A stretch of DNA of 32,728 nucleotides from a virus. The position numbers and the translations under genes were made by a program. This document shows positions 1 to 32,728 of this stretch, one piece after another; position 1 is the first letter of the stretch, and every line of letters starts with the position of its first letter. Location: the IMG/VR virus record IMGVR_UViG_3300017991_000282, positions 1 through 32,728 of that record. One strand, given 5' to 3'. Below the pieces are notes generated by a model. It was not told the origin of the DNA, searched no databases, and worked only from the letters and a program-made list of their open reading frames with translations.

Positions 1-1463
1 TGTATTATTTTGTTTTTGTGATAATATTCCCAGTCATCTCTATAAAGTTTTTTAAGTGTAAAAAATATAGTCATTCTTGGTATTTCATCGTCGACCATAC
101 GTCTTATAAGAGATTTTAGTTTCATATAATTAGATGGTTTTTCATAGTCAGATTTAGCTAGCTTATTTACTGTAGCCCAAGAGTAATTGTTCCAAGATTT
201 ATAAGTTTCATCGTTTATAAATTCAGGCTTTTTTATTTTTGGTACGTCTTCTATTAATTCATAGATTAAATCAATTTTGCAAGCGATACAATAACTGTTT
301 ACCATTTCGCTATTAAATACAGTGTCGTCGTCTAAATAATCGGGGTCAACTTGTATATCCTTTCTTTGAACTGCACTCATTTCTTGAACGAGGTCTTGAA
401 CGTCGGCTAATGGGATTTCGTTATCTCTTAAAATTTTAGCAAAGCTTTGTTCTAAATAATGATTACGTGATAATATAGAAGGTAAATACTTGGAAACTAG
501 CAATTTAAACAGCGGGCAATCTCTTATATTTGCTAGATTATATCTATGTTTATTGCTTAAAACAGCTCTTTTTAATTGCTTTTTATTACTATTATTTATA
601 ATAGGTTTCGCGGCAGCATATTTTTGGTTAATATATATATTATTTTTATTTAATTTAATTACCGTGCCTACTGCTCGAGGCTTCTTATCGACTTTAATAT
701 TCCAAGAACCTGTTGGTCTAGCTATTCGGCTTATGTCTTTGGCGCCTTCGTCTACCATTAATTTTGGATTAAACTTCTGAAGGATAGTATTTATCTTTAC
801 AATGAATCTATTATAAGTTTTTATATGAGTGTAAATAGGGTCTTCTTTTAGGTTATATTTAAGTTTATCTTCGTATTCAGTAAATTTAGGAATAGGCAAT
901 TTTATTGGAGGATTTAAACGAAACCATAAGTGTGTTCCGTTGGCCGAGATATTGATATAATAATCTTCTAATTCTAATTGTTTTACTAAGAATTTAGAAC
1001 CTACGATGCATTCTTCTAGCATTGCCTCAGAAGTAGAACCTTTTGGTTTTTCTTTGTGTTCTATGTCACATAATATATTTTGAATATGAGAAGTGCCAGC
1101 TATACCTCCATAATAAGACTTATAAATTAATCCGTTTTTGGATTTGACGTCAACTTTTCTTTTTGGATTTACGCTCATAAAAATATTATATAATCTAGTT
1201 AAAGGGTAATTTGTTTTTAGGAAGGGAAGTTTATATAATAGAATTGCTTTTAATTTTTTGTAATCGTCTATAAATAAACTAGCGAAACGGCTTTCGCAAT
1301 TTAATAAGTTTCTGAGCGTTTCTATTAAAATCCAGTTATTAAACTTGTTGCCTTGAAAATCTGTAAGAAAACGGATTTCCATAGTCTTACCTTGAGATGC
1401 CCAATCGAAAAATTCTTTGGGGTCGTGTTTTCTATACTCCTGCATATATTTAGTTATCTCCAT
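1..1463 (-). CDS. AEP (PriS-like) DNA primase/polymerase, 3' end outside window
   Basis: An open frame of 487 codons runs without a stop to the left edge, so the C-terminus is missing. It should make primers for viral DNA replication. The archaeo-eukaryotic primase signature is visible: a metal-binding D133-I-E135 (motif I), S173-ANGT-H178 followed by LWFRL (motif II, the SxH class), and D243-ISRIARPTGS around 238-253 (motif III plus the R-x-P-x-G-S stretch common in plasmid and virus primases). The start ATG at 1463 overlaps the end of the upstream gene by 14 nt and has a GAGG Shine-Dalgarno (SD) about 10 nt before it. It is the third gene of the MCM unit. The rest of the protein, from about residue 270, is Lys/Asn-rich and I recognise no helicase motif in it, consistent with a separate MCM helicase. 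The AEP class is fairly sure; primase versus primase-polymerase is open. Confidence 0.75.
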   Translation of the reverse strand, partial: MEITKYMQEYRKHDPKEFFDWASQGKTMEIRFLTDFQGNKFNNWILIETLRNLLNCESRFASLFIDDYKKLKAILLYKLPFLKTNYPLTRLYNIFMSVNPKRKVDVKSKNGLIYKSYYGGIAGTSHIQNILCDIEHKEKPKGSTSEAMLEECIVGSKFLVKQLELEDYYINISANGTHLWFRLNPPIKLPIPKFTEYEDKLKYNLKEDPIYTHIKTYNRFIVKINTILQKFNPKLMVDEGAKDISRIARPTGSWNIKVDKKPRAVGTVIKLNKNNIYINQKYAAAKPIINNSNKKQLKRAVLSNKHRYNLANIRDCPLFKLLVSKYLPSILSRNHYLEQSFAKILRDNEIPLADVQDLVQEMSAVQRKDIQVDPDYLDDDTVFNSEMVNSYCIACKIDLIYELIEDVPKIKKPEFINDETYKSWNNYSWATVNKLAKSDYEKPSNYMKLKSLIRRMVDDEIPRMTIFFTLKKLYRDDWEYYHKNKII

Positions 1464-1752
1464 TAGTTAACTTCCTCATGATTTTTGTAAGTATTTCAAC
1501 AGATTTTTCTAATTTGATAATTCTGTCGATTTGTTTTTCGTTCTCCATATCCTTTTGTATTATGATAGTCCTTAACCCTTCTAGTTTTGTATTTAAAGGA
1601 TTATCGTAACCGGGTTTTAAATTTGTAATTCCTTCGAGCCTTTCTAATTTATCAGCGATGCCTCCGATGAAGTTCATTTCGTCTCTAAGAATCTCTAATT
1701 CTGTAGTTTTTTTATGCCACTTAAAATTTATTTCCAATCTGCCAATTTTCAT
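1450..1752 (-). CDS. Small coiled-coil protein between helicase and primase
   Basis: This 100-residue protein is not one I recognise. It is highly charged with heptad-like Leu/Ile spacing (about residues 15-45 and 65-95), so it is probably an elongated coiled coil; no enzyme motif, Cys cluster or membrane segment is present. The start is well defined: ATG at 1752 overlaps the MCM stop as ATGA and is preceded by a strong GAGGAGGT SD, so translation is coupled to MCM. Its stop overlaps the primase start. Sitting between helicase and primase, it could be a bridging or loading factor, but that rests on position only. Confidence 0.7.
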   Translation of the reverse strand: MKIGRLEINFKWHKKTTELEILRDEMNFIGGIADKLERLEGITNLKPGYDNPLNTKLEGLRTIIIQKDMENEKQIDRIIKLEKSVEILTKIMRKLTNGDN

Positions 1753-4151
1753 TTTTGTACCTCCTCGTGTTTTGGTGTATTATCCAATTCATAATGGTAA
1801 TCTGAGATTTTCTTTATTCGTCTGTTATTTTCTAATTCGACTATAGTTTTTCTTACTTGTTCTCTGTTATCGTAGTCAACGAAATCTCTTATATCTCTGT
1901 CTGGATACAGTTCTAATAATTTTAATAGTTCTCCTTTTGTTTCGCCTAAATAATTAAAGTCATCGAAATCTGGCTCATGAAAATCTTCCATCGCTATTGG
2001 TGTATGATTTAAAGAGATTAATCTTTCAAAAATACGTTTTGTAGCGAACGACAATTCCGTTTCTCTGTTTATCAACGTTAATGTAAATAAAATAAAAACG
2101 TGAACTTGGTTTATTCTGTGAAACATTGAAAAAAACTCAGGATATTTATTAGCTAAAGCTTTTAGGAATCTTCTTGTTTGTAAACTCCATTTTGCTTCGA
2201 CTTCTTCATTTTCGAATTTTTTTCTAGTTTCATCTATTATTATATCAATTGTACTTTCAAATTCTGAAGCGAATAATTGTGAAAACAACTCCCTTTGTGA
2301 GTATTTTGATTTTCGTGCTTGAAGGTAATCTAATACTTCGATATCTTTTTGTTTTAAATGCGCTTTATCATATTTTGGGTGCACTAAAATAGACCAGTAA
2401 AATCTTTCCATTAATGGCTTTTGAAAATTCGTAAGATAATTTTTTGATTCTTCTCTGACTTTTAAAATTGCCAGTTTTAAGCCTTTTGGTATCTCTTGCC
2501 CGTAATCTTTTAAAGGTGCATAATAATCAAAATCAGGAGGAATATCTTTTGTTTTCTCAGCGATTTTACTTAAAAACGAATTTTGTTCTTGAACTTCACT
2601 TTCGTCCTTTTCATCGTTGCTATTAAAAATCTTCTTGATTTTATTTTCGTAGTGTCTTAAATGGTTTATGTCATAGTTTGCAGTGCCTGCTATTAAAGAA
2701 ACCCTTCGAAATTCTTTTCCACCTACAGTAGAAGATGTTCCACTTGCGGCTAATGCAACCGATTTAAACAAATTAATAGCTTTGTCATCAGCTAAAAATT
2801 GTGCATTGTTTATTTCGTCAAAGACAAATGCTTGGTTCGAAAATAAACCAGGAACATTCTTTTTCTTTGCGGTGTCTTGATAGAGGATTTCTTTCTGTCC
2901 TCCCGTAAGACCCGGTAAACTAAACCTCGGGCCAGAAATAAAACCGGCATTGGAATAGAACATGAAGTGTAGCAGTGTTAGCGCATATGTCTTTCCAATG
3001 CCGGGAGCGCCAAAATACAAACTGTGGTCAAGGTTAATTTCCTTGTTCACAGTGAGCGTGAGTTTTTTGATTGTTTCAACCATCATTGGTAATCTAGCTT
3101 TATTTGTGTCGATGATGAAACCTATTTTCTTGATGTGATTATGTATACTGTCTATTAAATTAAAAAAGTTATGTTCGTTTTCCATAGACGATTCTAATGT
3201 GAACGGAATTTTTGATTTTTCTTCTTTTGCAGTTAAACAAGTAAAATAAAATGAGTTAGTTTTTTGTTCAGTCCTCCCGAAAATCATTCCGTTAAAGAAG
3301 CCTGGGTGCAATTCTACAAAAGATTCTAAAAAGAATTCTTTGAATTCTGAGCCGTCTTTTCCTTGAATTTCTATAGCAACCTCATAAATATAGGTTGGAA
3401 TCATTTTTCTGGCCGGAAACTTTTTTAAAGCGGTTTTGCAAATCTTATCGTCTCCTATTTTATTCTCACAACGATAGGTTACCTGATTATCTATTTTAGC
3501 TGCAGGAACTACATAATTTGTATTGCAATTTGGGCAACTCACGAATCTTGATGTAACGAAAGCAACTTCATCTATTTTTCTTAATACATAAAATTTCAAT
3601 AGAAATAACTTAGATGAAAAGACGGGAGAATTTTTATCAGCAAAATTTATCTTGTCGTAACTTAATATGCCCACGTTATTAAATTTCCATTGGTTTGGGT
3701 CATTCATGGCTTCTGATTCATCTGACACGATTTTAAAAAATCTAGAGTACATTAATTTTCCGTTAAATGTAATATTATCTCCATCAATTAAAATACCTTG
3801 GCTTTCTAAATTTTCATCAGAGTGGTCTAATTCGCTAAAATTAGAATATTGTTTTGTCCAAATGTCGACTGCATCGAAAAATTCTTGTGTTAGTTCGATT
3901 TCTAAAGCTTCTTCATTTATGAATTTCAACCAACCTTTTGAATATTTAACAATACGTTTAATATATTCAGCTGGCCTTTGTAATTCATCTTTATTAAGAA
4001 CTCGTTCTTCATACTGGTGCTTTTTTAATAGTAATTCCGCATGAAACTTTCTTATTCTTGGTCGCTTTTTTGAACCAGTTCTACCGAAGTGATTCATTAT
4101 TTCTTCTATTATTTCGTCCTGGATTATATCCACCTCTACGCTTTTTAACAC
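1749..4151 (-). CDS. mcm: MCM-family replicative helicase
   Basis: An 800-residue hexameric 3'-5' helicase candidate for unwinding viral DNA. Domain order fits archaeal MCM: N-terminal helical/OB region with a zinc-knuckle (C206, C209, C228, C238), then the AAA+ core with Walker A GAPGIGKT (381-388), Walker B AFVFDE (441-446), sensor-1 like LIAGTANY (487-493) and an arginine-finger-like MERF (581-584) where cellular MCMs have SRFD, then a C-terminal winged-helix region (about 736-795). It is somewhat longer than typical archaeal MCM (roughly 650-700 residues), with an acidic Asn/Glu-rich insert near 508-525. The GTG start has no SD, but a TATA box is centred about 27 nt upstream, so a leaderless mRNA explains it. 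First gene of the replication unit. Confidence 0.9.
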   Translation of the reverse strand: MLKSVEVDIIQDEIIEEIMNHFGRTGSKKRPRIRKFHAELLLKKHQYEERVLNKDELQRPAEYIKRIVKYSKGWLKFINEEALEIELTQEFFDAVDIWTKQYSNFSELDHSDENLESQGILIDGDNITFNGKLMYSRFFKIVSDESEAMNDPNQWKFNNVGILSYDKINFADKNSPVFSSKLFLLKFYVLRKIDEVAFVTSRFVSCPNCNTNYVVPAAKIDNQVTYRCENKIGDDKICKTALKKFPARKMIPTYIYEVAIEIQGKDGSEFKEFFLESFVELHPGFFNGMIFGRTEQKTNSFYFTCLTAKEEKSKIPFTLESSMENEHNFFNLIDSIHNHIKKIGFIIDTNKARLPMMVETIKKLTLTVNKEINLDHSLYFGAPGIGKTYALTLLHFMFYSNAGFISGPRFSLPGLTGGQKEILYQDTAKKKNVPGLFSNQAFVFDEINNAQFLADDKAINLFKSVALAASGTSSTVGGKEFRRVSLIAGTANYDINHLRHYENKIKKIFNSNDEKDESEVQEQNSFLSKIAEKTKDIPPDFDYYAPLKDYGQEIPKGLKLAILKVREESKNYLTNFQKPLMERFYWSILVHPKYDKAHLKQKDIEVLDYLQARKSKYSQRELFSQLFASEFESTIDIIIDETRKKFENEEVEAKWSLQTRRFLKALANKYPEFFSMFHRINQVHVFILFTLTLINRETELSFATKRIFERLISLNHTPIAMEDFHEPDFDDFNYLGETKGELLKLLELYPDRDIRDFVDYDNREQVRKTIVELENNRRIKKISDYHYELDNTPKHEEVQK

Positions 4152-4167
4152 TGCTTAAAAAAATTAA

Positions 4168-4185
4168 GTATAAATATATAAATTT
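4168..4185 (-). promoter_or_regulatory. TATA promoter of the MCM unit (leaderless)
   Basis: On the minus strand TTTATATA (4182-4175) lies with its centre about 27 nt before the GTG of MCM. Archaeal transcription starts about 25 nt downstream of the TATA centre, which places +1 at or next to the start codon. The AT-rich context makes the exact box uncertain; a second TATATATA-like stretch lies near 4190-4200. Confidence 0.55.
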
Positions 4186-4224
4186 AATGATATATATAAA
4201 TATATCTAAAATAGAAATAGATTT

Positions 4225-4303
4225 AAAAAAGAAAAAGAAAAGTGAAGCTTAAAGCCGAGGTGCGGTTTGTGAGGGGGGGAAAGAAATAGGGTTTGCTTCA
4301 CTT
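4225..4303 (-). terminator. Terminator at the end of the structural operon
   Basis: On the minus strand a perfect 9-bp inverted repeat (AAGTGAAGC at 4303-4295, GCTTCACTT at 4248-4240) encloses a 46-nt C-rich loop. It is followed at once by a T-tract broken by single Cs (4240-4225). The left arm begins inside the last codons of the small membrane protein. The layout fits termination between the late operon and the MCM unit. The GC-rich loop (G7 on the plus strand) may fold further. Confidence 0.6.
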
Positions 4304-4567
4304 AACTTTTGTCTTGTTTGGGAAAAATCCTGTGATTAAAGACCATGATTCTTTTACTGTATAAACTAAATTATCCCAATTTTGGATTTTTTCTTGCTGT
4401 GTTATCTTTCCGTCTTTTTTAGATTCCTCAAGAGCTTTTAAAAAAATATAACAGCGTTTTAAAACAGGGTATACTCTTATTGCTTTTACCGTGCCAATTG
4501 TTAAAATAAAACCTGCAATAGCCATTCCGCTTTGCGTCAAAATAGTAATTAATTCTGTTTCAATCAT
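4298..4567 (-). CDS. Small membrane protein, possible holin-like
   Basis: An 89-residue protein with a hydrophobic segment at about residues 10-30 (SGMAIAGFILTIGTVKAI), followed by a basic stretch, a polar DGKITQQE turn and an amphipathic C-terminal helix. It is the last gene of the structural operon. Its ATG overlaps the preceding gene by 8 nt and has a GGAGG SD 9 nt upstream. Small size, one clear membrane segment and a place directly after a peptidase gene resemble bacteriophage holins, but I do not recognise a holin family in it. It could equally be another membrane protein used at virus exit. Confidence 0.75.
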   Translation of the reverse strand: MIETELITILTQSGMAIAGFILTIGTVKAIRVYPVLKRCYIFLKALEESKKDGKITQQEKIQNWDNLVYTVKESWSLITGFFPNKTKVK

Positions 4568-4874
4568 TTTTAAGTGCCTCCTTTATATCGACTAGATGTA
4601 ATTCGATATTAGTTAATTTTGTCTCTATCATTGCCAATCTGACTTTTAAATCAGTATTTTCAGTTTCAAGTGCCGTAAGTTGGGCTCGCATTCCGATAAT
4701 CTTTTCGCCTATGTGCTCAATCTTATCTTCGTTTTCTTGACATCGGTTTTCCATCTTACCCTTCCAATCGGTAAAGTTTATTGCTATCGTTATTAAAAAC
4801 AAACATACAACGATCGCAACTCCTATACTTATCTTGAAACTATGTTTTTCTATGCTTCCCTTGTTTATTACCAT
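4560..4874 (-). CDS. Membrane-anchored coiled-coil protein
   Basis: The 104-residue product has a basic N-terminus, one membrane helix at about 14-33 (ISIGVAIVVCLFLITIAI) and a long charged coiled coil to the end (about 37-100). I chose ATG 4874 rather than the in-frame TTG at 4925: a GTGAT SD-like element lies just before it, and the TTG would overlap the upstream gene. By the positive-inside rule the coiled coil is probably outside the cell. Between a peptidase gene and another small membrane gene, it could be a spanin- or holin-accessory-like factor. This is positional inference; no family is recognised. Confidence 0.7.
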   Translation of the reverse strand: MVINKGSIEKHSFKISIGVAIVVCLFLITIAINFTDWKGKMENRCQENEDKIEHIGEKIIGMRAQLTALETENTDLKVRLAMIETKLTNIELHLVDIKEALKND

Positions 4875-4900
4875 TTTATCACTTAAGTTTTTATTTTTTT

Positions 4901-5653
4901 CTATTTTTCTTTTCTTCCGTAACAATATTTTTGATTACATGAAAACCAAATTCCAAAGTAGTTTTTAGCTTCATCCCAGGTCTTCTTATAATCTTTTGAT
5001 TCATCATACCAATAGCACCAATCCATTATATACCATTTATTATCGGTTTCTCTAAGATAAGTAATATAAGCATGACCGCCTCCTTTTACATTGCCTGCAT
5101 TTAATCTGATTCTCCAATATGGAATTCCGGCCATTAGCATCATGACAGCTATCAATATAGCTCCGTCTTCGCAATCGCCTTTTCTTCGCTTCCAAGTTTC
5201 ATAAGCAAATTGCCAATTTTCCTTTTTATCGCCTACATAAGTTATTCTCTTTGCCACATATTTAAGACATAATTGTGCTTTCTCATCATTACTACCTTTT
5301 GTTGGATAGTATAAAGTAGAATCTAAACCTAAAAAAATTCTGGGGTCTATAGCAATTCTGTCTCTAGCAGGATGAGTAATTTTAACTTTACTACGCTTAT
5401 TATTCCAGTAATCTTCGAGTTCTTTTTCTTCTTCAGATTTATTATACTTTTTTATTTCTTCACGGAGAGTTTCTAAAGTTGTTCTTTGTCTTAAGATGGT
5501 ATCTTGTCTTATGTCAAGTTGAGTTTGAAGATTTCTATTATTAGACTTAAGACTATTATTAAGAAGCTCAAGCTCATTTATTCTAGTTTGTTCGTTTTTA
5601 CTAAAATAAGCATCAAGCTTTGTGATTATTCCGTTGTATAATTTTTTTATCAT
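4901..5653 (-). CDS. Transglutaminase-like cysteine peptidase with coiled-coil N-terminus
   Basis: This 250-residue protein has a coiled coil at about 20-80 and a C-terminal transglutaminase-fold domain. The expected Cys-His-Asp triad is visible: C161 in KGDCEDGA, H194 in GGGHAYITY and D211 in WYIMDW. Such domains are often peptidases rather than crosslinkers. There is no signal peptide. ATG 5653 lies 1 nt after the previous stop with AAGGA 8 nt upstream; the in-frame ATG at 5671 lacks an SD and overlaps the upstream gene. It follows the tail genes and precedes two small membrane proteins, so it may degrade the host envelope (S-layer protein) at exit, or be a virion protease. Activity class is likely; role is inferred. 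Confidence 0.8.
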   Translation of the reverse strand: MIKKLYNGIITKLDAYFSKNEQTRINELELLNNSLKSNNRNLQTQLDIRQDTILRQRTTLETLREEIKKYNKSEEEKELEDYWNNKRSKVKITHPARDRIAIDPRIFLGLDSTLYYPTKGSNDEKAQLCLKYVAKRITYVGDKKENWQFAYETWKRRKGDCEDGAILIAVMMLMAGIPYWRIRLNAGNVKGGGHAYITYLRETDNKWYIMDWCYWYDESKDYKKTWDEAKNYFGIWFSCNQKYCYGRKEK

Positions 5654-5654
5654 T

Positions 5655-6215
5655 TTAAAAATTCCTTCCATATACTTTAATTGTACCTGTAATAGTAGAG
5701 CTACTAGGTAATATTGTAATAGATGTTATTTGTGTATCATTTCCTCCTGCCCATAAACCAGTTAAATATGTTGGATGGCTATTTCCAGCAGAAGGACAGT
5801 TCGATATTAAAGATAAAACACCACTAGCCACTGCTGGTGTTTTGCCGCCAATTAAAACAGTTCCATTAATATAAACAGTAGATTTTACAGATGCTATCCT
5901 GCTTGCAGAAGCACCTGTAGTTAAAGTTGCATTCGATTCCTGATAACTGTAATTATTACCCGTATCACCATTAAATCTTATTTGTATATTTCTTTCTGTA
6001 GCTTCTCCGCCAAGTAAATTATGTATAACTAATAAATATTGGTCATAAACATCTAAAGTCCCTGTCGTTGTTATTGTGGAAACTCCACTCGGACTTAATG
6101 TTTCGATAGGGACCCAATCTATTACTGCATCGAATGTATCATTTAAATCTATAGCCTTTGCCGCAGCGCCGTGTGGCCAATCTGTTCCGCCCAATAATGT
6201 ATTTCTAATTGCCAT
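5655..6215 (-). CDS. Tail-tip or receptor-binding structural protein
   Basis: A 186-residue protein, low in Cys, rich in Thr/Ser/Gly and hydrophobic beta-strand patterns, ending in ITGTIKVYGRNF, a style common to beta-sandwich virion proteins. The N-terminus (TLLGGTDWPHG) looks like a docking segment. It is the last gene of the tail block, where phages often place fibre or receptor-binding genes. The ATG follows the previous stop by 2 nt, with an AGGGG SD that also encodes the preceding protein's C-terminal Gln-Gly. No specific family recognised. Confidence 0.65.
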   Translation of the reverse strand: MAIRNTLLGGTDWPHGAAAKAIDLNDTFDAVIDWVPIETLSPSGVSTITTTGTLDVYDQYLLVIHNLLGGEATERNIQIRFNGDTGNNYSYQESNATLTTGASASRIASVKSTVYINGTVLIGGKTPAVASGVLSLISNCPSAGNSHPTYLTGLWAGGNDTQITSITILPSSSTITGTIKVYGRNF

Positions 6216-6217
6216 TT

Positions 6218-7132
6218 TTACCCCTGTGAAACTGTATTTTCAAACACAAATGCAAATTCATCTGTGTCTGCTTTACTTTGTCCATCGAAATCGCTAATGT
6301 CTGTTAATAATGGTGTTGCATCGGTATTCTCTAAGCCAGCTGCATTAATCAAAAAACCATTAGCTTTTGTTGCGTCTAAATATCCTCGAATTGTAACGGT
6401 ATTTGTGCTTTCATTTAATACTGGATAACCAGAGACGAATGCTTGTATTAAATCTGAAGTTGCCCATTGTCTTAGTAAATCATAGATTACGTCTCCCGCT
6501 ACAAATTCGTCTGTTGCATTATTAGTTGTTATTTCTATGATAAAAGTATCTATGTCACCTGATACAGTTCCGGTTTCGTCTAAATCTTCTACATTAGTTG
6601 TATTAGAAGTTATCCAATTCCAACCGACAGCTAAATCAGAAGCTTCGAAGGTTTTAGAATAATAATTAGATGAGTCTGATCCGAGCTTAACTTCTAAGCA
6701 AGTTCCAGAGGTCTTAAACTTCACTAATGCGGCCGAGTCTTTTATATATAACCACAAAGCAAAAGGTTCGCCTGCTGTAATAATTGTTCCAGCGGTGGCT
6801 AAATTAGATACTGTCCATATTTTTGTTGCATTAGTATCGTTAGCAATTAAATTTTGTGCTGTAACATCAGAGTTTCCTCCGCCTTGTTTAAATGTTGTTG
6901 TATTATCTGTTGAATTGTTTGCTCCTGATGAACCTGTTAAAGTATTACTACCATCGTCATTTGTGGTTCCGTCTGTAATTGGTACCGAGTAATCTAATTC
7001 TGTATCTGCTGCAACAGGTGTACCATTATTAATTCCAACTCGAAAATTACTTGGGACAGTATAATCTGGAGTAGCTTTATAAGAACGATTTAGTATAACC
7101 TTCTTTCCGTTATTTGTTAATATATCTGTCAT
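6218..7132 (-). CDS. Tail-tip protein with jelly-roll (carbohydrate-binding-like) domain
   Basis: 304 residues. After a Thr/Asn/Asp-rich N-terminus, about residues 115-215 form a beta-sandwich-like domain (FALWLYIKD, LGSDSSNYYSKTF, VGWNWITSN) that resembles a segment at the end of the neighbouring hub protein. The last 60 residues (AAGLENTDATPL, KADTDEFAFVFEN) are a typical phage structural-protein ending. It starts one base into the hub stop codon (TAATG). Its place beside the hub suggests a baseplate or adhesin part that may bind host surface glycans. The domain type is inferred from pattern only. Confidence 0.65.
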   Translation of the reverse strand: MTDILTNNGKKVILNRSYKATPDYTVPSNFRVGINNGTPVAADTELDYSVPITDGTTNDDGSNTLTGSSGANNSTDNTTTFKQGGGNSDVTAQNLIANDTNATKIWTVSNLATAGTIITAGEPFALWLYIKDSAALVKFKTSGTCLEVKLGSDSSNYYSKTFEASDLAVGWNWITSNTTNVEDLDETGTVSGDIDTFIIEITTNNATDEFVAGDVIYDLLRQWATSDLIQAFVSGYPVLNESTNTVTIRGYLDATKANGFLINAAGLENTDATPLLTDISDFDGQSKADTDEFAFVFENTVSQG

Positions 7133-9156
7133 TATTCGACCTCCATTAGCCTTTCTCCTAGGCCGTTTAATCCAATATAATTGCTTTTACTTACAGTGAA
7201 ATAATCCATATAAAAAGTAGTGTCTCCGGCTAATGCAAATTCGAGTCGTGTATAATCACAGTTTTCCCAATCTGGGGCTCCTGTTTCAGTGCCACCATCT
7301 AAATCAAATAATAAGTAATTCCAACCGGTTTGCATAGTAAAAGTTAAATCACTCCAATTACTGTAGCCAATTACAGAAGCATAAGCTTTAGCTCCTACTT
7401 CAGTATAATTGGAGTCAGAGCTTCCTATCCTCAAAGTTATATTTGTGATGTCAGTAGCTGTACTTACATAAACCCAAAGACCGATTGTTCCTTTTGTAGG
7501 TGAACCAGAAGTAGCGCCTGTAAATTCGCTTATATCTCCGTAATTATTAGTTGAAGCCAAATATCCAGTATCTGCTCCACCGGCCCATACTAACTTAACG
7601 CTTCCGGTCTCTTGTATCTCTTGTTCGGAAGTATCGGTAACAGTAAAGTTTGTGCCAGACCAATTTGCAGCACTTCCTGTAGTCATATTGTCTAGTATTT
7701 CACCTTGGTCGAGCAATCCATTTTCATAATGGTCTAATTTAAATGTATCACATAATTTATAACGTATTACTTGCAGCGGTGACTTTGTAATAACTATATT
7801 CTTTGAGATATCTAAAAGTGTTATTATAATATCTTGATTTTTATTAAGGCCAGCTAATAGCCTTTCGGTTTTCTCCATCTGAGTAACTTGCCAGTCTTCA
7901 GTTCTCCAAATCTTATCGCCAACTGTAATTTTGTCTGTGATATGAGGCCAAGAATATTCTACACGATTTACAAAAACAGTTTCGGTTTTTTGGTTAAAAG
8001 TTTGGTCATTTATTGTAACTAATGCGCCCGGTAATATATTTCCATAAGTTTGAATTGTAGTATCTGAAATAGGCACTTTTTCTGCAGTAACAAAAGGAGA
8101 GCTATATTTATTTAAAATGGCCCGTCCCTTGTCTTCAGCGTCTTTTATATCTTTTAAATTATCAAATGTGAATCTTTTAAAATGAGGAATTTTATTAGGC
8201 CCTCCGTAAGTATCGATAGAATTTTGGTCTCTTAAAACTACAGGCATAGGAACTTGAGCTCCGTATCTAATCCAAATATCAGAATAGTTAGTCGAAAGTA
8301 CTACTTTTTTAGTATCTACATCAACATAATAATCATAGTCTGTTCCGAAGATTCCTACGTCTTTGACGCCTCTTCTGAGTAAAGTATCAGCGCCTGCATG
8401 GTCATGTCTAACTTCAGTATCCTCAGGAGTTTTATCTAATGTTACTTCGTCTGTTGGTCCAGCTTCTGTTTTTACCAATTTATCATAGACTGTGGCTCCT
8501 AAAATCTTTACTTTGTTGATTAAATCTTCCATATTGTCTTTCCAATCGATTTGACCAGGTATAGCAGTTCCAACAACTAAAGTATGTGGATATTCTGTAA
8601 ATCCTTGCGGTTTAAAATTAACTAGACCGTCTTCATAATCATAAGTAATAGTGTATTTATAAAGTTCAGCGAGTTCATTCATTTTCTGAAAGTCGTCTTC
8701 GTCATTTTGCACGAACTTTACAATTTTAACTGATTCATCTGTTCCTGTACTAGTTATAGAACTTGAATCATAACTTAACAATGAATTGTCACAGATAGAT
8801 TTAAATATTTCGCTACCTACACCTGCCTCAGTATCAATATCTTTATCCCAGGTTTTTGTTTGTCCATTTTTAATTGCATCGTAAAGCTTACCCTTTAATA
8901 CAAAAACATTAGTGGCTGCACCAGGTTTTTTCTGTGTAATTTGGCCTTCAAAAAGAAATTCATCAGTTGCAGTTGTAAATCCTCTTTTAATGGTTACAGT
9001 GTCTCCAATAGCAGGTGTTAAGACATCACTAATAGAACTAGAAACAGTTAGTGCTCCGCCGTCTATTGCGACTTTCCAATCCTTAGTTACCTTCCACCGA
9101 GTTCTATATTGGGTGATATCAGTTCCATTTATCTTAACTTCGTCTTGCATAACCAT
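7132..9156 (-). CDS. Tail hub protein (gpD/gp27-like) with C-terminal sugar-binding-like domain
   Basis: 674 residues. The first 450 resemble the hub proteins that close the tail tube: an early beta-domain (IGDTVTIKRG, FLFEGQITQK), a long mixed region, then a segment with PGALVTINDQ and KITVGDKIWRTEDW typical of late-control-D type proteins. A short helix with TERLLAGLNKNQ follows. Residues about 500-660 form a separate beta-sandwich (IGLWVYVST, GSSDSNYTEV, GWNYLLFDLDGG) like the domain in the next protein, probably for host attachment. TAATG overlaps join it to both neighbours, and an AGGTG SD precedes the ATG. Hub assignment is supported by sequence style, length and position after the tape measure. 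Confidence 0.75.
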   Translation of the reverse strand: MVMQDEVKINGTDITQYRTRWKVTKDWKVAIDGGALTVSSSISDVLTPAIGDTVTIKRGFTTATDEFLFEGQITQKKPGAATNVFVLKGKLYDAIKNGQTKTWDKDIDTEAGVGSEIFKSICDNSLLSYDSSSITSTGTDESVKIVKFVQNDEDDFQKMNELAELYKYTITYDYEDGLVNFKPQGFTEYPHTLVVGTAIPGQIDWKDNMEDLINKVKILGATVYDKLVKTEAGPTDEVTLDKTPEDTEVRHDHAGADTLLRRGVKDVGIFGTDYDYYVDVDTKKVVLSTNYSDIWIRYGAQVPMPVVLRDQNSIDTYGGPNKIPHFKRFTFDNLKDIKDAEDKGRAILNKYSSPFVTAEKVPISDTTIQTYGNILPGALVTINDQTFNQKTETVFVNRVEYSWPHITDKITVGDKIWRTEDWQVTQMEKTERLLAGLNKNQDIIITLLDISKNIVITKSPLQVIRYKLCDTFKLDHYENGLLDQGEILDNMTTGSAANWSGTNFTVTDTSEQEIQETGSVKLVWAGGADTGYLASTNNYGDISEFTGATSGSPTKGTIGLWVYVSTATDITNITLRIGSSDSNYTEVGAKAYASVIGYSNWSDLTFTMQTGWNYLLFDLDGGTETGAPDWENCDYTRLEFALAGDTTFYMDYFTVSKSNYIGLNGLGERLMEVE

Positions 9157-9770
9157 TATAGCACCTGTATTACTGACATTGAGTAAGTTACGAAATTTAA
9201 TCCAGGTAAACCCCAGTTACAATTGAAACTTAGCAATTTTACATTCATAGAAGCTGTTACTGCATAGGGCATACCTATTCTTGTAAATGGGTCGGCTCCC
9301 GCTTCTAAAAGTAAAGAAGTTTCAGCTACGTCTCTTATATCATAAACATTCTGTGTAGTTAAGTCCTTTACGTAATCAGCGGTTGTTATTCCCCAAGACA
9401 AAAAATTTGCAGTGCTGTCTTTTAATTCATTTGAACTAACTGAAGTGGTTGACCCTAAGTGACCTTGGATTCTTGTTCCACTTGCACCAAAATTAGCATT
9501 TACAAAAGGACTCCTCAGTTGCGAAGCAGAGGTTTGTGAACCGTCTAATATAGCTCTAATTTGATAGATAGTACTTTGTAATGTTTCAAAACCTCCTACT
9601 ATACGTCCAGATATATTATAATATGCGATGATTCCCAAAGTATCTGGTGCTTCAGTTTTATTTGCGTCCTCTCCCGGAAATGAAATGGGTGTAAGAGTAG
9701 AAGCTTTAACATTTTGCCAACGATTAACTTTTCCTAAGTCTATTGAATTTAGATAGTGAATTCCTGTCAT
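9156..9770 (-). CDS. Distal-tail-like structural protein
   Basis: 204 residues, beta-rich, with no enzyme motifs. It lies between tape measure and hub, the position of the distal tail (Dit) or tail-tip adaptor in siphoviruses. The C-terminus (LSFNCNWGLPGLNFVTYSMSVIQVL) and the segment FETLQSTIYQIRAIL suggest a tube-like ring protein with a galectin-like insert, but I cannot name a family. The ATG follows the tape-measure stop by one base (TAAAATG), so expression probably relies on coupled reinitiation. Confidence 0.6.
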   Translation of the reverse strand: MTGIHYLNSIDLGKVNRWQNVKASTLTPISFPGEDANKTEAPDTLGIIAYYNISGRIVGGFETLQSTIYQIRAILDGSQTSASQLRSPFVNANFGASGTRIQGHLGSTTSVSSNELKDSTANFLSWGITTADYVKDLTTQNVYDIRDVAETSLLLEAGADPFTRIGMPYAVTASMNVKLLSFNCNWGLPGLNFVTYSMSVIQVL

Positions 9771-9771
9771 T

Positions 9772-11133
9772 TTACATATATGAGCTCCGTCTTCTTATTT
9801 CTGTTTCTTGGTATTCTGCTAATCTATTGGCTAAAGTCTGTATATCCATATCATTATTAATAGTAGCAGAGACATTAATGTAATTAGTAACGTTAATGCT
9901 TTCTTCGTTGCTTATTCCACCAATAGAACTATTAGAGACTTGTCCTGCTGTAATAACTCTTTCTCCTGCATGCAATTCGTAAAGCCCAGTTTTATCAATA
10001 TTACCGCCAGTAGCAAAACCTAGTTTGTCTCCTATCCAACTTCCTGCTGCTTTAAATCCTCCAGCGACTTTACCAACCGGATTCCAAGCTTTAACTTTTT
10101 CTATAAGGTCATCGAAAGGCTTTTTAATTAACTCCCATAAATCAGCTCCCCAATTAAGGACGACATTAAACCCTTTTACAAAGAAATCGTCCCAGATTTT
10201 AGAGCCCCAATTTAAGATACTTTCGCCAAATTTAACAAGATTAGGCCACAAATTATCCATAAAATTAAAGAATTTGTCTGCTCCTTTTTGTAGTCCGTCC
10301 CAAAGACCTTTAAAAAATTTTCTTGTGCCTTCTGCAAAAGACATAATTTTTTTGTCAGCCCACTTTAAACCATCTCCTAGCAATTCAAAACCTTTGATAG
10401 TTAATCCAACAGCCCAGACGATACCCTCTCCTAAGATTTTGTCAACAGTTTTTAATATATCGAAAAATAACTTAAATTCTCGACCGATCTCTTTAGCAAT
10501 GCCTTCAAATACATCCCAAACCCATTTTCCTACAACTTTTAGTCCTTCGAAAACTATACCTAAAGCACTAGCATTCTCTACTAATTTATCAAAGTTACCT
10601 ATACCCTTTCCATCGCCAATAGCTCCTTGGTCAGCCATTTTAGTTTTGTGTTCTTCGATATTTTTTTCTGCTCTGGCAATTTTTTCAGGGTCTCCCTCTA
10701 ATTTTGCAGATTGCAGTTCGGTGTCTAATTGTTTTAATTTATCTTCTGAAACTTCTTTATCTGTAGTTTTTGGTCCGAATTTCTTATACCAAGCCTGAGC
10801 AAATTTCATTAGCCAAACCATACCAGGTCTTACGAATTTTGCTAAAATATCGCCTATTGGTCTTAGTAAAAGCATAATGCCTTTTCCAAAGATAATCATT
10901 TGTTGTTTTAAAGCAGGAGAGGCTGCGCTGAGTGTTTTTAAAAGTTTGTTGCCTTCCCAGATTCCCAAAGACGCTTCGGCCAGATATTTTAAAGCCCTAC
11001 CTTTTATTCCGACTTTCATCTTTCCAGTACGTAAAGCAGAACCTGCCATAGACTGTGTAGCTTTTTTTCCGGCTATACTAGAACCCATTGACATTAATCC
11101 ACGTCCTGCTGCAGCAACAATAGGCGCTACCAT
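9772..11133 (-). CDS. Tape measure protein
   Basis: 453 residues from ATG 11133, which has GGAGG 6 nt upstream; the ATG at 11136 would leave only 3 nt. It sets tail length and fills the tube. The Ala/Gly-rich N-terminus, repeated amphipathic helices with periodic Trp/Phe (about 50-350) and the classic end GFATGGNIDKTGLYELHAGE (about 378-397, the GG..GLYELHAGERVI motif) identify the family. A charged coiled coil lies near 125-170. At about 0.15 nm per residue the tail should be around 65-70 nm, short for a siphovirus. The start overlaps the stop of the frameshift extension. No muralytic domain is present. Confidence 0.9.
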   Translation of the reverse strand: MVAPIVAAAGRGLMSMGSSIAGKKATQSMAGSALRTGKMKVGIKGRALKYLAEASLGIWEGNKLLKTLSAASPALKQQMIIFGKGIMLLLRPIGDILAKFVRPGMVWLMKFAQAWYKKFGPKTTDKEVSEDKLKQLDTELQSAKLEGDPEKIARAEKNIEEHKTKMADQGAIGDGKGIGNFDKLVENASALGIVFEGLKVVGKWVWDVFEGIAKEIGREFKLFFDILKTVDKILGEGIVWAVGLTIKGFELLGDGLKWADKKIMSFAEGTRKFFKGLWDGLQKGADKFFNFMDNLWPNLVKFGESILNWGSKIWDDFFVKGFNVVLNWGADLWELIKKPFDDLIEKVKAWNPVGKVAGGFKAAGSWIGDKLGFATGGNIDKTGLYELHAGERVITAGQVSNSSIGGISNEESINVTNYINVSATINNDMDIQTLANRLAEYQETEIRRRSSYM

Positions 11134-11336
11134 CATATGCCTCCGAAAGCTGTATCTTTTCCTTTAGCTTTTAATTTTATTTTCATTTTGACTAAAAAAT
11201 TGTATTCCTCAATTTCCATTTTAGCAATATCTCCTTTGCTATAACCTTTACTGACGAGCAAATCGTCTAAAATCCAAAATCTCTCTTTACCTGATTTCGG
11301 TATATTTCCGGTGTCAACAAATTCATCGACTATTAA
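11133..11336 (-). CDS. Tail chaperone T-part, made by -1 frameshift from the G gene
   Basis: A 67-codon frame with no plausible start of its own begins where the upstream chaperone gene ends. It reads from LIVDEFVDTGNIPKSG through GYSKGDIAKMEIEEYNFLV to AFGGI and stops at TGA 11135-11133, overlapping the tape-measure start. It is entered by a -1 slip at A_AAA_AAT (11342-11336), giving a fusion of about 194 residues. This matches lambda G and GT in position (tail tube, G, GT, tape measure) and relative size. In lambda GT links tape measure and tube subunits during assembly. The frame has no other explanation; slip efficiency is unknown. Confidence 0.8.
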   Translation of the reverse strand, partial: LIVDEFVDTGNIPKSGKERFWILDDLLVSKGYSKGDIAKMEIEEYNFLVKMKIKLKAKGKDTAFGGI

Positions 11337-11716
11337 TTTTTTCTTTCTTCTTCCGCTTCATCGTCTGTAGGATCAATAAGAGGATATAAACCGGCGAATA
11401 ATTCATCGTAATCTTCTATCTCCAGACCGTCTAGAATGTGTTCTATTTTAATATCAGGATCGATATTTTCGGGTCTTTTAACTATACATTTAGGTATTAG
11501 TTCCATAAAAAGAGTTGTTTTTTTGAATCCACCTGATTCATTTTCGGCCAGTGCCAAAGCTCTATTTCTTACTCCGGCTTTAGGTTTATTTATTGTCCAT
11601 ACACCAACGCTAGTAGTAACTTCTACAACGCCTGGTCTAACTACTTTGCTACCATTGTTTGCGAATGGGTCTTTATATTCTTCCGTCTCCTCGACTAATT
11701 GTTCTCTTTCCGTCAT
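11333..11716 (-). CDS. Tail assembly chaperone, G-like
   Basis: 127 residues, acidic at both ends, in the exact slot of gpG: after the tail tube gene and before the tape measure. The core (about 30-105) carries VGVWTINKPKAG and LFMELIPKCIVK followed by the acidic EIEDYDELF, reminiscent of phage chaperones that bind tape measure helices. ATG 11716 has a GGAGGT SD about 10 nt upstream. The last codons include the slippery heptamer, so a small fraction should be extended by the 67-residue T-part. The preceding gap holds a T-tract and a TATA-like box, so the gene may also have its own promoter. Confidence 0.8.
   Translation of the reverse strand: MTEREQLVEETEEYKDPFANNGSKVVRPGVVEVTTSVGVWTINKPKAGVRNRALALAENESGGFKKTTLFMELIPKCIVKRPENIDPDIKIEHILDGLEIEDYDELFAGLYPLIDPTDDEAEEERKN
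11336..11342 (-). promoter_or_regulatory. -1 ribosomal frameshift site A_AAA_AAT
   Basis: The last sense codons of the G-like gene read AGA AAA AAT TAA. The heptamer A AAA AAT has the canonical X_XXY_YYZ phase and lies directly before the stop. A purine-rich, SD-like GGAAGAAG lies about 10 nt upstream and a small stem (GTCGA/TTGAC) begins about 6 nt downstream; either might stimulate slipping. Confidence 0.75.
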
Positions 11717-11760
11717 TTTGTGCCTAACCTCCTTGGTATCGCGGCTGTTATATTGTACTT

Positions 11761-11786
11761 AATATATATAATAAATAAATAAAAAA
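11761..11786 (-). terminator. T-tract terminator after tail tube gene, followed by TATA-like box
   Basis: After the tail tube stop the minus strand reads TTTTTTATTTATTTATT (11786-11770), an archaeal-style U-tract, then TATATATATT (11770-11761). The box centre is 50 nt before the chaperone ATG, so a promoter here would give a leader of roughly 25 nt that contains the GGAGGT SD. Confidence 0.5.
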
Positions 11787-11800
11787 TTACTTCCGTGGCC

Positions 11801-12805
11801 TTATGTTACTGTATACCACTTAATTGGTTTGTTACCAGAATCGTCTGTAGCCTGTTTTGCAGTCCCGTTTATAGTTAATTCTACTAGATTTTCGCCTATA
11901 TTTACGGGTTTTGAGATGTCATTTATAGCGCAATCTGATAACTTAATTTGTAATATCTTGTCTCCAGACACAGCTCCTTCTGCAAAATCGAAAATCAAAT
12001 TGTAAAAATCAGGTTCTGCGTCTTTTATACCGTCAGCAGGACTATCTGCTTGGCCATAGAAATGGTCTCTCAATGTAGTAGCAACTGTATCGGTCATTTT
12101 AACAACACAGACCCAATCATATTTTCTAAGACCAGGTGCTGCTTCTGGTATGAACCTTGAGCCTAATTCTCTTGCTACATCAGCATCGAAGTTGTTATTT
12201 ATATTTACAGAGAAGCTTCTTACTCTACCGACATCGGATGAATTCCAATTAAAAGCTCCTTGTGAAAATATCCAAAGCTTTGTTGTATCAGCAGTATATG
12301 CTCCTGCACTTGTTGATGATGTAACAGTTTTAGCAAATCCTGATAAAGAGCAGGTTAATGCGCCTCCTACTTCACAAGACAAACCGATAGTATTCATTAT
12401 ACAACCAGTAAGTAAATCATTATCATCGGTTGCACTTACGTCTTCACTACCTACAGCCAGTGCAAATGACTTCATACCGGTTGAGTAATCCATGTATTCC
12501 TTTTCTTCGATTGTATAAGGTGAAGCAGTAGAACCAGCTCCTGCCTTAACTCCAATTCCATATTCCAGAAAATCAGGGTCGCCTAAATAATATTCCATAG
12601 ACCAATCTACACTAAAGTTCCCGAGGCCGACGAATTGCTCATTTCTTCCGTCTCCTGCACCTGCTACTCTAATAAGATTGTTATTCCTATTAATAGTTAC
12701 AGATTGTATACGTCCCTTTACAGATGTATTAGCTGTACCTCCAGTGCCATAAGCAGTTTCAGCGCCGTGTTGAACGTTGGTCTGATAACCTCTGTACGTA
12801 ACCAT
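11801..12805 (-). CDS. Major tail tube protein
   Basis: 334 residues of beta-rich sequence typical of tail tube subunits that polymerise around the tape measure: an N-terminal arm (MVTYRGYQTNVQHGAETAYG), SVTINRNNNLIRVAGAGDGR, a central VRSFSVNINNNFD strand pair, and a C-terminal ENLVELTINGTAKQ. The paired N..NNN phrases look like an internal duplication of the tube fold. It sits between the tail terminator and the chaperones and is followed by its own T-tract, as expected for an abundant protein. The ATG has a GGAGGA SD. No sheath gene accompanies it, so the tail is non-contractile. Confidence 0.8.
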   Translation of the reverse strand: MVTYRGYQTNVQHGAETAYGTGGTANTSVKGRIQSVTINRNNNLIRVAGAGDGRNEQFVGLGNFSVDWSMEYYLGDPDFLEYGIGVKAGAGSTASPYTIEEKEYMDYSTGMKSFALAVGSEDVSATDDNDLLTGCIMNTIGLSCEVGGALTCSLSGFAKTVTSSTSAGAYTADTTKLWIFSQGAFNWNSSDVGRVRSFSVNINNNFDADVARELGSRFIPEAAPGLRKYDWVCVVKMTDTVATTLRDHFYGQADSPADGIKDAEPDFYNLIFDFAEGAVSGDKILQIKLSDCAINDISKPVNIGENLVELTINGTAKQATDDSGNKPIKWYTVT

Positions 12806-12820
12806 TTTATTTTATCCTCC

Positions 12821-13483
12821 TTAAGACATTAATAAGTCCCATTGTATATCTAATTTAAATTGCCAAATGTAAGCTTCTTTTTCGATATCATAATCGAAAT
12901 TTTCTAAATCATAAGCTCTTGCGATGTTTTGTCTAAATAGATTCTGTCTTCTTAATTTTCTTGCTAAATTAAACATTTCTGAAGCTAATCTTCTGGCACG
13001 AGAAGCGTATTTATCTCGTACTTCGTATTTATAAACGGCATTAAAATATGAACCAGTGCTATCTTCCATCGCGTCTCCTAAGCCAGCAAATTCTTCTGAG
13101 CCAGTAATAAACATCATTACTATTCTAGGCAATAGAATGTCTGTTCTTGAAAATTCTCTTTCAATTAAGCTTTTTCCATAATGATAACCTATAATAACAG
13201 AGTCACCGGTTGAAGCCCCAGTATTAAGTGTTACTTTAGTTTTACCTTTGCCTTCACCGTAAGTAACTAAATAATCGGTGCCTTTTCTTTTTGTAACGCC
13301 TTCTACAGTTATAGTATCGGCTACATTTTTTACAAAAACGTTATTTAACCAAAATACAGTTTGGCCGTCCGTTGCAGTATGAGTTTCAGTCGTATCTTTA
13401 CCTCTTGCTTCAGGATCGACTTGGTTATTTCTAAAATAATCAAGTAATTCGTTTTCTCTTTGATAAATAAATTCTTCTGCCAT
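12821..13483 (-). CDS. Tail terminator/completion-like protein
   Basis: 220 residues. Part 1 (about 30-105) is a small beta-domain (TVFWLNNVFVKNVADTITV, DSVIIGYHYG) like add-on modules in neck proteins; part 2 (about 106-220) is mixed alpha/beta, with TDILLPRIVMMFITG and a closing AYIWQFKLDIQWDL strand typical of tail completion proteins. Position directly before the tail tube gene and after the HK97-gp10-like neck gene fits the usual order closure, neck, terminator, tube. The ATG follows the previous stop by 2 nt with no clear SD, so translation is probably coupled. Assignment rests mainly on gene order. Confidence 0.65.
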   Translation of the reverse strand: MAEEFIYQRENELLDYFRNNQVDPEARGKDTTETHTATDGQTVFWLNNVFVKNVADTITVEGVTKRKGTDYLVTYGEGKGKTKVTLNTGASTGDSVIIGYHYGKSLIEREFSRTDILLPRIVMMFITGSEEFAGLGDAMEDSTGSYFNAVYKYEVRDKYASRARRLASEMFNLARKLRRQNLFRQNIARAYDLENFDYDIEKEAYIWQFKLDIQWDLLMS

Positions 13484-13485
13484 TT

Positions 13486-13998
13486 TTATATTCCTAATGC
13501 ATACCGTGCTTGACGTTGGTTATATTCTCGATTAAATTCCATACTTTTTACTGTTCTTAAAAACATGTGTATAGCTCTAACTCCTCTTACTGAGCTAGCA
13601 AATCTTCTACCTTTCCAGATTTTCCTGAACTTCAGAACTTTAGCCCGAAGAGGGACAATTGCACTTCTGTCGCTATGTTTATATTGTGTATTAAAAAGGC
13701 CAGTGCCGTTTTCGAAATAATCAGCGATTCTATTTAATTCTTCGCTACCAGCATCGACCCAATAATCATTTTCAAATATTTCTACATTAGGTTGAAATTG
13801 TAATGAATCTCTTAAATTTTCTAAGTTGTAACCGTATGTGTTTGTTGAAAGTAACTCATTATATCTTTTTTGTGCCTTCTTTCCCAAAACATTTAAAATC
13901 TTTAAACGTTCGACATTTGAAAGTCTTCCTGGTCTCAGCTTAGGCATTGCTTTAGATTCGCCTGCCCTTTTTATTGTTACAGTACTACTAGTTTTCAT
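13486..13998 (-). CDS. Neck protein, HK97 gp10-like
   Basis: 170 residues, basic. The pattern fits the HK97-gp10 family: N-terminal helix (NVERLKILNVLGKKAQKRYN), a LRDSLQF strand, a central IADYFENGTGLFN corresponding to the family's Y-x-E-x-GTG, a VPLRAKVLKFRKIWKGRRFA stretch, a VRGVRAIHMFLRTV segment corresponding to the conserved G...F, and a C-terminal helix. These proteins sit at the head-tail junction. It starts in a TAATG overlap with the closure gene. Confidence 0.7.
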   Translation of the reverse strand: MKTSSTVTIKRAGESKAMPKLRPGRLSNVERLKILNVLGKKAQKRYNELLSTNTYGYNLENLRDSLQFQPNVEIFENDYWVDAGSEELNRIADYFENGTGLFNTQYKHSDRSAIVPLRAKVLKFRKIWKGRRFASSVRGVRAIHMFLRTVKSMEFNREYNQRQARYALGI

Positions 13999-14402
13999 TA
14001 TCGGTTCGGCATCTTTTTTCCGTATGCTCTTATATCTGTTATAGTGTCTCCGTCTTCATATTTAGTTAAACGTAATACTTTATAAGTTTTCTTTCCGTCA
14101 ACGACATAGCCTTCTTCTTCTACAGAAGAGTTAGACAAAAAATTAAATCGTACATCGCCCAATTTAAATAGTCCCGCTTGGATAACTTCGTGTTTGCTAT
14201 TTAATTCTTGTAAAAATACGATTTCCTTTTTTCCAATTATAGATTTTGCTGACATAGGGTTATCTGTGACATTTCGTTCTTCGCCTTCGTAACCTTCATA
14301 TTCTAATGATTCTTTTCTTGGCATGACTAAAACTTCCTTTCCCATTTCTTTAGTCATGTTATTAAAATCTTCTTGCGCGCCAGCAGCATAATTATACTTC
14401 AT
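13998..14402 (-). CDS. Head-closure (stopper)-like protein
   Basis: 134 residues. The second half is a small beta-barrel pattern (GLFKLGDVRFNFL, EGYVVDGKKTYKVLRLTKY, DTITDIRAYGKK) as in head-closure proteins that seal the portal channel after packaging. Its place between connector and neck genes is the usual one. It overlaps the connector gene by 4 nt (ATGA) and the neck gene by 1 nt, so the three are translationally coupled. Confidence 0.65.
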   Translation of the reverse strand: MKYNYAAGAQEDFNNMTKEMGKEVLVMPRKESLEYEGYEGEERNVTDNPMSAKSIIGKKEIVFLQELNSKHEVIQAGLFKLGDVRFNFLSNSSVEEEGYVVDGKKTYKVLRLTKYEDGDTITDIRAYGKKMPNR

Positions 14403-15355
14403 TCTCTAAGTCTCCTAAGCGTATCTCTTTCTGAAAAAGAATCTCTTATTCCATTTGAAGTTCCTGTCCATAGATCGATGTAAGCTGTTCTTGTTTCTGA
14501 ATCTATTATTGAAGTATTATCCATAAAATTAGTAGAAGCAACTTCTGAACGCCCGACTCTTATTAAAAAGGTTTTATATTCTTTTTGTGTGTTTTCGCCT
14601 TCTAATATTAATTCTTGGTAAGCTTTTGTTACATTTCTTCCGTCAACGTTAATAGTGATATAACCTTTTGATAAAGCTTTACTTGCTAGTGCTCTCATAA
14701 CTTTCGCTTTAGTTAATAAAAATGTCGCTAAATACAAAAAATTTTTATCACTTGAATCAATATCAAATGATAATTCTTTCTGTGCAACTTGGATAAAAGT
14801 TTTCATATCTTCAGGAGACGGCGGATCGTTTTCGTCAAATTGCAAAAGTACACGCATTTCTTCTGGGGTGATATATAATTCATCTACACTTGTTTGCCAG
14901 TATTCAGATTCTGAAATTGGACTTTCTACAGCAGTAGTTTCATTATAAAAAGTTCTCTTATAATATAAACTTGAAGTTCCAGTTGGATAAGGAAAGTTTG
15001 TATAGGTTTTTGAAAATTCCATATCAGTAGTCGAACCAGCAATTTCTGTAAAAGTACCAGTTGCAGTAGTAGAGGAATAAAATTTCATCTGGTTAAAAGG
15101 TAATCGATAAATATAACTTCCGATTGCATGGTCAAATTTGGTAGCGCTTGTAGTAAATGAAAAATCATCGACAACTGTGCTTATCTTCACAATTTCAGCT
15201 GATTCTGTATTTGTTCCTATTACGAAATAATCGTCAGCTGAAAATCCGCTAGTGTTCTCAACATAGATTTTGGTATTACCGATGCCAATCTTTTTAGTAA
15301 TTACCGTATTCTCTTGGCTTGCATAATCATAATTCGTTCCGCTTAATAATACCAT
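14399..15355 (-). CDS. Head-tail adaptor fused to N-terminal beta-domains
   Basis: 318 residues. About 1-160 are beta-rich (IGIGNTKIYVENTSGFSADD, FNQMKFYSSTTATGTF), resembling an Ig-like or fibronectin-like pair. About 163-318 are helical: ITPEEMRVLLQFDENDPPS, FIQVAQKELSF, FLYLATFLLTKAKVMRALA, and match the style of gp6/gp15-type adaptors that ring the portal. Plain adaptors are around 100-150 residues, so the N-terminal half looks like an added module, perhaps exposed at the virion neck. SD-like AGGGG, encoding the preceding Gln-Gly, lies before the ATG. Confidence 0.65.
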   Translation of the reverse strand: MVLLSGTNYDYASQENTVITKKIGIGNTKIYVENTSGFSADDYFVIGTNTESAEIVKISTVVDDFSFTTSATKFDHAIGSYIYRLPFNQMKFYSSTTATGTFTEIAGSTTDMEFSKTYTNFPYPTGTSSLYYKRTFYNETTAVESPISESEYWQTSVDELYITPEEMRVLLQFDENDPPSPEDMKTFIQVAQKELSFDIDSSDKNFLYLATFLLTKAKVMRALASKALSKGYITINVDGRNVTKAYQELILEGENTQKEYKTFLIRVGRSEVASTNFMDNTSIIDSETRTAYIDLWTGTSNGIRDSFSERDTLRRLRE

Positions 15356-15358
15356 TTT

Positions 15359-15709
15359 CTACCCCTGTGTAACATTATCGATTACTGTAAACTTTGAAGG
15401 TCCAACTACAGTGTGCCTTGAGCTTTCATCTGCATTTTGGATTTTTATATCGTAATAATAAACTCCGCCTGGTACATCAGTATGAGTCGAAGTTAATTGA
15501 ATGGTTCCTACTCCTGTTGTAGGTGCAGCTATTGTGCCAGTTATCGGTCCAATTAAAGCATTTGCGTCAGCATCTTGAGGACTTTTTTTAACCGCCATTT
15601 TCATACTAAAACCAGTTAAGTCTATAATATCTCCGGTTGAGTCTGTAACAGTAATAACTAGAGACCTTGTATTTTTTCTTACGATTTCTATTTCATAATC
15701 TATTGTCAT
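15359..15709 (-). CDS. Ig-like structural protein (BppU N-terminus-like)
   Basis: 116 residues forming one beta-sandwich. Phrases such as TVTDSTGDIIDLTGFSMKMA, VKKSPQDADANALIG, and PGGVYYYDIKIQN ending in VGPSKFTVIDNVTQG are typical of a domain common in baseplate-upper and fibre proteins. It probably docks fibres or decorates the neck. The ATG lies 6 nt after a GAGGT SD contained in the end of the preceding 43-codon gene. Confidence 0.65.
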   Translation of the reverse strand: MTIDYEIEIVRKNTRSLVITVTDSTGDIIDLTGFSMKMAVKKSPQDADANALIGPITGTIAAPTTGVGTIQLTSTHTDVPGGVYYYDIKIQNADESSRHTVVGPSKFTVIDNVTQG

Positions 15710-15711
15710 TA

Positions 15712-15843
15712 TTATACCTCAGCTGGTATTGCTTCTTCTTCAACAGTACCTGATACTGGCGCTTCTGCTGTTATTATGTTAGTAGTATAAGCACAAAGTA
15801 TACCCTCTGTTGCTATTGCTAGTGATTGTGTATTGTATACCAT
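15712..15843 (-). CDS. 43-residue protein of unknown function
   Basis: A short frame (MVYNTQSLAIATEGILC to TVEEEAIPAEV) that fills what would otherwise be a 135-bp hole in a tightly packed operon. Its ATG follows the preceding stop by one base (TAAAATG), with AAGGA about 10 nt upstream. Its last codons carry the GAGGT SD of the next gene. No membrane segment or motif; Ala/Thr/Glu-rich. Spacing supports a real gene; function unknown. Confidence 0.6.
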   Translation of the reverse strand: MVYNTQSLAIATEGILCAYTTNIITAEAPVSGTVEEEAIPAEV

Positions 15844-15844
15844 T

Positions 15845-16378
15845 TTAATTCGATTCCTTTCTTGCTATACAATTTCCGACGGTATCATACCAAAAATATA
15901 GAGTTTTAGTACTAGTAGGACTAGACCAATCTGAAGCAGAATCTGCTTTTTCATAGATAGTCATATAATCTACAGCTCCTATTATTACATTTCTTGCTGC
16001 AACAGCAGATGTAGCGATACTAAAATCATACCTAATATTTCCAATTCTTAATTGTTGAACATCGGCCTGAGTAGCTCCTAAATCAATTATTCTAAACATT
16101 TCTGTAGATTCAACTGCTAGTCCATCTATTGTAGCATTATAGATGACTTTATAATCGTAACCAGGAGTTTCTCCAGAAATGTCATATTCATAATAATAAG
16201 TGCTTCCGGATAATTGTGTCATAGCAACATTATTAATTTCGGTAGACCAACTGTCTCCTGTATAATCATATTTTTTAATCGTAATTTTAGGGTTAGTTAC
16301 AGTTCCATGTTCTACACCAGTTTGGTCTAACCAAGTTATAGTAAAAACTGGACTGTCGCTAGTTGTATATTGTTTCAT
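15845..16378 (-). CDS. Structural protein with Ig-like N-terminal domain
   Basis: 177 residues. Residues 1-100 read as a beta-sandwich (DSPVFTITWLDQTGVEHG, NPKITIKKYDYTGDSW, GSTYYYEYDISG, ESTEMFRIIDLG), similar in plan to the BppU-like neighbour; 101-177 are a second, less regular domain. Likely a fibre-network or neck decoration protein. ATG 16378 is preceded by GAGGTATC, a good SD. Family not recognised. Confidence 0.6.
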   Translation of the reverse strand: MKQYTTSDSPVFTITWLDQTGVEHGTVTNPKITIKKYDYTGDSWSTEINNVAMTQLSGSTYYYEYDISGETPGYDYKVIYNATIDGLAVESTEMFRIIDLGATQADVQQLRIGNIRYDFSIATSAVAARNVIIGAVDYMTIYEKADSASDWSSPTSTKTLYFWYDTVGNCIARKESN

Positions 16379-16390
16379 TTATGATACCTC

Positions 16391-16732
16391 TTATATGCAA
16401 TTACAAACAGATTCTCCATCTACCGTTTTACAAACTTGTCTTTCGCAATAATCAATTCGATTGTCTATTATTACATTATTATCTTCTTGTATAGGTCTAT
16501 CGTCAGTTACTTCAACCCAACCAGATTTACAATAATCCCAGCTATCTTGCTGAGTGTTAAGATAACATCTAGTCATAGAACCGCCACTTAAGCCGCCTGG
16601 ACAAGATATTATACTACTTTCAGCTTCACAATAATATTTAGTTTCTGTAAAAAATCCTGGAATGATTAAAACCAAACTAATTATCCCTAAAGATATCAAA
16701 CTGCTTATTCCTACTGTTTTTTTGTCTACCAT
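16391..16732 (-). CDS. Cys-rich single-pass membrane protein
   Basis: 113 residues: a short N-terminus with KK, one membrane helix at about 9-28 (SSLISLGIISLVLIIPGFF), then an exposed domain with eight cysteines (YYC, SC, RC, YC, YC, VC, VC, NC), an even number that suggests disulfides outside the cell. The start of the exposed part (TKYYCEAESSIISCPGGLS, then TRCY and CKSGW) resembles short Cys-rich proteins I associate with DPANN archaea and their viruses; that link is from memory, not a search. It may act on the host surface or be carried in the virion envelope region. Confidence 0.65.
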   Translation of the reverse strand: MVDKKTVGISSLISLGIISLVLIIPGFFTETKYYCEAESSIISCPGGLSGGSMTRCYLNTQQDSWDYCKSGWVEVTDDRPIQEDNNVIIDNRIDYCERQVCKTVDGESVCNCI

Positions 16733-16842
16733 TTTTCTTTATAACTTTCTTTATTTAATTTATCATAATCAGTATTGATTATTTCGTAAGCTATATAACC
16801 AAAAAATATAACTATCATTGATATAATAATTGTGTGTATCAT
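16726..16842 (-). CDS. 38-residue membrane peptide
   Basis: A short frame (MIHTIIISMIVIFFGYIAYE, then a charged tail ending YKEKW) fills the gap between the fibre gene and the Cys-rich protein. Residues 3-20 make one membrane helix. ATG 16842 follows the fibre stop by 2 nt and the stop overlaps the next ATG, so it is probably translated by coupling; no SD is visible. Similar in design to small regulatory or holin-like membrane peptides, but function is unknown. Confidence 0.5.
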   Translation of the reverse strand: MIHTIIISMIVIFFGYIAYEIINTDYDKLNKESYKEKW

Positions 16843-16844
16843 TT

Positions 16845-18344
16845 TTATGTGTTATCAAAAACATGACAAGACCATTGATTGCTCATGTGTATACAATTTA
16901 AAAAATTATATTTTGTTTCACTAATATAATCTGTGTTATGCTCTAAAGCCAGTCTTGCATCTGTTGAACAAAGCCCTGATATGTGTGTATAATTAATGTC
17001 TGGTGATCCTGCAGATTGAGTTATAATTAACCTATCGCCCTCACTTCCACCATTAATACAATTTAAAACATCATTAGCTCCTCCTTCTCCAGTTACATAT
17101 ATAAATTCATTAGTATAAGTAATATTTCCTCCAGAAACAATTTGTGTAGTTGGTGGGGTATTTCTTTTTCCAGAATATTCAATATCTCCATTTACATCTA
17201 AAGTAGCACTTGGACTATTTGTACCTATACCAACATTGCCATCACTACCATCAAAAGTCACAAATGTATTACTTGATTCTGTAAATGTAAAACTACCATC
17301 TGCCCCGATTTTATAATTCATACTATTAGTCGGGTGGTCATATTTTATCCATCCAATATTATTATCATCTTCATCGCCAAATATTAAAGATTGTGTATCT
17401 GTATTCGGAGAAAGTAAATTAATATTTGTATCTCCATTGGACTCTGCAACTATTACTGCATTATTAGCCGTAACTGTTCCAGCTGAACCATCCCAAACAT
17501 GAAGGTTTCTATCTGGACTACTTGTTCCTATACCGACATTACCACTATCATCTATTACAAAGTCTGGGCTAATTCTATCACCATCTCTAAATATCTTTAA
17601 AACATCCGAATCAGCATCATCTACCATGATAGTATAATTGTTTGTAGTGCTTAATCCTAGATTGATAGAGGGACTATATTCTCCATTGTAAGACAACAAA
17701 TTTATTAAAGTGTTTTTACCGTTACCAGTAATGTCAAGTTGTCCAATAGGTGAAGTTGTTCCTATACCAACATTGCCACCATTAGGAACTAGATGCAAAT
17801 TATCACCCTTTCTTTCAATGGCTGAATATTGTGTAGTAGTAGGGTCTATTAAATTAATTCTTGCAGTTGTCTCAGAAGATTCAACTATAAATCCCGCGTC
17901 AAAAGTCCCAGAATTAACTCTAAGTACACCACTAACATCTAAAGTATAGTTTGGACTACTTGTACCTATACCGACTCTATTATTACTACTATCAACAAAT
18001 AAAGTGTCAGTGTCAAAAGTATAATCTCCTGTAACAGTATCTCCGTCTGTTAGCATAAATCTTTTAGTAATTACACTATTATCGCTAAAGTTAATTCTTT
18101 GTATTGCATAATTACTTGTAATAGCTGGGGTTATGCCTGTTAAATTTTCATAATCCATTGAACCAATAAAAGTTCCACCAATGATAGTATCTGTTGCTAT
18201 TATATTACTGAAGTTTGCTGTTTCATTTATTGCAGCCCAACCTTTTACATTTAAATTACCTACGTCACTTGTGCTATAAGCATTAATTAGTGAAACAGAT
18301 AATATAAATAAAAGTATTATCGTTAAAAATTTAAAGGGTTTCAT
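16845..18344 (-). CDS. Secreted fibre/adhesin with GIGT-SP repeats
   Basis: 499 residues. A clear signal peptide (KFLTIILLFILSVSLINA, cut near residue 22) is followed by four copies of a VGIGT.SP...LDV-type motif at about 124, 192, 270 and 371, each before a beta-rich segment, as in trimeric fibre shafts. The last 75 residues contain four cysteines, consistent with disulfides in an exported head domain. Tail fibres normally assemble in the cytoplasm, so the signal peptide is odd. The product may be displayed on the infected cell, or the virion may pick it up outside the membrane. The start overlaps the preceding gene by 14 nt, with GGAGG 11 nt upstream. Confidence 0.8.
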   Translation of the reverse strand: MKPFKFLTIILLFILSVSLINAYSTSDVGNLNVKGWAAINETANFSNIIATDTIIGGTFIGSMDYENLTGITPAITSNYAIQRINFSDNSVITKRFMLTDGDTVTGDYTFDTDTLFVDSSNNRVGIGTSSPNYTLDVSGVLRVNSGTFDAGFIVESSETTARINLIDPTTTQYSAIERKGDNLHLVPNGGNVGIGTTSPIGQLDITGNGKNTLINLLSYNGEYSPSINLGLSTTNNYTIMVDDADSDVLKIFRDGDRISPDFVIDDSGNVGIGTSSPDRNLHVWDGSAGTVTANNAVIVAESNGDTNINLLSPNTDTQSLIFGDEDDNNIGWIKYDHPTNSMNYKIGADGSFTFTESSNTFVTFDGSDGNVGIGTNSPSATLDVNGDIEYSGKRNTPPTTQIVSGGNITYTNEFIYVTGEGGANDVLNCINGGSEGDRLIITQSAGSPDINYTHISGLCSTDARLALEHNTDYISETKYNFLNCIHMSNQWSCHVFDNT

Positions 18345-18561
18345 CTGTACTTAATCCTCCTGCTATTAGTAATTGGCCATCTGATTTTCTAATCTTTAGT
18401 AAATCAGTTGCACCATAAGAAAGTTTAATATAAGTACCATCGTCAGACGCAACTAGACCAATTTCTTGTAAAATGCCTTCGACATTGGTAGATGTAAATA
18501 AGCTTTCGCTATCCGTAACATTTATATTCACCGCTTTATGGTTTCCTACTTTAGACATCAT
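18331..18561 (-). CDS. Small fibre-like protein
   Basis: 76 residues. It includes LFTSTNVEGILQEIGLVASD, the ft-a-t-nVegaLqei motif common in phage fibre and oligomerisation segments, followed by YIKLSYGATDLLKIRKSDGQ typical of a beta-shaft. It probably trimerises and may be an anchor or partner for the long fibre encoded next. Its ATG follows the previous stop by one base (TAAAATG) without SD. It lacks a signal peptide, unlike its partner. Confidence 0.65.
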   Translation of the reverse strand: MMSKVGNHKAVNINVTDSESLFTSTNVEGILQEIGLVASDDGTYIKLSYGATDLLKIRKSDGQLLIAGGLSTDETL

Positions 18562-18562
18562 T

Positions 18563-19027
18563 TTAAGCTATTACAACATTTCCATTTGGTGATATTGGCG
18601 ACCAGGATATATAATATGTAATTTTTCCTCCAGTTATTGTATCTGAAGCGATCGTTTGAATTACATCATCTGATACAATCTTTTTAGAAATAACGCTTGT
18701 TAACTCTAGAGAAGTATCAGGAGAAGCGTCATGCCAAATTTCATTCTCATCTATAGCATCGCCTGCTGTTTGTGCTATTAATCCTGCTGTAGAAGCTGCA
18801 GTTCCTACTTCAATTGTAGCTCCTGCACTAATAGTTAATGTAGTTTCACAAACTGCAAAAATACTTAATGCTACAACTCCCGTTACAGTGCATAAATCAG
18901 TTGCACCTACTGCACCTGTAGTAGCAGCAGCAAAAGTTATAGTTTTAGAAAGTCTGTTATCTAGAAGTCCGCTATTCAAATTATCTGAAATGCTTTGTAA
19001 GCATGTATTATTTGATTTCCTTGTCAA
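18563..19027 (-). CDS. Virion structural protein (beta-rich)
   Basis: 154 residues. From residue 28 the text TITFAAATTGAVGATDLCTV, VVALSIFAVCETTL, ATIEVGTAASTAGLIAQTAG and a closing ITYYISWSPISPNGNVVI resembles a beta-sandwich domain seen in many uncultivated tailed viruses near head and fibre genes. The start is TTG at 19027, supported by GAGAGGT 8 nt upstream and lack of another start before MTRK. Likely a decoration or fibre-base protein; precise role unknown. Confidence 0.65.
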   Translation of the reverse strand: MTRKSNNTCLQSISDNLNSGLLDNRLSKTITFAAATTGAVGATDLCTVTGVVALSIFAVCETTLTISAGATIEVGTAASTAGLIAQTAGDAIDENEIWHDASPDTSLELTSVISKKIVSDDVIQTIASDTITGGKITYYISWSPISPNGNVVIA

Positions 19028-19080
19028 TTTATTATACCTCTCCGTGGTTTAATGTCGGAAGAGTACGACTTTTTAAGAAA

Positions 19081-19692
19081 TTATTGTAGTTCTAAAATTT
19101 TACTAACACGATTTTCTTCTACACGTAGTTCTTTAATTTCTTTCGAGCTAAGTCCCATTTCTTCCAGTATTTTAATTTGTTCTTTTTTAGTCATATCCAT
19201 TAAGTCTGTTTTTGACCATTTGCCATCGTCCTTCGATGCTTCAAGTTCTTCAATTGTAGGTTCTTCAGTTTCTTCAGTTTCGTCTTGTAAATCTTCTTCG
19301 AATTCTTCTTCTGTTTCGTCTTGTAAATCTTCTTCGAATTCTTCTTCTGTTTCGCCTGTCAATTTTTCAAAAACGCCTTTATGATAGTTAGTTAATTCAT
19401 CTTTGTCAATCCAAAATGTTTCTCTAGTTTCAAGATTTTTCTTAAAAAAATTACCGAATTCTATACCGAAACAAAATGGCATTTCTTTTGCTTTAAATAA
19501 AATAGTAGCATGTTTTATTGTGATTATAGCTTCACCTTCTAAAATTTGAAGCCCGCCATTGAATAGATGATGTTTTATTGAGTAGGATTTAAGTGATTTT
19601 TCAAAAAGTTCTTTTTCTTCGCCTGCAGATATATAAAAGTCGCTGTCATCAGCTTCAAAATATCTTAGGTTGTCTCTTAGTTTTACTTTCAT
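19081..19692 (-). CDS. Head-associated protein with acidic repeat and C-terminal SAP/Rho-N-like helix
   Basis: 203 residues in three parts. The N-terminus (MKVKLRDNLRYFEADDSDFY to about 95) is a compact domain typical of small proteins downstream of capsid genes. A very acidic linker follows (about 110-150), holding an exact 12-residue duplication with core EEEFEEDLQ. The end (about 155-203, WSKTDLMDMTKKEQIKILEE) resembles SAP or Rho-N helical folds that bind nucleic acid. The acidic linker could mimic DNA or bind basic capsid regions. ATG has a GGAGG SD. Function unknown. Confidence 0.65.
   Translation of the reverse strand: MKVKLRDNLRYFEADDSDFYISAGEEKELFEKSLKSYSIKHHLFNGGLQILEGEAIITIKHATILFKAKEMPFCFGIEFGNFFKKNLETRETFWIDKDELTNYHKGVFEKLTGETEEEFEEDLQDETEEEFEEDLQDETEETEEPTIEELEASKDDGKWSKTDLMDMTKKEQIKILEEMGLSSKEIKELRVEENRVSKILELQ
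19278..19349 (-). repeat. Exact 36-bp tandem duplication inside CDS
   Basis: Two identical adjacent 36-bp units (19278-19313 and 19314-19349) encode twelve acidic residues twice, in frame. Perfect identity at the DNA level points to a recent duplication, so copy number may vary between isolates. Confidence 0.9.
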
Positions 19693-19711
19693 TGTGATGC
19701 CTCCATTAAAT

Positions 19712-19740
19712 TAAAAAATAAAAAATAGAATTTTTATTCG
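19712..19740 (-). terminator. T-tract terminator with short hairpin
   Basis: On the minus strand the stop region of the 250-residue protein forms GAAT-aaaa-ATTC, followed by CTATTTTTTATTTTTT. The same plan is seen after the capsid gene. It should reduce read-through into downstream genes. Confidence 0.5.
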
Positions 19741-20486
19741 AATAAATCTCTGCTTATCTTCTGATAATTGACAATCATAGTATCAGCAGCTGCACTTAGA
19801 CTTTGGATTCCTAAATACGGGATTAGGTCAATATCGTTTGTTAAAGCAGCGCCAGTATATACTAGAGTATCGTTAATATAAAATTCAGGTACTCGACTTG
19901 AGTTTATTTTTATCTTGAATTTATAAGTTGTATTAACGGCTACTGTAACTCCAGAGTCAGTATTTGTATCAGTTCCTGCACGTGAGGTAATTATCCTCCA
20001 AGTAGTATTTGTGTCATCTGTACTAAATCTGAAGAATGCTTGATCGTCGTCTGTAGCAATAACAGGTGTATTTGTTAATTTCAGACCAGCCCAAATCAAA
20101 ACTGTAGCGATTGATGCTCCGGTTTTAATAGTAGACTCCCATATTACTTGGTTTTCTGTTCCCCATTTGATTCCTGTCCAAGCGGTTTGGTTAGTATCTA
20201 GGTGCGGTAGGATGATAATTTGGTCGTTGTCTGCTCCATCTGTTGTAAGCAAAAGTCCTGCATTTGTTGCGTCGTAAGTAACATCATCAGCAGATGCATT
20301 TGTTCCTAAAATCTCAAAATCGATATTTGTATCAACACCGATATCTGCATTTGCAGCAGGTCTTTGTTTGAAAAATTCTTCTAAATAGTATCTGTCTGAA
20401 GATTGACTTGCAGATTCAATTGTGTTTGCTTTTAGAAAATCTTTTATTTTCAGACTTTTCATTATATTTCTTGGTTTTCTTGCCAT
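19734..20486 (-). CDS. Lectin-like (LamG/jelly-roll) virion protein next to the capsid gene
   Basis: 250 residues. A basic N-terminus and helix (RKPRNIMKSLKIKDFLKAN) is followed from about 45 by a beta-sandwich: FEILGTNASADDVTYDATNA, GLLLTTDGADNDQIIILPHL, VIWESTIKTGASIATVLIWA, FRFSTDDTNTTWRIITSR, YKFKIKINSSRVPEFYINDT, typical of concanavalin-like structural proteins placed after capsid genes. It probably decorates the capsid or adheres to surfaces. ATG has a GAGGT SD. A 5-bp hairpin (GTAGT/ACTAC) lies just before the SD. Confidence 0.65.
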   Translation of the reverse strand: MARKPRNIMKSLKIKDFLKANTIESASQSSDRYYLEEFFKQRPAANADIGVDTNIDFEILGTNASADDVTYDATNAGLLLTTDGADNDQIIILPHLDTNQTAWTGIKWGTENQVIWESTIKTGASIATVLIWAGLKLTNTPVIATDDDQAFFRFSTDDTNTTWRIITSRAGTDTNTDSGVTVAVNTTYKFKIKINSSRVPEFYINDTLVYTGAALTNDIDLIPYLGIQSLSAAADTMIVNYQKISRDLFE

Positions 20487-20503
20487 TGTTTTACCTCGTT
20501 CTT

Positions 20504-20519
20504 GTAGTCTTTAAACTAC
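20504..20519 (-). promoter_or_regulatory. Small hairpin before the SD of the lectin-like gene
   Basis: GTAGT-ttaaag-ACTAC on the minus strand ends about 8 nt before the ACGAGGT SD. It may affect translation start or protect the 5' end of a processed mRNA. Short stem, so weakly supported. Confidence 0.3.
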
Positions 20520-20544
20520 ACCGTTTTTAGGTTCACGCCAGTTT

Positions 20545-20577
20545 AAAAAAATAAAAAAAATAGAAGTTTTTAACTTC
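20545..20577 (-). terminator. Intrinsic-type terminator after the major capsid gene
   Basis: On the minus strand GAAGTT-aaa-AACTTC, a 6-bp stem that includes the capsid stop codon, is followed by TATTTTTTTTATTTTTT (20561-20545). Hairpin plus U-tract at the end of the most abundant structural gene suggests partial termination to lower downstream expression. Confidence 0.65.
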
Positions 20578-21457
20578 CGATTCCTGTAATTGCTACTAGT
20601 CCTTTTGGCCTAGCACAAGCGATTGAGTACCTTGTATAAGCAACAACATCGAGATGTTTAGACCTTGCAGCCTTCTCAATTTCTGTTGTAAGAGGTTCTC
20701 TTTCGTAGAATCTAATTGCAGCCAAATCAACGTTTACCATTAGACCATAGCTTGTTGCAGCTTGACTAGATACCAAGATGTCAACTCCGAATGGTGTTGG
20801 GTAAATGCCTTTTTGGATTAAATCTGCATTTCCGTAGTTGATGTATTTCAACAAGTTAGGATCGATTCTTAGGTATTTAAAAGTGTTCGGATGTAGAATC
20901 AAGAATTTTCTTCCGTCGCCTGCATCGTCTGCTTCTAAAGCTGCTAGTCCATTGCTGATGTCTTGAATAACATCTGCTCCTGCTGCACTCCAAAGAGCTG
21001 TAGCTGCTACTGAATGGTCAGTAACTGCTGTTAGTGTTTGGCCAGCATAAGTTCCGCCTGCTACATAAGTATAGATAGCGGTTAGCATATCAGAGTTAAT
21101 ATATCTTGCGATACCAAACCCGATTGCTTCTACGTGGTCATTTACTAAGTCCCACCTGGAATCTTTAATCCAATTGACTGGGATTCTTGGTGCTACACCT
21201 AGGTCCTTGATAGTTGCAAACTTTCGAGTGAAGTCCAAAATCTGATTAGGATATTCTCCTGATTCTGATTCTTCTTCTGGTACTAGCCAAGTGTCTGTTG
21301 TGTTGTATTCTACAACTGGTCCATTTGCTGGATAAACTTTTCCTAGAAGAGGATAAAGAATTTTTGGTTGTAGAGCTTTGATTATTGTATCATCTACTTG
21401 CTCCTTGAATAATGCCCAAGTTGAGTTTGAAGATGCTGCTATTCCTGTATAAGCCAT
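20570..21457 (-). CDS. Major capsid protein, HK97 fold
   Basis: 295 residues, a usual size for a mature HK97-type subunit. Visible signs: N-terminal helix (TWALFKEQVDDTIIKAL), an E-loop region rich in Glu/Pro (WLVPEEESESGEYPNQ), a central helix (AIGFGIARYINSDMLTAIYT), the LILHPNTFKYLRIDPN strand-helix found in many capsid proteins, YPTPFGVDILVSSQAATSYG, and a closing IACARPKGLVAITGIG. It follows a decoration gene and a protease/scaffold gene, as in lambda-like head modules. There is no N-terminal delta domain, consistent with a separate scaffold. ATG has a GGAGGT SD. Confidence 0.85.
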   Translation of the reverse strand: MAYTGIAASSNSTWALFKEQVDDTIIKALQPKILYPLLGKVYPANGPVVEYNTTDTWLVPEEESESGEYPNQILDFTRKFATIKDLGVAPRIPVNWIKDSRWDLVNDHVEAIGFGIARYINSDMLTAIYTYVAGGTYAGQTLTAVTDHSVAATALWSAAGADVIQDISNGLAALEADDAGDGRKFLILHPNTFKYLRIDPNLLKYINYGNADLIQKGIYPTPFGVDILVSSQAATSYGLMVNVDLAAIRFYEREPLTTEIEKAARSKHLDVVAYTRYSIACARPKGLVAITGIGS

Positions 21458-21471
21458 TTTTCATAACCTCC

Positions 21472-21900
21472 TTATAACCTCAATTGCATTTGAATTGTTG
21501 CAGCTGCGCCGCTATTACCTTCAAGTGCAACTCCAATAACATCTTGTGGATCGGTTGCTGTTCCAGCAGTTCCTGCTAATTCTACAACTCCTGATGCTCC
21601 CATTTCTAGGAATGATCCTCGTACAATTGTTGATGTTCCTGTATATACATTAACAACACCTCTTGTACAGATTGTTACTTTTGCGCCTGCAGCAATTGAG
21701 TTATCAGTTGCTGTCCTACTGTATCTATCTCCGCCTACAGCAACACCGGCACAGGTTTTGTTTGCAGCTCCTACGTCACAGGTATTATCTCCTGTTGAAG
21801 TAATTTGGCAAACGTTTCCTAATGTGATAGCATTATCTGCAACCATTGATAGATATTGTCCGTCTTTGACGAATACTGGTTTAGATGTGGTTCCTGCCAT
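21472..21900 (-). CDS. Capsid decoration protein (DUF2190-like)
   Basis: 142 residues, Gly/Ala/Thr-rich beta-barrel style: VKDGQYLSMVADNAITLGNV, CAGVAVGGDRYSR, AGAKVTICTRGVVNVYTGTS, VIGVALEGNSGAAATIQMQL. This is the pattern of DUF2190-type cement proteins that bind capsid threefolds and stabilise expanded heads. Its place directly before the capsid gene matches lambda gpD. ATG has an AGAGGT SD. Family named from memory of its pattern. Confidence 0.75.
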   Translation of the reverse strand: MAGTTSKPVFVKDGQYLSMVADNAITLGNVCQITSTGDNTCDVGAANKTCAGVAVGGDRYSRTATDNSIAAGAKVTICTRGVVNVYTGTSTIVRGSFLEMGASGVVELAGTAGTATDPQDVIGVALEGNSGAAATIQMQLRL

Positions 21901-21913
21901 TTTTATCTACCTC

Positions 21914-22924
21914 TTAGTAAGTTCTTTTGAACTTTTCAGCACTTTCTGCTCCGTTAAAGCAAGCGTCCCATGCTCCATAATCTCCGAATTCTTTTCTTCG
22001 ACCTGCAGCACCCATATCAGCTACATCTACTGCAGCAGAATTTTGTTGTGTTCCGCCGAATTCAGGTACTTCTGAACTTTGCAGTTCAATTTTTTTAGAC
22101 AATATACTTACTTTCTTTCGCAAGTCAGCAAGTTCTGTATCCTTTTCATTGTCAGCTGTTTCTTCTTTTGATGCTTGTGCTGGTGCATCATCGGCAGTAG
22201 CCACCTTTCCAGGTTCGTTCATATGTTGCTTATTCTTTTTGTTACCTTCGTCGGTAGCTGCATCAGATGAAACTGAATCTCCTGGTGGCGCATGTTCTGT
22301 CGGTTTTGTCTCATCGTGTTTCAATGAGCCTTTGTTAGCATTTTCTAACTCATTAACGTCCTGTGTTTCAGCTCCGCCATTTAGTGTTGCTAGAATTTGT
22401 TGCAACATCTGCATAACTTGTGCCATAGGGTCTGCTTGACCTATATCCTGTGTTTCTTCAGGATTTACAGGAGCCTTTTCGTTAGATGCTTGTCCATCTT
22501 TAACGTCCATTTTATTGGCCTCCGTATTTTCTTCAAATTGTGAAGTTACACCCATATTAGATTGTGTCATCTGGTCTTGTGGAGCAGAGTTTACTAATTC
22601 AGGAGTTCCTTCTTGCATTTGGGTATTAGATACTTGGTTTTCAAGTGTCTTTATTCTTTCGGCGAGATCTCTGAGTATTTTCTCAGGACCCGGTGCCATT
22701 CCTGGCTGTCCTGTCTGCGGACTTGAGGGGGCCAGACCACCTGGCATTTGAGAATTATCTGTTGACATAACTTCTTTTGAGGATTGGTCACGCATTTCGT
22801 TTTGCGGATTCATTTGATAATCTGTTTCTTGACCTTTGTCGCCCGGATTTACTCCTACCGGATTATTTTGTCCATAACTGCTTTGTAAATTTTGATTACT
22901 TGGAATGTCTTTTTTCTTTTCCAT
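21914..22924 (-). CDS. Nested scaffold protein from internal start
   Basis: In frame within the protease gene, ATG 22924 (residue 214) is preceded at 7 nt by AGGAGG, one of the best SDs in the window, at the exact end of the protease domain. It would give a 336-residue scaffold (MEKKKDIPSNQNLQ...) sharing the C-terminus of the fusion, just as Nu3 is nested in lambda gene C. Scaffold should outnumber protease, since the full-length start has no SD. Confidence 0.7.
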   Translation of the reverse strand: MEKKKDIPSNQNLQSSYGQNNPVGVNPGDKGQETDYQMNPQNEMRDQSSKEVMSTDNSQMPGGLAPSSPQTGQPGMAPGPEKILRDLAERIKTLENQVSNTQMQEGTPELVNSAPQDQMTQSNMGVTSQFEENTEANKMDVKDGQASNEKAPVNPEETQDIGQADPMAQVMQMLQQILATLNGGAETQDVNELENANKGSLKHDETKPTEHAPPGDSVSSDAATDEGNKKNKQHMNEPGKVATADDAPAQASKEETADNEKDTELADLRKKVSILSKKIELQSSEVPEFGGTQQNSAAVDVADMGAAGRRKEFGDYGAWDACFNGAESAEKFKRTY

Positions 22925-23563
22925 TTCTGAGCCTCCTAAATCTTGGAAAACGCATTCAGCAATTACAGCTTCAGCGTCTGCTGGGTCATTTGTTAATGCT
23001 ACATGTAATCCTTTAGAACATTTAGTAGGAACCTTATAGCAAGTTTTCATTTCGTAAGTTTTGCCTCTTTCATGGCCATTTTCACAAACATCAGTATAAG
23101 GTGCGCCGCAGATAGAACATTTAGCTTCTTCTACAATAATACCCATAGAAGCAAAGTTTACTTCACGCTTTCCATCAGAAGTAGTTCTTTTTAATTTATC
23201 AATAACTTGTGGATGAGTAACTTCTCCCTTAACCCATAGAATTTTTGTTTTAGGCTCATACCATGCGCCTTTCTTACTTTCATAAGTCCAGCCTACATCA
23301 AAGTGTGGAGAAGACAATTTTTTGATTGTATGAGAAGAACCCTCTACACCGTCTAAATCATATCTAAAAGCAGAATTACTGTATAAGGGAACGATTTCCT
23401 TTAACATTTCTTCGGTCCAGAATAAATTTTTCTTGTTTGGTCCGACATGAAATAAAGGTATAGTTAGAATTGCTCTTGTACTATCGTCGCTAAGTTCAAC
23501 AAAATCTAATGGTGTTGACCAAGAATCAAATGCTGTATTAAATTTTTGTGTTTCAGTAGACAT
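21914..23563 (-). CDS. Prohead protease fused to scaffold
   Basis: 549 residues. Residues about 25-215 are a protease domain of the herpesvirus-assemblin/HK97 type: histidine candidates H78 or H87 (GSSHTIKKLSSPHFDVGW) and serine candidate S139 in VNFASMGI. A zinc-knuckle-like C149, C152, C160, H164 follows directly. Residues 214-549 are Gln/Asn/Pro-rich with coiled coils (about 290-305 and 470-500) and a basic-aromatic end (RRKEFGDYGAWDACF) suited to binding capsid subunits. The scaffold half can be made alone from an internal start. It begins after a TATA promoter and lacks an SD. The protease class is inferred from motif spacing and position. Confidence 0.75.
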   Translation of the reverse strand: MSTETQKFNTAFDSWSTPLDFVELSDDSTRAILTIPLFHVGPNKKNLFWTEEMLKEIVPLYSNSAFRYDLDGVEGSSHTIKKLSSPHFDVGWTYESKKGAWYEPKTKILWVKGEVTHPQVIDKLKRTTSDGKREVNFASMGIIVEEAKCSICGAPYTDVCENGHERGKTYEMKTCYKVPTKCSKGLHVALTNDPADAEAVIAECVFQDLGGSEMEKKKDIPSNQNLQSSYGQNNPVGVNPGDKGQETDYQMNPQNEMRDQSSKEVMSTDNSQMPGGLAPSSPQTGQPGMAPGPEKILRDLAERIKTLENQVSNTQMQEGTPELVNSAPQDQMTQSNMGVTSQFEENTEANKMDVKDGQASNEKAPVNPEETQDIGQADPMAQVMQMLQQILATLNGGAETQDVNELENANKGSLKHDETKPTEHAPPGDSVSSDAATDEGNKKNKQHMNEPGKVATADDAPAQASKEETADNEKDTELADLRKKVSILSKKIELQSSEVPEFGGTQQNSAAVDVADMGAAGRRKEFGDYGAWDACFNGAESAEKFKRTY

Positions 23564-23600
23564 GTTAAATTTTTGTTATATATAATACTTATAACTTTAT

Positions 23601-23620
23601 GACATATATAAATGTTTCTG
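23601..23620 (-). promoter_or_regulatory. BRE/TATA promoter of the head genes
   Basis: Minus strand CAGAAACATTTATATATGTC: an A-rich BRE-like part and TTTATATA centred about 45 nt before the protease ATG, giving a leader of about 19 nt without SD. The first twelve bases are identical to those in the portal promoter, which argues for a shared class of viral promoters. Confidence 0.6.
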
Positions 23621-23621
23621 T

Positions 23622-24326
23622 TTAATAGGGGTCTCCGACTATATTCCACCCTTTATGTCCTACTACTCGACCTGATTTCCTTGCTTGCTGTGCCATATTA
23701 TTGCCCTCTAATAACATTTTCTCGGGTATAGGGTCTGAAAAGTTTGTTGCTTTCTTATCTTCCATGTGTTTAAATAAACCCATTCCTTTAGGTGCTTGTA
23801 TTGTATTGTCCGCTTTTTCTAAATTTCGTTCCATAGCAGGTAGACCTTTCTTTTCATCATAGTAGTCTTTATGTTCTTTTAAATGGTCTTTTGCAATAAG
23901 TTCAGCGGCTTTCTTTTTGTCGAATTTTGGATTTATCTTTTCCACAGAAGAATCGTGTTCTCTTTCTATCTTTCGCCCTTTTTTAATTGCTCCAGAAATA
24001 TTTAGTCTTCTTGGAAATTCCATTAGACCGTTATCGCTTACTTCTTTTGCTTCTTTTGTGCCCATTCCTAAATCTAGATTATCAATCAAGTCACGTGAAG
24101 CCATCCTTTTAGCTAATCTTCCCATTAAAGTATCTTCTTCGGCAGAAAGTTCTAAAGTCTTTCCTTTTTGTTTCTTAGGATCGATTTTTTTGTTCATCCA
24201 AACATCAGCAGTATTTACTTTAATAGGACCCGGCAAATCTTCTTTAAAAAGAGCATTTCCGTCTAAAGAACCATCTGCCAAACCTAAGCTTTCTGCAGGA
24301 TTAGCAAATTCTTTTCTTTTCGCCAT
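23622..24326 (-). CDS. Lys-rich head-region protein with DUF5661-like segment
   Basis: 234 residues, highly charged, mostly helical or disordered. Residues about 138-170 (KKAAELIAKDHLKEHKDYYD, then LPAMERNLEK) match the AkdHLkE..dYY..L pattern of a small phage domain I recall as DUF5661. The end (GRVVGHKGWNIVGDPY) is Gly/aromatic. Gene position between structural protein and protease suggests a minor head or internal protein. ATG has a GAGG SD 7 nt upstream. Function unknown. Confidence 0.6.
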   Translation of the reverse strand: MAKRKEFANPAESLGLADGSLDGNALFKEDLPGPIKVNTADVWMNKKIDPKKQKGKTLELSAEEDTLMGRLAKRMASRDLIDNLDLGMGTKEAKEVSDNGLMEFPRRLNISGAIKKGRKIEREHDSSVEKINPKFDKKKAAELIAKDHLKEHKDYYDEKKGLPAMERNLEKADNTIQAPKGMGLFKHMEDKKATNFSDPIPEKMLLEGNNMAQQARKSGRVVGHKGWNIVGDPY

Positions 24327-24327
24327 T

Positions 24328-24618
24328 TTAATCCTCTACATCTATAGCTCTATGAGGTGTTTCGCTTTCAGGAATAGGGTTTTTAGCTTCTCCGTGTTGC
24401 AATTTATTCTCTCCGTCTTTTGGAGGTCTTGCACTAGGTTTACTAAGCGGACCCATAATATTTAGTTTGTCTGGCATTCCAGTCATATCTTTTAAGATTC
24501 CTTTCATAGATTGCTCTTTAGCTTTTAAAGCTTCTTTGTCTACTCCGCCCTTTTCAAATCTCTTTTTGTGTTCTGAAAGAAATTTGTCTTGTTCATGTAT
24601 TTTAAATTCTTTTTCCAT
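24328..24618 (-). CDS. Small charged protein, unknown
   Basis: 96 residues, Lys/Glu-rich helices in the first half (FKIHEQDKFLSEHKKRFEKG) and a Pro-rich, probably flexible tail (LSKPSARPPKDGENK). No motif, Cys or membrane segment. ATG has an AGAGGT SD at 5 nt, and the stop lies 1 nt before the next start. Could be a minor head or assembly factor by neighbourhood only. Confidence 0.6.
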   Translation of the reverse strand: MEKEFKIHEQDKFLSEHKKRFEKGGVDKEALKAKEQSMKGILKDMTGMPDKLNIMGPLSKPSARPPKDGENKLQHGEAKNPIPESETPHRAIDVED

Positions 24619-24638
24619 TTTTACCTCTGATTATCATT

Positions 24639-26447
24639 TTAATTTAATTCTCGCCAAGTTAAACTACCCTCAACATCGACGTTAGTACTACCACCAACAG
24701 GAGTTACACAAAGTACAATCTCGTCAGGTGTACCATCAATCAAACTACCAAGCTTTAAAGCGTTAGTTACATTTGCTTGTGTTGAACCTACGTTTCCAGC
24801 TTGTCTACCACCTGATTCTGCGAAACCTGAATCTATTATATAACCACCTGTGACAGTATTATTTGTTGCACCTAATGCATATTGAACTGCTGATTGATTT
24901 TGGGCATTATAAGTAAATGTATCTGCAACTGCGGGATTAAATCTAAGTTCCCAAATTAATCTATCGTCGCCTGTTTGTAATTGTAATTCTATATTTAAAA
25001 CTTCAACGATTTCATTTAAATAATTAGGATGTAGTCTTATACCAATTAATGCATAAGTAGTATTTTCAGTATTAGCGTCTAAATGTGTTCCTGCTGTGTT
25101 TATACTTCTAACATTACCTAAAGGATTCTGGCCGCCCTCACTTATGATAGTACTACATATTTGGGTCATTGTAGATTCTGAACCAGTGCCATCATTTGAA
25201 ATCTCACTCCTAAGGGGTAGGTTTGGATTACTCATATAAACTTCTGTTAAATTGTTTGCATTTAAAAATTCATGACAATAATAAATAAGACCATCAACAA
25301 CAAAACCCATTCTAACCCTACCAACTCCTAACCATTCAAAATCAAAAGCCAATATATTAGTCTTAGTTAAATCAATCTCTATTCCAGATTTTCCAGTCCC
25401 ATCAAACTTATCTATATTCCAATTTGCTTGTGTTATAACATTATCAACAGCTGAACCAGTTACATAAGTTCTTCTAACAAATGAAAGTACTCCTCCATTG
25501 TCTTGTAAAAATAAACCGTTGTTTTCGTCAAACATACCTTCTCTTTGAGTTATGCCTGAACAACCACTACAAAAAGTAAAAGTCATAAATGTCAAGAGAC
25601 TTTTGCCCGGCTGGTAATTGAATCTTTGTTTTGTTTGTCTCACCCTTGTACCTGCAGTAGAATCAGAAACTGTTAAACTTTGGCTTGCAGTATCATTATC
25701 ATAAGCTGTGCTTGTACCTGTTCCACTAGTTTCTTGATTATCAAAAAATAAAATTTGATTTTCTTCATCTGCATTTTGGTTAGGGTCATCAAAAATGTTT
25801 TTAGAATCAAAAATAGTTTCAGGGTTACTAACCCTTAACCTACCAAAAGCGTCAATGTTAGATGTGTCAGCTAATCTTGCAGAAACTTCTTGGTGCCCAT
25901 ATTTATTTACTCTTTGTCTTATCCAATTATCGTTTTCTTCTTCATAACCATAATTTAAACTTACACTACTTGCAGTTGTGTTGTTTACATCGACGTCATC
26001 GTCATCCAAAACATATTTAGTTCGATAATCTATAATATACGCAAAACCGTCGTCTCCAGTCCATCTTTTCCAACTTTGACTTTTCCAATCATAATAGTGC
26101 ATTTCAGCTATTACGACTTGGGGTTGTTGTCCAGTTGCAACTGCATTGTCATCTATATCAGTAATAAATGGTGTCATTTTGGCACCAGCTGCACCAGCGC
26201 TATAATATCCGTAATTTCCAGAAGAGACACAAGCGGCATTATCTCTTTCGTCTTTAGAAGTTGTTAAATGGTCAGTATCTACTTTTAATCTGGTTGCACT
26301 TTCTGCGTCTTTAATTTCGACGGCCCCTATTTCTATATCAGCAGTAGAAAGTTCTGCGTCAACAGGCAATCTGTTTGTTGGTGTATAAGCTTCTCCTTCG
26401 TCATCGAATAGCCTTATTCTAATCCATCTTGGTAAACTCCAACCCAT
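24639..26447 (-). CDS. Large virion structural protein (AFGRLRVS family)
   Basis: 602 residues. The middle holds a signature known from many tailed-virus virion proteins: NIDAFGRLRVSNPETIFDSK near 207-226, then a VRQTKQRFNYQPGKSLLTFM stretch near 266-285. The rest is a large beta-sandwich (EGMFDENNGLFLQDNG, FVRRTYVTGSAVDNVI, IGIRLHPNYLNEIVEVLNIE). Such proteins are virion parts in phages with diverse hosts, often thought to be capsid or adhesion associated. It overlaps the preceding stop by one base (TGATG). Exact location in the particle is unknown. Confidence 0.7.
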   Translation of the reverse strand: MGWSLPRWIRIRLFDDEGEAYTPTNRLPVDAELSTADIEIGAVEIKDAESATRLKVDTDHLTTSKDERDNAACVSSGNYGYYSAGAAGAKMTPFITDIDDNAVATGQQPQVVIAEMHYYDWKSQSWKRWTGDDGFAYIIDYRTKYVLDDDDVDVNNTTASSVSLNYGYEEENDNWIRQRVNKYGHQEVSARLADTSNIDAFGRLRVSNPETIFDSKNIFDDPNQNADEENQILFFDNQETSGTGTSTAYDNDTASQSLTVSDSTAGTRVRQTKQRFNYQPGKSLLTFMTFTFCSGCSGITQREGMFDENNGLFLQDNGGVLSFVRRTYVTGSAVDNVITQANWNIDKFDGTGKSGIEIDLTKTNILAFDFEWLGVGRVRMGFVVDGLIYYCHEFLNANNLTEVYMSNPNLPLRSEISNDGTGSESTMTQICSTIISEGGQNPLGNVRSINTAGTHLDANTENTTYALIGIRLHPNYLNEIVEVLNIELQLQTGDDRLIWELRFNPAVADTFTYNAQNQSAVQYALGATNNTVTGGYIIDSGFAESGGRQAGNVGSTQANVTNALKLGSLIDGTPDEIVLCVTPVGGSTNVDVEGSLTWRELN

Positions 26448-26881
26448 CAGTTTTTCTCCAATCTATATATCAAAGTGTCTAATTGGTATATATAGATATT
26501 TATATCATCTTCTACTGTTCGCACGTCAGTTGGATTATATTCAAAATCTTTTAGTGCTTCTTTTACAACTAAATTAGAATACATCTTCATTTCATCGATT
26601 TTCAGTCCTTCTTCGTCAGACGGAAAGAATTGGTAGAAAGATTTTCCTTTCAAAACATTACGTATAAAGAATCTTATTTGTGCTTTTCTATCGTTTTCAA
26701 CGCCTAATTGCATTTCTTCTTCGATAGAATTAAAGAATTTCTTAGTAGCGAATATACAGTTTTCAATAGGCATTTCTATGTGTATATGATTTGGTCTTAT
26801 CGCATACATAATTGGATAGTTTCCAATCTTCATAATTTTTCTAAAGTCTTCGAACTTTACAGGGTATAAGTTTTCTTTCAT
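26447..26881 (-). CDS. Unknown protein coupled to portal gene
   Basis: 144 residues, mixed alpha/beta. An early YPIMYAIRPNHIHIEMPIEN strand region is followed by helices (FFNSIEEEMQLGVENDRKAQ) and a long C-terminal helix with INIYIYQLDTLIYRLEKN. The HIHIEM stretch contains two His but no clear catalytic set. It overlaps the portal stop by 4 nt (ATGA), so it is made with portal and may be a portal-associated or head-completion factor. No family recognised. Confidence 0.65.
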   Translation of the reverse strand: MKENLYPVKFEDFRKIMKIGNYPIMYAIRPNHIHIEMPIENCIFATKKFFNSIEEEMQLGVENDRKAQIRFFIRNVLKGKSFYQFFPSDEEGLKIDEMKMYSNLVVKEALKDFEYNPTDVRTVEDDINIYIYQLDTLIYRLEKN

Positions 26882-28998
26882 TTCTTAACGAATAATGTGC
26901 CTTCTTCAATTTTCTTAATATCTATTTCATCGCCTTCTTGGAAAGCAGGTTTATGTTTTTCTTGAATATCGCCGGCTTCGCCTTTTGTTTTGTGTTGAGC
27001 ATACCTTGAACCGCCTAATTGAGAAGGGTCTTTTACAGTTGAATCCTGTTGAGGTCTAAAGTTTCTATTGACATTTTGTGTACCTCTCATTTGTTCCATA
27101 GTTTGCTGTTCATTAAAATCAGAGGGTGTATTGCTTGCTTCTCTTTTGTCTTGACCACTGACATCATCTTCTAAAGGATTTGTTGTTAATTTAGTTTGTT
27201 TAGGGTCAAGTGGATCGTCTAGTCCTATTCGATTTTTGTCTTCCTCGACTTGTCTAGAACCAGATACTTCTCCGATTCTCATAGCAGCTCTATCTTTATC
27301 AATAACACCAGCATTAAGTAAAGCTATTGAATTTGCAATTGATTGTGTTTCGTCTTGCTTAAATGTTTCTTTCCAAGTTACTTCTGGTACTTTAGGTTCT
27401 GATGCCAGCCAACTATCAAAGCTTGTGAGTATGTCTTCTACGACGTCTTCTTCTCCAAGCATTCTTTTAACTTCCTGCTTACGTTTTACCTCTTGGTAAA
27501 TCTTCGGAGTTATTAATTTTTCCTCTATTTCATCTGCTAAGATACTTTGAGGTATTTTCGCTCTTGCCAAGAAAGTCTTATCTTGTTCAGAAATCATTCT
27601 GTCTGACGAGCCTTTAGGTTTAAAGTAAGTTTCTGGTACTCCCGTTGATGCAAATATCTGGGTATCTATGTCGTTAGTTAAATCTAAAATCTCTGCTTTA
27701 CCTTTACCTACTGCAATTATTTGTGACTCCCATGAGTTTGTAGTGACTGGGTCAGAACCGGGTTCCATATCTTGCAATAATTCTACCATTTCGTTTTTCT
27801 TAGTCTCTACTTGTTTTGGGCCTAAGCCTTCTGCATTTAATCTCCAATGAATCATTGGTTTAGTGTATTTTTTATACAAGATAGGGGACAAAATGTTTAT
27901 GTCTAATCTTGCAGTTGCAGGGTCTAAGCAAGTTTTTACTTCAGAGAAGCCAAACGGGTATTCAGTAAAATCATTGATTTTGAAATGCATAATGTCTTCT
28001 GGATGCATTACGATTGGAGTTGGATATGACAGCGTCACACCAGATAAAATATTCGGATTAAATCTACCGTCTGAGGGATATGAAGCGATAGTTGTACCGC
28101 CTATAATTGGAGGTAAATAAATATAGAATAATATTTTGGTTGTCATCGGGTCTAAGAAGATTTTCATTCTTTCCGGCTGCAATATAGTTATTTTATCGAC
28201 TAAACCATTAATGTCTCTTCGTAAAGCCCAGTAAGAATTTCCATAAGTCCCAAGGTGAAATCCTGTTTTTATAAGTTTATTATTATTGATTTTTAATTTT
28301 TTAAATAGATATTTTCTTATGATCTTTTCTTCGGGCACTTCATTAGATTCTGTACCATAATTAACATCGAATCCACAACCAAGGCCAAGTTGTGCTTTAA
28401 GTAAAACTGAGCCATATAAATAAGGAACGTTCCAAACTAAATCAACATTTCTTGTATAATCTTCAGGTGATTTAATAGAGGACAGGGAAAAGTAAAGCGC
28501 CCAGCCTGTAAATACTTTTCCGTTTACAATATAAACTCGGTCTCCGGCCATAGCTTGAGCATAAGGGATTCCTAAAACTCTATCGTCCTCTGCTGTTTCT
28601 ATTTTTCTTTTAACGACATAACTTTCTCCAGGATCGTCATACCGATTTCTTCTTTCAAAGACACGAGAGTTTCCGTTGTCTGCTACTTCAGCGATTAAAT
28701 TAGGATTTTTAGTGCTCCATTTTTTCAATTCAGTTAAATTTCCTTTGGACAAAGCTTTCTTCTCGTTCAAGTTCATGTTTTTATCTAAGTAACCGCTAGA
28801 AATAAGATTCTGTTTTATTTTCTCTTGGTCTTTCGCAAAACCATGGTCCAAAGACATTGATTTTTTTATATCGTCCATAGACTTCTCTAGTTTTTTTTGA
28901 AATCTATTTGAAGAAAATGGTTCAAAATCTGGGTCTAAGTCGCTGTTTCCTTTTTTATCGGCCAACTTTATTTTTGGTTCAGTATTAGAATTTTTCAT
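26878..28998 (-). CDS. Portal protein
   Basis: 706 residues. This dodecameric vertex protein threads DNA into the head. Evidence: follows TerL; a central portal core with VDLVWNVPYLYGSVLLKAQL, TGFHLGTYGNSYWALRRDIN and ILQPERMKIFLDPMTTKIL, a MHPEDIMHFK strand, then GVPETYFKPKGSSDRMISEQ, the clip/stem region common to portal families, and a helical barrel (ILADEIEEKLITPKIYQEV). The C-terminal 150 residues are disordered and Gln/Asn-rich. The N-terminal 110 residues are charged and may face outward. It starts 38 nt after a TATA box without SD. Confidence 0.85.
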   Translation of the reverse strand: MKNSNTEPKIKLADKKGNSDLDPDFEPFSSNRFQKKLEKSMDDIKKSMSLDHGFAKDQEKIKQNLISSGYLDKNMNLNEKKALSKGNLTELKKWSTKNPNLIAEVADNGNSRVFERRNRYDDPGESYVVKRKIETAEDDRVLGIPYAQAMAGDRVYIVNGKVFTGWALYFSLSSIKSPEDYTRNVDLVWNVPYLYGSVLLKAQLGLGCGFDVNYGTESNEVPEEKIIRKYLFKKLKINNNKLIKTGFHLGTYGNSYWALRRDINGLVDKITILQPERMKIFLDPMTTKILFYIYLPPIIGGTTIASYPSDGRFNPNILSGVTLSYPTPIVMHPEDIMHFKINDFTEYPFGFSEVKTCLDPATARLDINILSPILYKKYTKPMIHWRLNAEGLGPKQVETKKNEMVELLQDMEPGSDPVTTNSWESQIIAVGKGKAEILDLTNDIDTQIFASTGVPETYFKPKGSSDRMISEQDKTFLARAKIPQSILADEIEEKLITPKIYQEVKRKQEVKRMLGEEDVVEDILTSFDSWLASEPKVPEVTWKETFKQDETQSIANSIALLNAGVIDKDRAAMRIGEVSGSRQVEEDKNRIGLDDPLDPKQTKLTTNPLEDDVSGQDKREASNTPSDFNEQQTMEQMRGTQNVNRNFRPQQDSTVKDPSQLGGSRYAQHKTKGEAGDIQEKHKPAFQEGDEIDIKKIEEGTLFVKK

Positions 28999-29028
28999 TT
29001 TTATATAATAATATACTTAAGAACTAAT

Positions 29029-29048
29029 GGAATATTTAAATGTTTCTG
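29029..29048 (-). promoter_or_regulatory. BRE/TATA promoter of portal gene
   Basis: Minus strand CAGAAACATTTAAATATTCC: TTTAAATA centred about 38 nt before the portal ATG, for a leader of about 12 nt. It shares the 12-mer CAGAAACATTTA with the promoter of the protease gene. The 92-bp gap before it also holds a TTTTTG tract after TerL that may end the terminase transcript. Confidence 0.6.
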
Positions 29049-29090
29049 AAATTTTTAAGCCATAACAAAAAGAATAAGAGTTTTAAATAA

Positions 29091-30698
29091 TCATACATAA
29101 GCCGCATATCGTTGGCTCCTTCTCAAGTCAGCGGGCATATAGCTTCTATTGGTTTCCCTATAATCACGTCTTGATTTTTGATTTGCAAACAAGACTTCTT
29201 TTACTGAATTTTCTTTCGGTCCATGTACTTGTTCGTCTCTTCGTTCCCAAGGGTTTACGAATGTGCTTCTTACATTTGCCTCTCTAGAAATCATGATATT
29301 TTTCCAAGCAAGCAAAGTAGACCAAAGCGAATCGTCGTTTTCGTTTGAGGGATGATAAAACTTTTTCCTACCGAGCGGATCAGTTTCATACTGCTGATTC
29401 AAGAATTCAGATAATAGTTTCTCTGCAGATGCGGGAAGGGCAACTTGGAACTTCTCGAGCAGAGTTACAGCGGTATTTACCATTTCAGCTTTATTTTTCT
29501 GGGTGAAGGCTATTGCGCTTCTTTTCTTGGTTTTATCTATGAATGCAGGAACGTTATTTTCAATTAGGCTCTCCATAAAGCCTTTCTCATTCGTATAATC
29601 AAAGTTAAATTCGCACCACTGGTAAGCCTTATAAAACATTCCAATTACTTGTGCTATTTTCTTGTATTGAGTATCCAAAGGAAATTTAAGCATTACTTGT
29701 AATCTGATTGGTCTTTCATCGGTTCTCCATATGGTGAAGACAGTATTATCATTTTGCTTTCCTAAATCTAATCCTGCGACGAATTCTGCTCCATTATTTA
29801 CTAACTCAATAATTTTCTCAGCCATAGCTTTGGTGAAAAGTTGGTAGTCGGATAAATAATCGTATTTCTGTATAACTTCTCTTCCAGTCGGTCTTCCGTT
29901 TTTGCTTTCTGGTTCGAACAATCTTGAAGGAAATGCTAAAACTCCTTCTTCTACGAACTCACATAAATATTCTTGTCTCCATAAAGCATCTGGTGAAATT
30001 TCTTTTTGGCCCATTACATATTCCTTTGACAAGAAAGGGCATTCGAACCACATCTGTTTAACTACTGTAACATTTGGTGACAATATTGACTTATAAAAAT
30101 GGTTTTTAGTTTTTGGAGTTCCACTTTCTAAAATTATAGCATTTGTTGTTGCTCCAAAGGGAAGAACATCTCCAGAATACTTTGCGTCTGTTATATCTTG
30201 ACTTTCATCTATTACAATACATGTAGCTGTAAAACCTCTGATTTGGCTTCCTGGTGAAGCACTCATAAATTTACAGAAGTTTCCGTTCTTTGCAACGATT
30301 TTCTCTGAGTTCATCTTTATTATAAAATTAGATATAAACTCACTTTTGTTAATCAAAGTGGACATTTTGTCGTAGATTAGAACGTGCTGGTCTTTGATTG
30401 GAGCTACTATTGCAATCTGTTCTTTTATATATTCAGGCTTCGCTTTTTCGTTTACTTTTACTACGCCGCCTTTACCATATAGTAATCTCCATACTAGATA
30501 AGAAGCCGTTACTGTTGACTTTCCGGTTTGTCTACTCCATAAATTTAGAATGTGTTTTTTAGTTTTAGTAGCCTCTAAAAATGATTTTTGTTTTTCTGAC
30601 AGCGTTCTTCCTAAGAAAACTTCGATAAAGTAAATGGGATCGTTTTCAAACATTTTAATTAATTCGATTTCTTCTTTTACGCTAGCCGAATCAACCAT
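29091..30698 (-). CDS. terL: Large terminase subunit (TerL)
   Basis: 535 residues, full length for TerL. ATPase domain: Walker A-like SRQTGKST (55-62), Walker B CIVIDESQD (160-168, with D164-E165) and the coupling motif SGTP (192-195). RNase H-like nuclease: D311 in VAGLDLGKQND, D367 in FNFDYTNEKG and D455/D456 in NENDDSLW. The protein pumps DNA into the prohead and cuts it. Its start overlaps the small-subunit candidate by 8 nt with GAGG in the preceding codons. The C-terminal 60 residues (about 475-535) are basic with many Arg, probably contacting portal or DNA. Confidence 0.93.
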   Translation of the reverse strand: MVDSASVKEEIELIKMFENDPIYFIEVFLGRTLSEKQKSFLEATKTKKHILNLWSRQTGKSTVTASYLVWRLLYGKGGVVKVNEKAKPEYIKEQIAIVAPIKDQHVLIYDKMSTLINKSEFISNFIIKMNSEKIVAKNGNFCKFMSASPGSQIRGFTATCIVIDESQDITDAKYSGDVLPFGATTNAIILESGTPKTKNHFYKSILSPNVTVVKQMWFECPFLSKEYVMGQKEISPDALWRQEYLCEFVEEGVLAFPSRLFEPESKNGRPTGREVIQKYDYLSDYQLFTKAMAEKIIELVNNGAEFVAGLDLGKQNDNTVFTIWRTDERPIRLQVMLKFPLDTQYKKIAQVIGMFYKAYQWCEFNFDYTNEKGFMESLIENNVPAFIDKTKKRSAIAFTQKNKAEMVNTAVTLLEKFQVALPASAEKLLSEFLNQQYETDPLGRKKFYHPSNENDDSLWSTLLAWKNIMISREANVRSTFVNPWERRDEQVHGPKENSVKEVLFANQKSRRDYRETNRSYMPADLRRSQRYAAYV

Positions 30699-31395
30699 TA
30701 TTAAGTGCCTCTAAAATATTCGTTTTCTTTTTCTCGCGGATTTTTAATTCTTTAATTAGGTATGCAGTAAAGTCTTTGTCTGATTTAGTTGTTTCATCTG
30801 ATTTAAGCATTCTATCTAGAATTTCTGTTGTCTCGACTATGATTTTAGAGATATCAGATTTTTGTTTTAGCAAAGGGTTCTGATAATAAACGGGTCCAGC
30901 CGGTGTTTCCTTTTTAAGAATTAAACCTAGATTAGTGAATGCTTTATTTGCTCTACTTGAATTTAAGATATTCGAAACTAGCTCTTTAACAATCATATAA
31001 ACACGTGGGTCTAAAATGTCATAGCCTGCGTCTACAAACTTTTGTAATGAATTTAGAACTTCGTCTTTCTCGAATCTACATCTAGTGTCTTTTAATGTTT
31101 TGTATGCTTGACTTTTTAGATAGTTATTATAAACGTAATCTCTTTTTTCGTTTGCTCTTAAAACATTTTCTGCAGAATTGTCCAGCTCGATTTCTTCTTC
31201 GTATATATCTTCTGCTATTTGTTTTGCTTTTTCTTTAAGTGGCTCAATTTGTTCTTTAGAAAGTTTACATTCTAGAACGATAGGACAATTTACGCATCGC
31301 ATAATTTCATATTCAAACTTTTCACATAGTTGAACTACCGATTCGTTAATCTTAGTAAGAGTGTTATTTTCTTCTTTTTGTAAAGCATTGTCCAT
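30691..31395 (-). CDS. Candidate small terminase subunit with Cys cluster
   Basis: 234 residues, overlapping TerL, the usual place for the DNA-recognition subunit. N-terminal C24-x9-C34-x2-C37-x5-C43 (RCVNCPIVLEC) could bind zinc or an iron-sulfur cluster, which is not standard for TerS. The rest is helical with charged coiled coils (about 45-110, 180-234). The central DYVYNNYLKSQAYKTLKD and FVDAGYDILDPRVYMIVKEL segments resemble helical oligomerisation parts. The mRNA is probably leaderless (TATA centre 26 nt upstream). Upstream DNA holds tandem repeats that could be its binding site. Identity as TerS rests on position. Confidence 0.6.
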   Translation of the reverse strand: MDNALQKEENNTLTKINESVVQLCEKFEYEIMRCVNCPIVLECKLSKEQIEPLKEKAKQIAEDIYEEEIELDNSAENVLRANEKRDYVYNNYLKSQAYKTLKDTRCRFEKDEVLNSLQKFVDAGYDILDPRVYMIVKELVSNILNSSRANKAFTNLGLILKKETPAGPVYYQNPLLKQKSDISKIIVETTEILDRMLKSDETTKSDKDFTAYLIKELKIREKKKTNILEALNNG

Positions 31396-31412
31396 ATTAT
31401 TATAATAACAAA

Positions 31413-31432
31413 GGATATATTTATATTTTTCT
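31413..31432 (-). promoter_or_regulatory. TATA promoter of the terminase unit (leaderless)
   Basis: Minus strand AGAAAAATATAAATATATCC: A-rich BRE-like bases then TATAAATA centred about 26 nt before the ATG at 31395. No SD precedes that ATG, which fits a leaderless transcript. Confidence 0.55.
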
Positions 31433-31506
31433 ATATAATATTAAGTTATTAAGTATTTATTGTAATTATTATATTATCATAATATATCATAAGATTAACA
31501 AAGATA

Positions 31507-31574
31507 TACCAAATTTGAACTTTATGGTTTTGTAAGTATATTTATATTAATATAAAAACAGTTCAAATTTGGTA
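31507..31574. repeat. 15-bp perfect inverted repeat with palindromic core
   Basis: TACCAAATTTGAACT (31507-31521) and its exact reverse complement (31560-31574) flank a 38-bp AT-rich spacer. Each arm contains the 8-bp palindrome CAAATTTG, so the site could be two dyad operators or a cruciform. It lies between the terminase promoter and the tandem repeats; candidate operator, packaging or replication element. Confidence 0.8.
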
Positions 31575-31599
31575 CCTTAAAATTACTTCTTTAGAAGCG

Positions 31600-31822
31600 G
31601 TGAAAGTGGATATATGATTTGCATAGCAAAAAAATTAAAAAGTGAAAGTGGATATATGATTTGCATAGCAAAAAAAATAAAAAGCGAAAGTGGATTATGG
31701 ATTTTCTTAGTGTAAAGTCGTGTAAGGATTTTCTTAGTGTAAAGTCGTGTAAGGATTTTCTTAGTGTAAAAATTAAAAAGCGAAAGTGGATTATGGATTT
31801 TCTTAGTGTAAAGTCGTGTAAG
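31600..31822. repeat. Compound tandem repeats upstream of terminase genes
   Basis: Two 42-bp units (31600-31641, 31642-31683) share the start RYGAAAGTGGAT and an A-rich end. A related 96-bp unit (31684-31779) and a fourth, truncated unit from 31780 carry instead a 27-bp subrepeat beginning GGATTTTCTTAGTG (31699-31725, 31726-31752, partial 31753-31770, and 31795-31821). No CRISPR spacers are present. All unit lengths are multiples of three, which keeps reading frames open by accident or design. Candidate packaging initiation site (pac/cos) or iterons. Confidence 0.8.
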
Positions 31823-31992
31823 GACGGTTGGCTTCATACTATACCCCCTATTCTATTATATATTTTCTAACATCTATTTTACAAACTATATTCTATAAAA
31901 CATACTTTAAAATATATATTCTATAAAATATACTTCATAAGATACACAATAAAAAATAAATAATAAAATCTATATTCTATAAACCATATATC

Positions 31993-32073
31993 CTATTTTC
32001 TATATTCAAACATATAAAAAATAAAATCATAATCTATAATATCAATCAAAAAATCAACATTATCAAAAACCAT
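31993..32073 (-). CDS. Possible 26-residue peptide, cytosine-free
   Basis: ATG 32073 is preceded at 6 nt by AGAGGTGA, a near-perfect SD, and opens 26 codons (MVFDNVDFLIDIIDYDFIFY...) ending in TAG. The peptide is hydrophobic and acidic. It lies after a T-tract, so it would need read-through or its own promoter. The SD at correct spacing is the main support; the short length leaves doubt. Confidence 0.35.
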   Translation of the reverse strand: MVFDNVDFLIDIIDYDFIFYMFEYRK

Positions 32074-32091
32074 TTTTCACCTCTTAATAAT

Positions 32092-32117
32092 AAAACAAAA
32101 ATAAAAAATAAAAAATT
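32092..32117 (-). terminator. T-tract terminator after the cytosine-free gene
   Basis: Minus strand TTTTTTATTTTTTATTTTTG directly follows the stop of the 139-codon gene. It matches the T-tract style of the structural-gene terminators and supports that gene as a real transcription unit. Confidence 0.5.
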
Positions 32118-32535
32118 AAATATTCATTTTATTAATACTTAAAAAATTACTACCTTTATTCTTATTCTTCAAATTTCTCACTTTTTCCACAATATCAATA
32201 TAATTTATATCAATATTTTTTAACTCTTTTTTCCTCACTTCCTCAACTTCTTTTCTTTTTTCTTCATTCCACTTAACAACTCCACTACTACCTTTTACCC
32301 CAAAATACCTTTCTATTCTTCTATACCCATTTACCCCCCTACTTTTTACATTTAATTTATATTTATTCAAATATAAATCTTCACATTCTTTTTTATCTTT
32401 TCCTTCACTTTCTACTAAAAACAACAAAAATTTTTCTTCTTCACTAATTTTATTCAAATCATATTCTTTTTTATTAATCTTACTACTTACTACTTCCAAT
32501 TTATCTATATTTTTTTCCATTTCTCTCAACTCCAT
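32116..32535 (-). CDS. 139-residue protein encoded without cytosine
   Basis: Every base of this gene on its coding strand is A, G or T, so Ala, Pro, Thr, His and Gln cannot occur, and none do. Only 15 residue types are used. All three stop codons lack C, so they should be more frequent than normal in such DNA; 139 open codons argue for selection on the protein. It is Lys/Glu/Asn-rich and helical, with ISEEEKFLLFLVESEG, KSRGVNGYRRIERYFGVKG (about 64-82, perhaps a helix-turn-helix DNA-binding segment) and a long charged helix. Start is ATG 32535 or ATG 32520, which has GGAG nearby and a TATAAAAA box about 31 nt upstream. Function unknown. Confidence 0.65.
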   Translation of the reverse strand: MELREMEKNIDKLEVVSSKINKKEYDLNKISEEEKFLLFLVESEGKDKKECEDLYLNKYKLNVKSRGVNGYRRIERYFGVKGSSGVVKWNEEKRKEVEEVRKKELKNIDINYIDIVEKVRNLKNKNKGSNFLSINKMNI

Positions 32536-32684
32536 TAATTACATAAATTTTTATACATAATTAATACTATTAATAAATACATACTACTATATAAATATTT
32601 ATATTCTACAAACTATATATTCTATTTTACCAAAACCTTTATATATAACCTATATTTTCCTAAAATTTTTAATATATCCTCACT

Positions 32685-32728
32685 AAACTATATATTCCAA
32701 ACTATATATTCCAAACTATATATTCCAA
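32685..32728. repeat. 14-bp tandem repeat at the right edge
   Basis: AAACTATATATTCC occurs three times head to tail (32685, 32699, 32713) and continues into the edge with AA. A similar AAACTATATATTCT lies near 32610. The window stops inside the array, as happens at an assembly break or a genome end made of repeats. Confidence 0.9.

Follow-up and report, generated by a model that had tools for sequence, protein, structure and literature searches.

A putative programmed -1 frameshift in a G/GT-type tail assembly chaperone gene of a tailed, probably archaeal virus

Genes and features of the tail locus

The sequence analysed here in its entirety, hereafter the window, corresponds to positions 1 to 32,728 (32,728 bases) of the IMG/VR virus record IMGVR_UViG_3300017991_000282. 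It has a G+C content of 33.8%, and almost every large ORF lies on the minus strand, on which two overlapping ORFs, G and T, are found between a tail tube gene and a tape measure gene. The tail tube protein (Phage_tube_2, PF18906; positions 11801 to 12805, minus strand; Pfam E 7.2e-24) is encoded immediately upstream of G, and its best tblastn match in phages was the tail tube protein of HCTV-16 (28% identity, E 6e-12). The tape measure protein (454 aa; positions 9772 to 11136, minus strand) was recognized from PHROG tape-measure matches, with a best E value of 1.8e-5. The coordinates and the Pfam and PHROG matches give the order tail tube, G, T and tape measure, in agreement with the lambda-like G/GT order suggested in a preliminary description of this DNA.

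G (positions 11333 to 11716, minus strand) begins with an ATG and encodes, in the 0 frame, a predicted tail assembly chaperone of 127 aa (14.4 kDa); its Shine-Dalgarno (SD) sequence, AAGGAGGT, is located at positions 11727 to 11734 (minus strand; -11.8 kcal/mol with the anti-SD). The G protein of the window yielded no match in searches of PHROGs, Pfam and NCBIfam, and its assignment is based on the ORF, on its homologues, one of which (that of record G004) matched the tail assembly chaperone family phrog_344 (E 6.1e-4), and on fold matches. When the structure model predicted for G (pLDDT 72.6) was compared with viral models, the named ones near the top were tail assembly chaperones (E 4e-4 to 3e-3), including those of Bacillus phage Gemini (E 4.3e-4), HHTV-2 (Haloarcula hispanica tailed virus 2, E 1.5e-3), Mu (FS-gp41, E 3.1e-3) and Bacillus phage 019DV002 (within the same range). 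YqbN (3klu, Z 7.7) was among the top PDB chains, as was the third-ranked HK97 tail assembly chaperone (2ob9, Z 5.0); both Z values fall in the range that the tool calls middling, and the PDB Foldseek E-values (0.2 and 0.45) are above 0.1. The fold of G is predicted to resemble those of known tail assembly chaperones.

The 3' end of G reads AGA AAA AAT TAA TAG, with two stops in tandem, and contains the heptamer A_AAA_AAT (positions 11336 to 11342, minus strand) in the X_XXY_YYZ phase, followed directly by TAA TAG. No other in-phase X_XXY_YYZ heptamer is present in the 600 bases from the start of G. Counting back 25 nt from the end of the G stop, a TGA marks the beginning of the open -1 frame. 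A -1 slip on the heptamer would give access to the T extension (67 codons plus TGA; positions 11133 to 11336, minus strand), which reads LIVDEFVDTG...DTAFGGI past the slip and would form with G a predicted GT fusion of 194 aa (21.9 kDa). The T stop (TGA, 11135-11133) shares bases with the start codon of the tape measure gene, the ATG at 11136 (ATGA). The coordinates, the heptamer, the -1 frame and its end point, as well as the count of 67 codons, were all confirmed as they had been described. The probability of 67 open codons occurring in the -1 frame by chance is about 5e-4 as judged from the genes of the window and 1.5e-2 as judged from the stop density in all frames. The tape-measure Shine-Dalgarno sequence, GGAGG (positions 11140 to 11144, minus strand; -8.9 kcal/mol), lies inside the T reading frame, and we observed that it contributes to the codons of a Gly-Gly pair close to the end of T in the window and in the related records G002, G004 and G006.

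Relatives and conservation of the -1 frame

Scans of viral contigs with single proteins (G, tail tube or terminase) identified no relative. Seven viral contigs were found with the capsid protein, and four of the contigs found in this way (G002, G003, G004 and G006) contain homologues of both G (E 5e-34 to 3e-10) and T (E 1.2e-15, 1.4e-14, 3.9e-6 and 0.0115), with T shifted by -1 from G in every case. Alignments of the tail tube, capsid, terminase and G proteins added only L025/G011, L046/G008, which is a relative that carries the terminase but gave no G match, and a pair of distant fragments of terminase. In G005, the ORF after the tail tube gene ends in an overlapping -1 ORF with the slip site A_AAA_AAA; this ORF is not similar to the other G sequences (hhalign probability 0.1%) and its T is only weakly similar (6%), and G005 was counted for layout, not for homology. 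L025/G011, a near-copy of G003 (99.8% identical over the approximately 2.5 kb compared), was left out of all counts of six, and the related records G001, G007 and G008, in which no G match was found, were not counted. The region is thus represented by six distinct records, the window and G002 to G006, with identities to the window of 33-57% for G (four records) and 21-44% for T (five records).

In all six records, T is at -1 and an in-phase A_AAA_AAN heptamer (A_AAA_AAT in the window, A_AAA_AAA in G002, G003, G004 and G005, and A_AAA_AAG in G006) lies within a G/T overlap of 8 to 39 codons. The distance from the slip to the G stop differs in each record, and no relative shares the G stop placed directly after the heptamer in the window. 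The 0-frame tail past the slip comprises 0 to 35 codons and is of low complexity, being Ser-rich in the longest cases. By contrast, T displays a conserved pattern, IxxFVDxGxLP...RFWI...LLxxxGYTKxDxxxM...EYDF, that starts just past the slip. We compared frames in four of the six records (window, G002, G003 and G004; six pairs, 410 codon columns) and obtained a mean BLOSUM62 score per column of +1.62 for the T frame and -0.12 for each other frame; the differences in the T frame at codon positions 1, 2 and 3 numbered 185, 156 and 244 of 410, respectively. T is therefore conserved as a protein, and in the -1 frame only. Its predicted fold yielded no significant match among viral models.

The earliest standard start codon (ATG, GTG or TTG) that the T frame of the window offers is a TTG 25 codons past the slip, followed by an ATG 39 codons past it. 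None of the six records has a standard start before codon 25; the first one is 25-39 codons past the slip, after a conserved part of T, and in the window, G002, G003, G004 and G006 the first ATG is codon 38 or 39. The T pattern begins far ahead of the first T-frame ATG, and also ahead of the TTG of the window. The earlier proposal that T lacks its own start was therefore upheld, and the relatives, to which a check had been recommended, keep both heptamer and frame; a separate start for T or a loss of the T frame, either of which was regarded as contrary evidence, was seen in none of the six records.

The slip site and potential stimulators

In-phase A_AAA_AAN occurs 17 times in the 9549 codons of the window, and the corresponding chance probability of the heptamer is 0.014 to 0.067 per record, although this rate-based test overstates the case because lysine is abundant in the overlap. 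Given the amino acids of each record and the codon usage of the window, the probability is 0.31-0.74 per record, with a joint value (product) of about 0.01 over the records. The heptamer of the window is unremarkable alone, since the amino-acid stretch and codon usage give it a P of about 0.6, and the heptamer by itself was rejected as decisive evidence. A stronger fact than these P values is the maintenance, at the slip point, of a Lys-Lys or Lys-Asn pair within an otherwise poorly conserved linker.

A possible hairpin, GUCGAUGAAUUUGUUGAC (positions 11313 to 11330, minus strand; about -3.3 kcal/mol), is located 5 nt downstream of the slip in the window. It is weak, as previously described, and was not significant in a shuffle test (P 0.083), and the downstream energy ranked at the 8th percentile for 40 nt and the 30th percentile for 60 nt among 1240 positions. 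We rejected this stem as decisive evidence. Clear stems were nevertheless found in two relatives: in G005, a 13-bp hairpin lies 6 nt beyond the slip and was reached by 0 of 1000 shuffles, and G002 has a 9-bp hairpin at the same distance (P 0.004). The shuffle test revealed no significant stem in the window, G003, G004 or G006. The SD-like site upstream of the slip is weak in the window (-3.5 kcal/mol) and stronger in G005 (-9.8 kcal/mol) and G006 (-10.3 kcal/mol). A significant stimulator, which is a criterion for a programmed -1 site, was thus present in part in G002 (stem), G005 (stem and SD-like) and G006 (SD-like), and neither type was significant in the window, G003 or G004; no stimulator is common to all six records.

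Frameshifting, alternative explanations and known systems

Programmed -1 frameshifting is the most likely interpretation of these sequence data. The gene is very probably a G/GT tail assembly chaperone gene of a tailed virus, itself probably archaeal, and we infer that a -1 slip on A_AAA_AAT gives rise to G and GT. Most ribosomes would stop at the TAA, producing G (127 aa), and a minority would slip back one base on the heptamer, through re-pairing of tRNA-Lys and tRNA-Asn at -1 or slippage of the P-site tRNA alone, producing G-T (194 aa). By analogy with lambda, G may coat the tape measure protein and the T domain may bring tail-tube subunits to it, with a G:GT ratio that would be set by the slip rate (as described for lambda in PMC5009743).

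The A runs present at all six sites, which are long in G003 and G004, are also compatible with transcriptional slippage, in which RNA polymerase would add or drop an A in the run and mixed mRNAs would give G and GT. However, the run consists of only six A in the window and G006, and efficient transcriptional slippage needs about nine or more; moreover, the heptamer stays in phase and the hairpins of G002 and G005 lie 6 nt downstream, as at ribosomal sites, so we consider this explanation improbable. It is very unlikely that T is produced as a separate protein, either from a start codon within its own frame or through re-initiation linked to termination at G. The T frame opens a short distance from the G stop, and the window has an internal in-frame ATG (positions 11217 to 11219, minus strand) with an upstream SD-like sequence, AAAGGAGAU (-8.0 kcal/mol), that could give a 28-aa peptide, but the first standard start follows a conserved part of T in all six records. 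Furthermore, the SD is not conserved: at the conserved Met of T it is strong only in the window, as opposed to 0.3 to -1.7 kcal/mol in G002, G003, G004 and G006, and the ATGs near this position in G005, the T of which aligns poorly, have values of -5.3 and -4.4. The homopolymer at the join might also suggest a sequencing or assembly error, or a decayed gene, with both frames having once formed a single ORF. This possibility is extremely slight, given that the same -1 relation recurs in six distinct contigs at the divergence levels reported above for G and T, and that no two of them have the same distance between the slip and the G stop.

It is conceivable, if doubtful, that A_AAA_AAN is the one class of slip site retained by an uncultured and probably archaeal lineage of tailed viruses distinct from the known haloviruses, in which the stimulators change between stems, SD-like sites and neither. 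Because tandem stops come directly after the heptamer in the window, there may be competition between slippage and the release factor, with the stop possibly acting as the stimulator.

The lambda G/GT tail assembly chaperone frameshift was reportedly described by Xu, Hendrix and Duda in 2004. The lambda slip heptamer is G_GGA_AAG, unlike the A_AAA_AAT of the window, and no sequence similarity to lambda was detected beyond the phrog_344 match of one relative (G004). The two systems are nevertheless alike in gene order (tail tube, G, T, tape measure), in the position of the -1 slip near the end of G, and in having a T without a start that adjoins the start of the tape measure gene (PMC7911831, PMC5009743, for lambda). 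In archaeal viruses, -1 frameshifting has been reported for HVTV-1, HCTV-1, HCTV-2 and HCTV-5 (PMC8211752, PMC5009743). The g-t heptamer given for HCTV-2 is A_AAA_AAC, and by this description it is the same gene in an archaeal virus, with a heptamer of the A_AAA_AAN class (PMC5009743). Hardycor1 (HrrHc1_110/115) is also described as having a -1 slip on an X_XXY_YYZ heptamer before the tape measure gene, but the heptamer is G_GGA_AAT and, unlike that of the window, the haloarchaeal host is known (PMC7911831). HCTV-16 gp126/gp127 (Haloarcula virus, L002), from the archaeal tailed virus with the best tail-tube match, carries the annotation "putative programmed translational -1 frameshift" at a position between the tail tube and tape measure genes and has an in-phase G_GGA_AAC. 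However, two extra genes precede the HCTV-16 tape measure gene, and its chaperone is not detectably similar or homologous to the G of the window (hhalign probability 0.6%). A +1 event is discussed for HF1-like viruses (PMC7230728). One -1 frameshift is presented as demonstrated in archaea, and the archaeal viral cases as apparent (PMC8211752). The view that such signals are little documented in archaeal viruses therefore stands insofar as they have been little tested, but not as regards reports and annotations. Frameshifting of the G/GT type in archaeal tailed viruses is already in print, and the window is a well-supported new example; none of the titles in our literature search for prior work concerns its virus family. 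The six comparable sites, four of them without a significant hairpin, could show what the archaeal ribosome needs to slip, and they provide a pattern for gene callers to annotate, because T would otherwise be missed.

Host and other features of these viruses

The virus is tailed and its host, as judged by sequence, is probably archaeal, because of the replication genes of the relatives and the haloviral tail-tube match. The clamp loader of G005 is nearest to the archaeal RFC small subunit (1iqp, E 9.7e-49, versus 4.9e-26 for T4 gp44) and its family B polymerase (PolB) is near archaeal PolB; G006 encodes a family B polymerase with a uracil-DNA-glycosylase (UDG)-like domain and an XPB-like helicase. 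These observations favor the earlier designation of the gene as archaeal-type, but no host was found and no archaeal-like RFC or PolB gene was identified in the window. The capsid alignment revealed no relative among genome contigs (short patterns only). The terminase retrieved 14 loci from genome contigs, all with bacterial titles, that share 20-28% identity with it and were picked up by short patterns; these are too distant to name a host and, if anything, argue against an archaeal one. In phages, the terminase matches were mixed; most were to bacterial phages, and they included Halogranum tailed virus 1.

Some other features of these records were observed. A pair of QueC-like proteins and one radical SAM protein are encoded together by the virus G005 (L058:14356-15165, 13329-14039 and 18187-18825), which suggests a preQ0-type DNA or tRNA modification. 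In G006, the UDG-like domain is N-terminal to the family B DNA polymerase in a single ORF (L054:9273-11900). Of the window proteins that we scanned, the one at positions 24639-26447 had much the strongest PHROG match, to the virion structural protein family phrog_1645 (E 7.5e-92). An 800-aa AAA-like ORF (positions 1749-4151), with P-loop-like and zinc-ribbon-like text, has a homologue in G011 (60% identical) and produced no match in PDB, PHROG and NCBIfam searches; from reading the sequence, we would guess that it is possibly an MCM-like helicase. An Rfam search gave no match. Several A+T-rich tandem arrays are present near the end of the record (positions 31600-32728), including a perfect 27-bp array (31699-31770) and a 14-bp array reaching the last base.

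Follow-up and report, generated by a model that had tools for sequence, protein, structure and literature searches.

A cytosine-free gene cassette upstream of the packaging genes in a tailed virus and its relatives

The DNA considered here, which we refer to as the window, is the whole of one IMG/VR record (IMGVR_UViG_3300017991_000282; 32,728 nt), an entire contig from a tailed virus whose main genes all lie on the minus strand (Table 1). The host is probably archaeal, as suggested by TATA boxes located some 25 nt ahead of terS genes that appear to be leaderless and by a match to the transglutaminase-like family DUF553, which we take to be an archaeal family. The structural protein encoded at 24639-26447 shares, over its C-terminal two thirds, about 37% identity with a virion protein of the marine cyanophages S-RIM8 and S-RIM50, whereas the other window proteins that were searched resemble those of known phages little or not at all. 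A further gene (19081-19692) contains an internal 36-bp tandem repeat at 19270-19354, which is translated into an acidic EETEEEFEEDLQD-type repeat. TerL and capsid searches of genome contigs returned no provirus, no MCM hit with E <= 1 occurred in the window, and Rfam and tRNA scans were both empty.

Table 1. Main genes of the window and elements of the cytosine-free region.
Feature	Position	Strand	Remark
Tape measure gene	9772-11136	-	
Tail tube gene	11801-12805	-	
Capsid gene	20570-21457	-	
Portal-like gene	26878-28998	-	
Terminase large subunit (terL)	29091..30698	-	query that led to the relatives
Presumed small terminase (terS)	30691..31395	-	named by its position before terL; conserved neighbour of the cassette
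Proximal part of tract	31832..31941	-	a single C, opposite the plus-strand G at 31941; abrupt border at 31831
Degenerate 14-bp repeats	31858..31996	-	on the terS side of the 139-aa ORF
C-free coding-strand tract (plus strand G-free)	31942..32728	-	787 nt, truncated where the contig stops
C-free mini-ORF, 26 aa	31993..32073	-	downstream of the 139-aa ORF; AGAGGTG ahead of its ATG
C-free ORF, 139 aa (P0001)	32116..32535	-	no homologue found
TATA box TTTATATA ahead of the C-free gene	32588..32595	-	from sequence; within ATTTATATAGTAGTA, identical in L064 by alignment
14-bp tandem repeats, TATATAGTTTGGAA on coding strand	32685..32728	-	at the contig end; related to the TATAGTTTAGAG repeats of L064 and L002

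Upstream of terS, a spacer of 436 nt with 42- and 27-bp tandem repeats (AAAGTGGATATATGATTTGCATAGC... and GGATTTTCTTAGTGTAAAGTCGTGTAA, at 31600-31824) separates that gene from the border of a region in which the coding strand is almost devoid of cytosine. A perfect 15-nt inverted repeat (TACCAAATTTGAACT; 31507-31521 and 31560-31574) also lies upstream of terS. Within the C-free region, the main ORF likely begins at Met6 (32520), 9 nt after a GGAG motif.

Over the tract proper, the plus strand comprises 299 A, 154 C and 334 T with no G, and the coding strand as a whole has a single C in the 897 nt from 31832 to 32728. Elsewhere in the window, the longest G-free run measures 58 nt. Given the coding-strand C frequency of 0.153 found elsewhere, a run of 787 nt has a chance of about 10^-57 per start, and none of 100 dinucleotide shuffles reached a G-free stretch of even 188 nt. 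The loss concerns cytosine alone: coding-strand composition is A 0.42, G 0.19 and T 0.38 within the tract against A 0.38, C 0.15, G 0.19 and T 0.28 elsewhere, leaving the share of G unchanged. An earlier note on this DNA had described the G-free plus strand with its one exception, the sharp border, the one-sided loss, and a 139-codon gene without Ala, Pro, Thr, His or Gln, and each of these observations holds on recounting. Its expectation that RNA from the tract would be nearly unstructured is roughly right: predicted minimum free energies lie between -0.07 and -0.17 kcal/mol/nt, compared with a mean of -0.18 for the background. The window tract is incomplete, as the contig terminates within the 14-bp tandem repeats.

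The earlier note had also proposed that related contigs be scanned for stretches lacking one base, and two relatives, found via a structural protein and then via TerL, carry such a stretch in the same place. Both derive from other metagenomes: IMGVR_UViG_3300029267_000741 (L002) and IMGVR_UViG_3300031227_004482 (L064, also L112). TerL is about 60% identical between the window and either relative, TerS is 57% (L002) and 55% (L064) identical to that of the window, and the major capsid protein of L002 is 81% identical. The L064 tract is seen whole and away from the contig ends: 726 nt (7964-8689) of zero C lie upstream of terS between stretches of ordinary DNA. In L002, 81 C-free nt on the same side of terS run to the contig end. 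At the terS-side border, TATAG gives way to CCCTGCCC in L064 and to CCCAGCCC in L002. In every tract, it is the coding strand that lacks C. Stretches without C or without G reach at most 103 nt in 134 other viral loci (1.47 Mb), and pattern scans for the repeats and for a promoter followed by C-free sequence turned up long C-free tracts in no additional virus. The C-free cassette is real and conserved in place and strand, in a sample of three viruses of which one (L002) contributes just 81 nt.

The window and L064 also share the organization of the cassette. In each, the main ORF has an upstream TATA box inside the identical ATTTATATAGTAGTA and a GGAG-type ribosome site. Repeats (TATAGTTTAGAG and TATAGATGTTAGA) flank the L064 ORF on both sides and have recognisable relatives in the window. 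Moreover, L064 has a 21-aa mini-ORF at the position of the 26-aa one in the window, although the similarity between them is only suggestive (shuffle p = 0.04). The terS-side spacer of L064 contains hairpins in place of the 42- and 27-bp repeats of the window.

A second C-free tract in L064 (7488-7653; 166 nt, with a chance of about 10^-15 per start) lacks the repeats of the long one. It opens with a TATA-box module, followed by GGAGAGTGATAAAATG and by a 28-codon ORF (MRDRDRLCMLRDEVDFWVSEIVMVKDIE), and closes about 10 nt past a run of 11 T; this order fits a single promoter-to-T-run transcription unit, or mini-gene. Near-identical C-free promoter-leader modules of 74-75 nt (GTAGATA..TTTATA..GGAGAGTGATAAAATG) recur at 6122-6196, 6476-6550 and 7011-7084 of L064, and the bodies of the three small genes behind them are normal and contain C. 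Since these neighbours share the promoter module, the promoter is not the cause of C-freeness.

Both main ORFs look genuinely coding. The window ORF has 139 codons and that of L064 has 124 from a GTG, or 112 from the ATG at 8179, and both exceed the longest ORFs obtained in 5000 shuffles of their own tracts (84 and 78 codons, respectively). Codon-position base bias is evident in the ORFs (p ~6e-4) and missing from the flanking C-free DNA (p of 0.2 or more). The two proteins are rich in Lys, Glu and Asn and share the five missing amino acids, but no similarity between them is detectable (E = 0.049; hhalign probability 0.4; shuffle p = 0.18). Searches with the 139-aa protein gave no homologue in viral contigs, phages, Pfam, PHROGs or NCBIfam, and the sole match of the L064 protein was itself. 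Structure models of the two are all-helical and unreliable (mean pLDDT of 49.5 and 52.6). As the main ORFs look coding yet their products have no detectable similarity, C-freeness seems to be a property of the locus and not of a protein family, and since the neighbouring genes are 55-81% identical, the slot and its C-freeness would have been retained while the protein changed or was replaced. Alternatively, the two may belong to one deeply diverged family. A pure codon-usage effect is rejected, as leaders and intergenic repeats are C-free too. The tract also does not look like a target of a diversity-generating retroelement: A makes up 42-44% of it and is not depleted, its repeats are short iterons, and no reverse transcriptase occurred among the part of the proteins scanned.

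To account for the missing base, the earlier note had offered either a completed strand-specific C-to-T process or selection against cytosine, and the evidence moves toward the second. Enzymes of the ComEB-like dCMP deaminase family normally act on nucleotides. L064 carries a gene for one in its early region (776-1258), probably for nucleotide metabolism though notable in a virus with C-free genes, and it is the only deaminase candidate found. Were every C changed to T on a non-template strand displaced in a transcription bubble or R-loop, or on a strand left unpaired in replication, with the gene adapting in turn, the loss would be one-sided and on the coding strand, as is observed, and the purine richness of that strand would favour R-loops. 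Val, moreover, is raised in both proteins; Ile and Phe, however, are not raised as C-to-T change predicts, and neighbouring genes behind the same promoter have kept their C. Strand-specific C loss is present in three viruses, but the T excess expected of a deaminase target is absent. At fourfold-degenerate Val and Gly sites, which lean to A and G, T occupies only 9 of 43 positions against 23.6 (about 55%) expected under C-to-T change (p = 5.5e-6), with other genes of the same viruses as a codon baseline that may not be ideal. With no T enrichment at these sites, completed deamination is disfavoured and appears unlikely, and avoidance of C rather than its conversion to T is favoured. Even when codons with C are simply left out of the normal codon usage, the model expects somewhat more T than is seen (16.0 against 9; p = 0.018), which counts against our own reading, and a C-to-A process may be compatible with the same sites.

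Together with deamination, the main rival of a role in RNA is a function of the DNA itself, with the repeats and a weakly pairing C-free strand forming an origin, a packaging start or a recombination site that has to stay melted, lack structure, or contain no primase or nickase sites, and with the gene as a passenger. The cassette does adjoin packaging genes, repeats flank its ORF on both sides, hairpins or inverted repeats lie between tract and terS, and folding is weak. Yet for low structure a strand would have to be poor in C, not devoid of it, 700 nt without one base are a requirement of no known origin or pac site, and the separate 166-nt tract of L064 fits a gene unit without such repeats, leaving this explanation, too, improbable as a whole. 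We give distinctly less credence to restriction avoidance, under which a strand without C, and hence without GC-containing palindromes, would escape most type II enzymes and might encode an early anti-restriction protein. GC-containing 4- and 6-bp palindromes are indeed absent from the tract (0, whereas a 787-nt control has 14 and 5), but this follows automatically from C-freeness; avoidance would need no fixed strand, and isolated non-palindromic C, though harmless, are gone to the last one. A sequencing, library or assembly artefact such as chemical conversion, about which the earlier note had worried, was conceivable as long as the tract was seen to stop at contig ends, as in the window and L002. 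It is now largely refuted and very hard to credit: three separate contigs of related viruses, two of them from other metagenomes, share the tract at the same position, that of L064 is internal with normal flanks, the ORFs are intact, and there is no excess of T.

The reading that we prefer, albeit tentatively and with somewhat less than even confidence, is that of an expression cassette from whose coding strand selection keeps cytosine, most likely because the RNA must be C-less. C is wholly absent, always from the coding strand and in untranslated leaders as well, which points to the RNA or that DNA strand as the target of selection, and RNA is the simplest choice because the 166-nt tract of L064 fits one transcription unit; we infer, accordingly, that RNA is the selected object. 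The cassette would then occupy a constant position upstream of the packaging genes and consist of a short, fast-changing gene accompanied by a mini-gene and by repeats on its flanks, and its C-less RNA could be made, or could survive, when cytidine is a liability. Bacterial and archaeal viperins can produce ddhCTP, which terminates RNA chains (PMC10732462). In the case that we favour, the viperin of an infected archaeon would make this terminator, taken in place of CTP; a transcript with no need of CTP could not be terminated by it, and its product would still be made. Shortage of CTP, or an RNase that cuts at C, could act on the same feature. That whole viral transcription units are kept C-free so that messages continue to be made even if CTP is poisoned or removed by the host, for instance with the ddhCTP of viperin, nonetheless strikes us as doubtful, and ddhCTP as the agent is speculative. 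A transcript that is C-free from start to end fits the L064 mini-gene, whereas the transcript ends of the long tract are putative. The long tract of L064 overshoots them, starting some 150 nt ahead of the recognised TATA box and running on for about 80 nt beyond a T-rich putative terminator, so that one must assume either that the transcript is longer or that the repeats are there for a different reason (a DNA function such as origin or packaging). Because the genes near the cassette all have the same orientation, the directions of transcription and replication are inseparable here.

One base has gone completely from one strand of a whole gene and has stayed absent in related viruses while the protein changed beyond recognition, which implies a strong force on nucleic acid rather than on protein. 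Should evasion of a CTP-analogue defence prove to be that force, it would constitute a new kind of counter-defence, residing in the base composition of a gene and not in a protein, with a signature that is simple to scan for. Should a strand-specific mutational or replication process be responsible instead, the cassette would be an extreme and complete example of it. Under either reading, it offers a concrete, testable system.

The earlier note had known of no described viral system of this kind, and literature searches on cytosine-free genes likewise gave nothing relevant in the papers searched, a coverage outside which subscription journals fall; as far as we found, the cassette is undescribed. 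Nor did the papers searched describe escape from ddhCTP by removal of C from a gene. Compared with viral escape from viperin nucleotides, a C-free RNA would act at the step of CTP-analogue incorporation, and the link to viperin is one that we propose here. Deamination of the AID/APOBEC type, linked to transcription or R-loops, and the strand skews associated with it resemble the viral tract in strand-specific loss of C from the non-template strand, but such skews are partial and T-enriched, whereas here the loss is complete and fourfold sites show no enrichment of T. The hypervariable region of hepatitis E virus is U-free and thus similarly a viral coding stretch nearly without one base, though it belongs to an RNA virus, lies in a protein-flexible region and covers less than a whole transcription unit. 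In in-vitro transcription, C-less (or G-less) cassettes yield RNA without one nucleotide and are transcribed in the absence of that NTP. The viral tract is, like them, a template for RNA lacking one nucleotide, but those cassettes are artificial and short, and the viral one is natural, with a promoter and genes of its own.
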